DNA from: Persephonella marina EX-H1
GTDB lineage: Bacteria > Aquificota > Aquificia > Aquificales > Hydrogenothermaceae
Assembly (NCBI RefSeq): GCF_000021565.1
Contig: NC_012440.1
Coordinates: forward strand, 248,001-312,000
Direction: 5' to 3'
Length of the DNA stretch: 64,000 bases
In this document: piece after piece, positions 1-64,000 of the stretch
Layout: every line of letters begins with the position of its first letter
Position numbering within the stretch: position 1 is the first letter of the stretch
Position numbers and translations under genes: made by a program
Notes under the pieces: generated by a model
What the model saw: only the letters and a program-made list of their open reading frames with translations
What the model was told of the DNA's origin: nothing
Databases searched by the model: none

Positions 1-1302
1 TTTATAGGCTCTTCCCTGCCTGTTTATATAAGAACAAAGAAAAATTATGTTGAGTATTACGATAACGGGAGAATAAGCTACAGTTATACTGAGGACCCTA
101 TAGATGAGCTTAAAAGATTCCTCGCTAAATTCAAGCCTGCAGACCTTCCAGACCTTCCACCTTTCTGGGGAGGGCTTGTAGGTTATTTAGCATATGATGT
201 TATCCATTTTTATGAGCCCGTTCCTGATGAGAAGCCTGATACATTAAATCTTCCGGATCTTTTTTTCTTCCTGAGTGATGAGATTATAGCCTTTGATAAT
301 GTTAACAACAGTATAAAGATAATAGTCTCTGCGATCATTGATGGGGATAGATCTTTAAGGGAAGTTTATGATGAGAGTATAAGGAAGATAGAGGAGATTG
401 AGGATAGACTTTCCTCAGAGGTAAAGATAAAGAGGATATCCCTTAAGGAAAAGAAGGATGTTGATATAAAAAGATGGAGATCAAACTTTAAAAAGGAAGA
501 TTTCTTAAAGGCTGTTGAGAAATGTAAGTTTTATATAAAGGAAGGGGACATAATACAGGTAGTAATATCACAGAGATTTCATAAAAAGCTCAGGACAGAT
601 CCTATTAATGTTTACAGGGCTGTGAGGGCTATAAATCCTTCCCCGTACCTTTTTTATCTTGATTTTAGAGATATAAAGCTTATAGGATCATCACCTGAGA
701 TACTTGTTTCTGTGAAGGACGGGAAGATACTGACAAAGCCTATTGCAGGTACAAGACCAAGGGGGAAAACGGCAGAGGAGGATAAGAAGCTTTCTGAGGA
801 ACTTCTGAATGATGAGAAGGAAAGGGCAGAACATCTCATGCTTGTTGATCTTGCGAGAAATGATGTAGGTAAGGTATCAAAATCAGGAACTGTGAAGGTT
901 GATAGATTTATGTATATAGAGTACTACTCACACGTTATGCATATAGTTTCTGATGTTTCTGGACAGTTGAGGGAGGATCTTCATCCTTTAGATGTTTTAA
1001 AGTCTGTTTTCCCTGTTGGAACTGTAAGTGGAGCACCTAAGGTAAGAGCTATGCAGATCATTGAAGAGATAGAGCCTGAGAAGAGAGGTCCTTACGCAGG
1101 AGCTGTAGGCTACATATCCTTCAATGGAAATCTTGATACTGCTATAGCTATAAGAACAGCTGTTGTCAGGAAAGATGATGTTTATATCCAGGCAGGTGCT
1201 GGGATTGTTGCTGATTCAGTTCCTGAAAGGGAGTATGAGGAGACTGTAAACAAGGCGAAAGCTATGATGAAGGCTGTTGAGCTTGCTGAGGAAGAGGATT
1301 AA
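1..1302 (+). CDS. trpE: Anthranilate synthase component I, partial (5' end outside window)
   Basis: The reading frame is open from the first base of the window, so the gene starts upstream; about 433 C-terminal residues are present. Anthranilate synthase component I converts chorismate to anthranilate with ammonia from a glutaminase partner, the first committed step of tryptophan synthesis. The chorismate-binding domain is intact: the PIAGTRPRG motif carries Ala where PabB usually has Lys, which favours TrpE. The ARNDVGKV, GTVSGAPK and QAGAGIVADS blocks follow in the expected order. The stop overlaps the 3' end of the convergent dapE-like gene by 4 bases. No trpG or other trp gene is adjacent on the visible side. 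Confidence 0.93.
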   Translation, partial: FIGSSLPVYIRTKKNYVEYYDNGRISYSYTEDPIDELKRFLAKFKPADLPDLPPFWGGLVGYLAYDVIHFYEPVPDEKPDTLNLPDLFFFLSDEIIAFDNVNNSIKIIVSAIIDGDRSLREVYDESIRKIEEIEDRLSSEVKIKRISLKEKKDVDIKRWRSNFKKEDFLKAVEKCKFYIKEGDIIQVVISQRFHKKLRTDPINVYRAVRAINPSPYLFYLDFRDIKLIGSSPEILVSVKDGKILTKPIAGTRPRGKTAEEDKKLSEELLNDEKERAEHLMLVDLARNDVGKVSKSGTVKVDRFMYIEYYSHVMHIVSDVSGQLREDLHPLDVLKSVFPVGTVSGAPKVRAMQIIEEIEPEKRGPYAGAVGYISFNGNLDTAIAIRTAVVRKDDVYIQAGAGIVADSVPEREYEETVNKAKAMMKAVELAEEED

Positions 1303-2360
1303 CCCTCTAAAAAATCCCTCAGTATATCAAAGTTCTCATAAAGATTTTTTAAAGGAATATACTCATTCTTCTGGTGAGCCTGAGCTGGATCTCCAGGACC
1401 AAAATTTACAGCGTCTACACCATAAAGTGAAAGTCTCGCAACATCTGTCCATGCCTGTTTTGCCTCAACCTTAAGAGAAAATCTGTTTATAAGCTCCTGC
1501 AGAACAGGGTTATCAAGGCATACCTTTCCTGAGGGACAGAGATCTGTAAACTGAACCTCAGCCTCGCCTTTTACAAGATCTAATACATCCTTTTTTGCTT
1601 CCTCTATACTTTTTCCAGGTGCAAACCTGTAGTTAACATTTATAACAAACCTGTCAGGGATTATATTTCTCCCACCTGAGTAATCAACCATTGTTGCATT
1701 CATAACCTCAACAAACTTAAGTCCGCCAAATGTATACTCCTTCCATTTAAGTTCAGAAAGCCTTTTAAGAAAGTCTGCAGATCTGTGTATAGCATTCTCA
1801 CCCTGCCACGGTCTTGCTGAGTGGGCTCTTTTTCCTTTGAATATTACAGATGCATGCATAGTTCCAAGACATCCAACCTGTATATTGTTGTTTGTTGGTT
1901 CAAGAACGACAGCAAGATCTGATCTCTGGATGATACTGAAATTTCTGAGCAGTGGTTCAAGACCGTTCTCATCGTAAGGTCCTTCTTCCCTCTCATAAAA
2001 CACATAGATACAGTTAAATCTTTTATCCCTGTCTTTGAAATACTCAGCAAGAGCCATCATAACAGCAAGACCACCTTTCATATCGGAAGCACCAAGACCG
2101 TAAAGCCTGTTATCAATGATCTTCCCTGTAAACTCATTCTCACCTGGAACGGTATCCAGATGTCCTATAAATGAGATCGTTTTTTTATCAGGGTTTATGC
2201 TGTCAAAAGCGATGATAGAGTTGTTGTATCTGATTATATTCTCTTCAGGAAAGAGCTTTTTTAAAAAGTTTTCAACGTAGTCAGCAATATCCCTCTCATT
2301 TCCAGTTACAGATGGGATATTTACAAGATCTGTCAGATAATCTTTCAGCTTTTCTCTCAT
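1299..2360 (-). CDS. dapE: M20-family peptidase, probable succinyl-diaminopimelate desuccinylase
   Basis: This 353-residue M20 zinc hydrolase has HLD at about residue 67, the bridging metal Asp at about 93 (ASDMKGG), the catalytic EE pair at 125-126 (EREEGPY) and a late His in the GDPAQAHQKNEY segment. The family removes acyl groups from amino acids. The sequence resembles the shorter actinobacterial-type DapE, which makes LL-diaminopimelate for lysine and peptidoglycan. ArgE-type deacetylase activity is an alternative that sequence alone does not exclude. Its start overlaps the stop of the upstream IclR-type regulator by 4 bases, so the two are probably translationally coupled. Confidence 0.8.
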   Translation of the reverse strand: MREKLKDYLTDLVNIPSVTGNERDIADYVENFLKKLFPEENIIRYNNSIIAFDSINPDKKTISFIGHLDTVPGENEFTGKIIDNRLYGLGASDMKGGLAVMMALAEYFKDRDKRFNCIYVFYEREEGPYDENGLEPLLRNFSIIQRSDLAVVLEPTNNNIQVGCLGTMHASVIFKGKRAHSARPWQGENAIHRSADFLKRLSELKWKEYTFGGLKFVEVMNATMVDYSGGRNIIPDRFVINVNYRFAPGKSIEEAKKDVLDLVKGEAEVQFTDLCPSGKVCLDNPVLQELINRFSLKVEAKQAWTDVARLSLYGVDAVNFGPGDPAQAHQKNEYIPLKNLYENFDILRDFLEG

Positions 2361-3142
2361 TCCTTTGAGTATCCGAGTTTCTCAGATAGTTCTGAGGCTT
2401 TTTTAATAAACTCGTCCTTTACTTCTGTTATTAATCTTTCCTTTGGAACCCTGTATGATGGGGCGGAAAGTGTTAAAGCTGCTGCCACCTTGCCTGTGTG
2501 ATTTCTAACAGGGACAGAAAGACATTTAACCTCTTCTTCCCATTCCTCATCATCTATAGCATATCCCTGCTCTTTTACCTTCTTTATATGCTCAAGGAGA
2601 AGGTTTTTATCTGTTATCGTTTTGTTTGTGTATGGTATGAGTTTTACCTCTTTAAAAAACTCCTCAAGCTCATCCTGATCCATCTCCGCAAGATGGATCT
2701 TTCCTGAGGCTGATGCGTACATTGGTAGGAGTCTTCCAACCCTCGATCTTACAAGAACAGATCTGTTTACCTCATAAGAGTCTATATATACGATCTCAAA
2801 ACCACTTCTTAATGCAAGATAAACATTCTCTTGAAATTTTTCACCAAGATACTGAAGATAAGGTTTTGCCAGTTTTCTTATCTCAACGTGTGATATGTAT
2901 GAGTATCCTACCTCAAAATTCTTTATACCGAGTGAGTATGTTTTTTTCTTTTTATTAAAATCTATGTAACCTCTGTTTATAAGAACCTCAATTATCTTTT
3001 CTATCTGATAGTGAGAGCCTTCTATTCTGCTTTCTATCTCCTGGAGTTTGCTTTCTGGATACTTTGCTAAGAAAAAGAGAATATCAAAGGCAAGATCTAC
3101 ATTATGGACTATATACTCTGTTTTTTCTCTTTTTCTATACAT
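2357..3142 (-). CDS. IclR-family transcriptional regulator
   Basis: The product has about 261 residues, with an N-terminal winged helix-turn-helix (roughly residues 15-75) and an IclR effector-binding domain containing the typical YASASGKIHLA and SVPVRNHTGKVAAALTLSAP segments. I chose ATG 3142 (MYRKREK): the longer open frame to 3247 runs through the tRNA-Asp gene and cannot be protein. An AAGAG motif precedes the ATG. The gene lies just downstream of the tRNA pair on the same strand and overlaps the dapE-like gene, so it may be read from the tRNA promoter. IclR proteins respond to small organic acids; the ligand here is unknown. Confidence 0.88.
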   Translation of the reverse strand: MYRKREKTEYIVHNVDLAFDILFFLAKYPESKLQEIESRIEGSHYQIEKIIEVLINRGYIDFNKKKKTYSLGIKNFEVGYSYISHVEIRKLAKPYLQYLGEKFQENVYLALRSGFEIVYIDSYEVNRSVLVRSRVGRLLPMYASASGKIHLAEMDQDELEEFFKEVKLIPYTNKTITDKNLLLEHIKKVKEQGYAIDDEEWEEEVKCLSVPVRNHTGKVAAALTLSAPSYRVPKERLITEVKDEFIKKASELSEKLGYSKE

Positions 3143-3164
3143 GAGATGCTCTTTTTTAATGTAA

Positions 3165-3243
3165 TGGCGGAGCCGACGGGATTCGAACCCGCGACCTCCG
3201 GCGTGACAGGCCGGCGTTCTGGGCCAAGCTGAACTACGGCTCC
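3165..3243 (-). tRNA. tRNA-Asp (GTC)
   Basis: The reverse strand folds as a cloverleaf. The acceptor GGAGCCG pairs with CGGCTCC, the anticodon loop is CTGTCAC (anticodon GTC), the T-loop is GGTTCGAATCC, the discriminator is G and the CCA end is encoded (3165-3167). It closely resembles known bacterial tRNA-Asp and lies 8 bases downstream of tRNA-Val. Confidence 0.97.
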
Positions 3244-3251
3244 GCATTAAG

Positions 3252-3325
3252 TGGGCGGTATAGGATTCGAACCTATGACCCCCTCCTTGTAAGGGAGGTG
3301 CTCTGGCCAGCTGAGCTAACCGCCC
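3252..3325 (-). tRNA. tRNA-Val (TAC)
   Basis: Cloverleaf on the reverse strand: the acceptor GGGCGGT pairs with ACCGCCC, the anticodon stem CCTCC/GGAGG encloses loop CTTACAA (anticodon TAC), and the T-arm is standard. The discriminator is A and CCA is not encoded, unlike the neighbouring tRNA-Asp. Cotranscription Val then Asp is likely from the promoter just upstream. Confidence 0.97.
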
Positions 3326-3338
3326 AATCAGGACAAAT

Positions 3339-3355
3339 ATAATATAAACTTTTTT

Positions 3356-3367
<12 letters not shown>
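3339..3367 (-). promoter_or_regulatory. Sigma-70 promoter for the tRNA-Val/tRNA-Asp operon
   Basis: Read on the reverse strand: a perfect TTGACA -35 (3362-3367), a 17-base spacer, and a TATTAT -10 (3339-3344), 13 bases before the tRNA-Val 5' end. The -35 lies inside the last codons of the rlmN-like gene, so that gene's 3' end doubles as promoter DNA. Confidence 0.85.
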
Positions 3368-6896
<3,529 letters not shown>

Positions 6897-6934
6897 AACC
6901 AGATAATAAAACTCAGTATTAATAGAGAGTATTT

Positions 6935-7363
6935 ATGAACTACAAAAAGATAGATGATATTTACCTCCTATGCCTTCAGGAGGGGGAAAGGGTAATAGGA
7001 TCAATAGAGAGGTTTGTTGAGACAGAAGGGATAATCTCTGGATTTTTCTGGGCTGTTGGTGCTATAAGAAATGTTGAGCTGGGAATATTTGATATAGAGG
7101 AGAAGGATTACATAAAGGCTATCTTTAAGGATTATTACGAAATAGTCTCCTGTCACGGAAATATATCTGTTGATCCGGAAAGTAAAAAACCTGTAATACA
7201 TACACATATATCAATAGCTGACAAAAACTTTAAACTTTTTGGTGGGCATCTTTTTGAGGCTGAAGTGACGGTAACATTTGAGATGATTTTACTTCCTGTT
7301 ACCGTCCCGATTCACAGAAATATCAATCAGAAATTCAATCTGAAGCTGTGGAAGGTTATATGA
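6935..7363 (+). CDS. PPC-domain (DUF296) protein
   Basis: This is a 142-residue single-domain protein of the plant and prokaryote conserved (PPC/DUF296) family, also found in plant AT-hook proteins. The diagnostic features are GFFWAVGAIRNVELG near residue 40, HTHISIADK near residue 88 (a probable metal site) and GGHLFEAEVTVTFEM near the C-terminus. Bacterial members form trimers and their function is not firmly established. It follows alaS by 38 bases on the same strand and converges with the UPF0114 gene, whose end is 4 bases away. Confidence 0.85.
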   Translation: MNYKKIDDIYLLCLQEGERVIGSIERFVETEGIISGFFWAVGAIRNVELGIFDIEEKDYIKAIFKDYYEIVSCHGNISVDPESKKPVIHTHISIADKNFKLFGGHLFEAEVTVTFEMILLPVTVPIHRNINQKFNLKLWKVI

Positions 7364-7366
7364 TTA

Positions 7367-7888
7367 CTATTTTTTATCCTTTCCTTTATGCATCATATAT
7401 ATGGAAAGTGAGACAAGAAATATACCCATACTTAAGAAGAGAAGGCTTTTAATATCTTTGTACTGAAAATCTATAGCATACTTAAAGAATGTAACTATTA
7501 GAACCATAAGAATAACCTTGGCGAGCTTCTCCTTTAACTGGTCAAGTGTATGTATCTCAAGTATCTTTGATGACTTTTCCTCCTGTTCAATATAATCAAT
7601 CTTGCTTATAAAAAGCTCATAAAGACCTATACCAAAAATGAGGAGAACGGTTGCTATAAGATAGATATCAACAGCTGTAACTATATGTTTTATCGCGTAC
7701 TTATAAAAATCCTCAAATACTTCCTTTTCTCCAAATAGTTTGACAGATCCTTTAAGAACATAAACGATCTCAAAAGTTCCTATAAGAACAAGGACGAAAG
7801 CTGCGAATATACTTGCCACAACAGCTAAAAATATCATAAGTCTGCTTTCCCAGAGCAGTCTTTCAATTATCTTTTCAATAAGGCCCAA
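7367..7888 (-). CDS. UPF0114/YqhA-family membrane protein
   Basis: The product is 173 residues with about four hydrophobic segments (roughly 15-45, 65-90, 120-140, 147-165). It opens with an IIERLLWESRLMIFLAVV segment typical of the YqhA/UPF0114 inner-membrane family, whose function is unknown. It is convergent with the PPC-domain gene and divergent from ccsA. Nothing around it points to a specific role. Confidence 0.75.
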   Translation of the reverse strand: MGLIEKIIERLLWESRLMIFLAVVASIFAAFVLVLIGTFEIVYVLKGSVKLFGEKEVFEDFYKYAIKHIVTAVDIYLIATVLLIFGIGLYELFISKIDYIEQEEKSSKILEIHTLDQLKEKLAKVILMVLIVTFFKYAIDFQYKDIKSLLFLSMGIFLVSLSIYMMHKGKDKK

Positions 7889-7988
7889 AGAAAAACCTCC
7901 TTTTATATTCTATTTTTGGTTAATAGATTATACTATTAAGAGTGTTACCGTGTATAATATTTGTCATGTAGTATAAGAGGAAAAAAGG

Positions 7989-8789
7989 ATGCTGAAAATA
8001 ATACTGGTAGCCTCCCTGATGTCCTACTTTTTATCATCCCTTGTTTTCTGGATGTACATATTTACAAAGAAAAAGATCGGAGAAAGGGTAGGTTTCTCAT
8101 TTTTTGGTATAGGATTTCTTTTACAGCTTCTTTATATAGGGATAAGGGATATACAGGAGAAGAGTTTTGCTGTTGCAACAGCAAAAGAGCTTCCATTTTT
8201 CCTCGCTTTTTTACTTGCTGTTGTTTTTTACGGACTGTCTCTCAAGTATAAAAAACAGCTCAGGGATTTTGGATCTATATTTGCACCTATAAATGTTTTT
8301 CTAATAGCTATGACACTTCCAAATGTTGGGACCGATCAACAGCTTTATAAGAATTTCTGGTTTTATGCCCATGTTATCCTGTCTATGATGGCTTACGCTT
8401 TTATAATTGCAGCTGCTGTTGTTGCATTTGTGTATATACTTACAGAGAGGGATCTTAAGAAGAAAAAGCTTGACTCATTTCTTGTTTCTAAATTCTCATC
8501 TTCTCTTGTTCTGCTCCAGGATATAGAGTACAAATCAAATGTTCTTGCGTTTATAACACTATCACTTGCACTTATAGCCTCATCTGTATGGTCAAGTGTA
8601 TATCTTGGGAAACACTGGATATGGGATCTTAAACAGCTTGCGCTTTCATTCCTCTGGATTTACTACGGTTTTATAATACATATTATGGTGATAAAACATG
8701 AGAAGGGTAAGAAAGCCTCCTATCTGACAGTTCTTGGAGGCTTTTTCGCTTTTATTATCTACTGGTTTGTGAAACATCCTATCTATTGA
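7989..8789 (+). CDS. ccsA: CcsA/ResC-like cytochrome c biogenesis protein
   Basis: This 266-residue protein with about eight membrane segments matches the CcsA/HemX family, which with ResB/Ccs1 delivers and attaches heme to periplasmic cytochromes c (System II). The tryptophan-rich heme-handling region is represented by SSVYLGKHWIWDLKQ near residue 205, with His residues in flanking helices (YAHVILSMMAY, GFIIHIMVI). A ResB-like partner is encoded at 20381-21739. The window encodes several c-type cytochromes (NirS, NapB, the NirN-like fusion) that need this system. Its 3' end overlaps convergent pyrE by 11 bases. Confidence 0.85.
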   Translation: MLKIILVASLMSYFLSSLVFWMYIFTKKKIGERVGFSFFGIGFLLQLLYIGIRDIQEKSFAVATAKELPFFLAFLLAVVFYGLSLKYKKQLRDFGSIFAPINVFLIAMTLPNVGTDQQLYKNFWFYAHVILSMMAYAFIIAAAVVAFVYILTERDLKKKKLDSFLVSKFSSSLVLLQDIEYKSNVLAFITLSLALIASSVWSSVYLGKHWIWDLKQLALSFLWIYYGFIIHIMVIKHEKGKKASYLTVLGGFFAFIIYWFVKHPIY

Positions 8790-9330
8790 GAAATTCCGAG
8801 ATCTTAAATACAGGGAAGAAATCAAACCCTTCTTTTCTTATGTTCTCCTCTCCACCTTCCTCTCTGTCAACTATCGCTATTATACCTAATATCTCAAGTC
8901 CAAAATCTCTGGCAACTTTTGCTGCCTTTAGTGATGATCCTGCTGTTGTAACAACATCCTCAACAATAAAAACCTTCTCTCCTGGCTTGACGTTTCCCTC
9001 TATCTGTTTTCCTGTTCCGTGTCCTTTAGGCTCTTTTCTTACAACAAAAGGTTTTATAGGTTTTCTGTTTATGTATGAGATCAATGCTGTAGCGTAAGAG
9101 ATGGGATCAGCACCAAGTGTGAGACCACCAACGGCATCAGGATTTCTATCCTTTATCATCTCAAATATAAGATTGCCTATTATAAAACCACCTTCAGGAT
9201 CAAGTGTTATCGTTCTTAAATCCATATAGTAAGTACTCATCTTTCCAGATGAGAGTTTGAATATAGGCCTGTCGGAAACCTTTAAAGCCCTTTCATTTAT
9301 CATCTCTTTAAGTCTTTCCCTGTAATCCAA
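8779..9330 (-). CDS. pyrE: Orotate phosphoribosyltransferase
   Basis: A 183-residue type I phosphoribosyltransferase that joins orotate to PRPP, giving orotidine monophosphate in pyrimidine synthesis. The PRPP loop VFIVEDVVTTAGSS is at about residues 119-132, and the N-terminal FKLSSGKMSTYYMDLRTI segment is characteristic of PyrE. Length fits the family. It lies 10 bases downstream of the nitrilase-type gene on the same strand, probably in one transcript. Confidence 0.93.
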   Translation of the reverse strand: MDYRERLKEMINERALKVSDRPIFKLSSGKMSTYYMDLRTITLDPEGGFIIGNLIFEMIKDRNPDAVGGLTLGADPISYATALISYINRKPIKPFVVRKEPKGHGTGKQIEGNVKPGEKVFIVEDVVTTAGSSLKAAKVARDFGLEILGIIAIVDREEGGEENIRKEGFDFFPVFKISEFLNR

Positions 9331-9340
9331 CTTATACCTC

Positions 9341-10081
9341 CTATATATCCATCCTTATTTTTCTTCTTATCTTGTAGATATCATTAAGATTTATATCAGC
9401 CTCAATCATTCCCTCCTCTTCATCGATAAAGGCAAGGGGTTCACCCCAGGGATCGTATATTCCTGAGCTTCCTGCGTAATCAATATCTCCTATCCTCCCC
9501 GTTGTGTTGCTCACTATAACAAATGCCTGATCCTCTATAGCCCTTGCCTGTGAAAGTATCTCAAGATGTTTTTTACGTGGTTTTCCCCACTGTGCAGGAA
9601 CGAGTATGATCTCAACCCCTTTTTTCCTGAGTGTATAGGAGATATTTGGAAATCTGAGTTCAAAACATATCATTATCCCAAGATTCCCGTTTGAGCTTTC
9701 TGTTACATCAAAATTTTTTCCTGCCCTGTAGTATTTGTGTTCTCCTGTTGGCCTGAAGAGCTTTACCTTCGCCTGTTTGTAAACGATCTCACCATTGTCT
9801 ATAACGAATGCCTTGTTGTATATCCCGCTTCTTGACTTCTCGGGTAGTGTTCCTGATATAACAAGATGTTTTTCATGTGATATCTTTTTCAGCTGTTTGT
9901 AAATGGAAGGTGTTTCTTTAACATGTATGTCTAAATTTTCGTTATCAAAGCCGCAGCTGAACATCTCCGGAAGTAGTACAAGGGAACCTTTCTTAACCTT
10001 TTTTATATATGAGAAAACCTTTTCAATATTTTTTTCTGTATTTCCAAGCTCAAGATTGACCTGTAAGGCATAAACGAGCAT
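9341..10081 (-). CDS. Carbon-nitrogen hydrolase (nitrilase superfamily)
   Basis: The product has about 246 residues and carries the Glu-Lys-Cys triad of the superfamily: LLPEMFSCGF (Glu), KQAKVKLFRP (Lys) and GIMICFELRFPN (Cys). The family hydrolyses amides or nitriles; an omega-amidase-like or carbamoyl-amino-acid substrate is possible but not determined. I chose ATG 10081, with GGAGAG 6 bases upstream, over TTG 10087. It probably forms a transcript with pyrE. Confidence 0.85.
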   Translation of the reverse strand: MLVYALQVNLELGNTEKNIEKVFSYIKKVKKGSLVLLPEMFSCGFDNENLDIHVKETPSIYKQLKKISHEKHLVISGTLPEKSRSGIYNKAFVIDNGEIVYKQAKVKLFRPTGEHKYYRAGKNFDVTESSNGNLGIMICFELRFPNISYTLRKKGVEIILVPAQWGKPRKKHLEILSQARAIEDQAFVIVSNTTGRIGDIDYAGSSGIYDPWGEPLAFIDEEEGMIEADINLNDIYKIRRKIRMDI

Positions 10082-10210
10082 ACACAACTCTCCGATTCCG
10101 TTAGTGTGAATAAAGATTTTATCATAATATTGTCCTGATAACTCATTACCTGTTTGTTAAGGATTAAATCCTGATAAAATATTAGTTGATTAAAATTTAA
10201 GGAGTAATGG

Positions 10211-12466
10211 ATGGAAGAGAAAGTTCTTTCAGCACATGGACTGACTTTAGATGAGTATAAAAGGATAGTTCAGCTTATAGGCAGGGAACCTAATGAGGTT
10301 GAGCTCGGTATATTCGGTGCTTTATGGAGTGAACACTGTTCATATAAATCATCAAAGCCTTTCCTGAAGGTATTTCCAACAGATGCACCATGGGTTATAC
10401 AGGGACCTGGAGAGAATGCAGGTGTTGTTGAGATAGATGATAAGTATGCTGTAGCTTTCAAGATAGAGAGTCATAACCATCCCTCTTATATAGAGCCTTT
10501 TCATGGAGCGGCAACAGGTGTTGGTGGAATTATAAGGGATATTCTCTCAATGGGAGCAAGACCTGTATGTGCTTTTGACAGCCTCAGGTTTGGGGATGTC
10601 AGAAATGATGGAAAAAGAAAAAGCATAAAGGATGCAAAACCTATAGTTCAGGGTGTTGTTAAAGGTATTGGATTTTACGGAAACTGTATAGGTGTTCCAA
10701 CAGTTGGTGGAGAAGTCGTATTTGATGAGGTTTATGCTGGAAATCCCCTTGTAAACGCCTTCTGTCTTGGGATACTTGAGAAGGACAAGATGTTCAGAGC
10801 GAGGGCTACAAAGGTAGGACAGAAGATGGTTATGGTAGGCTCCTCAACAGGTAGAGATGGGATACATGGAGCAACAATGGCATCAGCTGAGTTTTCTGAG
10901 GAGTCTGAATCAAAAAGACCTAATGTCCAGATAGGTGATCCATTTTTTGGGAAAAGGCTTATTGAGTGTACTCTTGAGGTTATGCAGAAAGGTCTTATTG
11001 TAGGATGTCAGGATTTTGGAGCTGCTGGTTTTGCAGGATCAACATCAGAGTTTGGATCAAAATCAGGAATGGGTGTGAGGGTCTATCTTGAGAATGTTCC
11101 TTTAAGGGAAGAGGGAATGACACCTTATGAGATACTGCTATCTGAATCACAGGAAAGGATGCTATATGCTGTTGATGAGGAAAATGTTGATCAGGTTATA
11201 AAAATAGCAAAATCCTACGGTCTTGAGGCAGCTGTTATAGGAGAGACAACAGACACAAAAAGGATGGAAGTTTTTTATAAAGGTGAGAAGGTGGCTGATC
11301 TTCCAATATCAGCTATCGTTGATGATGCACCTGTTTATAACAGACCTAGAAAGGAGCCTGAGTATCTTAAGGAGACAAGAGCTTTTGATCAGAACAGTCT
11401 CCCTGAGGTTGATATTAAAGAGGCTATTAGGACAGTTCTTTTTTCACCAACGATAGCAAAGAAGGAGTGGGTTTACAGACAGTATGACCATGAGGTTGGT
11501 ATAAACACTGTTGTGAAACCTGGAAGTGATGCTGCGGTTTTAAGGGTAAGATGGGCTGTTAAGCCTGAGATAAACTCTGAAAAAGCTGTTGCCATATCGT
11601 CAGACGGAAATGGGAGATGGGTATACCTTGATCCTTATGAAGGCGGCAAAAGGGTTGTTGTTGAGGCTGTGAGAAATGTTTATATATCTGGGGCAAAACC
11701 CCTTGCGATAACTGACTGTCTTAACTGGGGAAATCCTGAGAATCCTGAGATAATGTGGCAGTTTGAACAGGCAACAAAAGGGATGGCAGATGCCTGCAGG
11801 CAGCTTAACACGCCGGTTATAAGCGGTAATGTCTCCCTGTACAACGAGACGGTTTTACCTGATAGAAGGATAAATATATATCCTACTCCTACTGTTGTGG
11901 CTGTAGGTGTTCTTGACAGACCTGAAGATGCTATACCTTCCTTTTACCAGGAAGAGGGAGATATTGTTGTTCTTATAGGTGAGTTAGACAGAAATCCTAC
12001 AGTTAACGGCAGTGAGTATCTTAAAGAGGTTCACGGAGTAGTTTCAGGGTCTATACCACCTGTAAATATTGAGATAGAGAAAAAGATGATGGAATTTATT
12101 CATAAGAACAGGGATAGGATAAAATCAGCCCATGATGTATCGGATGGTGGGCTGATAACAGCCATACTGGAATCAGCATTTGGAGAGGAAAGAACATTTG
12201 GACTTGATATACAGATAAAAACGGATCACAGACCTGATTTTGAGCTTTTTGATGAGATGAGGAGTATTGTTGTTATATCAGCTTCAGAGGAAGATATCCC
12301 CTATCTTGAGGCAAAGGCAAGGGAACTTGCTTTAGGCTTCAAGGTTGTAGGAGTTGTAAAGGACAGCTCTTATCTTGATCTTAAGATAGGAGATCTCCAT
12401 ATAACTGACAGTATGGAAGAGTTGAGAAAAGGTTGGGAAAACAGGCTTAAAGATCTACTTGGATAA
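10211..12466 (+). CDS. purL: Phosphoribosylformylglycinamidine synthase subunit PurL
   Basis: This 751-residue protein is the small-type PurL that works with separate PurQ and PurS to make formylglycinamidine ribonucleotide in purine synthesis. Visible blocks are [48 protein letters not shown], the second-half NVSLYNE and [10 protein letters not shown] segments. AAGGAG stands 8 bases before the ATG. No purQ or purS lies beside it here. The gene stands alone between the divergent nitrilase-type gene and the gNOR-like operon. Confidence 0.96.
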
Positions 12467-12482
12467 CCTCAAATTTTTAATT

Positions 12483-12496
12483 TTGATAAAGGTCAA
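12483..12496 (+). promoter_or_regulatory. FNR/DNR-type operator upstream of the gNOR-like operon
   Basis: TTGAT-AAAG-GTCAA, 9 of 10 conserved bases of TTGAT-N4-ATCAA. Its centre (12489.5) is 41.5 bases before a predicted start near 12531, and TAAACT sits at 12519-12524 as a -10. This is the class II activator arrangement. The rest of the 12467-12633 spacer is AT-rich leader. Confidence 0.7.
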
Positions 12497-12633
12497 TTTT
12501 TTACAGGGAGTATTCTGTTAAACTTTCAGGAAATATAAAAATATAAAAAATATATATCAAGGTACACGTCCGTTAAAAACCATAAAAGATCTGCTGGGGG
12601 ATAAGTCTGTAAAAATTAAGGGGAGGTTGTATT

Positions 12634-13224
12634 ATGGTCACATCAGCGGACGTGTTGTGGATGTTAAAGATCGTTTACACCATCTATGCATTTGCTATCA
12701 TCTCATTTATAGGATGGTTTGGCTACAGGGTTACAAAAAAACCGGACTCAAACAGAACATGGCTGACTCCGAAGGTTTTCTACAGCTATCTCGGGATGCT
12801 TGTAGTTATAGGAGTAGGGATTCATATTCTTACCTACAACAAGGTTCCCTGGGTTGCATGGGAGTTAAAAAAACATAAAATCCAGCCGGACAGGGAGATA
12901 AATGTCCATATCAAGGATCACACATTCATTATCCCTGAGGAAACGCCTATAACAATAAAATGTGGTGAGGTTGTAAGGTTTAATGTTACAAGTGAGGATC
13001 TTACTTACGGTTTTGGACTTTTCAGGGAGAATAACAGTATGGTCTTTCAGATGCAGGTAGTTCCACAACATAGGAATGTTCTCCTCTGGAAGTTCACTGA
13101 GGAAAGAACTTTTTATGTTCTCAGTACAGAGTACTCAGGTCCAAAAGGGGCTTATATGAAGGTTCCTGATGCGTTTAAGGTTGTTGGATGTGAAAGATTA
13201 GCAATGAGGGAGGGGGTGAGATGA
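12634..13224 (+). CDS. Heme-copper enzyme subunit II-like protein without CuA ligands
   Basis: The 196 residues contain two N-terminal membrane helices (about 10-32 and 48-67) and a periplasmic cupredoxin domain, the layout of cytochrome oxidase subunit II. The CuA ligand loop, normally C-S-E-x-C-G-x-x-H-x-x-M, reads STEYSGPKGAYM at residues 164-175: both Cys are Ser and the His is Gly. The upstream ligand His is also absent (LTYGFGLF). It should therefore not bind binuclear copper. It overlaps the subunit I gene by 4 bases and has a strong GGGGAGG site. Electrons must reach subunit I by another route. Confidence 0.85.
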   Translation: MVTSADVLWMLKIVYTIYAFAIISFIGWFGYRVTKKPDSNRTWLTPKVFYSYLGMLVVIGVGIHILTYNKVPWVAWELKKHKIQPDREINVHIKDHTFIIPEETPITIKCGEVVRFNVTSEDLTYGFGLFRENNSMVFQMQVVPQHRNVLLWKFTEERTFYVLSTEYSGPKGAYMKVPDAFKVVGCERLAMREGVR

Positions 13225-14882
13225 GTATAAAGGATATTCTTTTAAAAGGTTACAGCGGTGGCCTTAATCATGAGGGACTAAGTCCACTTCAAAAGGTAAC
13301 ACTGAGATTCGTTGTTATAGGTCTTTTGTTCTATGGTGTTGCAGCTATAGAAGGTATGATTATGAGAGGTTATGCAGTAAAACCTCTCCCTCTTATAGAT
13401 GAGAGTCATTACTTCTCTATTATGACAGCACATCCTATAGTTGGTATATTTGGTTCAACATATCTCCTTGTCTTTGGATCTTTCACATTTCTCGTTCCAT
13501 ATCTGATGAAAAAACCTATTTTCAGCATAAAGTTAGCTAACTTTACATGGCTTATAATGACGGTGGGAACAGTTCTTGTATGGCTTTCAGGTTTTATCTA
13601 CCATTACGCACCTTTATACACAATATACTGGCCTTTACCTGTTGATTTTACACAGTTCAGTGTTGCAGGTGGTTTTATGTTTGTCCTCGGTGTTGCCTTT
13701 ATTATGATAGGGACGTTAGCTTTTATCTTTAATACTTACGCAACTGTGTTTCATACACCTAAGGGGCAGAAAAAACAGCCGGTAAAACCACTTCTTATGA
13801 GTGCATTTGGTATTGATGGATTTTTGAATATCGTCAATAAGATAAGAGGGAAAGAGCCTTATGTTAAAGAGCCGCCTCTCTCACTTCCTATTGTTGCCAT
13901 ATTCAGGGGAACTGTTGACACATTCCTTGATGCCCTTGTTATTCTTTCAGCAGGATTGCTTATACTCTTTTATATAGGAAATGAGGTTTTCAGCTGGGGA
14001 TTGCACTATCATGCGGTTGATGCACTTCTTTACAAAAATATATTCTGGTGGGGTCTTGATCTTATAGCTGATGGGCTTGTTCTGATATATGTTGCCGGTA
14101 CATGGTATCTCCTTGCTATGATAATATCAGGAAGAAATCTGTTCATGCAGAATATAGCGAGAGCAGCACTTCTTCTTGAGCTTCTCGTTTCATGGGCTGT
14201 ATGGAGTCACCACCTTCTATCTGACCAGCCTCAGCCTGAGATCATGAAGCTTGCATCAGGTGAGATGATAACAGCATTTGAGCTTATAACGCAGGGTCTT
14301 GCATTCTTTATAACTCTTACGACTCTATGGCTTGCAAGACCTTTAAAGATGTCAAATGAGCTTAAGTTTTTACTTGGTGGTCTTCTCGGGTTTGCACTTG
14401 CAGTTCCTGCAGGTATAATACAGGCTGATTTAGGTATGAACAGACTTTTACATAACACACAGTGGGTAGCAGGAGCCCATTTCCATGTTGCCATTCTTGT
14501 AGGTCTTACAATGACTCTTTACAGTGCTATATATGTTCTATTCCCTATACTCACGAACAACTCAGTGAAACTTTACAGCCAGAAACTGGCAAACTGGCAT
14601 TTCTGGTTGCATCTGATAGGTGGTATAGGAATGGGGGCGTTTATGGGAATGGCAGGGATAGACGGTATGCTGAGAAGACATATTTACACAGAAGGGGAGT
14701 ATATGATCTATATGATTCCTGCTGCTGTTTTTGGTTTTATGCTGATACTCGCATGGGTACTTTTCATGTTCAATATAGTGGCAACTATTGGTCTTAAAGG
14801 TCTGATAGGGATATTCAGGCCATCAAGTATAGACAGGGATGTTGTTGTACCTGAAACAGCAGCAGCTGTTCAGAAAGGATAG
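13221..14882 (+). CDS. Heme-copper oxidoreductase subunit I, probable nitric oxide reductase (gNOR-like)
   Basis: This 553-residue protein has 12 or more membrane helices. Low-spin heme His are at 71 (TAHPIVG) and 422, and the high-spin heme His is at 420 (AGAHFHVAI). Two CuB His are at 330-331 (WSHHLLSD). Where oxidases have GHPEVY, supplying the third CuB His and the cross-linked Tyr, this protein has FWWGLDLIADG with Asp280 in the His position. From memory, that substitution defines the gNOR family of nitric oxide reductases. The CuA-less partner and the operator upstream support NO reduction over O2 reduction. Activity has to be inferred; it could have another role. Confidence 0.8.
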   Translation: MSIKDILLKGYSGGLNHEGLSPLQKVTLRFVVIGLLFYGVAAIEGMIMRGYAVKPLPLIDESHYFSIMTAHPIVGIFGSTYLLVFGSFTFLVPYLMKKPIFSIKLANFTWLIMTVGTVLVWLSGFIYHYAPLYTIYWPLPVDFTQFSVAGGFMFVLGVAFIMIGTLAFIFNTYATVFHTPKGQKKQPVKPLLMSAFGIDGFLNIVNKIRGKEPYVKEPPLSLPIVAIFRGTVDTFLDALVILSAGLLILFYIGNEVFSWGLHYHAVDALLYKNIFWWGLDLIADGLVLIYVAGTWYLLAMIISGRNLFMQNIARAALLLELLVSWAVWSHHLLSDQPQPEIMKLASGEMITAFELITQGLAFFITLTTLWLARPLKMSNELKFLLGGLLGFALAVPAGIIQADLGMNRLLHNTQWVAGAHFHVAILVGLTMTLYSAIYVLFPILTNNSVKLYSQKLANWHFWLHLIGGIGMGAFMGMAGIDGMLRRHIYTEGEYMIYMIPAAVFGFMLILAWVLFMFNIVATIGLKGLIGIFRPSSIDRDVVVPETAAAVQKG

Positions 14883-14884
14883 GT

Positions 14885-15475
14885 ATGTTAGATATTCAGA
14901 AGGCTGCGAGACTTATAAAGGAAGATGGTCTTTACACATTTATATACAATGAGATGAAAGAGCTTTCTGGAAAGGAGGGTCTTACCGTTGAGGAGATCCT
15001 CCATCTTTTAAATGAAAATCCAAAGTTTCTTGATGATTACAAAACGTTAAACAGCCAGAGTGAGATAAGTAATATACAGATAAGGGAGCAGATCATAAAT
15101 AAAGATGATAGTGAGGAGTGTAAAAGTATAAAGAAAAAGATAAATGAAAACAGAAGAAAGCTTTTAAGTCTTGAGGCTTATGGAAACGAGCCTGACAGTA
15201 TGCTTTACGCTGTATGGATAGGTTCAGCTGTGATATTTACCATTTTTGTTATACATAATCTTGTAGTTCTTTACACATACTGGTACGAAAACCATCCATT
15301 CTATGTTTATCTTTTTTATCTTTTCTCGGTTATTTCAGGGTTTCTCTTTTACAGAAAGAAGATCAGAGATCACCACAGGCTTCACAAAAAATTCAGAGAA
15401 ATAGAGAAAGAGACGAAAACCTTAATTGAAAAGGGAAAGGAAAAAGGATGTATTGATAAGATCTATACTGACTGA
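14885..15475 (+). CDS. Unknown protein with two central membrane helices
   Basis: I do not recognise this 196-residue protein. It has a soluble N-terminal half of about 100 residues rich in charged helices, two hydrophobic helices (about 108-130 and 140-157), and a basic, charged C-terminal tail. It starts 2 bases after the gNOR-like subunit I stop, so it is almost certainly cotranscribed. An assembly or accessory role for that enzyme is only an inference from position. No cysteine pairs or heme-binding motifs are seen. Confidence 0.7.
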   Translation: MLDIQKAARLIKEDGLYTFIYNEMKELSGKEGLTVEEILHLLNENPKFLDDYKTLNSQSEISNIQIREQIINKDDSEECKSIKKKINENRRKLLSLEAYGNEPDSMLYAVWIGSAVIFTIFVIHNLVVLYTYWYENHPFYVYLFYLFSVISGFLFYRKKIRDHHRLHKKFREIEKETKTLIEKGKEKGCIDKIYTD

Positions 15476-15520
15476 ATTTTTAAATCCCTTAAAGATGTAA
15501 TATCATTATTATCAGAATTA

Positions 15521-16084
15521 TTGTGGGGTTCTACATTGGAGATCAGAGAGGATTTCAAACCTGTTGAAGATAAGATAAAAAAGCTTTTAAAAATTGGAGA
15601 AGAGCTTAAAGATCTTGATCAGAATGTATGGCCGCACCTTAAGAATATGGAAGATTTTGAGAAGATCTACTATATGACAGTAAATGAGGATATTAAAAGA
15701 TCTTTTGAGAGACTTTATGAGGACGGGAGGCTTATAGCTGGACAGCTCTGGCACACAATACTTTCCGTAAATATGGACGAGAGCTATCCTGATCTTTACA
15801 CATTTGTTAGATATCTTGAGACAGGATGGATAAATGAGGAGAATATAAGATTTTTGGCTTTAGAGCTGAAGAAATACCAGGATAACTACAACTGGATTTT
15901 ACAGAACTACGGTTATGGTGTTAAGGCTGTAAAAGATATGATACAGCTTTTTGAGAGACAGATAGATCTTTTACAGGAGATAAAAAGTATTATTGATCAG
16001 CTCAAGGAAGAGCCACTTTACAGAAAAAGAGAAGAGAAAAAGTCGGGGATTTTCGGCTTTTTTAAGAGATTATGGAAAGGATAA
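15521..16084 (+). CDS. Unknown soluble helical protein
   Basis: I do not recognise this 187-residue protein. It is acidic and helical, with no signal peptide or membrane segment, and ends in a basic KKSGIFGFFKRLWKG tail that might be amphipathic. Starts at TTG 15521 or TTG 15536 are both possible; neither has a strong ribosome site. Its 3' end overlaps the start of the helicase-nuclease gene by 13 bases, so translation of the two is probably coupled, suggesting a link to DNA repair or simply a shared transcript. Confidence 0.65.
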   Translation: MWGSTLEIREDFKPVEDKIKKLLKIGEELKDLDQNVWPHLKNMEDFEKIYYMTVNEDIKRSFERLYEDGRLIAGQLWHTILSVNMDESYPDLYTFVRYLETGWINEENIRFLALELKKYQDNYNWILQNYGYGVKAVKDMIQLFERQIDLLQEIKSIIDQLKEEPLYRKREEKKSGIFGFFKRLWKG

Positions 16085-19000
16085 ACTATATAGCCTCTGC
16101 TGGAACAGGGAAAACATATACACTTGTAGAAAAGATCGTTGATGAGTATATAATCAGAAAAAGGATAAATATAGATCAGGTATTTGTATCAACATTCACA
16201 GAGAAGGCCGCTTCAGAGCTGAAAAGCAGAATATACGCCAGAATAAAGGAGAAGATATACGAAAATCAGAAAAACCCTGATCAGCTTAAATTACTTTTCA
16301 GTAATTTCAGAAATGTCCAGCATAGCTATATAGGAACGATACACTCACTTCTCCTAAGGATACTCAAGGCAAATCCTGATAAATCAGGAATAACAGAGGA
16401 TATCAAGGTTATTGATGATTTACAGCAGGAGGCCTTATTTTTTGAGAGCTTTGAGATCTTTCTTGAGAAAAACAGGGAGAGGGCTGGTATACTTGCTAAC
16501 TATTTTTCAGGGAAGAATCAGATATACACAGTATTCAAGAACATATACGCCAATCTGTGGAAGATAGAAAGATACAGAAAAGAAAGTATAGAAGAACGTG
16601 AGGGGTATATAAAAAGGTTAAAAGAGAAAGCTCTAAAACTTTTGGATGATTTTATAAAGGATCACTACAGGGATTTTGTGGACAGTCAGGAATTTTTAAA
16701 AACCGATCTTAAGGATATCTATACAAAGATAAAGCAGGAAAGATTTACACAGATAAAGGTAGAGAAAAATAAAAACTTCCCAAAGCTTTTGAAACATAAA
16801 AATGTTAAAAATCACAGATCACTTAAAAGTTTAGATAAGGAAAAGGTATTAGAACTTGAGGATCAGCTTATAAACACTCTTGAAGAGTTGAGGAACAACG
16901 CCCTCTATTTAAACTTTCTTATTATTCTTGACAACTTTGATGAGTTTTTACAGATTTTTGAGGAGAAAAAGAGAGAAAACCATCTTATAACTTACAGCGA
17001 TATAATTCTCAGATCAAAAGAGATCTTTTTGAGATACCCTGACCTTTTAGAGGAGTACAGGGAGAGGTTTAAGGCATTTTTTATAGACGAGTTTCAGGAT
17101 ACAGACCAGATACAGACAGATATAATAAGGATGCTTTCTGAAAGATCTGATCTTATCGTTTTTGGAGATCCAAAGCAGTGTATTTACGAGTGGAGATCAG
17201 CTGATCTGTACAACTATATAAGTTTCACAGAAGATTTTGAAGAAAGAACACTTAATGTTTGTTACAGAAGCGGTCCTTCTTTAGTGGGATTTTTTAATCT
17301 TTTTTTCGTGGAGAACGATTTTTTAAACAGGGATTACTCAAATAGGAAGGTGAAGGAGCTCTATCATCTTGAAGAGAAGTATATACCTGAACTTTTTTAT
17401 TCGTCAGAAAAAAGTCTGGATATAACAGATCCTGTTGAGATAGTAAAAACCGAAAGTGATACAGAGCCTGTTGCCCTTGCAGAAAAGATAAAACAGCTCT
17501 TAAACTCAGGATACAGTCCTGAGGATATACTTGTTCTCTTCAGATCAAGAAGTAAAACTGATAGGTATATTCAGGAGCTGAGAAAATCAAATATACCTTT
17601 CATATCTTTCTTGAGTTCAAACTTTTACAACAGTGTTGAAGTTATAACAGTCCTTAATATTTTAAAGCTGATACAGTATCCTTACGATCAGCTTACACTT
17701 TTAAAAGTTTTGAAGTCTCCAGTTTTCAGTTTTTCAGATAAAGAGATTTATCAGATAAGAAATGATCTTTATATTGACAGAATACCCCAGCTAAAGGAGA
17801 TAAAAAGATTAGAGGAGATAAAGGACAGCCTGAATATATCACAGATATTAGATCGTGTATACAGAGATCTGCCTGTTCTGGAGATATTTTCTCTTTATCC
17901 AGACGGCAAACAGAAAGTAGCAAATCTTGAGAAGCTGAAGTTTATCGCAGACAGACTTGAAGGTGAGAATTTCCAGCTGAGAGATTTTATACAGTTTTTA
18001 GAGGATAACAGGTATAAAGATGAAGAGGATGCTTTAATAACCACAGATGACAGATTTGTTAAAGTGATGACAATGCACAGATCAAAAGGTCTGGAAGCTA
18101 AGGTTGTTATAATCCCTGGACTCTCTGAAAGGATAAACAGAAGTACAAACGGTTTCTTCACTGTTGAAGATGAGATCATGGTAAGGATAAGAGATGATTA
18201 CAACAGGGAGGTGGCAAGAACATTAAACTTTGATGAGGAAAAGGTAAAAAGAAAGATCTATCTTGAGGAAAAAAGACTTCTATATGTTGCTTTTACAAGG
18301 GCTAAAGAGAGGCTTATTCTGTTCTATTCAGGAAGCAAAGGGTATATGAATGAGATAGAGACTGTTATTGAGAGGATAAATGGTAAGGAAGTTACAGTTT
18401 ACACACAGGATAGGAAACCTGTTAGTTTTAAACTTGAGATAAAAATGACTGAACCGTCTGGTATATCAAATAATATCAGGTACTGGAGCGATATCATTAA
18501 AAGACAGGACAGGAATATTATGGAAAAGTTAAAACTGTTAAAAGATGAGGAAGAGGGAAGAAAGGAAGAGTTTGAAAAGGCTGTATCAGCGAAGATTTTT
18601 ACAACAGTCTCGGCTCTCATAGATGAGAAAAATGAAAAATCAGTTGTTGAGGAGTTTCAGATATCTGAGGATGACAGTTTAAAGGAAAGGGATATACCAG
18701 TTGAGACAGGGATTATTGTTCATAAGATTCTTGAGTATTTCAGTTTTCCTGAAGATCTGAAAGAGGCTGAAAATGAGATAGAGGAACTTTTTGAGAGATT
18801 TTCAGGACTTATAACAGAGGATAACAGGGATAAAGTAAGAGATATATCGTTAGAAAAATTGAAGAGATTTATCAGATCAGATGCCTACAAAGATATCTCC
18901 TCTTCAAGGATAATATTCAGGGAGATGCCTTTCACTTTAAAGGAAGGGGGGCGTTATATTGAAGGTAAGATAGATATTGTTTATGAGAAGAATGGAGTTA

Positions 19001-19137
19001 TATATGTTGGGGACTACAAAACAGGAAGGATAAAAGATGAAGAGAAATACAGACCTCAGGAGAGATACTACACAGAGGTTATAAAAAAGATCTTTCCTGA
19101 TAGGGAGATGAAGTTCAGATTTATCTACCTTATATAA
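16072..19137 (+). CDS. UvrD/AddA-like helicase with C-terminal RecB-type nuclease domain
   Basis: The 1021 residues form a superfamily 1 helicase: Walker A ASAGTGKTYTLVEK at the very start, TFTEKAASELKSRI, Walker B FIDEFQDTDQIQ, VMTMHRSKGLEAKVV and LLYVAFTRAKERLIL. The C-terminus carries a PD-(D/E)XK nuclease core (EGKIDIVYEKNGV, then GDYKTG). This is the AddA layout of double-strand break resection enzymes. AddA usually acts with AddB, which is not in the window, and this copy is somewhat short. Its 3' end overlaps the convergent membrane gene by 13 bases. Confidence 0.85.
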   Translation: MERINYIASAGTGKTYTLVEKIVDEYIIRKRINIDQVFVSTFTEKAASELKSRIYARIKEKIYENQKNPDQLKLLFSNFRNVQHSYIGTIHSLLLRILKANPDKSGITEDIKVIDDLQQEALFFESFEIFLEKNRERAGILANYFSGKNQIYTVFKNIYANLWKIERYRKESIEEREGYIKRLKEKALKLLDDFIKDHYRDFVDSQEFLKTDLKDIYTKIKQERFTQIKVEKNKNFPKLLKHKNVKNHRSLKSLDKEKVLELEDQLINTLEELRNNALYLNFLIILDNFDEFLQIFEEKKRENHLITYSDIILRSKEIFLRYPDLLEEYRERFKAFFIDEFQDTDQIQTDIIRMLSERSDLIVFGDPKQCIYEWRSADLYNYISFTEDFEERTLNVCYRSGPSLVGFFNLFFVENDFLNRDYSNRKVKELYHLEEKYIPELFYSSEKSLDITDPVEIVKTESDTEPVALAEKIKQLLNSGYSPEDILVLFRSRSKTDRYIQELRKSNIPFISFLSSNFYNSVEVITVLNILKLIQYPYDQLTLLKVLKSPVFSFSDKEIYQIRNDLYIDRIPQLKEIKRLEEIKDSLNISQILDRVYRDLPVLEIFSLYPDGKQKVANLEKLKFIADRLEGENFQLRDFIQFLEDNRYKDEEDALITTDDRFVKVMTMHRSKGLEAKVVIIPGLSERINRSTNGFFTVEDEIMVRIRDDYNREVARTLNFDEEKVKRKIYLEEKRLLYVAFTRAKERLILFYSGSKGYMNEIETVIERINGKEVTVYTQDRKPVSFKLEIKMTEPSGISNNIRYWSDIIKRQDRNIMEKLKLLKDEEEGRKEEFEKAVSAKIFTTVSALIDEKNEKSVVEEFQISEDDSLKERDIPVETGIIVHKILEYFSFPEDLKEAENEIEELFERFSGLITEDNRDKVRDISLEKLKRFIRSDAYKDISSSRIIFREMPFTLKEGGRYIEGKIDIVYEKNGVIYVGDYKTGRIKDEEKYRPQERYYTEVIKKIFPDREMKFRFIYLI

Positions 19138-20267
19138 AAGATGAACATCTTTACAAAAAGAATATAAAAGAAGTATAAGGAAGCCAGTATATAAACAACG
19201 GAAGCAAAAGAAGGAAGCATCATAAACTCAAGTGCTATCATCAGTAATGTTCCAGCGGTCATAATATAAAAGGAGAGGTTCGCCTTTCTGTAATCTATAA
19301 GCTGGAAAACGTTTGGTATCTCTTTACCTTCCCTTGCCTTTTTAATATGAACCATATTCCAGACTATTCTCGGCATTAGATGAAGCATACCGCCAAATAT
19401 AGTAAGAGCGGCAAAGCCGTACATCATAGCATCCATATGAACAGGTATAAACTGGATCATCTTACTTGCAGATATATGTAATGCCATAAGGAGACCTATA
19501 ACAAGGAAAAGATGTCCCCCTAAGAAGTACTTAATAGGTGGCTGGACTTTCATAAGTGATCTTGATGGTTTTACAGCTGAGAATATCACATAGAAGAATG
19601 CTAATATAACAGCCGTTTCAAAAATACCAGCAAAAAGTATATATCTGTAATCAAAAAAGTAGAAAGATCCTATAAGGAGAACTGTTGTTACCTGATGGAG
19701 ATAGAAGATGATATTTCCCAGTCTTATATTAAGTGAGTGCATAAGCATCATAGGTATCCATGCAAGCTCAACGCCTATAACAGCATTAAGAAGAACGCCA
19801 ACTGTTACAGTATGTAAAACAGTCTGGAGAAGTATATTTCCTGTTATCTGTGATAGTAGGAAAAAAACAGATGCTACATTAGTATAAACAACACTTGAGA
19901 TTATAAATCTCACAGTAATAGGCTGAATGTTGTGAACAACTGTTGAGACATGAGCTGTAAATATAAGAACTGTGATCAGGTTAAATATTGAGGCGTATAA
20001 AAACTGACCTGTAAGAAGGAAGATAGATGACAGAACAGATAGGAAGAAAACAACAGCCTGAATATGTTTATACTTTATCTGCCTCTGCTGTGAGTTTGGT
20101 ATTATCTGGTAACCTGCACCTATTAATGTGTATATAACAAACCCAAAAGCTGTTATTATGGCTGTATCTATATGATCAGACCCATTTATTCTAAGTACTA
20201 GAGACCCTATAAGGTTTACAAATGCAAGGAAGAAAAATAACGGGCTGTATTTGGATATAAAAAACAT
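19125..20267 (-). CDS. Polytopic membrane protein, NnrS-like or heme-copper-oxidase-like
   Basis: The product has about 380 residues and roughly 12 membrane helices. Conserved-looking His positions occur in the helices (TAHVSTVVHNIQ, GGHLFLVIG, MALHIS, HMDAMMYGFA, GGMLHLMPRIVWN), plus an early GAGYQIIPN motif. It resembles NnrS and distant subunit I relatives, and I cannot assign an exact family. I chose ATG 20267 (MFFISKYS) over 20321, since the latter would overlap the predicted promoter. An FNR-type operator lies exactly 41.5 bases before the inferred transcription start, linking it to NO or nitrate respiration. Confidence 0.7.
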   Translation of the reverse strand: MFFISKYSPLFFFLAFVNLIGSLVLRINGSDHIDTAIITAFGFVIYTLIGAGYQIIPNSQQRQIKYKHIQAVVFFLSVLSSIFLLTGQFLYASIFNLITVLIFTAHVSTVVHNIQPITVRFIISSVVYTNVASVFFLLSQITGNILLQTVLHTVTVGVLLNAVIGVELAWIPMMLMHSLNIRLGNIIFYLHQVTTVLLIGSFYFFDYRYILFAGIFETAVILAFFYVIFSAVKPSRSLMKVQPPIKYFLGGHLFLVIGLLMALHISASKMIQFIPVHMDAMMYGFAALTIFGGMLHLMPRIVWNMVHIKKAREGKEIPNVFQLIDYRKANLSFYIMTAGTLLMIALEFMMLPSFASVVYILASLYFFYILFVKMFIFYIR

Positions 20268-20326
20268 GAAAACCCCCAGATCTTTTTTAGAGGGAGAAAT
20301 TTTAGCAGTCCTGAAAAACAAATATA

Positions 20327-20340
20327 ATGATTTATATCAA
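20327..20340 (-). promoter_or_regulatory. FNR/DNR-type operator for the NnrS-like gene
   Basis: ATGAT-TTAT-ATCAA, 9 of 10 conserved bases. Read leftward, its centre is 41.5 bases before a start near 20292, with TAAAAT (20299-20304, 5 of 6) as the -10. Toward ResB the same spacing gives no -10 and almost no leader, so the site most likely serves the minus-strand gene. Confidence 0.72.
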
Positions 20341-20380
20341 GTAGTTTTACATTAGTTGAAAAAAATGGGAATATATACGT

Positions 20381-21739
20381 ATGAACTTTTTTAGATCTGC
20401 TTTTAGTAAACTCTTCAGTATAAAGCTTTCCATATTTCTTTTTATCATCCTATCTGTATCTATGGCTGTAGGAACATTCGTCGAGAACGATTTTGGAACT
20501 GAAACAGCCCTTTCCCTTGTTTATAAATCAAGATGGTTTGAGGTTTTATGGCTTTTGCTCATACTGAACCTGACAGGGGGTATATTTCTTTACAGGTTGT
20601 GGAGGGAACCTTCTGTTCTTTTAATACATCTCTCTTTTCTGCTTATATTTTCAGGTGCTGTTTTAACAAGGTATTCAGGATATGAGGGGACAGTTCATCT
20701 AAGGGAAGGGGAAGAAAAAAGTTATATGATCTCCTACGATCCTTATATAAGTTTTGTTATAAAGAAAGAAAACCAGAGTATAAAGTATGAGGAAAGATTT
20801 TATGTATCATCTGCCGGTGGGAACTTCTTCAGTAAAAGATTTAATATTGGAAGTTCTACACTTTCCATACAGCTTGTTGATTTTTTACCTGTTGCTGATA
20901 TTGATCTTGTGGAGAGATCTGATGGTGCTCCTGTGGCTTTACTGAAGATAAAGGAAAGAGGGAAGGATTTTAAGAAGTACCCCTTTAAGGATGGTAGCAG
21001 TTTAAAGATAGGAAGGGTCAGCCTGTTTTTTAATAAAAAGCCCTCTGTTGATGAACCTTATATCCATATATACGTAAAAGATAACAGCTTTTTTATCGGC
21101 TCTAATTATCCATTTTTAGTTTTCGATCCACAGACAGCTAAAAAGGATAAAGTTAAAGGTTATATGAGACTGGAGAAAGGAAAACTTTATGCCATAGGTG
21201 GTCTTGTTATATCTGTTGAAAAGATCCTTTTATCTGGAGATCTTCATATAAAACCTGTTTTTAAGCCTGTTAGAGGTGAGAACGATCTCTCTTCACTCAT
21301 TTTTAAGGTTAGGTATGAGGGAGAAGAGAAGTTTTTGTATCTTTTAGGCAGAGGTATATCCTACAGGGGAATTCCAGACAGGATAAATATAAAAGATGTT
21401 GAGATAAAGGGGTTATGGGGATCAAAAGAGATAAAGCTTCCATTTTCTTTGTATCTGGAAGATTTTGTGATGAAAAGATATCCTGGATCGGACAAAGTCT
21501 CTTCTTATGAAAGTCATGTTATTCTCAGGGATGGAAACACTGAGATACCTTATGTTATTTATATGAACAATCCTTTAAAGTACAGAGGTTACAGGATTTT
21601 TCAGACTTCTTACGATAATGATGAGAAAGGTTCAGTTCTTTCTGTCAATTACGATCCGGGGCTTATTCCAACTTACACAGGTTATGCTGTTTTATTCCTT
21701 GGACTTTTTATAAATCTCTTAAGGAGAGTGAAAAACTAA
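20381..21739 (+). CDS. resB: ResB/Ccs1-like cytochrome c biogenesis protein
   Basis: The 452-residue protein has three N-terminal membrane helices (about 15-35, 55-75, 85-100), a large periplasmic domain and a last helix at about 430-447, the ResB/Ccs1 topology. The opening FSIKLSIFLFIILSVSMAVGTF segment and the late NNPLKYRGYRIFQTSYD motif are typical. ResB chaperones apocytochrome and, with CcsA (7989-8789), attaches heme c. It stands divergent from the NnrS-like gene and overlaps the convergent regulator gene by 4 bases. Confidence 0.9.
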   Translation: MNFFRSAFSKLFSIKLSIFLFIILSVSMAVGTFVENDFGTETALSLVYKSRWFEVLWLLLILNLTGGIFLYRLWREPSVLLIHLSFLLIFSGAVLTRYSGYEGTVHLREGEEKSYMISYDPYISFVIKKENQSIKYEERFYVSSAGGNFFSKRFNIGSSTLSIQLVDFLPVADIDLVERSDGAPVALLKIKERGKDFKKYPFKDGSSLKIGRVSLFFNKKPSVDEPYIHIYVKDNSFFIGSNYPFLVFDPQTAKKDKVKGYMRLEKGKLYAIGGLVISVEKILLSGDLHIKPVFKPVRGENDLSSLIFKVRYEGEEKFLYLLGRGISYRGIPDRINIKDVEIKGLWGSKEIKLPFSLYLEDFVMKRYPGSDKVSSYESHVILRDGNTEIPYVIYMNNPLKYRGYRIFQTSYDNDEKGSVLSVNYDPGLIPTYTGYAVLFLGLFINLLRRVKN

Positions 21740-22365
21740 AGAAGTTTCTTTAACTCTTCCCTGTTTATTTTGTATGTTCCCCCATCCTTCTGTATGATGC
21801 CCCTTGTTTTGAACTTTTTAAGTATTCTTGACAGAGTTTCAGGTGTCATATTCAGTATTGAGGCTATCTTGTTATGTTTTAATGATATAAATAGATCCTC
21901 GTGTTCGTAAATAAATTTAGCTGTTCTTGTAACAGCATCCATCATCAGGTTTTGAACGATAACATCATCAAGTATTTTTATTTTGTATAAAAGTGATTTT
22001 ACAATGTTGAAACAGAGGTTTGAATCTTTTAATAGCTCCTTCTCAAATGTTTTGAAATTGATTACAAGAACCTTTCCATTTGTTTCAAACTCAGCGTTTG
22101 CAGGGTAAGGTATGTTCTCAAAGTTAGCCCTCTCAGCTATAAGAGATACAGGATGGAAGTGGTGAAGTGTGATCTCATGTCCTTTTATATCTGTTTTGTA
22201 AACCCTCAGTATACCTTCGGTAAGTATGTAAAGATTTTCAGGCTCCTCTCCCTCATAGAAGAGAAGATCACCTCTTTCGTACTCCCTCTCAAAAGAGATT
22301 TTCTGTATTTTTTTCAGGTGTTCATCTGAAAGATTTTCAAAGATATAAATATCTCTTAGATTCAT
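21736..22365 (-). CDS. Crp/Fnr-family regulator, DNR-like (no Fe-S cysteine cluster)
   Basis: The 209 residues form a cyclic-nucleotide-type sensor domain (about 1-120), a dimer helix and a C-terminal winged helix. The recognition helix reads TPETLSRIL, giving E176, S179 and R180, the residues with which FNR contacts TTGAT. Only one Cys (118) is present, so it lacks FNR's oxygen-sensing [4Fe-4S] cluster; DNR-type proteins without the cluster sense NO, probably through heme. It follows nrdG on the same strand by 32 bases, and that operon starts at an FNR-type box, so it may be autoregulated. Confidence 0.88.
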   Translation of the reverse strand: MNLRDIYIFENLSDEHLKKIQKISFEREYERGDLLFYEGEEPENLYILTEGILRVYKTDIKGHEITLHHFHPVSLIAERANFENIPYPANAEFETNGKVLVINFKTFEKELLKDSNLCFNIVKSLLYKIKILDDVIVQNLMMDAVTRTAKFIYEHEDLFISLKHNKIASILNMTPETLSRILKKFKTRGIIQKDGGTYKINREELKKLL

Positions 22366-22397
22366 AATTAATTACCTGCTGCTTATTTATTTTTTTA

Positions 22398-23093
22398 TCA
22401 TCTCAAAATAATCTCTTTTACGTAATTTTTCAATCTCTTTTTCAGTTTTTCTCTCTCCTCTCTGGAAAAACCTGTTTTATTCTTAATCTCTTTGTTTATC
22501 AGATTTTCTGATGAAACAAAGTTCTGCAAAGCGTACCTTTTAGCTCCTTTTATCATCTGACCTATTTTAATTATATCATTATAAGTTAGTAAGTCCTTAA
22601 TAAGAGTTGTTCTGAACTCATATTCTATATCTGATTGTAATAAAATTTCAATACTTTTTTTAATTTTGTCCATACTTATTGATGAGCCTGATATATATTC
22701 GTACTTACCGGCAGATGCTTTAATATCCATTGCAACATAATCAACAAGTTTTTCCTCAATGAGCTCTTTTAATACCTCAGGATTTGTTCCATTTGTATCC
22801 AATTTCACAAGATACCCAAACTCCTTGATCTTTTTTATAAAATCTTTTATCCCTTCGTATATTGTTGGTTCTCCACCTGATATAACTATACCTTCAATCA
22901 TCTTTTTTCTACTTTCAAGAAATCTAAAAACCTCATCAATTCCTATTGTGTATCCGAAATATTCAGGTAGAACAAGATGTCTGTTATGGCAGTAAGGACA
23001 TCTCAGGTTACATCCCTGGACGAATATCACAGCAGAGATCCTTGAGGGAAAATCTATCAATGAAAATTTATGGATTCCGCCGATTTTAATCAT
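22398..23093 (-). CDS. nrdG: Anaerobic ribonucleotide reductase activating protein
   Basis: This 231-residue radical SAM protein carries CNLRCPYC (C-x3-C-x2-C) near residue 28, then GIVISGGEPT and KLDTNGTNP. It belongs to the NrdG-type activases that generate the glycyl radical on NrdD. It lies directly downstream of nrdD on the same strand, separated by an 80-base spacer that contains a terminator-like hairpin and a G-rich tract. GAGG precedes the ATG. Confidence 0.9.
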   Translation of the reverse strand: MIKIGGIHKFSLIDFPSRISAVIFVQGCNLRCPYCHNRHLVLPEYFGYTIGIDEVFRFLESRKKMIEGIVISGGEPTIYEGIKDFIKKIKEFGYLVKLDTNGTNPEVLKELIEEKLVDYVAMDIKASAGKYEYISGSSISMDKIKKSIEILLQSDIEYEFRTTLIKDLLTYNDIIKIGQMIKGAKRYALQNFVSSENLINKEIKNKTGFSREEREKLKKRLKNYVKEIILR

Positions 23094-23118
23094 GATTGTT
23101 TTACCTCAGTTTTAATAT

Positions 23119-23138
23119 AAAAAGGCCTCCCGGGGAGG
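23119..23138 (-). terminator. Possible terminator or attenuator between nrdD and nrdG
   Basis: On the reverse strand, CCTCC-CCG-GGAGG (5 GC-rich pairs) is followed by CC and TTTTT. It lies after the nrdD stop and before nrdG, so it could reduce nrdG and regulator expression relative to nrdD. The stem is short, so termination would be partial at best. Confidence 0.5.
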
Positions 23139-23160
23139 GAGGAGCGGGGAGAGGGGGGAG
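23132..23160 (+). repeat. G-rich tract in the nrdD-nrdG spacer
   Basis: The + strand has runs GGGG, GGG, GG, GGGG and GGGGGG within 29 bases, striking against the AT-rich surroundings; the nrdDG transcript would be C-rich here. The runs could form a four-stranded structure on the + strand DNA, or merely form the arms of the adjacent hairpin. No coding frame is involved. Confidence 0.6.
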
Positions 23161-23174
23161 AAAACAGGAGGAGA

Positions 23175-24980
23175 TTACCTGAGGGTAACCCGTATCTTAT
23201 AACTTTTTCTCTTAATAAACTCTTCTTTCTTTCCATCATTCCAGTATTTAACAGGTCTGAAATATCCAACGATTCTTGAGTAAACCTCTGTCTCTGTATC
23301 ACATTCAGGACATAATCTATGCTCACCGGATATATATCCATGGTTTGGGCATACACTGAATGTAGGAGTAAGTGTAAAGTAAGGAAGATGGTAGTTTTCG
23401 CACACAGTTTTTATGAACTTTTTAACACTCTCCTTCTCAGATATCTTCTCTCCAAGGAAGAAATGTATAACTGTTCCTCCTGTGTATTTAGTCTGGAGGC
23501 TGTCCTGATGATCCAGGACAAAAACAGGGTCGTCAGAGTAATCAACAGGAAGGTGAGTTGAGTTTGTATAGAAAGGCTGTGCACCTCTCTGATAGTCTTC
23601 TTCGTTTGCAACGATTATGTCCGGATATCTGCTTTTGTCTATTCTCGCAAGTCTGTAAGATGTTCCTTCAGCAGGTGTTGCTTCAAGGTTGTAGTTATTA
23701 CCTGTCTCTTCCTGGTATCTGAAAAGTTTTTCCCTTATGAAATCAAGAACCTTTTCTGAGAATGCCTTACCCCTTTCTGTTGCTATGCTCTCACCAAAAA
23801 GATTGAGGCATGCCTCATTCATACCAATCACACCTATCGTTGAAAAATGATTTTTCCAGAAGCTTCCTGTTCTTTCCTTAATACTTCTCAGATAAAACTT
23901 TGAGTAAGGGTATAGTCCTTTTTCTGTAAGTTCTTCTAAGAATGCTCTCTTTGTCTCAAGACTCTCCTTAGCAAGATCAAGGAGATACTCAAGCCTGATG
24001 AAGAACTCATTTTCATCCTTTGAAAGATATCCAAGTCTTGGAAGATTTATCGTTACAACACCTATAGATCCTGTTAGAGGGTTTGCTCCAAAGAGTCCAC
24101 CTCCTCTTTTCTTAAGTTCTCTTATATCAAGTCTAAGTCTACAGCACATACTTCTTGCGTCATTTGGATCCATATCAGAGTTTACAAAGTTTGCAAAGTA
24201 AGGAATGCCGTACTTTCCTGTCATATACCACAGACCATCGTATATAGGGTTATCCCAGTCAAAATCCTTTGTTATGTTGTATGTGGGGATAGGGAATGTA
24301 AATATCCTTCCTGATGCATCACCTTCAGACATAACCTCAAAAAATGCTCTGTTTATCATATCCATCTCTTTCTGGAACTCTTTGTACTTCTCTTTCTGAA
24401 CCTTACCACCTATTATCACGTACTGATCTGCATAGGCTGATGCTGAAGCTTTTAGATCAAATGTAAGGTTTGTAAATGGTGTCTGGAAACCGACCCTTGT
24501 TGGAACATTAAGATTAAAAACAAACTCCTGAATCGCCTGTTTTACCTCTCTGTAGGAAAGACCGTCGTACCTGACAAAGGGAGCAAGCAGTGTATCAAAA
24601 TTGGAAAAAGCCTGAGCTCCTGCAGCCTCACCCTGAAGTGTGTAGAAGAAGTTAACTATCTGTCCAAGTGCCGATGTAAAATGTTTTGGAGGTTTACTTT
24701 CAGCTTTTCCATAAGCACCTTTGAAACCGTTAATAAGAAGATCATAAAGATCCCAGCCTACACAGTAAACACTAAGATTCTGTAGATCATGGATATGGAA
24801 ATCTCCATTTCTGTGAGCCTCAGCTATATCCTTCGTGTATATCTTTGTCAGCCAGTAGTGTTTTGTCACCTCTGAAGATATATAGAAATTCAGTCCCTGA
24901 AGTGAGTAAGTGGTATTACTGTTTTCCGTAACCCTCCAGTCTAACTTCTTTAAATAGCTGTCTATCAGATTTCTTTCCAC
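23175..24980 (-). CDS. nrdD: Anaerobic (class III) ribonucleoside-triphosphate reductase
   Basis: The product is about 601 residues. It makes deoxynucleotides without oxygen by a glycyl radical. The C-terminus shows the zinc ribbon (CPNHGYISGEHRLCPEC, then SRIVGYFRPVKYWN) with the radical glycine in IVGY. The body has FHIHDLQNL and SMCCRLRLDI. There is no ATP-cone at the N-terminus. I chose GTG 24980 because GAGGAGG lies 6 bases upstream; the longer frame from TTG 24995 contains that ribosome site. The gene heads an operon with nrdG and the Crp/Fnr-type regulator. Confidence 0.93.
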   Translation of the reverse strand: MERNLIDSYLKKLDWRVTENSNTTYSLQGLNFYISSEVTKHYWLTKIYTKDIAEAHRNGDFHIHDLQNLSVYCVGWDLYDLLINGFKGAYGKAESKPPKHFTSALGQIVNFFYTLQGEAAGAQAFSNFDTLLAPFVRYDGLSYREVKQAIQEFVFNLNVPTRVGFQTPFTNLTFDLKASASAYADQYVIIGGKVQKEKYKEFQKEMDMINRAFFEVMSEGDASGRIFTFPIPTYNITKDFDWDNPIYDGLWYMTGKYGIPYFANFVNSDMDPNDARSMCCRLRLDIRELKKRGGGLFGANPLTGSIGVVTINLPRLGYLSKDENEFFIRLEYLLDLAKESLETKRAFLEELTEKGLYPYSKFYLRSIKERTGSFWKNHFSTIGVIGMNEACLNLFGESIATERGKAFSEKVLDFIREKLFRYQEETGNNYNLEATPAEGTSYRLARIDKSRYPDIIVANEEDYQRGAQPFYTNSTHLPVDYSDDPVFVLDHQDSLQTKYTGGTVIHFFLGEKISEKESVKKFIKTVCENYHLPYFTLTPTFSVCPNHGYISGEHRLCPECDTETEVYSRIVGYFRPVKYWNDGKKEEFIKRKSYKIRVTLR

Positions 24981-25056
24981 CTTGACCCTCCTCAATATTT
25001 AGTGGTCTAAAAAATTTATCCACTATATATAGTATGGATTTTTTTTGAGAAAATAA

Positions 25057-25070
25057 TTGATTCATGTCAA
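25057..25070. promoter_or_regulatory. FNR/DNR-type operator shared by nrdD and napA
   Basis: TTGAT-TCAT-GTCAA, 9 of 10 conserved bases, in the divergent spacer. At 41.5 bases it predicts a rightward start near 25105 with TACATT (25093-25098), and a leftward start near 25022 with TACTAT (plus-strand 25029-25034); both hexamers match 4 of 6. One site may therefore activate both operons. Confidence 0.7.
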
Positions 25071-25163
25071 TGATTGTTCTCTGATAACTACTTACATTCA
25101 ATATACGAATTGAATAAGGATTAAGATGTAGTATTCCGTTGATTTTAATCTTATCTTTATAGA

Positions 25164-25261
25164 GGGATAGACAAAATTACCGCCTGCTGGGTCGTGTCTA
25201 TCCTTTAAAATGGCGGAATATAAGTAGCCCAGCCCTGAGCAGAAGGAGCTCAGGATAGGAG
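25164..25261 (+). promoter_or_regulatory. Structured napA leader RNA, candidate cis-regulator
   Basis: Helix A pairs GGATAGAC (25165-25172) with GTCTATCC (25196-25203). Its loop carries CCGCC (25180-25184), complementary to GGCGG (25212-25216), and GCTGGG (25186-25191), complementary to CCCAGC (25228-25233); these cross each other and helix A, so some must be pseudoknots or alternatives. A terminal hairpin CCTGAGC/GCTCAGG (25234-25240/25248-25254) holds AAGGA in its loop. GGATAG recurs at 25253-25258, abutting the napA ribosome site GGAG (25258-25261), and could pair with CTATCC of helix A. No family is recognised; a molybdenum-cofactor riboswitch variant is one possibility. Confidence 0.55.
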
Positions 25262-25267
25262 CAGGAA

Positions 25268-28108
25268 ATGGAGGTCAAAGAAAGGGAAAAACGTGAAACG
25301 GGATTTGAACTGTCCCGTAGAGATTTCCTAAAAACAGCAGCAGCGGTCTCGGCAGCTGCAGCGGTTGGAATGAAAGTTCCTGAAGAAGCCATGGCTGCAG
25401 CAAGGGAAGCAGAGGCTGGCTGGAGATGGGATAAAGCGGTCTGTAGATTCTGTGGAACAGGTTGCGGAATCATGATCGCTGTAAAAGATGGCCGCATTGT
25501 TGCTGTTAAGGGGGATCCAAAAGCACCTGTTAACAGGGGTCTTAACTGTATTAAGGGTTACTTCACTGCAAAAATCATGTACGGTGCTGACAGGCTGACA
25601 AAACCTCTTCTCAGAATGAACGAAAGGGGAGAGTTCGACAAAAATGGTAAGTTCAGACCTGTTAGCTGGCAGAGAGCCTTTGAAGAAATGGCTAAGCAGT
25701 TCAAGAAGGCTTACAACGAGTTAGGTCCAGAGGGGGTAGCAATTTTCAGTTCAGGTCAGTACACAATTATGGAAGGTTATGCTGCTGTAAAACTCACAAA
25801 AGCTGGATGGAGAACTAACAACATTGACCCTAACGCAAGACACTGTATGGCATCTGCGGTTGCTGCATTTATACAGACTTTCGGAATTGACGAACCATCA
25901 GGATGTTACGATGATATCGAGCTCACAGATACAATCCTTGTCTGGGGATCAAATATGGCTGAGATGCACCCAATCCTCTGGGCAAGGGTTACTGACAGAA
26001 AACTCTCAGATCCTGATAACGTGAGACTGGTTGTTCTTTCAACATTCAGACACAGAACAATGGATCTGGCAGATATTGATATTGTATTCAGACCTTCAAC
26101 AGATGTAGCTATATGGAACTACATTGCAAGAGAGATAGTTTACAACCATCCAGAAGCTATTGACTGGGATTTTGTGAACAAACATACAGTATTTGCAACC
26201 GGTTATATAGATATTGGTTATGGAATGAGAACACCTGATCATCCAAGCTTTACAGAAAAAGAAAGAGAAACTGTTAGAAAACAGGTTGCTAAGCCTGTAT
26301 CAAACCTCGAGGCGAAAGCTTTAAGCATTTACGGTTACAAAGAAGGTGATATTATCCAGATGAAACATGCTAAACAGGCAGGTAAACACTGGATAATCAC
26401 ATTTGAAGACTTCAAGAAAGGACTTGAACCTTATACTCTTGACTATGTTGCAAGAATCGCAAAAGGTGATCCTGATGAAGATCTAGAAACATTCAAGAGA
26501 AAACTCAAAGCACTTGCTGATCTGTACATAGATAAAAATAGAAAGGCTCTTACTTTCTGGACAATGGGATTCAACCAGCATACAAGAGGAACATGGTGTA
26601 ACGAGCTGGCATATACAGTTCACCTCCTCCTAGGAAAGCAGGCTAAACCAGGAAGCGGTGCATTCTCAATCACAGGTCAGCCTTCTGCTTGTGGTACAGC
26701 GAGAGAGGTTGGAACATTTGCACACAGACTACCTGCTGATATGGTTGTATTCAATCCAAAACACAGAAAGATCGCTGAAAAGATATGGAGAATTCCTGAA
26801 GGAACAATAAATCCAAAAGTTGGATCACACATCGTTAAGATAATGAGAGATCTTGAGGACGGTAAGATTAAGTGGGCATGGGTAATGGTATGTAACCCAT
26901 GGCAGGATACAGCCAACGCGAACCACTGGATTAAAGCTGCCAGAAAGATGGATAACTTTATCGTAGTTTCAGATAGTTACCCAGGTATATCTGCTAAAGT
27001 TGCTGACCTTATTCTCCCAGCAGCAATGATATACGAAAAATGGGGAGCTTATGGTAACGCTGAAAGAAGAACACAGCACTGGAGACAGCAGGTTATTGCT
27101 CCAGGTGAAGCTATGCCTGATATATGGCATATAGTTGAGTTCTCCAAGTACTTCAAACTGAAAGAAGTATGGAAGGAGTGGAGACTCTCAGACGGAACAG
27201 TACTTCCTAATGTTCTTGATAAAGCTAAAGAGATGGGATACGATCCAGAGATGACACTTTACGAAGTTCTGTTTGCCAACGATTACTTCAAGTCATTCAA
27301 ATGGCCTGATCCAATAGCTAAGAACCCTAATACTGGAGAAATGCATCCAAACACAGAAGCTGAAGGTGACCACAGAAATGTACGTGGTATAGATGGAAAA
27401 CCATGGAAAGGATATGGATTCTTCATACAGAAAGCTCTCTGGGAAGAGTATAGAAAGTTTGGTAATGGACATGGACACGACCTTGCATACTTTGATACAT
27501 ACCACAGAGTGAGAGGTCTCAGATGGCCTGTTGTTGACGGTAAAGAGACACTCTGGAGATTTAACGCAAAATACGATCCTTACGTTAGAAAACTCGCTCC
27601 AGGTGAAGATTTTGCATTCTACGGACCTGCTCTTAAATCTCTACCAAAAGGAGACCTTTTCGGTCCTAAGACAAAACAGAAATTCAGCCTTAAGAATAAA
27701 GCTAAGATATTCTTCAGACCTTACATGGATCCACCTGAAACACCTGATAGCGAATATCCATTCTGGCTTGCAACAGGTAGGGTTCTTGAGCACTGGCACT
27801 CAGGTACAATGACAATGAGAGTTCCAGAACTGTACAGAGCTGTTCCTGAAGCACTCTGTTACATGCATCCAGCTGATGCTAAAAAACTTGGTGTGAAGGA
27901 TGGAGAGCTTGTATGGGTTGAGTCCAGACGTGGTAAAGTTAAAGCGAGAGTTGAGACAAGAGGTAGAAACAGACCTCCAAGAGGACTCGTGTTCGTTCCA
28001 TGGTTCGATGAAAGGGTTTATATCAACAAGGTTACACTTGATGCTACATGTCCTATATCCAAGCAGACAGACTACAAGAAGTGTGCTGTGAAGATATACA
28101 AAGCTTAA
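25268..28108 (+). CDS. napA: Periplasmic nitrate reductase catalytic subunit
   Basis: The 946-residue molybdoenzyme reduces nitrate to nitrite in the periplasm. It has a twin-arginine signal ([19 protein letters not shown], residues 16-34). The [4Fe-4S] ligands are C59, C62, C66 and C94, and Cys193 ([10 protein letters not shown]) should ligate molybdenum. The C-terminal bis-MGD-binding domain is complete. Length and gene order (napAGHBFLD) match the epsilonproteobacterial type, which lacks napC. The ATG has GGAG 6 bases upstream at the end of the structured leader. Confidence 0.97.
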
Positions 28109-28120
28109 CCAGGAATAAAG

Positions 28121-28981
28121 ATGAGTGAAAACAATAAAACTGACAGCAATGTGAATAAGGAAAGAAGAAAGTTCTTCATAAAGACCCTCCAGGGGATAGG
28201 TCTCTCTATCCTCGGGGGGACTGTTTGGGGTGCCTATGTTAGTGAGGCTAAAACTGATCCTCTTGTACTGCGTCCTCCAGGTGCTCTTAAAGAAGAGGAT
28301 TTTTTAAAAACCTGTATAAAATGTGGATTATGTGTAGAGGCCTGTAAAAACAGGGATTCCAATCCTGATAGAACCAAAAGCACAGCAACGCTGAGACTGG
28401 CATCACCAGGTGATCATAAACCTATAGGCACCCCTTACTTTATTCCCAGGGAGATACCCTGTTATATGTGTGAAGATATCCCCTGTGTTCCTGTATGTCC
28501 TACAGGAGCTCTAGATGTTGATTCTGTTTCCTCTATAAAAAATGGGAAAAAAGTTCTGGATATAAACAAGGCACGAATGGGAGTTGCGGTTGTAGATGAA
28601 GAACACTGTATAGCATTCTGGGGAATCCAGTGTGATGCCTGCTACAGAGCCTGTCCTTTGATCGATGAGGCTATAAAGCTAGAGTACAGAAGAAATCCAC
28701 GTACAGGAAAACACGCATTCCTGTTACCTGTTGTTTACAGTGATGTATGTACAGGTTGCGGCCTATGTGAGAAGGCATGTGTTACAGAAAAGGCTGCCAT
28801 ATACGTACTGCCCAGAGAGATTGCATTAGGTAAGGTCGGTAAACACTACATAAAAGGCTGGGAAAAGAAAGATGAGGAGAGATTGAAAGGAGCTAAGGGA
28901 ATAGAAACTACCAGAACTGAGAGAAGTAAACTTTCACCTGAAGAATATCTGAACATAGAGGACTTATTAGATGAAGAGTAA
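28121..28981 (+). CDS. napG: Ferredoxin-type quinol dehydrogenase component NapG
   Basis: The 286 residues begin with a twin-arginine region (ERRKFFIKTLQGIGLSILGG), followed by four cysteine clusters for [4Fe-4S] centres: CIKCGLCVEAC, CYMCEDIPCVPVCP, CDACYRACP and CTGCGLCEKAC. NapG with membrane NapH passes electrons from menaquinol to NapAB. It starts 12 bases after napA and overlaps napH by 11 bases, consistent with tight coupling. Confidence 0.95.
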   Translation: MSENNKTDSNVNKERRKFFIKTLQGIGLSILGGTVWGAYVSEAKTDPLVLRPPGALKEEDFLKTCIKCGLCVEACKNRDSNPDRTKSTATLRLASPGDHKPIGTPYFIPREIPCYMCEDIPCVPVCPTGALDVDSVSSIKNGKKVLDINKARMGVAVVDEEHCIAFWGIQCDACYRACPLIDEAIKLEYRRNPRTGKHAFLLPVVYSDVCTGCGLCEKACVTEKAAIYVLPREIALGKVGKHYIKGWEKKDEERLKGAKGIETTRTERSKLSPEEYLNIEDLLDEE

Positions 28982-29831
28982 AGAAGATAAGAAAGAGGCA
29001 GGATTTTTGTATAAACATAGATACCTAATAGCAAGAAGGGTGGTTCAGTTGAGTATTATCTCCCTGTATATAGCAGGAAATGTATACGGCTGGAAGATAC
29101 TTCAAGGAAACCTGAGTGCTTCGAAGATCTTTGATGTCATACCTATGGCTGACCCTTATGCCACCCTACAGATGTTTGCTGCAGGCGTTATTGTTGGCAC
29201 AGATGTTCTCATAGGTGCTGCTATAGTTATTATTTTCTATGGACTGATAGGTGGAAGAGCTTTCTGTAGCTGGGTATGTCCTATAAATATGGTTACGGAT
29301 CTTGCGAACTGGATAAGGGTGAAAACAGGTCTTCACAGGGAAGAATGGCAGCTCAGAATAAGCAGAAAGCTGAGATACTGGATTCTTGGAATAAGTCTGG
29401 TACTATCAGCACTGATAGCCGTTCCAGCGTTTGAGTTTGTAAGCCCCATATCGATGCTTCACAGAGGACTGATATTTGGAATGGGAATGGGATGGGCAGC
29501 TGTTTTAGCTGTATTCCTATTTGATCTTTTTGTTACAAAGAATGGATGGTGTGGTCATATATGCCCATTAGGTGGATTTTATTCACTGATTACAAAACCC
29601 AGTGCCATAAGGGTAAAACATGATGCTGATAAGTGTACTCTCTGTCTGAACTGTAAGAATGTGTGTCCTGAAAAGCAGGTGCTTCACATGATAGGTAAGG
29701 AAAGTGTTTTTGTTACATCTGGTGAGTGTATAAACTGTGCCAGATGTATAGAGGTCTGTAATGACGATGCTCTAAATTTTGGTTTTAGATACAAACCACA
29801 AGGTAAAAAGGAGGAAGGTAAAAATGATTAA
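28971..29831 (+). CDS. napH: Membrane quinol dehydrogenase component NapH
   Basis: The 286-residue protein has about four to five membrane helices. The cytoplasmic loop motifs are CSWVCPINMVTDLA and CGHICPLGGFYSL, and there are two C-terminal [4Fe-4S] clusters (CTLCLNCKNVCP and CINCARCIEVC). These identify NapH, the membrane electron-entry subunit used where NapC is absent. It overlaps both napG (11 bases) and napB (8 bases). Confidence 0.95.
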   Translation: MKSKEDKKEAGFLYKHRYLIARRVVQLSIISLYIAGNVYGWKILQGNLSASKIFDVIPMADPYATLQMFAAGVIVGTDVLIGAAIVIIFYGLIGGRAFCSWVCPINMVTDLANWIRVKTGLHREEWQLRISRKLRYWILGISLVLSALIAVPAFEFVSPISMLHRGLIFGMGMGWAAVLAVFLFDLFVTKNGWCGHICPLGGFYSLITKPSAIRVKHDADKCTLCLNCKNVCPEKQVLHMIGKESVFVTSGECINCARCIEVCNDDALNFGFRYKPQGKKEEGKND

Positions 29832-30366
29832 GAAAAAATTAGGGATGCTAATGTTAGTTCCTATTGTAGGGGTTTCTATATTCGCATGTGCAACAGCAAG
29901 TGAGAAAGCTCTATCATCGGAAGATCTAAGTTATAGAAATGTTCCTTTAACAGCAACTGCAGTACCACCAGCTGTTGAGTTTCCAAAAGAACCACCAGGA
30001 AAAGCCAAGCGTTTTACAAGAGCTTATGAAAATGCACCTCCATTAATTCCTCACAGTGTTGAAGGTCTACTTCCTATAACAAAGGATAACAACGCATGTC
30101 TAGGATGTCATATGCCAGAAGTGGCCAAAGATGTTGGTGCTACACCTATCTCTCCAACACACTTCATAGACTTCTTCAGACTTCCGGAAGGAAAGATTGT
30201 TAAGTTAAAAGATCTTGATCCAGCAAGATTTAACTGCTCACAGTGTCACGTTCCACAGGCAAAAACAAAGCCACTCGTTCAAAATACGTTTAAGCCTGAT
30301 TACAGAGATCCTTCTACTAAGAATAGAACAAAACTTTACAAAAACCTTCTTGAAGGTGTGAAGTAA
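29824..30366 (+). CDS. napB: Diheme cytochrome c subunit of nitrate reductase
   Basis: The product has about 180 residues, with a signal sequence ending near a lipoprotein-like Cys (SIFACATAS). The two c-type heme sites are CLGCH and CSQCH, with the NapB-typical VPPAVEFPKEPP, IPHSVEGLLPIT and SPTHFIDFF segments. It passes electrons to NapA. I chose ATG 29824, which has AGGAGG upstream within the napH 3' end; the longer frame from 29779 is not needed. Confidence 0.94.
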   Translation: MIKKKLGMLMLVPIVGVSIFACATASEKALSSEDLSYRNVPLTATAVPPAVEFPKEPPGKAKRFTRAYENAPPLIPHSVEGLLPITKDNNACLGCHMPEVAKDVGATPISPTHFIDFFRLPEGKIVKLKDLDPARFNCSQCHVPQAKTKPLVQNTFKPDYRDPSTKNRTKLYKNLLEGVK

Positions 30367-30372
30367 TTAATT

Positions 30373-30927
30373 ATGGAAAAGAAAGTTGACAGGAGGGGTT
30401 TTTTAAAAACCCTTCCTTTTTTCCCAGCAGCTATTGTTGATGAGATAGTTGAAGGATCAGAGAAAAATGAAGAGGAATATACACCTGTATTTATAAAACC
30501 TCCTTATACTGTTAAAGAAGCAGATTTCTCTCTGTGTAAAGATTGTGAAGGTTTCTGTGTAACCTCATGTGAGGAGGATATTATCAAAAGAACGGAAGAA
30601 GGTATTCCCCATATTGTATTTGGTGATAGGGGATGTACTTTCTGTGAAAAATGTGCTGAAAGCTGTCCAGAGGGCATTCTCTCAGTTGAAAATGGTGAGA
30701 AAAATATTCAGGTTAATATAAGGATAGATATTAATAAATGTGTTGCCTGGAAAAAAACGATGTGTTTTTCCTGTAAAGAGCCCTGTCTGGATAATGCTAT
30801 AAAGTTTGAAGGTTTATTTAATCCACAGATAATTCCAGATAGATGTACAGGTTGCGGTTTTTGTGTATCTGTATGTCCTGTATCTGCGATAAGTGTAGAT
30901 ATTCCTTCGGGAGAGGGATATGATTAG
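30373..30927 (+). CDS. napF: NapF-like ferredoxin-type maturation protein
   Basis: The 184 residues include an N-terminal DRRGFLKTLPFF twin-arginine-like motif and cysteine groups CKDCEGFCVTSC, CTFCEKCAESCP, CFSCKEPC and CTGCGFCVSVCP, enough for several [4Fe-4S] clusters. NapF proteins interact with NapA during its maturation or electron supply. The position after napB and before the WD-repeat gene matches the epsilonproteobacterial order. It overlaps the next gene by 8 bases. Confidence 0.9.
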   Translation: MEKKVDRRGFLKTLPFFPAAIVDEIVEGSEKNEEEYTPVFIKPPYTVKEADFSLCKDCEGFCVTSCEEDIIKRTEEGIPHIVFGDRGCTFCEKCAESCPEGILSVENGEKNIQVNIRIDINKCVAWKKTMCFSCKEPCLDNAIKFEGLFNPQIIPDRCTGCGFCVSVCPVSAISVDIPSGEGYD

Positions 30928-31876
30928 AACATTTGTTCTCCTTTTATTCTTTGTTAGCATAGCTTACGGAAAAGTTTTTAAAAATACTGATATAGTTGAT
31001 CTGAAAAGTGCAATTACAGAGATAAGACTGAAAGACGGTAAGCTTTATGTATCTGTTGAGCTTGGAAAGATATATGTTCTTGATCTAGAAGAAAAAAAGG
31101 TTCTCAATGTAATAGAACTTCCCGAGATAGAGAATTATTTTGGAGAGAAACTTAAACCAAAGGTTTTCTCAATAGATATTTGCAGAAATGGAAATATTAT
31201 TGCTGTTGTCGAAGGTTTCGATGGTACAAGAGAGTTGAAGTTTATAACTGTAAATGATGGTAGGATCCATACTATTATTCCCGGAAAGAGAAGGATCTCT
31301 ATGACAAAGGTTAGATTTGTAGATAAAAATAACGTGGTAGTTGCAACAACAGGCGACGAGATATTACTGATATCCCTGGATGATAAAAAGATTCATTACA
31401 GAAAATCCGTAGGTATGTCTACTTTTTCAGATATGGAGATAAATGAAGATAAAACACTGGTAGCTGTGGGTGATGAGTCTGGAGATGTCCATATAGCAGA
31501 TGTAAAAACAGGAGATCTCGTTAAAGATCTTACAGGTATAAATGTTGATAGACTTTTCAATGTTGATTTCAGAAACGGTAGAGTTGCCTCAGGTGGAAGA
31601 GATAGAAGGGTGGCAGTTTACGATCTGGAGACAGGAAAAGGGAAAAGATTTGATGGTCAGTTCCTGGTTTTTGGACTTGGTCTTAGCCCATCGGCAAAAT
31701 ATCTGGCATATCTTTACAATGATAAAAATGATGTTGCTGTTGTGAATGTTGATACGGGAAGCAGGGTGGATATGCTTACAGGACATAAATACACGGTAAG
31801 TGTTATTCTATTTTTAGATGAGAACAGTCTCATTGTTGGCTGTGATGATGGAAAACTATTTTTTTGGAGGAGGTAG
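30920..31876 (+). CDS. napL: NapL-like periplasmic beta-propeller protein
   Basis: The 318 residues start with a signal peptide (to about residue 17, FVSIAYG) and continue as repeated WD-like blades, for example LVAVGDESGDVHIADVKTG, RVASGGRDRRVAVYDLETG and SLIVGCDDGKLFFW. This is the NapL type found in epsilonproteobacterial nap operons; its exact role in nitrate reduction is unsettled. It lies between napF and napD, with overlaps or near contact on both sides. Confidence 0.85.
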   Translation: MIRTFVLLLFFVSIAYGKVFKNTDIVDLKSAITEIRLKDGKLYVSVELGKIYVLDLEEKKVLNVIELPEIENYFGEKLKPKVFSIDICRNGNIIAVVEGFDGTRELKFITVNDGRIHTIIPGKRRISMTKVRFVDKNNVVVATTGDEILLISLDDKKIHYRKSVGMSTFSDMEINEDKTLVAVGDESGDVHIADVKTGDLVKDLTGINVDRLFNVDFRNGRVASGGRDRRVAVYDLETGKGKRFDGQFLVFGLGLSPSAKYLAYLYNDKNDVAVVNVDTGSRVDMLTGHKYTVSVILFLDENSLIVGCDDGKLFFWRR

Positions 31877-31878
31877 CT

Positions 31879-32238
31879 ATGAATATATCAAGTATCGTTG
31901 TTATGACAAAGCCGGAACATATTCAGGATGTTCTGAAAAGTTTAGAGGAAAGTGGACTGTGTGATATTCATTTTTATGATGAAAAAGGAAGAATTATTGT
32001 AACTATTGAAGGTGAAGATGTTTACGAAGAAACTTTCAAATTAAGAGCTATACAGGATATTCCCCATGTAGTTTCTGCTGAGATGTCATTTGCTTACAGT
32101 GAGGAAGAGCTCCAGAAGGCGATAAATGAGTTTGAAAGAGTTCAAAAGGAACAGGAAGTACCGGAAATACTCGAAAGGGATGATGTAAAAGCTGAAGCTA
32201 TAGTTTATAAAGGACATATAAAGGCGTATATAAAGTAA
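31879..32238 (+). CDS. napD: NapA signal-peptide chaperone NapD
   Basis: The product is about 119 residues. The N-terminal half matches NapD (ISSIVVMTKPEHIQDVLKSL, later GRIIVTIEGED and ISAEMSFAYSEEE-like segments); NapD binds the NapA twin-arginine signal before export. A charged tail of about 30 residues extends beyond the usual domain. I chose ATG 31879, with GGAGGAGG upstream, over TTG 31864. It ends the operon; only a weak AT hairpin follows. Confidence 0.88.
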   Translation: MNISSIVVMTKPEHIQDVLKSLEESGLCDIHFYDEKGRIIVTIEGEDVYEETFKLRAIQDIPHVVSAEMSFAYSEEELQKAINEFERVQKEQEVPEILERDDVKAEAIVYKGHIKAYIK

Positions 32239-32353
32239 AAATTAAAAATTTTTTAGAAGGATAATTATGCCTGCAGGAAATGGAGGGGACCAAATTATAA
32301 AAATTAAAATACAAGATACAAATTCTACTAAAACTATCCAAGTCATTCTTAAA

Positions 32354-32367
32354 TTGATACAAATCAA
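32354..32367 (+). promoter_or_regulatory. FNR/DNR-type operator upstream of the porin gene
   Basis: A perfect TTGAT-ACAA-ATCAA in the 204-base spacer after napD. At 41.5 bases it would give a start near 32402 and a leader of about 40 bases; the -10 there (TTTTAA region) is poor. It separates porin expression from the nap operon. Confidence 0.72.
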
Positions 32368-32442
32368 TGACTATTTTTCATCAAAAGGGGATTTTAAAAA
32401 GAGATATTTTGAGATTTTTGAAAATCCAATGGAGGTAGGGTT

Positions 32443-33711
32443 ATGAGTAAGAGAAAGTTAAAACTTGCCCTTGCGTCGCTGCTTATGATGGAAGGTTTTA
32501 TATTGGGGCAGGGGGCTGTTTCAGATGTTTCAGCACAAAGTGCATTTATTGATGATGTAAAACCATATCTTGAGTTCAGACCAAGATATGAGTATGTGGA
32601 TGTTAGTGGAAGTACTAATGATGCTGCAAGTGCTTTAACATTAAGAACAAAGATAGGTGTAAAAATCGGATCTGTTTTAGGAGTTCCTGGATTAAAAGGT
32701 CAGATTGAAGCTATTGATGTAGGAGCATTTATTGATGATTACGATCCACAGAAATCCGGTTATGAAAAAGTTGCCGATCCTCCAAATACAAGAATTACAC
32801 AGGCGTTTATATCTTACACAGTAGGAAAGACAACATTTATAGCTGGTAGAAAATATGTAGCCATTGATGATCACAGATTTATAGGAACTGTTAACTGGAG
32901 ACAGATGCCACAATCTTTTGGTGTACTTGCTATAGCTGATAACACAATTCCAAATCTTAATGTACTTGTAGCTGGAATATACGAGAGAAAAGGTATTCTT
33001 GATAAGTTCAATATGGACTGGAAATTAGATAAAATGCCATTAATATTTGATGTTAATTACACAGTATCTCCACAACTAAGACTTAAAGGTTTTGCTTATC
33101 TTATAACTGATGTTCATAACACTTATGGAGTAAAAGCTTCAGGTAAAGTTGATCTTGGAGCTGCGAAAATCTCTTACCTCGCAGAGTATGCACAGCAAAA
33201 AGATCCATATACAACTGATAATGCTGCAACAAAACCAAAGATAGATACAGACTATTACAGAGTAAAAGTGGGTGCTTCTTCAGGTGGATTTTTCGGTAAT
33301 GTGATGTACACATACTTCGGTGACGCAGGTGGAAAAGCGAAAGGATTCTCTGTACCACTTGCTACAAACCACAAATGGGATGGATGGTCTGATGTTCTTT
33401 TAACAGGTGCAGCAAACGGCTTTGATGGTGGATTAAATGAGATCTGTATATCTGCAGGTTACAAAAACAAAACAATAGGAAAGATAATGGTAGCGTACCT
33501 AACATTTGATTCAGACAAAAGTGTAGGTGGAATAGGTAAGAGTGTAGGTACAGAGATAGATGCTCTTTACGCTAAAAAACTGACAAAGAGACTTTCTTTC
33601 CTTGCTAAAGCAGCATTCTACAATGCTGATAATGGGTACTACTCTCTTGGATCTTTATACGGAACAAAAGATGTAACAAAGTACTGGCTAATGCTTGACT
33701 ACAAGTATTAA
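32443..33711 (+). CDS. Outer-membrane beta-barrel porin-like protein
   Basis: The 422-residue product has a signal peptide (about 1-31, ending VSAQSA) and alternating short amphipathic strands with many Gly, Tyr and Ser, ending in an aromatic LMLDYKY, as in outer-membrane barrels. It resembles porins of the alginate-export or OprD-like kind; I cannot name the family more exactly. The position between nap and nir and the perfect operator upstream suggest nitrate or nitrite passage, which is inference. It ends at a strong terminator. Confidence 0.8.
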   Translation: MSKRKLKLALASLLMMEGFILGQGAVSDVSAQSAFIDDVKPYLEFRPRYEYVDVSGSTNDAASALTLRTKIGVKIGSVLGVPGLKGQIEAIDVGAFIDDYDPQKSGYEKVADPPNTRITQAFISYTVGKTTFIAGRKYVAIDDHRFIGTVNWRQMPQSFGVLAIADNTIPNLNVLVAGIYERKGILDKFNMDWKLDKMPLIFDVNYTVSPQLRLKGFAYLITDVHNTYGVKASGKVDLGAAKISYLAEYAQQKDPYTTDNAATKPKIDTDYYRVKVGASSGGFFGNVMYTYFGDAGGKAKGFSVPLATNHKWDGWSDVLLTGAANGFDGGLNEICISAGYKNKTIGKIMVAYLTFDSDKSVGGIGKSVGTEIDALYAKKLTKRLSFLAKAAFYNADNGYYSLGSLYGTKDVTKYWLMLDYKY

Positions 33712-33721
33712 TAAAACCTTG

Positions 33722-33756
33722 AAAGGCGGGTTAAGGGGGATCACCCGCCTTTTTTG
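33722..33756 (+). terminator. Rho-independent terminator after the porin gene
   Basis: AAAGGCGGGT pairs perfectly with ACCCGCCTTT across an 11-base loop, followed by a T-run. It separates the porin transcript from nirS. Confidence 0.92.
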
Positions 33757-33761
33757 TTGAG

Positions 33762-33779
33762 TAAGTAAATTTTTACTTA
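33762..33779. promoter_or_regulatory. Palindromic site upstream of nirS
   Basis: TAAGTAAAT/TTTTACTTA is a near-perfect dyad (8 of 9 pairs, centre 33770.5) placed 36 bases before the nirS ATG and just after the terminator. It does not match TTGAT-N4-ATCAA, so nirS may answer to another regulator or to an operator that I do not recognise. Confidence 0.45.
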
Positions 33780-33815
33780 TAGGTCTGATAAATCAATATC
33801 AATGGAGGGAACATC

Positions 33816-35459
33816 ATGAAAGTGTCAAGGAGTCTAACAACCTTCCTGTCTGCTGCTACAGTGGCTTCTTTCCTTACAGTCGCTGTAACTGCAGCTAATG
33901 CAGGACCGCCGCCACTGACTAAAGAAGAGATGAAAAAAGCGTCACAGATCTTCTTTGACCGCTGTGCAGGATGTCACGGAATGCTCAGAAAGGGAGCTAC
34001 AGGACCAGCATTAACACCGGAAGCCTTGAAGAAAAAGGGATACAACACTGAAGTTTTAGAAGCTTTTATCTACAATGGTACTCCAGGTGGTATGCCAGAC
34101 TGGGGTAAGCAGGGAGTTCTTTCAAAGAGTGAAATTAACCTCTTAGCAAGATTTCTCCAGCATGAACCACCATCACCACCTGAGATGTCACTGGCAGATA
34201 TGAAAAGATCGTGGAAAGTATTTATTCCACCTGAGAAGAGACCAAAGAGACCACAGCACAACCTTAACTGGAAGAACTTCTTTGGTGTTATATTAAGGGA
34301 CGTAGGTAAGGTTGCTATAGTTGATGGTGATACAAAGAAACTTGTAAATATTGTAGATACAGGGTTTGCTGTTCATATCTTAAGATCTTCCGCTTCAGGA
34401 AGATATATGTACTCAATAGGTAGAGATGGAAAGGCTACCGTCATAGACCTCTGGCTCAAAAAGCCTGACAAAGTGGCAGAGGTTAAAACTTGCTATGATG
34501 CAAGATCTATAGACACAAGTAAGTATCATGGTTACGAAGATAAATATGCTGTTATTGGATGTTACTGGCCTCCATCATTTGTTGTTGTTGATGGTGAAAC
34601 ACTTGAACCAAAGAAGATAGTTTCAACAAGCTCTTACTACTATGATACTCAGGAATTTGTTAGAGAGGCACGTGTTGCATCAATCGTTTCTTCTCATTAC
34701 GATCCTATCTGGGTTCTGAATATTAAAGAAGCTGGTCAGGTCTGGCTTGTAGACTACTCAAAAGTTGATAAAGGAACTGTAAAGATAGATATGATTGATG
34801 CTGAAAGATATCTTCACGATGGTGGATGGGATCTTTCTAAGAGATACTTCCTTGTTGCTGCGAACATGAGAAATACTATTGTCGTTATCGATACTAAGGA
34901 TAAAGAGCTTGAGGCTCTCATCAAAGTTGGAACAAAACCACACCCTGGAAGAGGAGCAAATATAGATCATCCTAAGTATGGTCCTATCTGGTGTACAGGA
35001 CATATCGGTGAGAAAAGGGTTGCATGTATAGGAACTGATCCAGAAGGTCATCCAGAGTATGCGTGGAAGGTTGTTAAATGGTTTAACCTCCCAGGTGAAG
35101 GTGGTGGAAACCTGTTTATCAAAACACATCCAAACTCAAAGTATCTCTTAGCTGACAGACCTTTAAACCCAGACCCAGAACTTAAGAGAAGTATATTTGT
35201 TTTCGACAAAGTTACATTTAAGCTTGTAAAAACACTGAAAATACCTTCAAAATACAAAAATGTTAGAGCTGTTCATGAAGAGTTCAATGAAGACGGATCA
35301 GAGTTCTGGATCTCAGTATGGGGTAAAAAGGACTATCCAACGGCTATACTCGTTTATGATGCAAAAACATTAAAGCTGAAGAAAGAGATTACAGGAGACT
35401 GGGTAAGAACACCAACAGGTAAGTTTAACGTGACAAATACAATGAAGGATATTTACTAA
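33816..35459 (+). CDS. nirS: Cytochrome cd1 nitrite reductase
   Basis: The 547-residue product has a signal peptide ending at TAANA, then an N-terminal cytochrome c domain with CAGCH (C50, C53, H54), and an eight-bladed heme d1 propeller with typical segments GRDGKATVIDLW, KPHPGRGAN, GPIWCTGHIG and FFIKTHPNS-like blades. It reduces nitrite to nitric oxide in the periplasm. The following genes make or handle heme d1. GGAGGG lies upstream of the ATG. Confidence 0.96.
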   Translation: MKVSRSLTTFLSAATVASFLTVAVTAANAGPPPLTKEEMKKASQIFFDRCAGCHGMLRKGATGPALTPEALKKKGYNTEVLEAFIYNGTPGGMPDWGKQGVLSKSEINLLARFLQHEPPSPPEMSLADMKRSWKVFIPPEKRPKRPQHNLNWKNFFGVILRDVGKVAIVDGDTKKLVNIVDTGFAVHILRSSASGRYMYSIGRDGKATVIDLWLKKPDKVAEVKTCYDARSIDTSKYHGYEDKYAVIGCYWPPSFVVVDGETLEPKKIVSTSSYYYDTQEFVREARVASIVSSHYDPIWVLNIKEAGQVWLVDYSKVDKGTVKIDMIDAERYLHDGGWDLSKRYFLVAANMRNTIVVIDTKDKELEALIKVGTKPHPGRGANIDHPKYGPIWCTGHIGEKRVACIGTDPEGHPEYAWKVVKWFNLPGEGGGNLFIKTHPNSKYLLADRPLNPDPELKRSIFVFDKVTFKLVKTLKIPSKYKNVRAVHEEFNEDGSEFWISVWGKKDYPTAILVYDAKTLKLKKEITGDWVRTPTGKFNVTNTMKDIY

Positions 35460-35461
35460 TA

Positions 35462-37132
35462 ATGAGAAGATGGTTGCTGCTGCTGCTGTTTGGTTTATCG
35501 GTCGTAGCTACCTCCTACCCTCAGGAAGTAGGAGAAGGGCAACTACTTTACCAGACTCACTGTGCCTCTTGCCATGGGGAAGACAGGGCTGGTAAAGTAG
35601 CCCCTCCTCTTTTTTCTTTATTTTTAAAACGTTACTCTGAAAAAAAATTATTCAATATAATTAAAAATGGTCTCCCTGCATCTCAGATGCCAGCCTTTTC
35701 TCATCTTTCGGAAAAAGAGATAAAACAGATTATAACATACATAAAAAAACCAGCAAATATAAGCTGGGATATAGATAAAATCAAAAAAAGTATAACATTA
35801 AATTCAGACAAAAAAGGTAAGGATCTTAAGATCAGAGATATAAAAAATATCGTTGCTGTTGTTGAAAGGGGAAAAAATAAAGTATGGATTATGGAAGGTT
35901 TACAGATACTTGATAAGTTTGATTTCAAAAATGTTCACGGTGGGCTGAAATTTTCCCCGTCAGGCTGGTCAGTTTATGTTCCATCAAGGGACGGTTGGAT
36001 AGGCAGATATGATATAGATAAAGGAAGATTTTACGGTAAGGTAAGAGCCTGTGTTTACCTGAGAAATATATCTCTTGATAGAACAGGTAAGTACATCCTT
36101 GTTTCCTGCTGGCTTCCTGAAGGAATAGTTGTGCTTGACGGTGAAACTTTCAGTCCTGTCAGATATATAAAACAGGATGGTCTTATATCTGCTATTTATG
36201 AGCTCTACTCGGAGGATAAGGCTGTTTTCAGTTTCAAAAACAGACCTGTTATAGGTTTTCTTGATACAAAAAATTTCAAGATATCTTACCTGAAGATAAA
36301 AGAGCCTTACGAGGATTTTTTTATAGATCCTTTTGAGAGATTTATTATAGGCACTTCAAGGAAAGGAACTGTTCTCTCTGTTTACGACATAAGGAAGGAA
36401 AAAGAGGTTTTTAACTACCCTATAGAAGGTATGCCACATCTTGCTTCAGCAACTTACTGGTACAGAGATGGGAAGTTTTATTTTGCCACACCTCATATGA
36501 TAATGCCTTATGTTACTGTATGGCAGATGTATAACTGGAAGTTTGTAAAAAAGGTAAATACAGAGGGAAACGGCTTTTTTGTAAGAACACATCCTTCAAC
36601 TCCTTATCTCTGGACAGACAACGGTAAGGATAAAGTTATACTTATAGATAAGACAGATTACTCAGTAAAAAGCATAGAAACATTTAAAGGAAAAAGGGTT
36701 ATACACACAGAGTTTTCCGGTGATGGAAAATACGCCTATGTAAGCCTTTATAATAGGGATGGAAACCTTCTTATATACGACAGTATAACACTGGACCTTT
36801 TGAAAAATATTCCTGCAAGTATCCCTATAGGAAAGTACAACATTATAAACAAATCAAGAAAGTATGCACCTGTCCTTTTAGGCAGGGAGGTTTTTCTTAA
36901 AAAATGCTGGGGATGTCATCATGAGACACAGGAGGCATTTGCCCCATCATTCAGATGGATAGTGAACAGACGTGACAGATCAACAATAGTTGCACATATT
37001 TTAAATCCAGAGGGAATGTATAAAGCTTTAGGTTACAGCAGAAATGCCATGCCCCAGTTAAATCTTTCAGAGTGGGAGCTTGAGGCTGTGGTCAGTTATA
37101 TGATGGAGTTTAAAGATGCTCAGAATAACTGA
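35462..37132 (+). CDS. nirN: NirN-like c-d1 protein with an extra C-terminal cytochrome c domain
   Basis: The 556 residues have three parts: a signal peptide and cytochrome c domain with CASCH (about residues 34-38), a heme d1-type propeller (about 115-470), and a second cytochrome c domain with CWGCH and a late AMPQLNLS that could supply a Met ligand (about 478-552). NirN normally has only the first two and catalyses the last step of heme d1 synthesis or its transfer to NirS. The C-terminal part resembles a NirC-type cytochrome fused on. It starts 2 bases after nirS. Confidence 0.85.
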   Translation: MRRWLLLLLFGLSVVATSYPQEVGEGQLLYQTHCASCHGEDRAGKVAPPLFSLFLKRYSEKKLFNIIKNGLPASQMPAFSHLSEKEIKQIITYIKKPANISWDIDKIKKSITLNSDKKGKDLKIRDIKNIVAVVERGKNKVWIMEGLQILDKFDFKNVHGGLKFSPSGWSVYVPSRDGWIGRYDIDKGRFYGKVRACVYLRNISLDRTGKYILVSCWLPEGIVVLDGETFSPVRYIKQDGLISAIYELYSEDKAVFSFKNRPVIGFLDTKNFKISYLKIKEPYEDFFIDPFERFIIGTSRKGTVLSVYDIRKEKEVFNYPIEGMPHLASATYWYRDGKFYFATPHMIMPYVTVWQMYNWKFVKKVNTEGNGFFVRTHPSTPYLWTDNGKDKVILIDKTDYSVKSIETFKGKRVIHTEFSGDGKYAYVSLYNRDGNLLIYDSITLDLLKNIPASIPIGKYNIINKSRKYAPVLLGREVFLKKCWGCHHETQEAFAPSFRWIVNRRDRSTIVAHILNPEGMYKALGYSRNAMPQLNLSEWELEAVVSYMMEFKDAQNN

Positions 37133-38204
37133 GTATATAAGGAAAAGTTTAGATGGGAAAAAGATCAGACCATTTAACGGGGTCATCCTTATATGGAATC
37201 TGACAAACGCCTGTAACCTTTTCTGTCAGCACTGTTACTCAGCTGCAAATCTCAGCAGAGCTGGAGAGCCTTCTATTGATGAGATAAGGTCACAGATACC
37301 TTATCTTAAAGAGGCAGGTGTTAAGGTTCTTATACTCTCAGGAGGTGAGCCATTAATCCGTGAGGATATATTTGATATAGCCAATCTGTTTAAGGAAAAC
37401 GGTTTTAATGTCACACTATCAACAAACGGACTTTTAATAGATGAAAAAAATATTGAGAGTATAAAGGAATGCTTTTCCTATGTGGGGATAAGTATAGATG
37501 GAGATCAGAAGACACATGATGCTTTCAGAGGTATGGAAGGAGCATTTGAAAGATCAGTTGAAGCTCTCAGGCTTGTAAGGGACAGCGGAATAAAAACAGG
37601 GATAAGATTTACCATAACATCACAGACATACAGATCAATCCCATTTATATTTGATCTTGCACTGAATGAAAGAATCCCAAAGATATACTTCTCACATCTT
37701 GTTTATTCAGGTAGAGGCAGAAACCTTAACCAGGCTGAGAAGGAAGATTATAGAAAGGTTGTTGATTATATAATTGAGAGATCCTTTGAGTTTGTAGATA
37801 AAGGTGTAGGGATAGATGTTGTGACAGGAAATAATGAGGCTGATGCTGTTGTCCTTTATGAGAAGTTTAAGGAAAGATATCCTGAGAAGGCTGAGATACT
37901 TTATGAGAATTTGAAAATCTGGGGTGGAAATCAGGCAGGTGTGAGAATTGCTGATATAGATTATAGAGGTTTTGTAAAACCTGATACATACTTTCCCTTA
38001 AAACTTGGAAATATAAAAGAGAAAAACTTTTACGAGATATGGAACTCAAACGGGATACTGAGTAAGTTAAGACAGCATCCAAGACCTGTAGAGGGAAGAT
38101 GTAAGTATTGCAGATACCTTGAGATATGTAACGGTAATTCAAGATCAAGGGCTTACGCCGTATACGGAAACTATTTTGCGGAGGATCCAGAATGTTACAT
38201 CTGA
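37116..38204 (+). CDS. nirJ: Heme d1 biosynthesis radical SAM protein NirJ
   Basis: The 362-residue protein has the radical SAM motif CNLFCQHC (C-x3-C-x2-C), ILSGGEPLIRED, and a C-terminal SPASM-like cysteine set (CKYCRYLEIC, then DPEC). NirJ removes the propionate side chains of the heme d1 precursor. It overlaps the preceding gene by 17 bases and the nirF-like gene by 13, as expected in a heme d1 operon. Confidence 0.9.
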   Translation: MLRITEYIRKSLDGKKIRPFNGVILIWNLTNACNLFCQHCYSAANLSRAGEPSIDEIRSQIPYLKEAGVKVLILSGGEPLIREDIFDIANLFKENGFNVTLSTNGLLIDEKNIESIKECFSYVGISIDGDQKTHDAFRGMEGAFERSVEALRLVRDSGIKTGIRFTITSQTYRSIPFIFDLALNERIPKIYFSHLVYSGRGRNLNQAEKEDYRKVVDYIIERSFEFVDKGVGIDVVTGNNEADAVVLYEKFKERYPEKAEILYENLKIWGGNQAGVRIADIDYRGFVKPDTYFPLKLGNIKEKNFYEIWNSNGILSKLRQHPRPVEGRCKYCRYLEICNGNSRSRAYAVYGNYFAEDPECYI

Positions 38205-39250
38205 TAATGGTTTTTCTGATATCTTTCAGCACAGTTTTTGCTGAAAAACTTTATGTTGTTGAGAGGGAAAGGGGAAGCCTGGCTGTTATACAGGATGGAA
38301 AGTTTGAAGGTGAGATAAGGGATCTTGGAAACCTTAACCATGCCATCGTAAAAACAGATGGTGATTACAGTTATGTTATAAGCAGGAACGGTTATTTCTC
38401 AAAGGTTGATAACAGATCAGACAGGGTTGTAAGGAAGATCAAACCGGGAAACAGCGGTATAGGATTCACATTTGTTGGGGATTACATAGCTATAGCCCAT
38501 TACGATCCTAAAAAGGTTACTATCCTTACAAAAGATCTTGATAAATACATAGTTGTTGAGACAGGATCAAGGAATGTTGGTATAAAGGTTTACTATCCAT
38601 ACCTTGTTTTTTCTCTTATGGATAAGGATCAGATATGGGTATTAAATGCTGATAAAGGGTTTGAGCTTGAGACCGTTATTGATAATGTTGGGAAACTTCC
38701 CTTTGATGCCCTTATAGATGGTGACAGGTATATAGTTGGATTTTTTAAGGAAAAAGGTGTTGGGATACTTGATCTTTCAAACTTCAAATACAGAAAGGTT
38801 AAGTTCAGATCTGATAAAGATCAGGAGGTTGTTTTTAAGATCCCTCATTTTGGTATGTGGGGAATTGTGGATGAGAGAGCTATTATACCATCTGTAGGTG
38901 AGAGAAAAGCCTATGTTGTAAATATAAAAAGTATGAAGGTTGAGAAGTCTATAGATCTTATAGGTCTTCCCGTTTTTATATCAGTATCTCCTGACAGAAG
39001 ATTTGCTGTTGTTAACTACAGTGGAGACAAAGAAGATTATATAACAGTTATTGATCTCAAAGATTTTAAACCTGTCAAAAATATAAAAGCCGGGAAAAGG
39101 GTAATGCATCTGAGATTTTCAAAAGATGGAAAGAGACTTTATATATCCTCATATTTTGAAAACAGGCTGAAAATATTTGATACAGATAATTTCAGAATAA
39201 TAAAAGAAATAACAGTTCCTACACCTTCGGGCATCTTTATTGTCCGATAA
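38192..39250 (+). CDS. nirF: NirF-like heme d1 biosynthesis protein
   Basis: The 352-residue protein has a short N-terminal signal (LIMVFLISFSTVFA) and a beta-propeller related to the d1 domain of NirS but without a cytochrome c part, which is the NirF arrangement. The late ISVSPDRRFAVVNYSGDK and RVMHLRFSKDGKRLYISSY blades are typical. NirF binds or oxidises the heme d1 intermediate in the periplasm. GGAGG lies upstream of the ATG, inside nirJ. Confidence 0.87.
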   Translation: MLHLIMVFLISFSTVFAEKLYVVERERGSLAVIQDGKFEGEIRDLGNLNHAIVKTDGDYSYVISRNGYFSKVDNRSDRVVRKIKPGNSGIGFTFVGDYIAIAHYDPKKVTILTKDLDKYIVVETGSRNVGIKVYYPYLVFSLMDKDQIWVLNADKGFELETVIDNVGKLPFDALIDGDRYIVGFFKEKGVGILDLSNFKYRKVKFRSDKDQEVVFKIPHFGMWGIVDERAIIPSVGERKAYVVNIKSMKVEKSIDLIGLPVFISVSPDRRFAVVNYSGDKEDYITVIDLKDFKPVKNIKAGKRVMHLRFSKDGKRLYISSYFENRLKIFDTDNFRIIKEITVPTPSGIFIVR

Positions 39251-39263
39251 AGGGGGTTTTATC

Positions 39264-40019
39264 ATGAATGGAAAAGTTTATATCGTTGGGGCAGGACCTG
39301 GTGATCCTGATCTCCTTACCGTAAAGGCCTACAAGCTGATACAGAAAGCTGATGTCATCCTTTACGACAGGCTTATAAATCCTGAGATACTTCTGATGGC
39401 AAAACCTGAGTGTGAGCTTGTTTATGTTGGTAAGGAAGATGGGAAGCATATAATGGAGCAGGATAAGATAAATTTTTTACTCCAGGATTTTGTAAAGAAG
39501 TATAAGATTGTTCTCAGGTTAAAAGGGGGAGATCCATTTGTTTTTGGAAGAGGTGGTGAGGAAGCTCTATTCCTTGAAGAACAGGGAATAGAGTATGAGG
39601 TTGTACCGGGTATTACATCAGCTATAGCTGTTCCTGCTTATGCAGGTGTTCCTGTTACCCATAGAGGGATATCCTCATCATTTGCAGTTGTTACAGGACA
39701 CGGACATAAAGGAAAATTTCCTGATATAAACTGGAAGTCCTTGGCAGGTATAGGAACATTAATATTCCTTATGGGCGTATCAAACAGGGAAAAGATAGCC
39801 CAGAATCTTATAGAGGCTGGAAGAAATCCGGATGAACCTGTGATATTCATAGAAAAAGGTACTACAAAAGAACAGAAATCTATTGAGTCCACACTGAAAG
39901 AGGTTGCTGAAGGAAAGGTTACCGTCTATCCACCTGCGATATTCCTCATAGGTGATGTTGTCTCTTTAAGAAAGAAAATCCACTGGTTTGAAAATCAGTT
40001 AGAGGAGATCAGATTATGA
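39264..40019 (+). CDS. cobA: Uroporphyrinogen-III C-methyltransferase
   Basis: This enzyme of about 251 residues has YIVGAGPGDPDLLTVKA at the N-terminus, LKGGDPFVFGRGGEE and GITSAIAVPAYAGVPVTHRG, all diagnostic of SUMT. It adds two methyl groups to uroporphyrinogen III, giving precorrin-2, the entry to siroheme and heme d1. In this context it plays the NirE role. I chose ATG 39264, preceded by GGGGG, over 39240. It overlaps the next gene by 4 bases. Confidence 0.94.
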   Translation: MNGKVYIVGAGPGDPDLLTVKAYKLIQKADVILYDRLINPEILLMAKPECELVYVGKEDGKHIMEQDKINFLLQDFVKKYKIVLRLKGGDPFVFGRGGEEALFLEEQGIEYEVVPGITSAIAVPAYAGVPVTHRGISSSFAVVTGHGHKGKFPDINWKSLAGIGTLIFLMGVSNREKIAQNLIEAGRNPDEPVIFIEKGTTKEQKSIESTLKEVAEGKVTVYPPAIFLIGDVVSLRKKIHWFENQLEEIRL

Positions 40020-41050
40020 CAGAGTTTGAGAAGGAGCTTCTTACAATACTTCAGGAAGGTATACCTATAGTAGAGAACCCTTTCAATGCTATAGCAAAAA
40101 AGATCGGTACTTCTGAAGATGATGTGATAGAGAGTATAAAAAAGTTAAAAAAGGAAAAGATAATAAGACAGATATCTCCTATATACGACACAAAAGCTCT
40201 GGGATACAGCAGCTCTCTTGTTGCTTTTAAGGTAAAAGATATACAGAAAGCTGTCTCTGTTATAAACTCCCATCCTGGAGTGAGTCATAACTACGAAAGA
40301 AATGATCAGTATAATATCTGGTTCACACTTGCTGTTCCACCTGACAGTAAGATAGGTCTTGATGAGACCGTTGAGATACTGGCTGATCTTTCTGGTGCTG
40401 AGGATTATGTGATATTGAGAACTGTTAAAACATACAAAATAGGTGTAAAGCTTACATTCAGCAGTCTTGATGAAAGGTCTGAAGATATGAACCAGAGTTA
40501 CAATGCTGGTAATGTTAATCTCTATGAGATAGAAAAGAATATTATAAAGATCACTCAGGAGGATATCCCTTTAGAACCAAAACCTTTCCATATATTTGCT
40601 GATAAACTGGGCATACCCGTTTATACATTACTCCATAAGCTTAACCAGTTTAAAGAGAACAGAGTGATGAGAAGATTTGCTGCAATACTTTACCACAGAA
40701 AGGCAGGTTTTAAGGCAAATGGTATGACAGTCTGGAAAGTGCCAGAGGAGATCGCTGATGATGTAGGTAAATTCTTTTCAACATTTAAATCTGTATCCCA
40801 CTGCTATCTTAGAACTATCAATGGACGCTGGAGTTATAACCTTTTCAGTATGATACACGGAAGAACTAAAGAGGAGATTGAAGAGTTTGTTGAAAAGTTG
40901 AGCAGAGAAACAGGGATCAGTGATTACAAAATTCTTTACTCAACAAAAGAGTTCAAAAAGAAGAGGATCAGATACTTTTCTGAAGATTTTAAACTCTGGG
41001 AGGAGGCTATTATAAATGGAGAACGTACTGGAGCAAATATCCAAGGTTAA
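40016..41050 (+). CDS. nirDL: Fused siroheme decarboxylase (NirD-NirL/AhbA-AhbB-like)
   Basis: The 344 residues contain two Lrp/AsnC-like repeats, about 1-145 and 165-335, each with an HTH-like start and a ligand fold (for example VSHNYERNDQYNIWFTLAV in the first and VSHCYLRTINGRWSYNLFS in the second). In heme d1 and alternative heme synthesis such pairs decarboxylate siroheme to didecarboxysiroheme. Separate nirD, L, G and H genes are common; here two halves are joined. It overlaps cobA by 4 and the V4R gene by 35 bases. Confidence 0.9.
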   Translation: MTEFEKELLTILQEGIPIVENPFNAIAKKIGTSEDDVIESIKKLKKEKIIRQISPIYDTKALGYSSSLVAFKVKDIQKAVSVINSHPGVSHNYERNDQYNIWFTLAVPPDSKIGLDETVEILADLSGAEDYVILRTVKTYKIGVKLTFSSLDERSEDMNQSYNAGNVNLYEIEKNIIKITQEDIPLEPKPFHIFADKLGIPVYTLLHKLNQFKENRVMRRFAAILYHRKAGFKANGMTVWKVPEEIADDVGKFFSTFKSVSHCYLRTINGRWSYNLFSMIHGRTKEEIEEFVEKLSRETGISDYKILYSTKEFKKKRIRYFSEDFKLWEEAIINGERTGANIQG

Positions 41051-41498
41051 AAGGGACAAACTTGGAACAGATATTCCTATAGTAATATTCAGAGCACTCA
41101 GACATTTTACAAGTATATATGCATCTGATCTTTTAGGAGAAAAAGGGGCAAATATACTTTTTGTTAATGCAGGTAGAACACTTGGTAAAGAACTTGGGAA
41201 GGTTCTGTACGATCAGGATATAAACAGATATCTCTCAAATGTATCAGATTTTGTTAAGAAAGAGAAGATAGGGATTATAAATGTTGCTGAGTTTTCTGAT
41301 GAGAAACTTGTTATACAGCTTGATGAGTGTATAACCTGTGCAGGTATGGATAATATAGGTAAAAGGATATGTTTTTTTGAGGTTGGTCTTGTATTGGGTA
41401 TAGTTGAGTACTATCTTGGTAAGAAACTCTCAGCATTTGAAAGCAGATGTAACGCCAATGGGGAAGGGGTCTGTGAAGTAACTGTTATTCTTAAGTGA
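41016..41498 (+). CDS. V4R-domain protein of the heme d1 cluster
   Basis: The 160 residues form a 4-vinyl-reductase (V4R) domain, the small-molecule-binding fold of BchJ and of some NO- or phenol-sensing regulators. Cysteines at 105, 108, 119, 145 and 153 (ECITC, RICFFEVG, ESRCNANGEGVCEV) suggest a metal site. There is no DNA-binding or output domain. The start is ATG 41016 with GGAGG 9 bases upstream, within nirDL. Its place in the operon suggests a tetrapyrrole carrier or accessory to heme d1 synthesis; that is inference. Confidence 0.8.
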   Translation: MENVLEQISKVKRDKLGTDIPIVIFRALRHFTSIYASDLLGEKGANILFVNAGRTLGKELGKVLYDQDINRYLSNVSDFVKKEKIGIINVAEFSDEKLVIQLDECITCAGMDNIGKRICFFEVGLVLGIVEYYLGKKLSAFESRCNANGEGVCEVTVILK

Positions 41499-41598
41499 GG
41501 ATACATCATATTTTTAATTCTATGGACAACTCATCATTCAGTTCTTAACTTATATTCTAATAATTGGATTGTATCTGAACATAAGAGGCTTTACAGTT

Positions 41599-41892
41599 AT
41601 GGAACTGAATGCTATAGTTCTGCTTTTAAATTTAATTATATTCTGGATATTAGGTGAGTCTGCTGAAGGTTTTTTTAAAAAAGAGATAGAAAGGTCTGTT
41701 TCATTTTTATTAACAATTCTGATAATAATCTACTCTGTTGATATGATGATGTTACTTAGCATCAACTACCTGTTCAATTGGTACAGTTCACCTGTACTAC
41801 TTTTAAAAGAACAGTCAGTTTTTTATCTTATCCTATCTTCAGTGGTTCTTGTTTCATACTATCTAAAAGGAAAGATAAAAAGATTTTCATAA
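41599..41892 (+). CDS. Small membrane protein, three helices, unknown
   Basis: I do not recognise this protein of about 97 residues. Three hydrophobic segments (about 4-22, 33-55, 70-88) make it an integral membrane protein. I chose ATG 41599 (MELNAIV), with AGAGG upstream, over TTG 41569. It follows the V4R gene by 100 bases and converges with the qNOR gene, so it may be the last gene of the nir operon or stand alone. Confidence 0.6.
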   Translation: MELNAIVLLLNLIIFWILGESAEGFFKKEIERSVSFLLTILIIIYSVDMMMLLSINYLFNWYSSPVLLLKEQSVFYLILSSVVLVSYYLKGKIKRFS

Positions 41893-41914
41893 AAAAAAGA
41901 GCCCCATCAGGGGC
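41891..41914 (-). terminator. Rho-independent terminator of the qNOR operon
   Basis: On the reverse strand GCCCC-TGAT-GGGGC is followed by TC and a run of eight T. It lies 9 bases beyond the norB stop and overlaps the stop codon of the convergent small membrane gene. Confidence 0.9.
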
Positions 41915-41922
41915 CCGCTACA

Positions 41923-44145
41923 TTACGCAGCTGCAGTGGCAGGTTTTTCTTTAGCAGATAAGTACAGTTTATAAATTATATCAACTAATATCAGTACTGC
42001 ACCAGCGAGTATTAAAGAGTCTGGGATAATTCTTACCCACATCCAGAATCCAAGCCCTTCCAGTACTTCTCTTGTTCTGGCAGCCCAGTAGCCGTACTCA
42101 AATGCCCATTCCATCTGTTTTTCACCTATTACCAGTGTTGGGATAGCATAAAGGAATATACCTGCAGTCATCATCCAGAATGCAAGGTTTGAGATCTTCT
42201 CATCCCAGTGTAATCCTTTTGCAAGAGCATTTGCTCTGACTATGAAGTACAGGAATGCTATTGATATGTAACCGAATGCTCCTAATAAAGCAACGTGACC
42301 GTGAGCCATTCCGAAGTAAGTTCCGTGTTCGTAGTAGTTTATTATAGGAAGGTTGATTAACATTCCGTAAAATCCGGCACCGAGCCAGTTGAGGAATGCT
42401 GAGCCAACAAGCCAGAGGAACGACATTCTGAATGGGAATGCCTGACCGGCTTTCTTGATATGTAAATACTCTTTTGATGCTTCTACCATAAGAATTACGA
42501 GAGGTAATGGTTCTAAAGATGATAAAACACCACCAACAGCTATCCAGAATTCATTCTCACCCATCCAGAAGTAGTGGTGACCTGTTCCAAGTGTACCTGC
42601 TGCAACGATAAGGAAAGCTTCGAAGAACATCATAATAGTTGCAAATCTAACACTTACAAGGCCAAGTGAGACTGTTAGGAAAGCAAGTGTACCTGCTGCA
42701 AACAGCTCAAATGTGTTTTCAACCCAGAGGTGAACAACCCACCATCTGAAGTAATCATCTATAGTGAAGTTAGGCATGATCTTATGTAAAGGAGCCATTC
42801 CTGCCATATACAGAACAGCTATAGCGAATGCTGACCAGATTATCATCTGTAAAGGAGGTGTAAGTTTTTCAGCCTGTCTAACTGTGAAGAAAACAATCGT
42901 AAACCATAAAACAAGTCCGACAACAAGACCTATATCCCATACCCTTGCAAGCTCAATGTACTCTCTACCTTCGTTTCCAAGCCAGAACCAGAGTTCAGCA
43001 GGTAGTTTACCGAGTGCACCGAGCCAAAGGCCTATAAGACCTCCTAATCCAACAATAACAAGAGCAACCCATAATATGTCAACCGCTATTGGGAATTTGA
43101 AATCTTTACCTTTTGAAGCTAACGGTGCGATGAACAGTCCACCTGCAAGCCATCCTATAGCGATCCACAGAACTGCAAGGTTAAGGTGGAAAGATCTTGC
43201 AACGTTAAATGGAAGTAGAGATTGTGGAACTATCCAGCTGTGTGCAGGATCTGCATAAAGGTGAGCAAGATAACCACCTAAAGCAACCTGAAGAACGAAG
43301 AATACCGGTACAAGTGGAACGAACTTTAAAACTTTTTCCTGCATAGGTGTTAAAGATTTTATCTCTAAAGAAGGTGCTGGTTTTTCAGCATCAAACTTCA
43401 GGAAATAATCGTAGAATGCCCATAAAACTACAATTGTTAAAGACCAGCAAGCCATAAATGCTATAAGAGACCAGAAAAGTGAAGAGTATGGTGCATTCAG
43501 TCCTATAGCAGGTTCTGGTGGCCAGTTGTTTGTGTATGTAACATCTGTACCTGGTCTTGTTGTTACAGCAACAAGTGTAGACCAGTCAACAAATGAGACT
43601 ATATAATCAGCTTCTTCAGGTTTTATAAGTCCTCCTATCCATGCATAGGAAGGATTTCCTTTAACCAGAAACTCTTTTAAGTACTCTTTAGCTTTGAGAT
43701 ATGCCTGTTCATGTTCAGGTGTTATAGTTGTTACATCCTCTTTTAATGTTGATATCTCTCTTACATCTTTTTTAACTAGAATATCAACAAGTCCTTTTTC
43801 CTCGTCAGTAAGATCAGCATAATTTCTTCCAAATTTTTTCTGCGCGTAAATATCCTGGAGATTTTCTATCTTTTTATGTAAGAAGAGAGATGTGTAATCA
43901 GGTCCGATGTATGCTCCATTACCTAAAAGCGTACCGTGGTTCATAAGAACATACTTCTGGAAGAAAGCCTTACCCTGAACAACATCATCATAGGTGTAAA
44001 GTGTAGATGTACCTCTTACCTCTTTTGGAATTGGAGGAACATCTTTGATCTGTTTTATTGTAAGGCCTAAGAAAATAACAGCAGCACCGACTAAGCTGAG
44101 GACAAAGACTAAAAACCATTTTTTCTGGGAATTATCTCCAGCCAT
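41923..44145 (-). CDS. norB: Quinol-dependent nitric oxide reductase (qNOR)
   Basis: The 740 residues start with a membrane helix and a periplasmic extension (NHGTLLGNGAYIGPDYTSLFLH) that replaces NorC, the mark of the single-subunit qNOR. The catalytic core shows HLWVENTFELFAAG with the conserved glutamates, GTGHHYFWMGE (two FeB His) and YGMAHGHVALLG (heme His pair). It reduces NO to N2O with electrons from quinol. Two small membrane genes and an FNR-type box precede it on the same strand. Confidence 0.95.
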   Translation of the reverse strand: MAGDNSQKKWFLVFVLSLVGAAVIFLGLTIKQIKDVPPIPKEVRGTSTLYTYDDVVQGKAFFQKYVLMNHGTLLGNGAYIGPDYTSLFLHKKIENLQDIYAQKKFGRNYADLTDEEKGLVDILVKKDVREISTLKEDVTTITPEHEQAYLKAKEYLKEFLVKGNPSYAWIGGLIKPEEADYIVSFVDWSTLVAVTTRPGTDVTYTNNWPPEPAIGLNAPYSSLFWSLIAFMACWSLTIVVLWAFYDYFLKFDAEKPAPSLEIKSLTPMQEKVLKFVPLVPVFFVLQVALGGYLAHLYADPAHSWIVPQSLLPFNVARSFHLNLAVLWIAIGWLAGGLFIAPLASKGKDFKFPIAVDILWVALVIVGLGGLIGLWLGALGKLPAELWFWLGNEGREYIELARVWDIGLVVGLVLWFTIVFFTVRQAEKLTPPLQMIIWSAFAIAVLYMAGMAPLHKIMPNFTIDDYFRWWVVHLWVENTFELFAAGTLAFLTVSLGLVSVRFATIMMFFEAFLIVAAGTLGTGHHYFWMGENEFWIAVGGVLSSLEPLPLVILMVEASKEYLHIKKAGQAFPFRMSFLWLVGSAFLNWLGAGFYGMLINLPIINYYEHGTYFGMAHGHVALLGAFGYISIAFLYFIVRANALAKGLHWDEKISNLAFWMMTAGIFLYAIPTLVIGEKQMEWAFEYGYWAARTREVLEGLGFWMWVRIIPDSLILAGAVLILVDIIYKLYLSAKEKPATAAA

Positions 44146-44158
44146 CTCCTGAAACCTC

Positions 44159-44566
44159 CTAAGTAGTTAAATAAGTTCTTGATAAATATGCAACAAGGTA
44201 ACTAATAAGCATAATTGAAAACATTTTCTTGTAGATTCTTGCTTCTCCACCTTTGTAAATAACAACAAGAGTGAAAATAAAGAGAACAAGTGTGTAACTT
44301 GCTATCATTACAAGAACGGACTGTCCTACAGGATTGTTGGTCAGATCATCCATACCGCTCATACTAAGTATGGAAAGTAATAGAATACCTGTTAATCCTG
44401 TAAATGTTACGAACACAGATGAAAGCTTGAGATAAGCTTTCAGATTTTTACCTGTGCAGATCGTATCACAGGCAATTACAGCAAGAAGTGTTGCACCAAA
44501 GAAGGCTGCGTTTGATATAACATGCAACATATAAGATATCTTCCATAGAAAACCACCTATCTCCAT
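44159..44566 (-). CDS. Four-helix membrane protein, CopD-like, next to qNOR
   Basis: This 135-residue protein has four membrane helices (about 10-32, 45-68, 82-105, 113-131) and an early KISYMLHVISNAAFFGATLL segment with a His in helix 1. The topology and opening motif resemble the two CopD-like proteins at 45176-45604 and 46538-46996. It lies 13 bases upstream of norB and is surely cotranscribed. A role in heme or copper insertion or in electron transfer to qNOR is inference. Confidence 0.72.
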   Translation of the reverse strand: MEIGGFLWKISYMLHVISNAAFFGATLLAVIACDTICTGKNLKAYLKLSSVFVTFTGLTGILLLSILSMSGMDDLTNNPVGQSVLVMIASYTLVLFIFTLVVIYKGGEARIYKKMFSIMLISYLVAYLSRTYLTT

Positions 44567-44576
44567 ATACTCCCTC

Positions 44577-44711
44577 TCAGATTGGATATCCTAGCATCAT
44601 CTTTATTATTGCAATTACACATTGTGCCAAGAGTGTTACAAATAAAAACATCAGAAACAAAGCTGTAAGGATAATGATCAACCATTGCTTCTTATTAAAT
44701 CTTTTAAACAT
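44577..44711 (-). CDS. Small single-helix protein at the head of the qNOR operon
   Basis: This 44-residue open frame (MFKRFNKKQW... ending GYPI) has a basic N-terminus and one strong hydrophobic helix (about 11-38) with a Cys near its end. It sits between the FNR-type box and the four-helix gene, 10 bases before the latter, with matching strand and order. The ribosome site is weak (GAGAA). It could be a small qNOR subunit of the kind seen with other respiratory enzymes; a chance frame is not excluded. Confidence 0.5.
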   Translation of the reverse strand: MFKRFNKKQWLIIILTALFLMFLFVTLLAQCVIAIIKMMLGYPI

Positions 44712-44787
44712 TCAATAATTCTCATAATTTTATTTTAGAATTCATACTCTTTTGTCTTAAAAGTAATCAACAACATATCCCATTTCA

Positions 44788-44801
44788 TTGATTCATATCA
44801 A
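44788..44801 (-). promoter_or_regulatory. FNR/DNR-type operator of the qNOR operon
   Basis: A perfect TTGAT-TCAT-ATCAA. Read leftward it predicts a start near 44753, about 42 bases before the small-protein ATG; the -10 there (TACTTT) is weak. The site lies 6 bases beyond the stop of the upstream cupin gene, so the qNOR operon has its own control. Confidence 0.75.
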
Positions 44802-44807
44802 TTTTAG

Positions 44808-45137
44808 TTATAACTGGAGTTTCTTTTCAGGGATAGGAGTGATTACCGCCTGAACTATCATATCTTCTACAGCTTCAAAACCGTGAGGTTCTTCAGGTTC
44901 GTAGAAGAAGCTCTCACCTTCAGAGAGTGTGTTGATATTTTCATAAGAACCGGCAAAAAAGTTACCTTTACCTTTTAAAACGGTTACCACAACCTCTGAT
45001 GATGTGGTGTGAAGTGGAATTTTCTGACCTGCTTTAAGATGAAAGTATACCATCTTAAAGTTTTTGCCTGTTGTTGCAGGCTGGATGTGGGGCTTTTCAT
45101 CATTAAAGACCCCATCTGGTTTGAGAGTTAAACCCAT
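44808..45137 (-). CDS. Single-domain cupin protein
   Basis: The 109 residues form one cupin barrel: motif 1 KIPLHTTSSEVVVTVLKGKG, motif 2 GESFFYEPEEPHGFEA with a His ligand. Motif 1 has only one clear His with Ser-Glu following, so metal binding may be altered. Small cupins recur in bacterial nitrosative-stress clusters but have no settled function. It is the last gene of the hemerythrin-Rrf2-CopD-like-cupin series, 38 bases after the CopD-like gene. Confidence 0.82.
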   Translation of the reverse strand: MGLTLKPDGVFNDEKPHIQPATTGKNFKMVYFHLKAGQKIPLHTTSSEVVVTVLKGKGNFFAGSYENINTLSEGESFFYEPEEPHGFEAVEDMIVQAVITPIPEKKLQL

Positions 45138-45175
45138 AGTATGACCTCCTAAAATTATTTGATTTATTCTGATCC

Positions 45176-45604
45176 TTATAGGACAAACATAAGCTTGGCC
45201 AGGATTATAACTGTGAAAACAGCAATAAACGCAAACTGGTGTATATAATCAAAGAGTCTGTTTTCTGACTTTCCAAGTTTAAACATTGTTATAGCTGTAA
45301 TAACGCCTAATATAACAGCAAAAGCTATGGATACCTTAAGTAATAATAGCTTTCCAAATGTTGTTGAAAGATCAAGATCTTTCATATGATAATGGAACAT
45401 AAACAGACCTGACAGATATAAACTGAGAACGAAAAGAGGAACTATCTTTATCCCTCTTTTTCTTATTATTGTAAACTCTACCTTTTTAAAAAACTCCTCA
45501 CCAAACTCTTTTTTTAAGACAGGTAGCATAACAACCTCAACAAAAAGAACACCACCAAAAACCACAGCACTGACAAGATGTATTATCTTTGCTATCTCAT
45601 ACAT
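45176..45604 (-). CDS. CopD-like four-helix membrane protein
   Basis: The 142-residue protein has four membrane helices. IIHLVSAVVFGGVLFVEVVMLP in helix 1 and further His at about 71-73 (FHYHM) and 122 (IHQFAF) resemble CopD and related b-type cytochrome-like proteins. It lies 2 bases after the Rrf2 regulator gene, in the operon that begins with the hemerythrin gene. The function is not known; heme or copper binding is suggested by the His pattern. Confidence 0.75.
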   Translation of the reverse strand: MYEIAKIIHLVSAVVFGGVLFVEVVMLPVLKKEFGEEFFKKVEFTIIRKRGIKIVPLFVLSLYLSGLFMFHYHMKDLDLSTTFGKLLLLKVSIAFAVILGVITAITMFKLGKSENRLFDYIHQFAFIAVFTVIILAKLMFVL

Positions 45605-45606
45605 GG

Positions 45607-46035
45607 CTAAATCTTGATATTACTGAATTTGTGTATATCTTCTACAGCTTCTGAAAGTGTTGTTCCAAAGAACATCTCATATATCTCATTTCTCTTTTCA
45701 GCCCATTTATGATGTATAACACATGGGTTCTCATCAGAGCATGTATCAAAACCGAGTATACATTTATTGAAAAACTCCGTTCCATCTATAGCATCAATAA
45801 TATCTAAAAGCTTTATCTGATCTGGAGGTTTTGCAAGTCTGACACCGCCGTTAGGTCCTCTGTAAGACTCTAACAGACCGACCTTCACAAGTTTCTGTAG
45901 ATTTTTAGATAAAAAGTAGAATGAGAGATCAAGATCTTCAGCTATCTTGTGTATTGACAGAAAGCTGTTCCTGTCGCCGTATTTTGCTATATAAATCATT
46001 GCCCTTATAGAGTCTTTACATGCTACCGACAGCAT
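45607..46035 (-). CDS. Rrf2-family regulator, probable Fe-S NO sensor (NsrR-like)
   Basis: The 142 residues contain an Rrf2 winged helix (LSVACKDSIRAMIYIA, GPNGGVRLAKPP wing) and three cysteines C-x6-C-x5-C (KCILGFDTCSDENPCVIHH) that should ligate an Fe-S cluster, as in NsrR and IscR. With a hemerythrin-like and other NO-linked genes as operon partners, an NsrR-type response to NO is likely. The ATG overlaps the end of the hemerythrin gene. Confidence 0.85.
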   Translation of the reverse strand: MLSVACKDSIRAMIYIAKYGDRNSFLSIHKIAEDLDLSFYFLSKNLQKLVKVGLLESYRGPNGGVRLAKPPDQIKLLDIIDAIDGTEFFNKCILGFDTCSDENPCVIHHKWAEKRNEIYEMFFGTTLSEAVEDIHKFSNIKI

Positions 46036-46463
46036 TACTCAAATCTCTCCAGATCTAATTTTAAAATATCAGGAAAGAGGAAATGTTCTTCCTCAATGAA
46101 GTGATCTTTAATTAAAGTAAAAACCCTGTCTGCATATTTTACCACATCTTTCTGTGATGACTTCCCTTTCCTGTACTCGTCAACAGCCGTTTTAAAATCA
46201 TCTATAGCATCAACAAGTGTCTGGTGTCCGAAAATCAGAGCACCGCTATCAAAAGTTGCGTCTGCCTCTTCTATCGCATCAACCAGATCTTCTTCTTCCT
46301 TCCTTGCGTGTTCCTCAAGCTCCTCATCTAAGAACTTTAATATCTCATCAATAAGTTCATCTGAAAAGTCACTCTCAAGTCTTTCCTGGAAGTCTTTTAT
46401 CTTTTTGAGCAGATCTGTATGCTCAACAGTTAGTTCCTTCAGTATTCTCTCAATCTTTCCCAT
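46035..46463 (-). CDS. Hemerythrin-like HHE-domain protein
   Basis: The 142-residue four-helix protein has the HHE-domain iron ligands: H15 (TVEHTDLL), EEHARKEEE, GHQTLVDA, and DHFIEEEHFLFP near the C-terminus. Such di-iron proteins bind O2 or NO and help repair damaged Fe-S clusters (compare YtfE). It is the first gene of the four-gene minus-strand operon and has an FNR-type box at the right distance. Confidence 0.88.
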   Translation of the reverse strand: MGKIERILKELTVEHTDLLKKIKDFQERLESDFSDELIDEILKFLDEELEEHARKEEEDLVDAIEEADATFDSGALIFGHQTLVDAIDDFKTAVDEYRKGKSSQKDVVKYADRVFTLIKDHFIEEEHFLFPDILKLDLERFE

Positions 46464-46523
46464 AACATCCTCTTATTTAAGATTTCATACTATTTTATCT
46501 TAAATATAGGAAAATAATTTTCT

Positions 46524-46537
46524 ATGATTTAGATCAA
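46524..46537 (-). promoter_or_regulatory. FNR/DNR-type operator of the hemerythrin operon
   Basis: ATGAT-TTAG-ATCAA, 9 of 10 conserved bases. Read leftward, 41.5 bases predicts a start near 46489; TAAGAT (plus-strand 46497-46502) lies within one base of the expected -10. The box abuts the stop codon of the next gene upstream. Confidence 0.7.
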
Positions 46538-46996
46538 CTATCCTCCAAATCTCAGCTTTGCAGCGAGAAATATTATTGATATACCAAGAACAAGATTCAG
46601 AACGCCGATTATTCTTGCTGTAATCCTGAACTTCCTGTTTATATGTGATCTTGGACCTATATAGAAATCATGGATAACCGCGAGTATTACTGTAAGGATA
46701 AATAGATGAAGTTTATGGTGTAATGTTGAGGCATAATCATTTGAGAAATTAAAAAGATCATGAAATGATACACCCATAACATGCATATTATAAAGACCTG
46801 TTAAAAAAAGGATTGGAAGACCTAAAACAGTTCCCCAGAAGCTGTATCTTTTTCCAACTTCCTGATATGATCTCACACTTAGATCCTCAGGCAGTTTCCT
46901 GACATAGGGAGATAATGCGAGAACCATAAAAAGCATACCACCTATCCAGAATGAAGCCACAAGAATATGGATCGTTAGAATGATAATATCCAGCAT
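46538..46996 (-). CDS. CopD-like four-helix membrane protein, second copy type
   Basis: The 152-residue protein has four membrane helices. Helix 1 reads ILTIHILVASFWIGGMLF with His near residue 10, and later His occur at about 71, 93, 94, 96 and 109. The family resembles CopD and other uncharacterised membrane proteins with conserved helix His. It lies upstream of, and reads toward, the hemerythrin operon and is divergent from aroD. An 8-base inverted repeat precedes it. Confidence 0.72.
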   Translation of the reverse strand: MLDIIILTIHILVASFWIGGMLFMVLALSPYVRKLPEDLSVRSYQEVGKRYSFWGTVLGLPILFLTGLYNMHVMGVSFHDLFNFSNDYASTLHHKLHLFILTVILAVIHDFYIGPRSHINRKFRITARIIGVLNLVLGISIIFLAAKLRFGG

Positions 46997-47043
46997 CTTA
47001 ATACCTGAGACCTTGTTGTGTTAATTCTAATCTTAAAACTAAA

Positions 47044-47065
47044 TTAAGTTTTAAGTCAAACTTAA
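47044..47065. promoter_or_regulatory. Inverted repeat between the CopD-like gene and aroD
   Basis: TTAAGTTT and AAACTTAA form 8 perfect pairs around a 6-base spacer. It sits in the divergent spacer about 48 bases before the CopD-like start and just upstream of the aroD promoter, an operator-like location. It is not an FNR-type site and I do not recognise the binding protein. Confidence 0.4.
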
Positions 47066-47066
47066 C

Positions 47067-47094
47067 TTTGCAAAGATCAATTTTTTCATATAAG
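47067..47094 (+). promoter_or_regulatory. Probable promoter for aroD
   Basis: TTTGCA (47067-47072), a 16-base spacer and TATAAG (47089-47094) form a moderate sigma-70-type promoter about 32 bases before the aroD start. Confidence 0.45.
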
Positions 47095-47125
47095 CTTTTT
47101 TAAAAACAGTAAAGGGGTGGCAGAA

Positions 47126-47815
47126 TTGGAAATCGGGAAGTATCCTCTGATAGCCCTACCTTTAGATGACAGAGATCTGGAAAGTAAGCTGTCTCAGGCA
47201 AAGAGTAAAGGGATAGATCTGATAGAGCTCAGGATAGATATGTTTTCCAGTACACAATCTGATTATGTAAAGGATATCTCAAGAAAGGTAAAAGATTCAG
47301 GTTTTGGTATTATTGGAACTGTAAGGTCTGTAGAGGAAGGAGGGTTAAAAGATTTAAAAGATTCTGAAAGGATAGAACTTTTTGAGGCTGTTTCTGATTA
47401 TGCTGACATAATTGATATAGAACTGAGATCTGAAAGATTACATGAAGATCTTGTAAAACTGTGCAGGGATAAAGAAAAGTTTTTACTTGTTTCCTACCAT
47501 GATTTTGAGAAAACCCCTTCAGAGGATGAGATACAGGAGATAATAGACAGATCCTCATTTGGGGATATTATAAAGTTTGCCTTTATGGTAAAGGATGTTG
47601 AAGATGTTGGAAGGATACTCAGTGTGACACATAAAAACAGGGATAAAAAGATAGTTTCTATTGGAATGGGTGATCTTGGAAAGATCACAAGAGTTGCTGG
47701 ATTTTTCTTTGGTTCACTTATAACTTATACATATATAGGAGAGTCTGTCGCTCCAGGACAGATAGAGGTGAAAGAGCTGATAAAAGAGCTTAAATTCTAT
47801 GGGTTAAGGAGTTAA
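47126..47815 (+). CDS. aroD: Type I 3-dehydroquinate dehydratase
   Basis: The product is about 229 residues. It dehydrates 3-dehydroquinate in the shikimate pathway through a Schiff-base Lys. Visible blocks are LIELRIDMF, GTVRSVEEGG, VSYHDFEKTP, IIKFAFMVKD (the Lys in IKFA) and IVSIGMGDLGKITR. I chose TTG 47126 because AAAGGGG is correctly spaced for it; GTG 47117 would begin inside that ribosome site. It probably starts a transcript running through polA. Confidence 0.92.
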   Translation: MEIGKYPLIALPLDDRDLESKLSQAKSKGIDLIELRIDMFSSTQSDYVKDISRKVKDSGFGIIGTVRSVEEGGLKDLKDSERIELFEAVSDYADIIDIELRSERLHEDLVKLCRDKEKFLLVSYHDFEKTPSEDEIQEIIDRSSFGDIIKFAFMVKDVEDVGRILSVTHKNRDKKIVSIGMGDLGKITRVAGFFFGSLITYTYIGESVAPGQIEVKELIKELKFYGLRS

Positions 47816-47818
47816 GAG

Positions 47819-48169
47819 ATGGAACATCTTACAAAGGATCAGATTGAAGAGCTTAAGAATATGCTCTTACAGTGGAAGGAACAGCTTTTACAGGAAAGTC
47901 ATGACTCAATAGGTGAACCTCTCTCATACGAAGGGGGAGATGAGATAGACAGGGCTGATACTGAAGCTGGAAGACTTGTTATGCTGAGAAACCTTGACAG
48001 GGATAGAAAGGTACTTAAAAGAATTGAGATGACACTTCAGAAGATAGATTACGGAACTTACGGAATATGTGAGATGTGTGGTGAACCGATTCCATATCCA
48101 AGGTTAAAGGCCCGTCCGATAGCTAAACTTTGTATAAAATGTAAGGAGTTAGAGGAGGAAAACGAGTAA
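47819..48169 (+). CDS. DksA/TraR-family zinc-finger protein
   Basis: The 116 residues contain an N-terminal coiled coil and a C-terminal C4 zinc finger (CEMCGEPIPYPRLKARPIAK, then CIKC). The family binds the secondary channel of RNA polymerase and modulates rRNA and stress promoters. The coiled-coil tip lacks an obvious DxxDxA pair, so it may be a DksA-like variant. It lies 3 bases after aroD. Confidence 0.87.
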   Translation: MEHLTKDQIEELKNMLLQWKEQLLQESHDSIGEPLSYEGGDEIDRADTEAGRLVMLRNLDRDRKVLKRIEMTLQKIDYGTYGICEMCGEPIPYPRLKARPIAKLCIKCKELEEENE

Positions 48170-48183
48170 AAGGAGGGAAGGGC

Positions 48184-48768
48184 ATGAGGATAAATATCAC
48201 AGATTTTGATGCCCTTATTATAGTGGATATGCAGAATGATTTTATGCCCGGGGGAGCGTTACCTGTTCCTGACGGGGATAAGATCGTTGATTCTCTTAAC
48301 AGGTATATAGATCTTTTTTCACAGAAAGGAAGCCCTGTTTACTTTACAAGGGACTGGCATCCAGAAGATCATATATCCTTCAAAGGGTACGGTGGAATAT
48401 GGCCTCCCCACTGTGTTCAGAACACTGAAGGGGCACAGTTTCATCCAGAACTGAAGATACCATCTGATAACAAATTTATAATCTCAAAGGGAGTTTCAAG
48501 GGAGTTTGATGCTTACTCAGGTTTTCAGGGAACTGTGCTTGATGATCTTCTAAAGGAGAGGGGAATAAAGAGGATATTTGTTGGGGGTGTGGCAACAGAT
48601 TACTGTGTTAAAAATACCGTTTTAGGTGGTCTGAATTTAGGTTATCAGGTCTTTGTTCTTGAAGATGGTATAAAAGGTGTTGATGTAAATGAGGGAGACA
48701 GTGAGAGGGCTGTAGAAGTTATGAAAAATAAAGGCGCAGTCATTATAAATGCTGAGGATATAAGATGA
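48184..48768 (+). CDS. pncA: Nicotinamidase
   Basis: The 194-residue isochorismatase-fold hydrolase has VDMQNDFMPGGALPV with the catalytic Asp, a metal-binding DWHPEDHISF segment, and the nucleophile Cys in VGGVATDYCVKNTV. These are hallmarks of PncA, which deamidates nicotinamide for NAD salvage. AAAGGAGGG lies upstream of the ATG. It overlaps the YbjQ-like gene by 4 bases. Confidence 0.93.
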   Translation: MRINITDFDALIIVDMQNDFMPGGALPVPDGDKIVDSLNRYIDLFSQKGSPVYFTRDWHPEDHISFKGYGGIWPPHCVQNTEGAQFHPELKIPSDNKFIISKGVSREFDAYSGFQGTVLDDLLKERGIKRIFVGGVATDYCVKNTVLGGLNLGYQVFVLEDGIKGVDVNEGDSERAVEVMKNKGAVIINAEDIR

Positions 48769-49076
48769 TAATAACAACAACAGATTTTATAGAGGGGAAA
48801 AAGATCAGGGATTATAAGGGGGTTGTATCAAAAGAGGCTGTTATTGGTGTGAACATAATAAGGGATGTTTTTGCGAAGGTGAGGGATATTGTAGGTGGAA
48901 GATCAGCTGCCTATGAGAAAGAGCTGACAAACGCAAGAAACCAGATACTTGAAGAACTTAAAGAAGAGGCGAGAAATTTAGGCGCTAATGCTGTTATAGG
49001 TATAAATTTCAGTTATGAGATGTACCAGTCAATGCTCCTCGTCTCCGTCTGGGGAACAGCTGTAGTTGTGGAGTGA
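48765..49076 (+). CDS. YbjQ/UPF0145-family protein
   Basis: The 103-residue protein matches the YbjQ family: VVSKEAVIGVNIIRDVFA, FVGGRSAAYEKEL-like VGGRSAAYEKELTNAR, and LGANAVIGINFSYEM. Members form pentameric rings of unknown function. ATGA overlap with pncA and a 1-base gap to polA place it inside the aroD-to-polA transcript. Confidence 0.88.
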   Translation: MIITTTDFIEGKKIRDYKGVVSKEAVIGVNIIRDVFAKVRDIVGGRSAAYEKELTNARNQILEELKEEARNLGANAVIGINFSYEMYQSMLLVSVWGTAVVVE

Positions 49077-49077
49077 T

Positions 49078-50832
49078 ATGGAGTTCAGATATATAACACA
49101 GATAGATGAGGCTGTAAAATCTTTAGAAGCTTTTAAGGAAGATAAATATCTTTTTATTGATACAGAGGTTGCAGTAAAATCTTTTGAAGATATAGATTTT
49201 TTCAATGATAAGATCCGCCTCATACAGATCGGTAATTACAGTAAGATCTTTGTTTATGATATGTTCCGTATCCCACAGTTCTCTGAACATCTTAAAGAAC
49301 TGCTTGAGAATAAAGGTGTTATAGGACACAACCTCAAGTTTGATATTAAGTTTTTAAAAACGAATTTTGGTATATTTCCACAGATCGTTTTTGATACTAT
49401 GATAGCCTCACAGCTCTTGTCTGAGGACTCAAGGGAAAAACACTCCCTATCTGCATTATCCTACAGACTTACAGATAACCATCTTGATAAATCACAGCAG
49501 AGATCACCATGGGGAATAAAGAATCTTACAGAGGAACAGCTAAGATACGCAGCAAAAGATGTTCAGGTTCTGAGGGAGATATTCCCTGTTTTAAGGGACG
49601 AGCTTAACAGGATAGAGACGCCCCATAAGGCTACAGGAAAGATACATGAGACATTTGGTCTTGATAATGGTGTTGCTGTTGTTGAGATGGCTTTTGTTCC
49701 ACAGCTTGCTGATATAGAGCTTAGAGGGATGCCTGTTGATGAAAAACTTTTAAAGGATATGCTTCAGAAGGTATCAACAGATTACCAGAGGGAGTATATC
49801 GATTTTGTGAGAAGATACGGTGTTGACCCGTTCTCTCCACAGAAGGTTACAAACTGGCTCACCTCAAAGTTAGGACTTAAGCTCCCGACAACACAGAAAG
49901 GCTCATTGTCATCCCAGGACTCGGCTTTAAGAAGGTATATAGACAGGGAGGAGGTGAGAAAACTCTTACATATAAGATCTGAAAAAAAGATCCTTGATAA
50001 ACTGAAGGAGCTTAAAGCCCACCTTATAAATGGAAGGATATACACACAGTTTAAGCAGATAGGAGCTCCAACAGGAAGAATGGCATCAATGAGACCTAAT
50101 CTCCAGAATATAACAAGGGATCTTAGGGTTTTGTTCAGACCACCTGAAGGGAAAAAGCTTATTGTTGCCGATTACTCACAGATTGAGCTGAGAATAGCAG
50201 CCGAGTATGTGAATGATGAAACGATGATAAAGGCATTTTCTGAAGGTAAGGATCTGCACAGATTTACAGCATCACTTATACTTGGGAAGGAGTATGATCA
50301 GATAACAAAAGATGAGAGACAGATGGCAAAGGCTATAAATTTCGGTCTTATATACGGAATATCACCAAGATCACTTATGGAGTATGCGAGAAACAGTTAC
50401 GGTGTTGATATATCACTTAAGGATGCACAGATCTTTCATTCAAGATTTTTTGAGGTTTATAAAGGGTTTAAAAGCTGGCATGACAGGGTAAAGGAGTATC
50501 TTAAAGAACATAATAAGATGGTTGTTTATACACTTCTTGGAAGAAGGATGGTTGTAAGAAGATTTACAGAGGCTGTAAACTTCCCTGTACAGGGAACGGG
50601 AAGTGATCTTTTAAAGATGGCTGTTGTCTTTTTTGGAAAGTTAAAGGAAGACAGAGATGCAGGTATTGTTAATCTTGTTCATGATGAGATAATAGTGGAG
50701 TGTAGTGAAAGTATAGCTGATGAGATAAGAGATATACTTTCCGAAAGTATGCTGAGGGCTGGGAAGATACTTCTTAAGAAAGTTCCTGTTGAGTTTGAGG
50801 TTGAGATAGTTGAAAGCTGGGCTGAAAAGTAG
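49078..50832 (+). CDS. polA: Family A DNA polymerase without 5' nuclease domain
   Basis: The 584 residues comprise a 3'-5' exonuclease domain and a polymerase domain. Exo motifs are FIDTEVAV (D-x-E), GHNLKFDIKFL and YAAKDVQVL. Polymerase motifs are DYSQIELR (A), RQMAKAINFGLIYG (B) and VHDEI (C). All catalytic residues are present, so both activities are expected. The 5' flap nuclease domain of ordinary Pol I is absent. Similar stand-alone enzymes occur in Aquificae, thermophilic viruses and apicoplasts. I chose ATG 49078 over TTG 49066. Confidence 0.94.
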   Translation: MEFRYITQIDEAVKSLEAFKEDKYLFIDTEVAVKSFEDIDFFNDKIRLIQIGNYSKIFVYDMFRIPQFSEHLKELLENKGVIGHNLKFDIKFLKTNFGIFPQIVFDTMIASQLLSEDSREKHSLSALSYRLTDNHLDKSQQRSPWGIKNLTEEQLRYAAKDVQVLREIFPVLRDELNRIETPHKATGKIHETFGLDNGVAVVEMAFVPQLADIELRGMPVDEKLLKDMLQKVSTDYQREYIDFVRRYGVDPFSPQKVTNWLTSKLGLKLPTTQKGSLSSQDSALRRYIDREEVRKLLHIRSEKKILDKLKELKAHLINGRIYTQFKQIGAPTGRMASMRPNLQNITRDLRVLFRPPEGKKLIVADYSQIELRIAAEYVNDETMIKAFSEGKDLHRFTASLILGKEYDQITKDERQMAKAINFGLIYGISPRSLMEYARNSYGVDISLKDAQIFHSRFFEVYKGFKSWHDRVKEYLKEHNKMVVYTLLGRRMVVRRFTEAVNFPVQGTGSDLLKMAVVFFGKLKEDRDAGIVNLVHDEIIVECSESIADEIRDILSESMLRAGKILLKKVPVEFEVEIVESWAEK

Positions 50833-50834
50833 AT

Positions 50835-51224
50835 CTAATTTTTTTCTCTAAATTTATTAAGGAGTTTTAATATCTCTTTTTTCCCTTTCATCTCTGCAAG
50901 TCTGTAAGGAGTTATGCCGTTTTTATCTTTAATCAGAGGATCTGCACCATGCATAAGTAGAAGCTTCACTATCTCTTTATGTCCGTAGTAAACAGCCCAG
51001 TGTAATGCTGTTCCACCTCTTTCGTCTGTGGTATTTATGTATGCTCCCTTTGCTAAAGCAAGCTGAAGTAGTTTGATATCACCATTTTTCGCAGCTGATA
51101 TAAGCATACTATCAGGTGTTGACAGATCCGAACGGTTGCATCCCTGAGAGAGGATAACAAAAAAGACAAAGATTAAAACCCTCATAAAACTTTTTACAGC
51201 CATAAAAATATAATAAACTAACAT
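50835..51224 (-). CDS. Ankyrin-repeat lipoprotein
   Basis: The product is up to 129 residues. A hydrophobic signal ends in LSQGC, a plausible lipobox. Ankyrin repeats follow: GDIKLLQLALAKGAYINTTD, GGTALHWAVYYGHKEIVKLL and GITPYRLAEMKGKKEILKLL. Starts at 51224, 51203 or 51185 are all possible; none has a strong ribosome site. The protein probably sits in the cell envelope and mediates protein contacts. It is convergent with polA, 2 bases apart. Confidence 0.8.
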   Translation of the reverse strand: MLVYYIFMAVKSFMRVLIFVFFVILSQGCNRSDLSTPDSMLISAAKNGDIKLLQLALAKGAYINTTDERGGTALHWAVYYGHKEIVKLLLMHGADPLIKDKNGITPYRLAEMKGKKEILKLLNKFREKN

Positions 51225-51278
51225 TCAGTTGAAAGTACAGTATCTCTGTATATATTTGATGCTGGAAGGTGTGCTTAT

Positions 51279-51974
51279 ATGGAAGGAATCTTTAAAGATG
51301 AGGCTATAGTTTTAAGAAGATCTTTTGCAGGAGAGTATGATCTCTCTGTAACTGTTTACTTTAGAAAACATGGAAAAGAAAATATATACATACCCAAAGG
51401 TCAGCTGCTGAAATCCCCTTTTATAACATCAACTGAACAGTTTAACTGGTTTAAGGGGGTATTTTTATACAGAAAGGAAAATGTTTTTATAAGGGAGATA
51501 GACAGTTTTAAGAATCTCTCTCTCCAAATAGCATCAGATCTGGATCTTTTTGAGACAGCCTATTATTTTTCAAACCTTTTCAACAGGTATGTTATCTTTC
51601 CAGATGAGAAACTTTTTATTTTTCTTAAAAAAAGCTTTTACTATCTAACTAAAGCAAAAAAGGTAAAAAACCACAGGGTTAACTTTATAGCAAAACTTGT
51701 ATATCTTTCAGGTGTTTTTCCACAGCTTGATCACTGTTCTGTCTGTGGTGAAGTTATAAATAGAAAAAATTTTAAAGGTGTATCAATTCAGACAGGTGGA
51801 TCTGTATGTAAAGGCTGTAACTGTAGTGATATAAATCCATACATAAGCTATGAAGACACAAAGATGATGGATATATTCAGTAAAATCTCTTTCAGTAAGG
51901 TTGAGAGCATTAAAATAAAAAATCCTGAAAGAATAGAGATATTCCTTCAGGAGTATATAAAGGAGAAAGTGTAA
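51279..51974 (+). CDS. recO: DNA repair protein RecO
   Basis: The 231-residue protein has an N-terminal OB-like domain (DEAIVLRRSFAGEYDLSVTV) and a C-terminal helical domain with a four-Cys zinc site (CSVCG and CKGCNC). RecO loads RecA on SSB-coated single-stranded DNA. Sequence similarity to canonical RecO is moderate, but layout and length fit. It ends at a terminator shared with the convergent gene. Confidence 0.85.
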   Translation: MEGIFKDEAIVLRRSFAGEYDLSVTVYFRKHGKENIYIPKGQLLKSPFITSTEQFNWFKGVFLYRKENVFIREIDSFKNLSLQIASDLDLFETAYYFSNLFNRYVIFPDEKLFIFLKKSFYYLTKAKKVKNHRVNFIAKLVYLSGVFPQLDHCSVCGEVINRKNFKGVSIQTGGSVCKGCNCSDINPYISYEDTKMMDIFSKISFSKVESIKIKNPERIEIFLQEYIKEKV

Positions 51975-51994
51975 ACGGGCTGAAAGCCCGTTTT
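51973..51994. terminator. Bidirectional terminator between recO and the KaiC-associated regulator
   Basis: AAACGGGCT-GAA-AGCCCGTTT, 9 perfect pairs with T-runs on both strands. It overlaps the ends of both convergent genes. Confidence 0.9.
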
Positions 51995-52646
51995 AAACAC
52001 CTTTCATCTGGAGATACTCTTTTATCTCATGGAGAAGCTGTGCAGGATTTTTGATCGGGTAGGCGATATTCTCAACAACCTCACCGCTATCAAGACCTTT
52101 AATTGTTATATTTGAAAGTTTTTCTTTGAGGGGCTCAGGATTTTCTACAGGATATTTCAGCCCTTTTATATTTTTCAGAACAAGATAAGCCCATGGTGCT
52201 TCACACACCTGAACAGCCTTAGCTGATAACTCTCTACAGAACTCAAGTATTGTCTGTGATTCCTGACCTTCTTTTACTAACTTGTAGGCAAGCTTGGCTA
52301 TTCCACCAGCTGTGTGAACTCTGAGCTCTTTTTTCTCTTCCTTTGTAAGCTCTTCCATATGTTCTATCTTGAATAGTGCGGCGTTTGGGTCAGCTCTCAG
52401 GATGTTTCTTACAGTGTTTTTTGTCAGACCTACTATCTCAGCTATCTCCTCTTCTGTTTTCAGATACTCTTCCCTGAGAACGATGGCAAATGAAGCTCTT
52501 GCAAGTGATGGGAGCCATGTTAATGTTTTGTACTCAGCAAGTTTGTGAAGCCCCCCGAGAAGATCTATAGCTTTAAAAAATACTCTGCCTACAAGATGCT
52601 CAAGATCGTACTCACTTACAGGTGGTGCTGTTAACTGTATTACCAT
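51993..52646 (-). CDS. KaiC-associated regulatory-domain protein with HTH
   Basis: The 217-residue protein has a helix-turn-helix (about 61-85: TEEEIAEIVGLTKNTVRNIL) in an otherwise helical chain, and a C-terminal AQLLHEIKEYLQ segment. It matches the family described as a probable regulatory domain regularly encoded beside KaiC-like ATPases (I recall TIGR03879). It lies 17 bases downstream of the KaiC-like gene and is surely its partner. The sensory input and targets are unknown. Confidence 0.8.
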   Translation of the reverse strand: MVIQLTAPPVSEYDLEHLVGRVFFKAIDLLGGLHKLAEYKTLTWLPSLARASFAIVLREEYLKTEEEIAEIVGLTKNTVRNILRADPNAALFKIEHMEELTKEEKKELRVHTAGGIAKLAYKLVKEGQESQTILEFCRELSAKAVQVCEAPWAYLVLKNIKGLKYPVENPEPLKEKLSNITIKGLDSGEVVENIAYPIKNPAQLLHEIKEYLQMKGV

Positions 52647-52663
52647 TTTTATCCCTCCTTTTT

Positions 52664-53563
52664 TTATTTTCCTGAAACAGGTTCTAGGATTCTTACAAGG
52701 CCTGTCTCAGTTATCTCCATAAAATGTGTTTTTGTATCATGTCCTGACATTCTACAGCCATCGATTCTAAAAAGTCTTACAACATCACCAACCTCACTTT
52801 TGTAAAGCCTTGCTTTAAATGATGAATCTATAAGCTCTTTTGCTAGAACCATTGTTCCATCAACTATATGGCCGACGGCATATCCACCTGCAGCTTCAGC
52901 TGTTAACTCCTCATGTCCGGATCTTTTCTGGGATACGAAAAGTGCTGTCTGATACCACTTTTTCATAAAGTTAAAAAGTCTCCTTACAATTCCCCTTGCC
53001 ATCATCTCTTTGTTCTCAAACAGACCTGTTACAGAGTCTATCACCGTGTACTTTATGTGGTATGTTTTTATAGCATAGGCGAGTGTTGCAAGAAGATCAG
53101 GAATATTCTCCCTCAGTGTGCTGTGTGATGCTGCATCTATAAGGACGATATTGTCCTCAAAGTCCTCAAAATTGTATCCCATAGCAGCAGCTCTAAGCTT
53201 TATTGAAGCTATAACAAAGTTTGCAGGTGATTCTACAGTTATGAATGCGACCTTATGACCTTTTCTAGCCTGTTCTACTGTGAACTGTTCAACCATTAAA
53301 GATTTTCCAGTGTCTGAAACACCTGTTATATTGAATACTGAGTAGGCAGGAATACCGCCCAGGGTTTTTTTAACTACCTTACCATCCTCAACTTCTACTA
53401 TAAAAAAAAGATCATCAAGACCTTCAACACCTGTTGGTACACCGTAAACCTTTGGAGCTTTTTCAAGGGCTTTACTACCTGTGAATATGCTCTCTTTTAC
53501 TACTTTAGGTTCCCTGTGTTCTGTAACAAACTCCTTTTCCTGATACTTTGGATCATCAGCCAT
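52664..53563 (-). CDS. KaiC-like RecA-superfamily ATPase
   Basis: The 299-residue single-domain ATPase has Walker A TGVSDTGKSLMVEQ (about residue 80), and a Walker B-like KYTVIDSVTGLF strand. It is a one-domain relative of KaiC found in archaea and Aquificae, usually paired with the HTH-containing protein encoded next. It has no clock partners KaiA or KaiB here, so a role in signalling rather than a circadian clock is likely. Confidence 0.85.
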   Translation of the reverse strand: MADDPKYQEKEFVTEHREPKVVKESIFTGSKALEKAPKVYGVPTGVEGLDDLFFIVEVEDGKVVKKTLGGIPAYSVFNITGVSDTGKSLMVEQFTVEQARKGHKVAFITVESPANFVIASIKLRAAAMGYNFEDFEDNIVLIDAASHSTLRENIPDLLATLAYAIKTYHIKYTVIDSVTGLFENKEMMARGIVRRLFNFMKKWYQTALFVSQKRSGHEELTAEAAGGYAVGHIVDGTMVLAKELIDSSFKARLYKSEVGDVVRLFRIDGCRMSGHDTKTHFMEITETGLVRILEPVSGK

Positions 53564-53630
53564 TGAGCATCCCCCATTAATTTGTCTTCACTAAATAAGA
53601 TATTTTGTTATAACTTCCTGTCAACCTCTA

Positions 53631-53981
53631 CTATTCAAAGTATTCAGCCCCACCTTCTTTTGTTTCCCACACAACAACTTTCTGAAGGGTAGGATATCTT
53701 TCCTTTATTTTTTCATACAGCCATTTTGCTAAATTTTCAGCACTTGGTGAGAAATCAAATATATCATTCAGACATTTATAGTCAGGAATGATCTGGTCTA
53801 AAAACCTCTGTATCTCTATAAAATCGTATCCCATACCTCCTTTATCAAGCTTATCAGCCCTTATAAATATCTCAACGAGCCATGTATGACCGTGTAGAGG
53901 TTCAGGTTTTCCATGGTAGTCTGTAAGAAAATGTGCTGCCTGAAACTCCCTTTTAACTCTTATGATAAATGGCATGATCAC
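53631..53981 (-). CDS. QueD/6-pyruvoyltetrahydropterin synthase-like protein lacking the usual Cys
   Basis: The 116-residue T-fold protein has zinc ligands FQAAHFL and LHGHTW, plus the late WETKEGGAEYF substrate Glu. The catalytic Cys that normally stands four residues before HGH is replaced (KPEPLHGH). QueD and eukaryotic PTPS need that Cys, so this may be a PTPS variant making another pterin product. It is followed by, and reads away from, the unknown gene at 53983; they are 1 base apart. Confidence 0.82.
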   Translation of the reverse strand: MIMPFIIRVKREFQAAHFLTDYHGKPEPLHGHTWLVEIFIRADKLDKGGMGYDFIEIQRFLDQIIPDYKCLNDIFDFSPSAENLAKWLYEKIKERYPTLQKVVVWETKEGGAEYFE

Positions 53982-53982
53982 C

Positions 53983-54474
53983 TCATCTAAGTATCTCTTT
54001 TTTCTTCTTCAGATCCCAGTAAATACTGTCAAAAATGTCTGAGAGCTGATTGGAAAAATCCTCAGCTATATCATCAATATGACTGTCTGGAGAGACTATA
54101 TCCCATATATAAGGATTGTTTCCCACAACAGCTGTTCCATTCCCCAGATCGTATACAACAACAGTTATAACTGATAGGGGGGCAAATTTAGGGGAGAGTG
54201 AGGCTGTTTTTTCAAGTATACTATCGTTTATTATCTGGATTATATAGTAGTTTCTCTCTTTTTTTAGCTGAATTATTCTAAGATTGTTTTTTTCTGACTT
54301 TGCAGTAAGCTCGTTTATATACTCTTCAGGTTTTATGTTAGGGTATGCTTTTTCAAGGAGAACAGCTGATCTTACAGTGTTAACAGCCATACCATAAACG
54401 AAGAAGTATAGGAACACAAGTGTGGCGAATATACCAAACCCTGTGATTATTATGAAAGGCCAGTTCTTTTTCAT
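53983..54474 (-). CDS. Membrane-anchored protein of unknown function
   Basis: I do not recognise this 163-residue protein. It has one N-terminal membrane helix (about 7-28), a predicted extracytoplasmic domain with mixed strands and helices, and an amphipathic C-terminal helix. Its ATG overlaps the TAA of the 45-residue small-protein gene (TAATG), so the two are translationally coupled and may form a complex. Confidence 0.7.
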   Translation of the reverse strand: MKKNWPFIIITGFGIFATLVFLYFFVYGMAVNTVRSAVLLEKAYPNIKPEEYINELTAKSEKNNLRIIQLKKERNYYIIQIINDSILEKTASLSPKFAPLSVITVVVYDLGNGTAVVGNNPYIWDIVSPDSHIDDIAEDFSNQLSDIFDSIYWDLKKKKEILR

Positions 54475-54611
54475 TACTGCTGTTTTTCTTCTTTCTTCTG
54501 TTTTTCCTCGTTATAGCTCGCCTTTATAGCAAGTCCCCATATAAGTGCGACAGTTATAACCATGAAGGAGAAGAATATTATTCCTGCTAACTCCCACCAT
54601 GAATTTTCCAT
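54474..54611 (-). CDS. Small single-helix membrane protein (45 residues)
   Basis: The frame begins MENSWWELAG, contains one membrane helix (about 8-29) and ends in a very charged KQKKEEKQQ tail. A strong GGAGG site lies 6 bases upstream of the ATG, and the stop overlaps the next gene's start. That coupling and ribosome site make it convincing despite its size. Topology resembles small respiratory-complex subunits such as CcoQ, but I cannot claim homology. Confidence 0.72.
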   Translation of the reverse strand: MENSWWELAGIIFFSFMVITVALIWGLAIKASYNEEKQKKEEKQQ

Positions 54612-54756
54612 TTTTTCCTCCAGATTTTAGGTTTAAATTAATATTATAAGCTTTTTAAAAAATATGTACTCTTTATATTTTAAAACAATTGTTAGTAATT
54701 ATTAACCTAAAGTTTTATAATTTTTAGGTATTGATTAATACTCTCCGGGGGAAAAG

Positions 54757-54837
54757 ATGGAGAATCTCATTCTTATGATGGCAATATTTATAATACTTGT
54801 GATTGTTACTATCTTTATTGGGATGAGACTGGACTGA
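54757..54837 (+). CDS. Possible 26-residue single-helix peptide
   Basis: In the 311-base spacer before serA (54612-54922), ATG 54757 opens MENLILMMAIFIILVIVTIF and ends GMRLD, almost wholly one membrane helix. GGGGGA stands 5 bases upstream. The size matches respiratory micropeptides such as CydX, but no oxidase gene is beside it. A chance frame is quite possible. The rest of the spacer is AT-rich with the serA -10. Confidence 0.35.
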   Translation: MENLILMMAIFIILVIVTIFIGMRLD

Positions 54838-54873
54838 ATGTCCTAATTTATATTTAAAATCTTTAAATTTTAG

Positions 54874-54879
54874 TATAAT
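54874..54879 (+). promoter_or_regulatory. Probable -10 element for serA
   Basis: A perfect TATAAT lies 44 bases before the serA ATG. No clear -35 is seen at 16-18 bases. AAGGAGG follows as the serA ribosome site. Confidence 0.5.
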
Positions 54880-54922
54880 AAGGTTAATTTTCAATATTTT
54901 AATCAAGGAGGATCAGAGATAA

Positions 54923-56512
54923 ATGTTTAAAGTTCTTGTTACAGATCATATCTCAAGTGTTGGTCTTGATATATTAAATAACGATGAAGAGATAGAACTT
55001 GATTACCAGCCTGAGATACAGTGGAGTGAGCTTTTAGAGATAATCTCAGATTATGATGCGATAATAACGAGAAGCAGAACACCTGTTACGGAAGAACTCC
55101 TTGAGAGAGCTAAAAGACTAAAGGTTGTTGGTAGAGCAGGTGTTGGTGTTGATAATGTTGATCTTGAGGCTGCATCAAGAAGAGGAATACTTGTCGTTAA
55201 TACCCCGGGTGCAAACACAGTTGGAGCTGCTGAGCTTACAATAGCCCATATGTATGCTGTTTTAAGAAAGTTACATCTTGCCCATGAATCAATGCTTCAG
55301 GGAGAGTGGAACAGAAAGAAATTTATGGGTGAAGAGCTTGACGGAAAGGTTGTTGGTATTATAGGTCTTGGTAATGTTGGATCACAGGTTGCTATAAGGT
55401 GTAAGGCTGCCGGTTCAAAGGTTATCGCTTATGATCCATATATCCCAAGGGAAAAAGGTGACAGACTTGGAGTTGAGCTTGTTGATACACTTGAGGAGCT
55501 GATAAGAAGATCGGATATAGTCACACTTCACTGTCCTTTAACAGAAGAGACAAGGGGAATGATAGGAAGAAAAGAGTTTGAGATGATGAAGGACGGTGTT
55601 TATTTCATTAACTGTGCAAGGGGAGGGATCGTTGACGAAGATGCAATGTATGACTTTATGAAGAAAGGGAAGTTTGCAGGTATCGGTCTTGATGTTTATG
55701 GAAAGGAACCTCCAGATGACAGGATAAGAAGGATATTTGAGTTCCCGAACATAAGCCTTTCTCCACACATTGGAGCGAATACGTATGAATCTCAGGATAA
55801 GGTTGCTATAAAGATTGCCAAACAGGTTATAGCTGCACTTAAAGGACAGTTTGTTGAGGCTGCTGTTAACGCTCCTTTCACAGTTACTGAAGGGTTTGAG
55901 AATATTAAGGCTTATCTTTTACTTGCTGAAAGACTTGGAAGCTTTCTTACCCAGTATGCAGGTGGAAACTTCAGAGAGCTTCATGTTGAGGTTAGAGGGT
56001 CTATAGCAGAGCATGTGAAACCTATTGTTGCCTATGTCTTAAAAGGTTTTCTATCTCCTATACTTGACAGACCTGTAAATATTATTAATGCTCCGTTTCT
56101 TGCCAAAGAAAGAGGTATTGAGGTTGTTGAATCAACAAGGGAAGAGGGTCTTAACTTTAAGGAGTTCATAAAAATTACAGCAAAAGATAATGGGAAAGAG
56201 CATACTGTAGGTGGAACAGCATTCTACGGCAAGTTTCCTAAAATAATGCTTATAGACAGATACTGGATAGATATTGATCCTGAAGGTGTGATACTTGTTT
56301 TTGAGAATAAAGATGTCCCAGGAGTAATAGCCAAACTGGGAGAGATACTTGCGAGACATAACATAAATATTGCAGGCTTCAGGCTTGGAAGACTTGAGAA
56401 AGGTAAGATAGCTCTCGGTGCTCTCCAGTTAGATGAGAGAATAAATGAGGCTATACTTGAAGAGATCCAGAACATCCCAGAGATAATAAAGGCAAAAGAG
56501 ATAATACTGTAA
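54923..56512 (+). CDS. serA: D-3-phosphoglycerate dehydrogenase
   Basis: The 529-residue long-form enzyme begins serine synthesis. NAD domain: [15 protein letters not shown]; catalytic Arg in [11 protein letters not shown], Glu in DVYGKEPP, His in [10 protein letters not shown]. An intervening (ASB) domain (about 315-450) and a C-terminal ACT domain (about 455-529, [20 protein letters not shown]) suggest allosteric control by serine. It lies 14 bases upstream of ino1 on the same strand. Confidence 0.96.
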
Positions 56513-56526
56513 GGAGGATATATACA

Positions 56527-57636
56527 TTGTCAGAAAAAAAGATAAAGATTGCTATAGCAGGTGTGGGGAACTGTGCAAGTGCCCTGATTCAGGGCATATA
56601 CTACTACAAGGAAAAACAGAATATTGAAGCAAGTGGACTTATGCATGAGGAGATAGGTGGATACAGACCCTGGGATATAGAGGTTGTTGCTGCATGGGAT
56701 ATTGATGAGAGAAAGGTAGGTTATGACATATCTGAAGCTATATTCAACCCTCCAAACTGTACTGCTGTTTTTCAGAATGAGATACCTAAAACGGGAGTAA
56801 AGGTGAGGAAAGGAAAAGTTCTGGATGGATATCCGGAACATATGAAAAATTATCCTCCTGAGAATGCTTTTGTTCTCTCTGAGGCAAGGGAGGATAGCCT
56901 TGAGACGGTTGCAAAGGTTCTTGTTGAATCCGGTGCTGATGTTCTTATAAATTACGTTCCTGTGGGAGCTGAAAAAGCTGCAAGATTTTATGCTGAAGCC
57001 TGTTTAAAAGCAGGTGTTGCATTTATCAACTGTATGCCGACTTTTATTGTTTCTGATGATGAATGGGCTAAAAGATTTGAGTCTGAAGGAATTCCTGCTG
57101 TTGGTGACGATATAAAATCACAGGTCGGAGCAACAATCACACACAGAGTTTTAACACAGCTTTTACTTGACAGGGGTGTAAAGATAGACAGAACATACCA
57201 GCTTAATGTTGGTGGAAATACGGACTTTCTTAATATGCTTGAGAGAAGCAGACTTGCAACAAAGAAAAAATCAAAAACTGAGGCTGTATCATCATTAATA
57301 CCTTACGGGATGGATCCGAGAAATATACATATAGGACCTTCAGATTATGTACCATGGCTTAAGGACAGGAAGATAGCATTTATAAGACTTGAAGGAAGGC
57401 TTTTTGGAGATGTTCCTATGTATCTTGAGCTAAGGCTTGATGTTGAAGACTCACCTAATAGTGCGGGTGTTGCTATAGATGCTATAAGATGTGCAAAACT
57501 TGCTCAGGACAGGGGTATTGGAGGGGCTTTATACTCAATATCAGCTTACACAATGAAGCACCCTCCTATACAGTACACTGACTGGCAGGCAAGACAGATG
57601 GTTGAAGAGTTTATAGCAGGCATGAGGGAAAGGTAA
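56527..57636 (+). CDS. ino1: myo-Inositol-1-phosphate synthase
   Basis: The 369-residue protein starts [20 protein letters not shown] (NAD motif) and shows [36 protein letters not shown], and the substrate-binding [14 protein letters not shown] segment of Ino1. It converts glucose-6-phosphate to inositol-1-phosphate. In thermophiles this feeds inositol lipids or the solute di-myo-inositol phosphate. The start is TTG 56527 with AAGGAGG 9 bases upstream. Sharing a transcript with serA is likely. Confidence 0.93.
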
Positions 57637-57656
57637 AAAAACAGGAGGGTTATATT

Positions 57657-58427
57657 ATGAAAAAGACCTTTTCAGCTTTAGCTGTTTTATCACTTTTTGG
57701 TCTTTCACAGGCTGTTCCACTGTTTGAAGGGGAGATCTCTGCCGGGTATATAAAGCAGAAACCTTCAGGATGGGTTCAGTATAAGGGAGATCAGGTTGAT
57801 CTTAAAGATGACCTGAATATAGGAGATGAGGACTCGTACTTCTTCAGAGCAAAACTTGAGCATCCTGTCCCAGTTCTTCCCAATGTTGCATTTCAGTATA
57901 TGAAGATGGACTTTTCAGGAACAGGAAGGATAACAAGGTCTTTCAGATATGGTAATCAGGTTTTTACAGTAGGTGATACTGTAAACTCATCTGTAAAGAT
58001 GGACCATTACGATATAACTCTTTTTTATAATCTCCCGTTTGTAGGTCTTGCAACTGCGGGAATACTTGATGTTGAGTTTGGTCTTAATGTAAGAGTACTT
58101 GATTTTAAAGCCCGTGTGAAGTCTTCAACAGTTGATGAGACAGCGACAGCGACGATTCCTGTTCCAATGCTTTACGGCTCTGTTGAGATAAGCCCGGTAA
58201 GTCTCTTCTCTATTAAAGCTGAAGGTAGAGGTGTGGCTTACAACGGACACAGCTATTACGATTTAAATGGGGAACTCAGAATAAAACCTATAACTATTCC
58301 CCTTGCTGTTGACTTCTTTATAGGGCTTGGTTACAGGTATGAGAGATTCAAGATAGACGATATAGATGATATAAGTGCTGATATAAAGATAAAACAGCCT
58401 TATGTGACGGCAGGTCTATTATTTTAA
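57657..58427 (+). CDS. Outer-membrane beta-barrel protein (TIGR04219-like)
   Basis: The 256-residue protein has a signal peptide (to about residue 19, GLSQAVP) and a barrel of alternating strands ending in the aromatic VTAGLLF. It resembles the TIGR04219 family of outer-membrane proteins, whose function is unknown. An AGGAGGG site precedes the ATG. It closes the serA-ino1 series and ends at a hairpin shared with the convergent tautomerase gene. Confidence 0.8.
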   Translation: MKKTFSALAVLSLFGLSQAVPLFEGEISAGYIKQKPSGWVQYKGDQVDLKDDLNIGDEDSYFFRAKLEHPVPVLPNVAFQYMKMDFSGTGRITRSFRYGNQVFTVGDTVNSSVKMDHYDITLFYNLPFVGLATAGILDVEFGLNVRVLDFKARVKSSTVDETATATIPVPMLYGSVEISPVSLFSIKAEGRGVAYNGHSYYDLNGELRIKPITIPLAVDFFIGLGYRYERFKIDDIDDISADIKIKQPYVTAGLLF

Positions 58428-58430
58428 AGG

Positions 58431-58450
58431 AAGCCCCGATTAAGGGGCTT
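58431..58450. terminator. Bidirectional terminator after the outer-membrane protein gene
   Basis: AAGCCCC-GATTAA-GGGGCTT, 7 perfect pairs between convergent genes. The T-run is interrupted (TTTACTTTT on the + side; CCTTTAAAA on the other). Confidence 0.75.
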
Positions 58451-58635
58451 TACTTTTCTGAGAGGAGTTTTCCTCCTTTTCCCCAGTTATCCCTATCTAT
58501 CTCTTCAATAACCACATATGTGGCTGATGGTGGTTTGTTTGCAACCTCTTCAAGAACCTTTGTTATTCCTTCAACGATCTTCTTCTTCTGTTCCTTTGTT
58601 AAAGATCCGGCAACTTTAACATTTACATAAGGCAT
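58450..58635 (-). CDS. 4-Oxalocrotonate tautomerase-family protein
   Basis: The 61-residue protein begins MPYVNVKVAG, giving the N-terminal Pro1 that acts as catalytic base after Met removal, and continues LTKEQKKKIVEGITKVLEEV, the family's helix. Length is typical of 4-OT subunits, which form hexamers. The physiological substrate is unknown. It lies 1 base after the sigma-54 regulator gene. Confidence 0.9.
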   Translation of the reverse strand: MPYVNVKVAGSLTKEQKKKIVEGITKVLEEVANKPPSATYVVIEEIDRDNWGKGGKLLSEK

Positions 58636-58636
58636 A

Positions 58637-59992
58637 TCACTCCTCCAGATTGTACTGTTTTATCTTTCTGTATAATGAGGAAAGATCAACCTCAAGAACC
58701 TTTGCTATCTCTTTAAGATTCCTTCCGTACTGTTTTAATGCCTGTTTTATAACTTCCTTTTCAGCTTCCTCCCTTGCCTGTTTTAAAGGTTTTATCCCTA
58801 TCTCAGACCTTGATCTTACAGGTCTGTTCTTAACTATGTAGGAAGGGAGGTCATCTACTGTTACTATGCCATCTGAGGCGAATATGCACAGCCTTTCCAT
58901 AAGGTTTTTCAGCTCCCTTACATTACCTGGCCAGCTGTACTTTAAGAGGGCTTCCTTTACATCATCAGATAGAACAGGCTTTTCCATCTTGTTTTCTCTA
59001 CAGGATCTCTCAAGAAAATACTCTGCAAGCAGGATTATATCATCACCCCTTTCTCTCAAAGGTGGAACATAAAGGGGAACTACAGAAAGTCTGAATGCAA
59101 GATCCTGTCTGAACCTTCCTTCCTGTATCTCTCTATCCAGATTTTTGTTTGTTGCGGATATAACCCTTATATCAACCTTTATCTTCTGGTTGCTCCCAAG
59201 TCTGCTGAACTCCTGCTCCTCAAGGACCCTTAGAAGTTTTGCCTGTGAGGAAAGACTCATATCAGCAACCTCATCAAGAAAAAGGGTTCCACCATCGGCT
59301 ATCTCAAGTTTTCCAAGCTTTCTGCTGACCGCTCCTGAGAAAGCCCCTTTCTCATACCCAAAAAGCTCAGACTCTAAAAGATCATCAGGAATTGCAGCAC
59401 AGTTTATATCAACAAAAGGCTTATCTGCTCTTTCACTGAGATAGTGTATAGACCTTGCAACAAGCTCCTTTCCTGTTCCGTTCTCACCGAAGATCATGAC
59501 CCATGCGTTTGTTTTTGCCACCTTCTCTATCTGTTTTTTCAGTTTTTTGATAGGCTCGCTTTCACCTATAATCTGGAAGCTTTCAAATTCTTTCTCTTTT
59601 AAAAATCTGTACTCCACCTCTTTTTTTATCTCTTTACCAGCCTTTTCAATAACGGCAAGTATACTGTCAGTGGAGATCGGTTTTTCAAGGAAGTCAAACG
59701 CACCCTCTTTAAGGGCTTTTACAGCTATAGGTATGTTTGCATGACCTGATATCATAACTATTTTTGATATAGGGTTGACTTCCTTTATGTAAGGTATAAG
59801 GTCCGTTCCTTCACCATCGGGAAGCCATACATCAAGGAATATTATCTCAAAATCTTTCTCCCTTAATCTTTCCTTTGCCTCCTTTACAGACTGGGCTGTC
59901 TCAACATAAAAACCTTCATCTTCTAAAATGTCTTTAAGTAGGTCAGTTATATTCTTTTCATCATCAACAACTAAAATAGAAAATCCGTTCAT
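58637..59992 (-). CDS. Sigma-54-dependent response regulator (NtrC/NtrX-like)
   Basis: The 451 residues have three domains. The receiver (about 1-120) has phospho-acceptor Asp in IIFLDVWLPD. The AAA+ domain (about 145-380) has Walker A GENGTGKELVA, the sigma-54-contacting GAFSGA loop and Walker B GGTLFLDEVADM. The C-terminal Fis-type HTH is IAKVLEVDLSSLYRKI. It activates sigma-54 promoters when phosphorylated. No sensor kinase gene is adjacent, so its signal is unknown. Confidence 0.92.
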   Translation of the reverse strand: MNGFSILVVDDEKNITDLLKDILEDEGFYVETAQSVKEAKERLREKDFEIIFLDVWLPDGEGTDLIPYIKEVNPISKIVMISGHANIPIAVKALKEGAFDFLEKPISTDSILAVIEKAGKEIKKEVEYRFLKEKEFESFQIIGESEPIKKLKKQIEKVAKTNAWVMIFGENGTGKELVARSIHYLSERADKPFVDINCAAIPDDLLESELFGYEKGAFSGAVSRKLGKLEIADGGTLFLDEVADMSLSSQAKLLRVLEEQEFSRLGSNQKIKVDIRVISATNKNLDREIQEGRFRQDLAFRLSVVPLYVPPLRERGDDIILLAEYFLERSCRENKMEKPVLSDDVKEALLKYSWPGNVRELKNLMERLCIFASDGIVTVDDLPSYIVKNRPVRSRSEIGIKPLKQAREEAEKEVIKQALKQYGRNLKEIAKVLEVDLSSLYRKIKQYNLEE

Positions 59993-60017
59993 TTTCCGTT
60001 CCTTTGACTTTTTGAAA

Positions 60018-61097
60018 CTATAATATAATCCTTTTTACCCTTTTTGATATACGGCACATAATCTCGTAAGGTATAGTATTACACATTTTTGCTATATCGT
60101 TAAACGATATCTCCTCTTTGCCGTTCTTGCCTACAATCAGAACTGTATCTCCTACCTTTACATCTTCTATACCTGAAAGATCAATGATGGTCATATCCAT
60201 CGTTACATTTCCCAGTATTCTTGATCTTTTATCCTTTACCAGAAAAAAACCTCTGTTTGAAAGCTCTCTCGGCAGCCCGTCTGCATAACCAAAAGAAACA
60301 ATACCTATCTTCATATCTTTATCAGCTTTAAAACTTCCGCCGTATGAAACCATATCACCTTTTTTTATCCCTTTTACTGATATTATCTTTGATTTTACAG
60401 ACATAACAGTTTTTATGTTTAATGGAAAATTATCAGACGGTTTTTCGCCGTATAGTGATATACCAACCCTTACACAGTTACAGTAATCACATCTATAAAC
60501 TAAACCTGCACTGTTCTGTATATGTATAAATCTGGGATTTATACCTTCATTTTTAAAAATATCAACAATTTTTTTAAACTTTTCTATCTGATGGCCTGTC
60601 AGCTCAGGATCTACATCCGCTGATGGGAAGTGGGACATCAGACCTTCTACTTTTATATTTTTTTCCTTAATATATTTTATAACCCTGTCTGTATCTTCTA
60701 TATAAAAACCAAGTCTGTGCATACCTGTATCAAACTTAAGATGAACAGAGCCTGAAAACCTATCTTTTAGAAGATAAAGCTGATCAAAATCTGATATAAC
60801 AGGCTGAAGATTGTATTCAATGAAGTAATCCAGTTCTTCTTTTAGAACACCACCAAGTACAAGTATCTCCTTTTTTATACCTCCCTCTCTAAGTTCTTTT
60901 CCCTCTTCCGCTGTTGCAACACACAGCTTTCTAACATAAGATATCTTTTCCAGAATCTTACTTATCTCAACCGATCCATGACCGTATGCGTCGGCCTTTA
61001 CAACGGCGAGTATACCTTTTTTTGAATAGTTGTAGACATTATGTGTGTTCTGGATAAGCCTTTTACTGTCAATCTCTGCCCAGCTTCTGTATACCAA
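60018..61097 (-). CDS. alr: Alanine racemase
   Basis: The 359-residue PLP enzyme interconverts L- and D-alanine for peptidoglycan. The PLP Lys lies in LAVVKADAYGHG near residue 34, and the second catalytic Tyr in MVSYGGSFK near residue 257. HLKFDTGMHRLGF and the late GNVTMDMTIIDLS are typical. The start is TTG 61097 with AGGGAG 4 bases upstream. It is divergent from copA. Confidence 0.94.
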   Translation of the reverse strand: MVYRSWAEIDSKRLIQNTHNVYNYSKKGILAVVKADAYGHGSVEISKILEKISYVRKLCVATAEEGKELREGGIKKEILVLGGVLKEELDYFIEYNLQPVISDFDQLYLLKDRFSGSVHLKFDTGMHRLGFYIEDTDRVIKYIKEKNIKVEGLMSHFPSADVDPELTGHQIEKFKKIVDIFKNEGINPRFIHIQNSAGLVYRCDYCNCVRVGISLYGEKPSDNFPLNIKTVMSVKSKIISVKGIKKGDMVSYGGSFKADKDMKIGIVSFGYADGLPRELSNRGFFLVKDKRSRILGNVTMDMTIIDLSGIEDVKVGDTVLIVGKNGKEEISFNDIAKMCNTIPYEIMCRISKRVKRIIL

Positions 61098-61227
61098 CAG
61101 CTCCCTGTCCTATTTTTTTTGCATAAATATTATAAATCTTTTTCGTCATATAGATACCTGTCTGTATTTAAATATTCTCTGTTTTGTTATAAATTATTAT
61201 TAACTGATCTTTTTAATGGGGAGATAG

Positions 61228-61584
61228 ATGGAAAAACTTTCCGTATTAACAGCTTCATTATTTCTGATAGGTGGTATAAGCTGGTTCTTTTTTGGTAAAA
61301 AGAAGGAAGACAGTTCTCCAGCTGAGGAGTCTATAAGGAAGAAGGAGAATATAGAGCTTGATATATCTGGTATGCACTGTGCAGGGTGTGCAGCTGGAAT
61401 TGAGGGAACTTTAAGAAACCTTCCGGGAATAATATCAGTATCAGTCAATTTTGCAACATCAAAAGGTTATATTGAGTACGACGCTACAAAAATAACAAAA
61501 GAGGATATTATAGACAGGATAAGACAGTTAGGTTACGATGCATCATTAAATCTTGAAGAGTTTGAAAAAAAAAGGAAAGGATAG
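61228..61584 (+). CDS. Zero-frame product of copA: membrane-anchored HMA metal-binding protein
   Basis: Read without frameshift, the copA start yields 118 residues: one N-terminal membrane helix (about 5-22), a linker, and a heavy-metal-associated domain with GMHCAGC (Cys51 and Cys54), ending KKRKG at TAG 61582-61584. GGGGAG precedes the ATG. This would be an anchored copper chaperone, comparable in composition to the short CopA(Z) product of E. coli copA. It may instead be only the first part of the ATPase if the frame is corrected. Confidence 0.65.
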
Positions 61585-63515
61585 AGAAGGATCTTAGAAA
61601 AAAGTTCTTCCTTTCAGCATTTCTTACAGCTTTAATATTTCTATTAACATTCTTTCCTTTTTTTAAGCTTAAACTTTCTGAAAGCCTTCCTTTGCTCACT
61701 CTGGATAATCTTTTAATACTTATTCTCGCATCTGTGGTTCAGTTTTACGCTGGATGGGAATTCTACAGTTCGGCATTTTCAGGAATAAAAAACAGAATAG
61801 CTGATATGAATTTGCTTATAGCTATAGGAACATCAGCGGCTTACTTTTACTCTGTCCTTGTTATGTTTCTCCCTTTCCTGTTTCCTGAAGATATGAGATA
61901 CCTATATTTTGATGGTGCAGCTGCAATAATAACCTTTGTTCTTTTAGGAAGGTATCTTGAGATAAGATCAAGATCAAAGGCCTCTGAGTTTATGAAAAAA
62001 CTGCTCTCATTAAAGCCGCAGATGGCAAGAATTATAGTTGATAGAAAGGAGTTAGAGATACCTGCTGAGAATGTTGTTGTTGGTGATATTGTTGTTGTCC
62101 GTCCTGGAGAGAAGATACCTGTTGATGGTGTTGTTGTTGAAGGTGAGTGTGAGGTTGATCAATCAATGATAACAGGAGAACCTCTTCCTGTTCTCAAGAA
62201 AGAGGGAGATACTGTTATAGGTGGAACCGTAAACAGGACAGGTGTGATAAAGGTAAAAGCTTTAAAAACAGGAAGGGATACAGTCTTATTCCAGATTATA
62301 AAGCTGCTTTCGGAAGCCCAGGGGAAAAAACCGCCGATAGGGAGACTTGCTGACAGGATAACAGCGTATTTTGTTCCACTTGTGCTTATCTTTTCAGTTG
62401 TGGTTTTTGATCTCTGGTATCTGATAGGAAATGATATTCAGCTTGGTTTTATAGCTTCAGTTTCTGTTCTTATTATTGCCTGCCCGTGTGCACTTGGTCT
62501 TGCAACACCTATAGCTGTTGTTGTCTCTGTTGGAAGAGGGGCCAAAGAAGGTATGCTTATAAAAAATCCAGAGATCGTTGAGACTGTCGGGAGGGTAAAT
62601 ATAGCTGTATTTGACAAAACAGGAACACTTACAGAGGGAAAGCCTTCTGTTACAGACTCAAAAGTTTATAAACAGGATTTTTTAGGCTATATCTCAGCTT
62701 TACTTAAAAACAGTAATCATCCTTTATCCAGAGCTGTTTATGAGTATATAGGAGATACTGAAGGGGAGGTTAAGGATTTTCAGCAGGTTGCAGGTAAAGG
62801 TGTGAAAGGTGTTGTAAATGGAAAAACTGTTGTTGTTGGAAATCTCAGGTTTTTAAAGGAGTCGGGTGTTAATACTGAAAATATCTCAAAAGGTGATCAG
62901 ACCGTTGTTTACGGTGCTGTTGATGGTGAGGTTGTAGCTGAGTTTTATATATCTGACAGATTGAGGGATGAGGCGTTTTATGTTGTTAAAAAGCTTAAAG
63001 AAAGAGGTATAAAAACGGTTCTTCTGACAGGGGACAGTAAAAAAGTTGCTGAGAAAATAGGTGAAGAGCTTGGTATAGATACCGTTTATGGGGAGCTTAT
63101 GCCTGAAGAGAAATACCGGATTGTTGAGAAACTCCAAAATGAGGGCAATGTTGTTATGTTTGTTGGAGATGGGATTAATGATGCTCCATCAATGGGAAAG
63201 GCCGATGTTGGGATTGCTGTTTCTGGTGCAACTGATATAGCAAGGGAGGCTGGAGATATACTACTTCTGAAAAATGATCTCAGGCTTGTGATAAAAGGTA
63301 TAAAACTTTCAGAGGAAACATTAAAGATTATAAAACAGAATCTTTTCTGGGCTTACATATACAATATGCTTGGTATTCCTGTTGCAGGTGGAATACTTTA
63401 TCCGTTTACAGGATTTCTTCTCAAACCTGTTTTTGCAGGTATAGCTATGTCCTTCTCATCTGTATCTGTTGTATCAAATGCCTTAAGACTTCAGTTTAAA
63501 AAACTTGGAGAATAG
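61228..63515 (+). CDS. copA: Copper-exporting P1B-type ATPase, joined by -1 frameshift
   Basis: A -1 shift at 61566-61572 joins the N-terminal anchor and HMA domain to a frame that runs unbroken to 63515, giving about 762 residues. The second part has eight expected helices, [10 protein letters not shown] (metal-transport Cys pair), [10 protein letters not shown] (phosphorylated Asp), [34 protein letters not shown] and the C-terminal YNMLGIPV and [12 protein letters not shown] of Cu(I) pumps. The sequence between 61572 and the first possible internal start, about 61692, is coding in this frame. Copper export would protect the many copper and heme enzymes encoded here. Confidence 0.85.
61565..61574 (+). 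other. Slippery site (A9G) for -1 frameshifting in copA
   Basis: Nine A then G. In the starting frame the codons are GAA AAA AAA AGG, so A-AAA-AAA is in register for a -1 slip that leads to AAG and the ATPase frame; zero-frame TAG follows 8 bases after the run. GAAGAG lies upstream, and a 7-base stem (GAAAGGA 61575-61581 with TCCTTTC 61609-61615) is possible downstream. Confidence 0.6.
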
Positions 63516-63516
63516 T

Positions 63517-64000
63517 ATGGATATACTAAAAACACTTTCAAGAAAGCCTTTTTCTGTTGTAGGTCACAGGGGAGCGAAAGGAAGAAGACCAGAAAACACT
63601 GTCTCTGCTATAAAGTTTGCTATAGATTGCGGCGCTGATATTGTTGAGGTTGATGTAAGATCAACAAGGGATGGGGAGCTTATACTTCTTCATGATCCTG
63701 ATTTTAAAAGGGTATCCGGAAAGGAGATATCTCCATCGCAGCTTGATTTCAGATCTATAAGGGAGAGTATAACAGTTTATGGAGAACCTGTTGCAACGCT
63801 TGATGAGGCTTTAGAAACTGTTAAGGATAAAATCTGTATATTTGTTGAGATAAAAGAGATAGATACTGTTGAGAAGGTGATGGACAGGATCAGAACTTTT
63901 AAATGTGAAAATCAGACAGCAGTAATATCCTTCTATGAGGAGGCTTTATCAAGAGTAAAAGAGATAAACCCACAAATAACAACAGGTCTTATATACGCCA
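63517..64000 (+). CDS. Glycerophosphodiester phosphodiesterase, partial (3' end outside window)
   Basis: The frame opens at ATG 63517, 1 base after the copA stop, and is still open at the window end, giving about 161 residues. SVVGHRGAKGRRPENTVSA (with HRG and the EN pair), EVDVRSTRDGELILLHDP and FVEIKE are the GDPD-family active-site segments. The enzyme hydrolyses glycerophosphodiesters from lipids to sn-glycerol-3-phosphate and an alcohol. Confidence 0.92.
   Translation, partial: MDILKTLSRKPFSVVGHRGAKGRRPENTVSAIKFAIDCGADIVEVDVRSTRDGELILLHDPDFKRVSGKEISPSQLDFRSIRESITVYGEPVATLDEALETVKDKICIFVEIKEIDTVEKVMDRIRTFKCENQTAVISFYEEALSRVKEINPQITTGLIYA

Follow-up and report, generated by a model that had tools for sequence, protein, structure and literature searches.

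The window analysed here, i.e. the whole stretch of 64,000 nucleotides from Persephonella marina EX-H1, contains a copA gene that is split between two reading frames. The zero frame opens with an ATG at 61228 (GGGGAG lies about 6 nt upstream) and encodes a hydrophobic anchor, a charged linker and an HMA copper-binding domain, whereas the copper-translocating ATPase follows in the -1 frame. The features are as follows.

61228 to 61584, + strand: zero-frame open reading frame; short product of 118 aa made up of a hydrophobic anchor and an HMA copper-binding domain (sequence, PF00403)
61237 to 61293, + strand: predicted N-terminal membrane helix, residues 4-22 (Kyte-Doolittle)
61357 to 61539, + strand: HMA domain with GMHCAGC (PF00403, 66.9 bits)
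61565 to 61573, + strand: A9 slippage run, GAA AAA AAA AGG (sequence)
61572 to 63515, + strand: -1 frame, AAG codon onwards; encodes the P1B-1 Cu+-ATPase portion of the complete pump (TIGR01511)
61582 to 61584, + strand: zero-frame stop TAG, end of the short product (sequence)

The run at the junction consists of exactly nine A (zero-frame reading GAA AAA AAA AGG AAA GGA TAG), and 8 bases separate its end from the TAG. The -1 frame is open from 16 nt before the zero-frame stop, i.e. from within the run, and ends with a TAG at 63515. It scores 603.5 bits against the copper-translocating P-type ATPase model TIGR01511 (cut-off 397), and the CPC, DKTGT, TGE, GDGxNDxP, YN and MxxSS motifs were located in it, as is characteristic of a P1B-1 pump. 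The sequence-only reading is thus borne out in its description of the locus: a start frame ending at 118 residues just after an anchored HMA, an ATPase that continues in the -1 frame from the A-run, and a run A-AAA-AAA standing in the zero-frame register for -1 slippage. The HMA lies upstream of the pump but in the other frame, and a fusion of the two requires a slip. The conserved linker KKKLEEE..L.K. likewise becomes contiguous with the pump only if the A9 run is crossed. An internal start of the ATPase part was ruled out. The first ATG, GTG or TTG of the -1 frame does not occur before codon 40 in this window, and none was found in the first 12-80 codons in 30 of 30 genomes; since the frame lacks a start codon for at least 12 codons, the pump cannot be made by internal initiation.

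The hydrophobicity of the N terminus is similar among relatives, with a maximum 19-residue Kyte-Doolittle mean of 1.93 here and values of 1.7-2.3 across a sample of 7 other genomes. The hydrophobic 19-residue segment is followed by G and KKK, and the position of KKK after the predicted helix suggests that the HMA is cytoplasmic. A profile search of the whole genome with PF00403 gave a single match, C2:309357-309539, which is the HMA of copA itself; no separate CopZ-type chaperone was therefore found by this search.

The junction could be read in 31 genomes of the same family, the Hydrogenothermaceae, this genome included. A comparison with relatives had been suggested as a check on the original reading, and its outcome is in agreement with it: the gene is interrupted in 31 of 31, with the ATPase in another frame than the HMA in all, and exactly nine A accompany the split in 30 of 31, spanning 8 genera. 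GAA AAA AAA AG is invariant across these 30 copies, the zero-frame stop lies 1-3 codons past the run, and the spacing between GMHCAGC and the run is constant among relatives, with most flanking codons variable. The two lysine codons within the run never depart from AAA in these 30 genomes, whereas the lysine codons elsewhere in the same genes comprise 1501 AAA and 423 AAG (AAG 22%). Copies with ten A, or copies otherwise in frame ("cured"), number 0 of 30. Conservation of the shift site together with the two-frame architecture, a criterion of programmed frameshifting, is thus seen in 30 genomes and 8 genera. That 30 other genomes, one of them with A8, show the A-run together with a zero-frame stop and a continuation in -1 is far more than chance would give.

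The pattern search for the copA A-run gave no match among 95 other Aquificota genomes. The alignable copA homologues of other Aquificota families, about 27-42% identical, have the HMA in frame, and the A-run at their linker is no longer than seven. Taken together, the two observations indicate that the split is probably a derived trait of the Hydrogenothermaceae. Two incomplete assemblies deserve separate mention. The fragmentary MAG G003 has a run of eight A and is the sole exception among the 31, and in another incomplete MAG (L028, G029:C37) the junction is still A9 but the ATPase part contains many stops.

Pattern searches were extended to the complete genome containing the window (G000), i.e. 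1.98 Mb in two contigs, the larger one of 1,930,284 bases. A/T runs reach a length of nine at 21 sites and never exceed it, whereas an order-5 Markov simulation of the same size gave 143 runs of at least nine and 34 of at least ten. In other words, this genome is strongly depleted in A/T runs of that length and avoids them. Five of the 21 are located at clear coding-frame switches, every one into -1. One is that of copA; the other four are listed below.

G000:C2:1443295-1444745, + strand: cca-type tRNA nucleotidyltransferase, A9 split (L111, L124)
G000:C2:208560, + strand: ylxR, A9 split (L101, L218)
G000:C2:1473387-1475509, - strand: family-B DNA polymerase (polB), A9 split (L114, L149)
G000:C2:395772, - strand: usher-like gene, A9 frame switch close to the N terminus (L104)

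The A9 splits occupy all three codon phases and the next base is G, C or T, so that the feature they have in common is apparently the length of the run and not the codon register. The cca break separates the polymerase head/RNA-binding part from the HD domain (21 genomes read); four relatives have ten A and an in-frame gene, and in one genus (G010-G012) the run is lost and the gene is in frame. The first A of the cca run is the synonymous third base of a leucine codon, and all A9 copies use TTA or CTA there. ylxR is broken within its domain (RTCILCKKK / RPKEELIRF) in 20 of the 21 family genomes read, the remaining one, G024, being A10 and in frame, and its A9 pattern was matched in 0 of 95 other Aquificota genomes. 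For polB, the A9 split was found in 3 genomes, and G019 has ten A and is in frame. A scan of the window for frame switches at A7 or A8 gave three weak A7 matches, which were judged spurious from their translations.

We regard the copA split as real, conserved and broader than a single gene, and as a variant of known programmed slippage. The explanation that we favour, and on balance think probable, is that copA is a conserved programmed-slippage gene in which RNA polymerase slips and two products result. A single mRNA would be transcribed from the whole gene, and at the A9 run the polymerase would slip on part of the transcripts and add one A (A10). From the unslipped mRNA the cell would make the membrane-anchored 118-aa HMA protein, which may serve as a copper donor like CopZ, and from the slipped mRNA a fused anchor-HMA-Cu+-ATPase of about 760 aa. 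Both products would accumulate, with the short one presumably acting in copper handling.

A serious alternative, though on the whole a doubtful one, is a tolerated ancient frameshift, which would be compatible with either slippage mechanism. Here a chance change in the A-run would have been fixed, the short product would be a by-product, and A9 would be retained only since its loss is a loss of the pump. Precedents exist in the ant and aphid endosymbionts, where homopolymer frameshifts are rescued by polymerase slippage (PMC5009743). Within the family, the short frame of ylxR terminates inside the domain, and early zero-frame stops are at least as common as by chance, with 32% of positions having one within two codons. 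The idea that the early zero-frame stop is selected is unsupported, such stops being common in that frame. The short product of ylxR is probably useless because the slip site falls inside the domain; the conservation of A9 alone thus speaks for a need for the long product, not for the short one. On the other hand, the copA break lies exactly between the HMA and the ATPase, and no second HMA was found in the genome. Moreover, copA was never found cured or with A10 in 30 genomes, in contrast to cca with its in-frame genus without the run and its four A10 copies. This absence is the main hint that the short form of copA may plausibly have a function.

Programmed -1 ribosomal frameshifting (PRF) on A AAA AAA would yield about the same two products, again with the pump as the shifted one, and seems to us unlikely but not far-fetched. 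PRF needs a heptamer of seven A or A_AAA_AAG. Every A9 run contains A AAA AAA in register, and in the A9 copies of copA that register is the zero frame; A_AAA_AAA and A-runs are documented PRF sites, and frameshifting amounted to 40% in E. coli with an A9 cassette of Mg-chelatase (PMC3711429). In some genomes the hairpins just after the run also exceed the average stability somewhat (51-nt codon-shuffle mean z -0.56 versus -0.13 in controls). Against this, seven A would suffice, yet copA, cca, ylxR and polB all have nine, the runs occupy three phases, and the first A of the cca run is kept although it is synonymous. RNAalifold gave no consensus fold in 30 sequences, i.e. no downstream RNA structure common to the copA relatives, and the codon-shuffle z of the hairpins past the run is weak, only -0.4 in this genome. 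A downstream stem-loop or pseudoknot was rejected on these grounds. The hairpins of single sequences can be explained by purine-rich coding (K/E/R) followed by pyrimidine-rich coding (membrane helix). No Shine-Dalgarno-like stimulator was found upstream of the run.

We infer that slippage of RNA polymerase, giving an A10 mRNA from an A9 run, fits better than ribosomal frameshifting, because A9 recurs in several genes and in three phases, A9 and A10 alternate, PRF stimulators are missing, the next base may be G, C or T, and the synonymous first A of the cca run is always A. A run of at least nine A, independent of codon phase, was found in copA, cca, ylxR, polB and the usher-like genes. Bacterial transcription slips efficiently on runs of nine A or T, Thermus thermophilus dnaX being an example (PMC5009743), and insertions by RNA polymerase occur mainly in A/T runs and are mainly of single bases (PMC5574713). 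A point against the polymerase is that in E. coli it is less prone to slip on runs of A than on runs of T (PMC6260861). The sequence-only reading had considered that slippage in transcription would fit equally well as slippage on the ribosome. The transcriptional fit holds, but "equally" probably does not, given the three phases, the A9/A10 copies and the lack of PRF stimulators.

Phase variation of the A-run at the DNA level is very improbable. Homopolymers in genes can phase-vary, and both A9 and A10 occur in cca, ylxR and polB of the relatives. Nevertheless, copA would be "off" everywhere, as it has A9 in all 30 species, and the same A9 split is seen in housekeeping genes; for copA the explanation was rejected. 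A sequencing or assembly error or a pseudogene, which the sequence-only reading had kept as its alternative to slippage (a base error or mutation in the homopolymer), can be dismissed for the family. Homopolymers are error-prone and one MAG has A8, yet the same nine A and the same interruption recur in 30 genomes that were assembled separately and belong to 8 genera, nearly all of them with the conserved ATPase intact.

Meydan and co-workers reportedly described the programmed -1 frameshift of E. coli copA in 2017. That gene encodes CopA and CopA(Z) (PMC9548414; PMC5009743), so it was known before that a copper donor and a pump can come from one copA, in that case by ribosomal frameshifting. 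The likeness is that of a single Cu+-ATPase gene in which a frame switch after the N-terminal HMA would give a small HMA protein and a pump. The zero frame encodes the pump in E. coli, whereas here it encodes the short form and the pump is in -1, which agrees with the reversal noted in the sequence-only reading. Moreover, the HMA is soluble there and predicted to be membrane-anchored here, and the site here is an A9 run in which no conserved stimulator was found. If slippage at A9 yields both products, E. coli and this distant family would have converged on one output, here in reverse order and probably at the step of transcription.

Wernegreen is said to have described, in 2010, frameshifted genes of endosymbionts that are rescued at poly(A) tracts. 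In Buchnera and Blochmannia homopolymer frameshifts are likewise retained and rescued by polymerase slippage at such tracts (PMC5009743), but these are reduced, very AT-rich endosymbionts, whereas the present organisms are thermophiles with genomes of 1-2.5 Mb, and runs of at least nine are depleted in this one. The dnaX of Thermus thermophilus shares with copA the thermophilic host, the nine-base A run and the two products; it differs in gene and phylum, and its long product is in the zero frame (PMC5009743, PMC3711429). In two-ORF dnaX genes the long form is in -1, as in copA here (PMC5009743, PMC3711429). The Mg-chelatase genes with -1 frameshifting (runs of A7-A11) also comprise two ORFs, the second being reached by a -1 shift at a run of A, but they encode a different enzyme and are scattered over genera, whereas here a single family is concerned (PMC3711429). 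We found no paper on such frameshifts in the Hydrogenothermaceae.

With several genes split at A9, including those of a housekeeping tRNA enzyme and ylxR, the family is a natural test bed for the cellular use of slippage. Annotation pipelines are likely to label such genes as broken or as two genes. Going further, and only tentatively, the Hydrogenothermaceae may routinely decode a number of chromosomal genes, copA, cca, ylxR and others, by RNA-polymerase slippage at A9, the fraction of slipped copA transcripts may set the ratio of anchored copper donor to pump, and the arrangement may have arisen independently as a mirror image of that in E. coli.

A second complete genome of the family, G018, has A9 switches in copA, cca and ylxR as well as in an usher-like and a transposase-like gene. 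The usher-like switch (L182) has a codon phase different from that in G000. The transposase-like gene (L192, G018:C2:25224) was identified by eye as a MerR/IS607-like transposase subunit, and its A9 switch is into the -1 frame.
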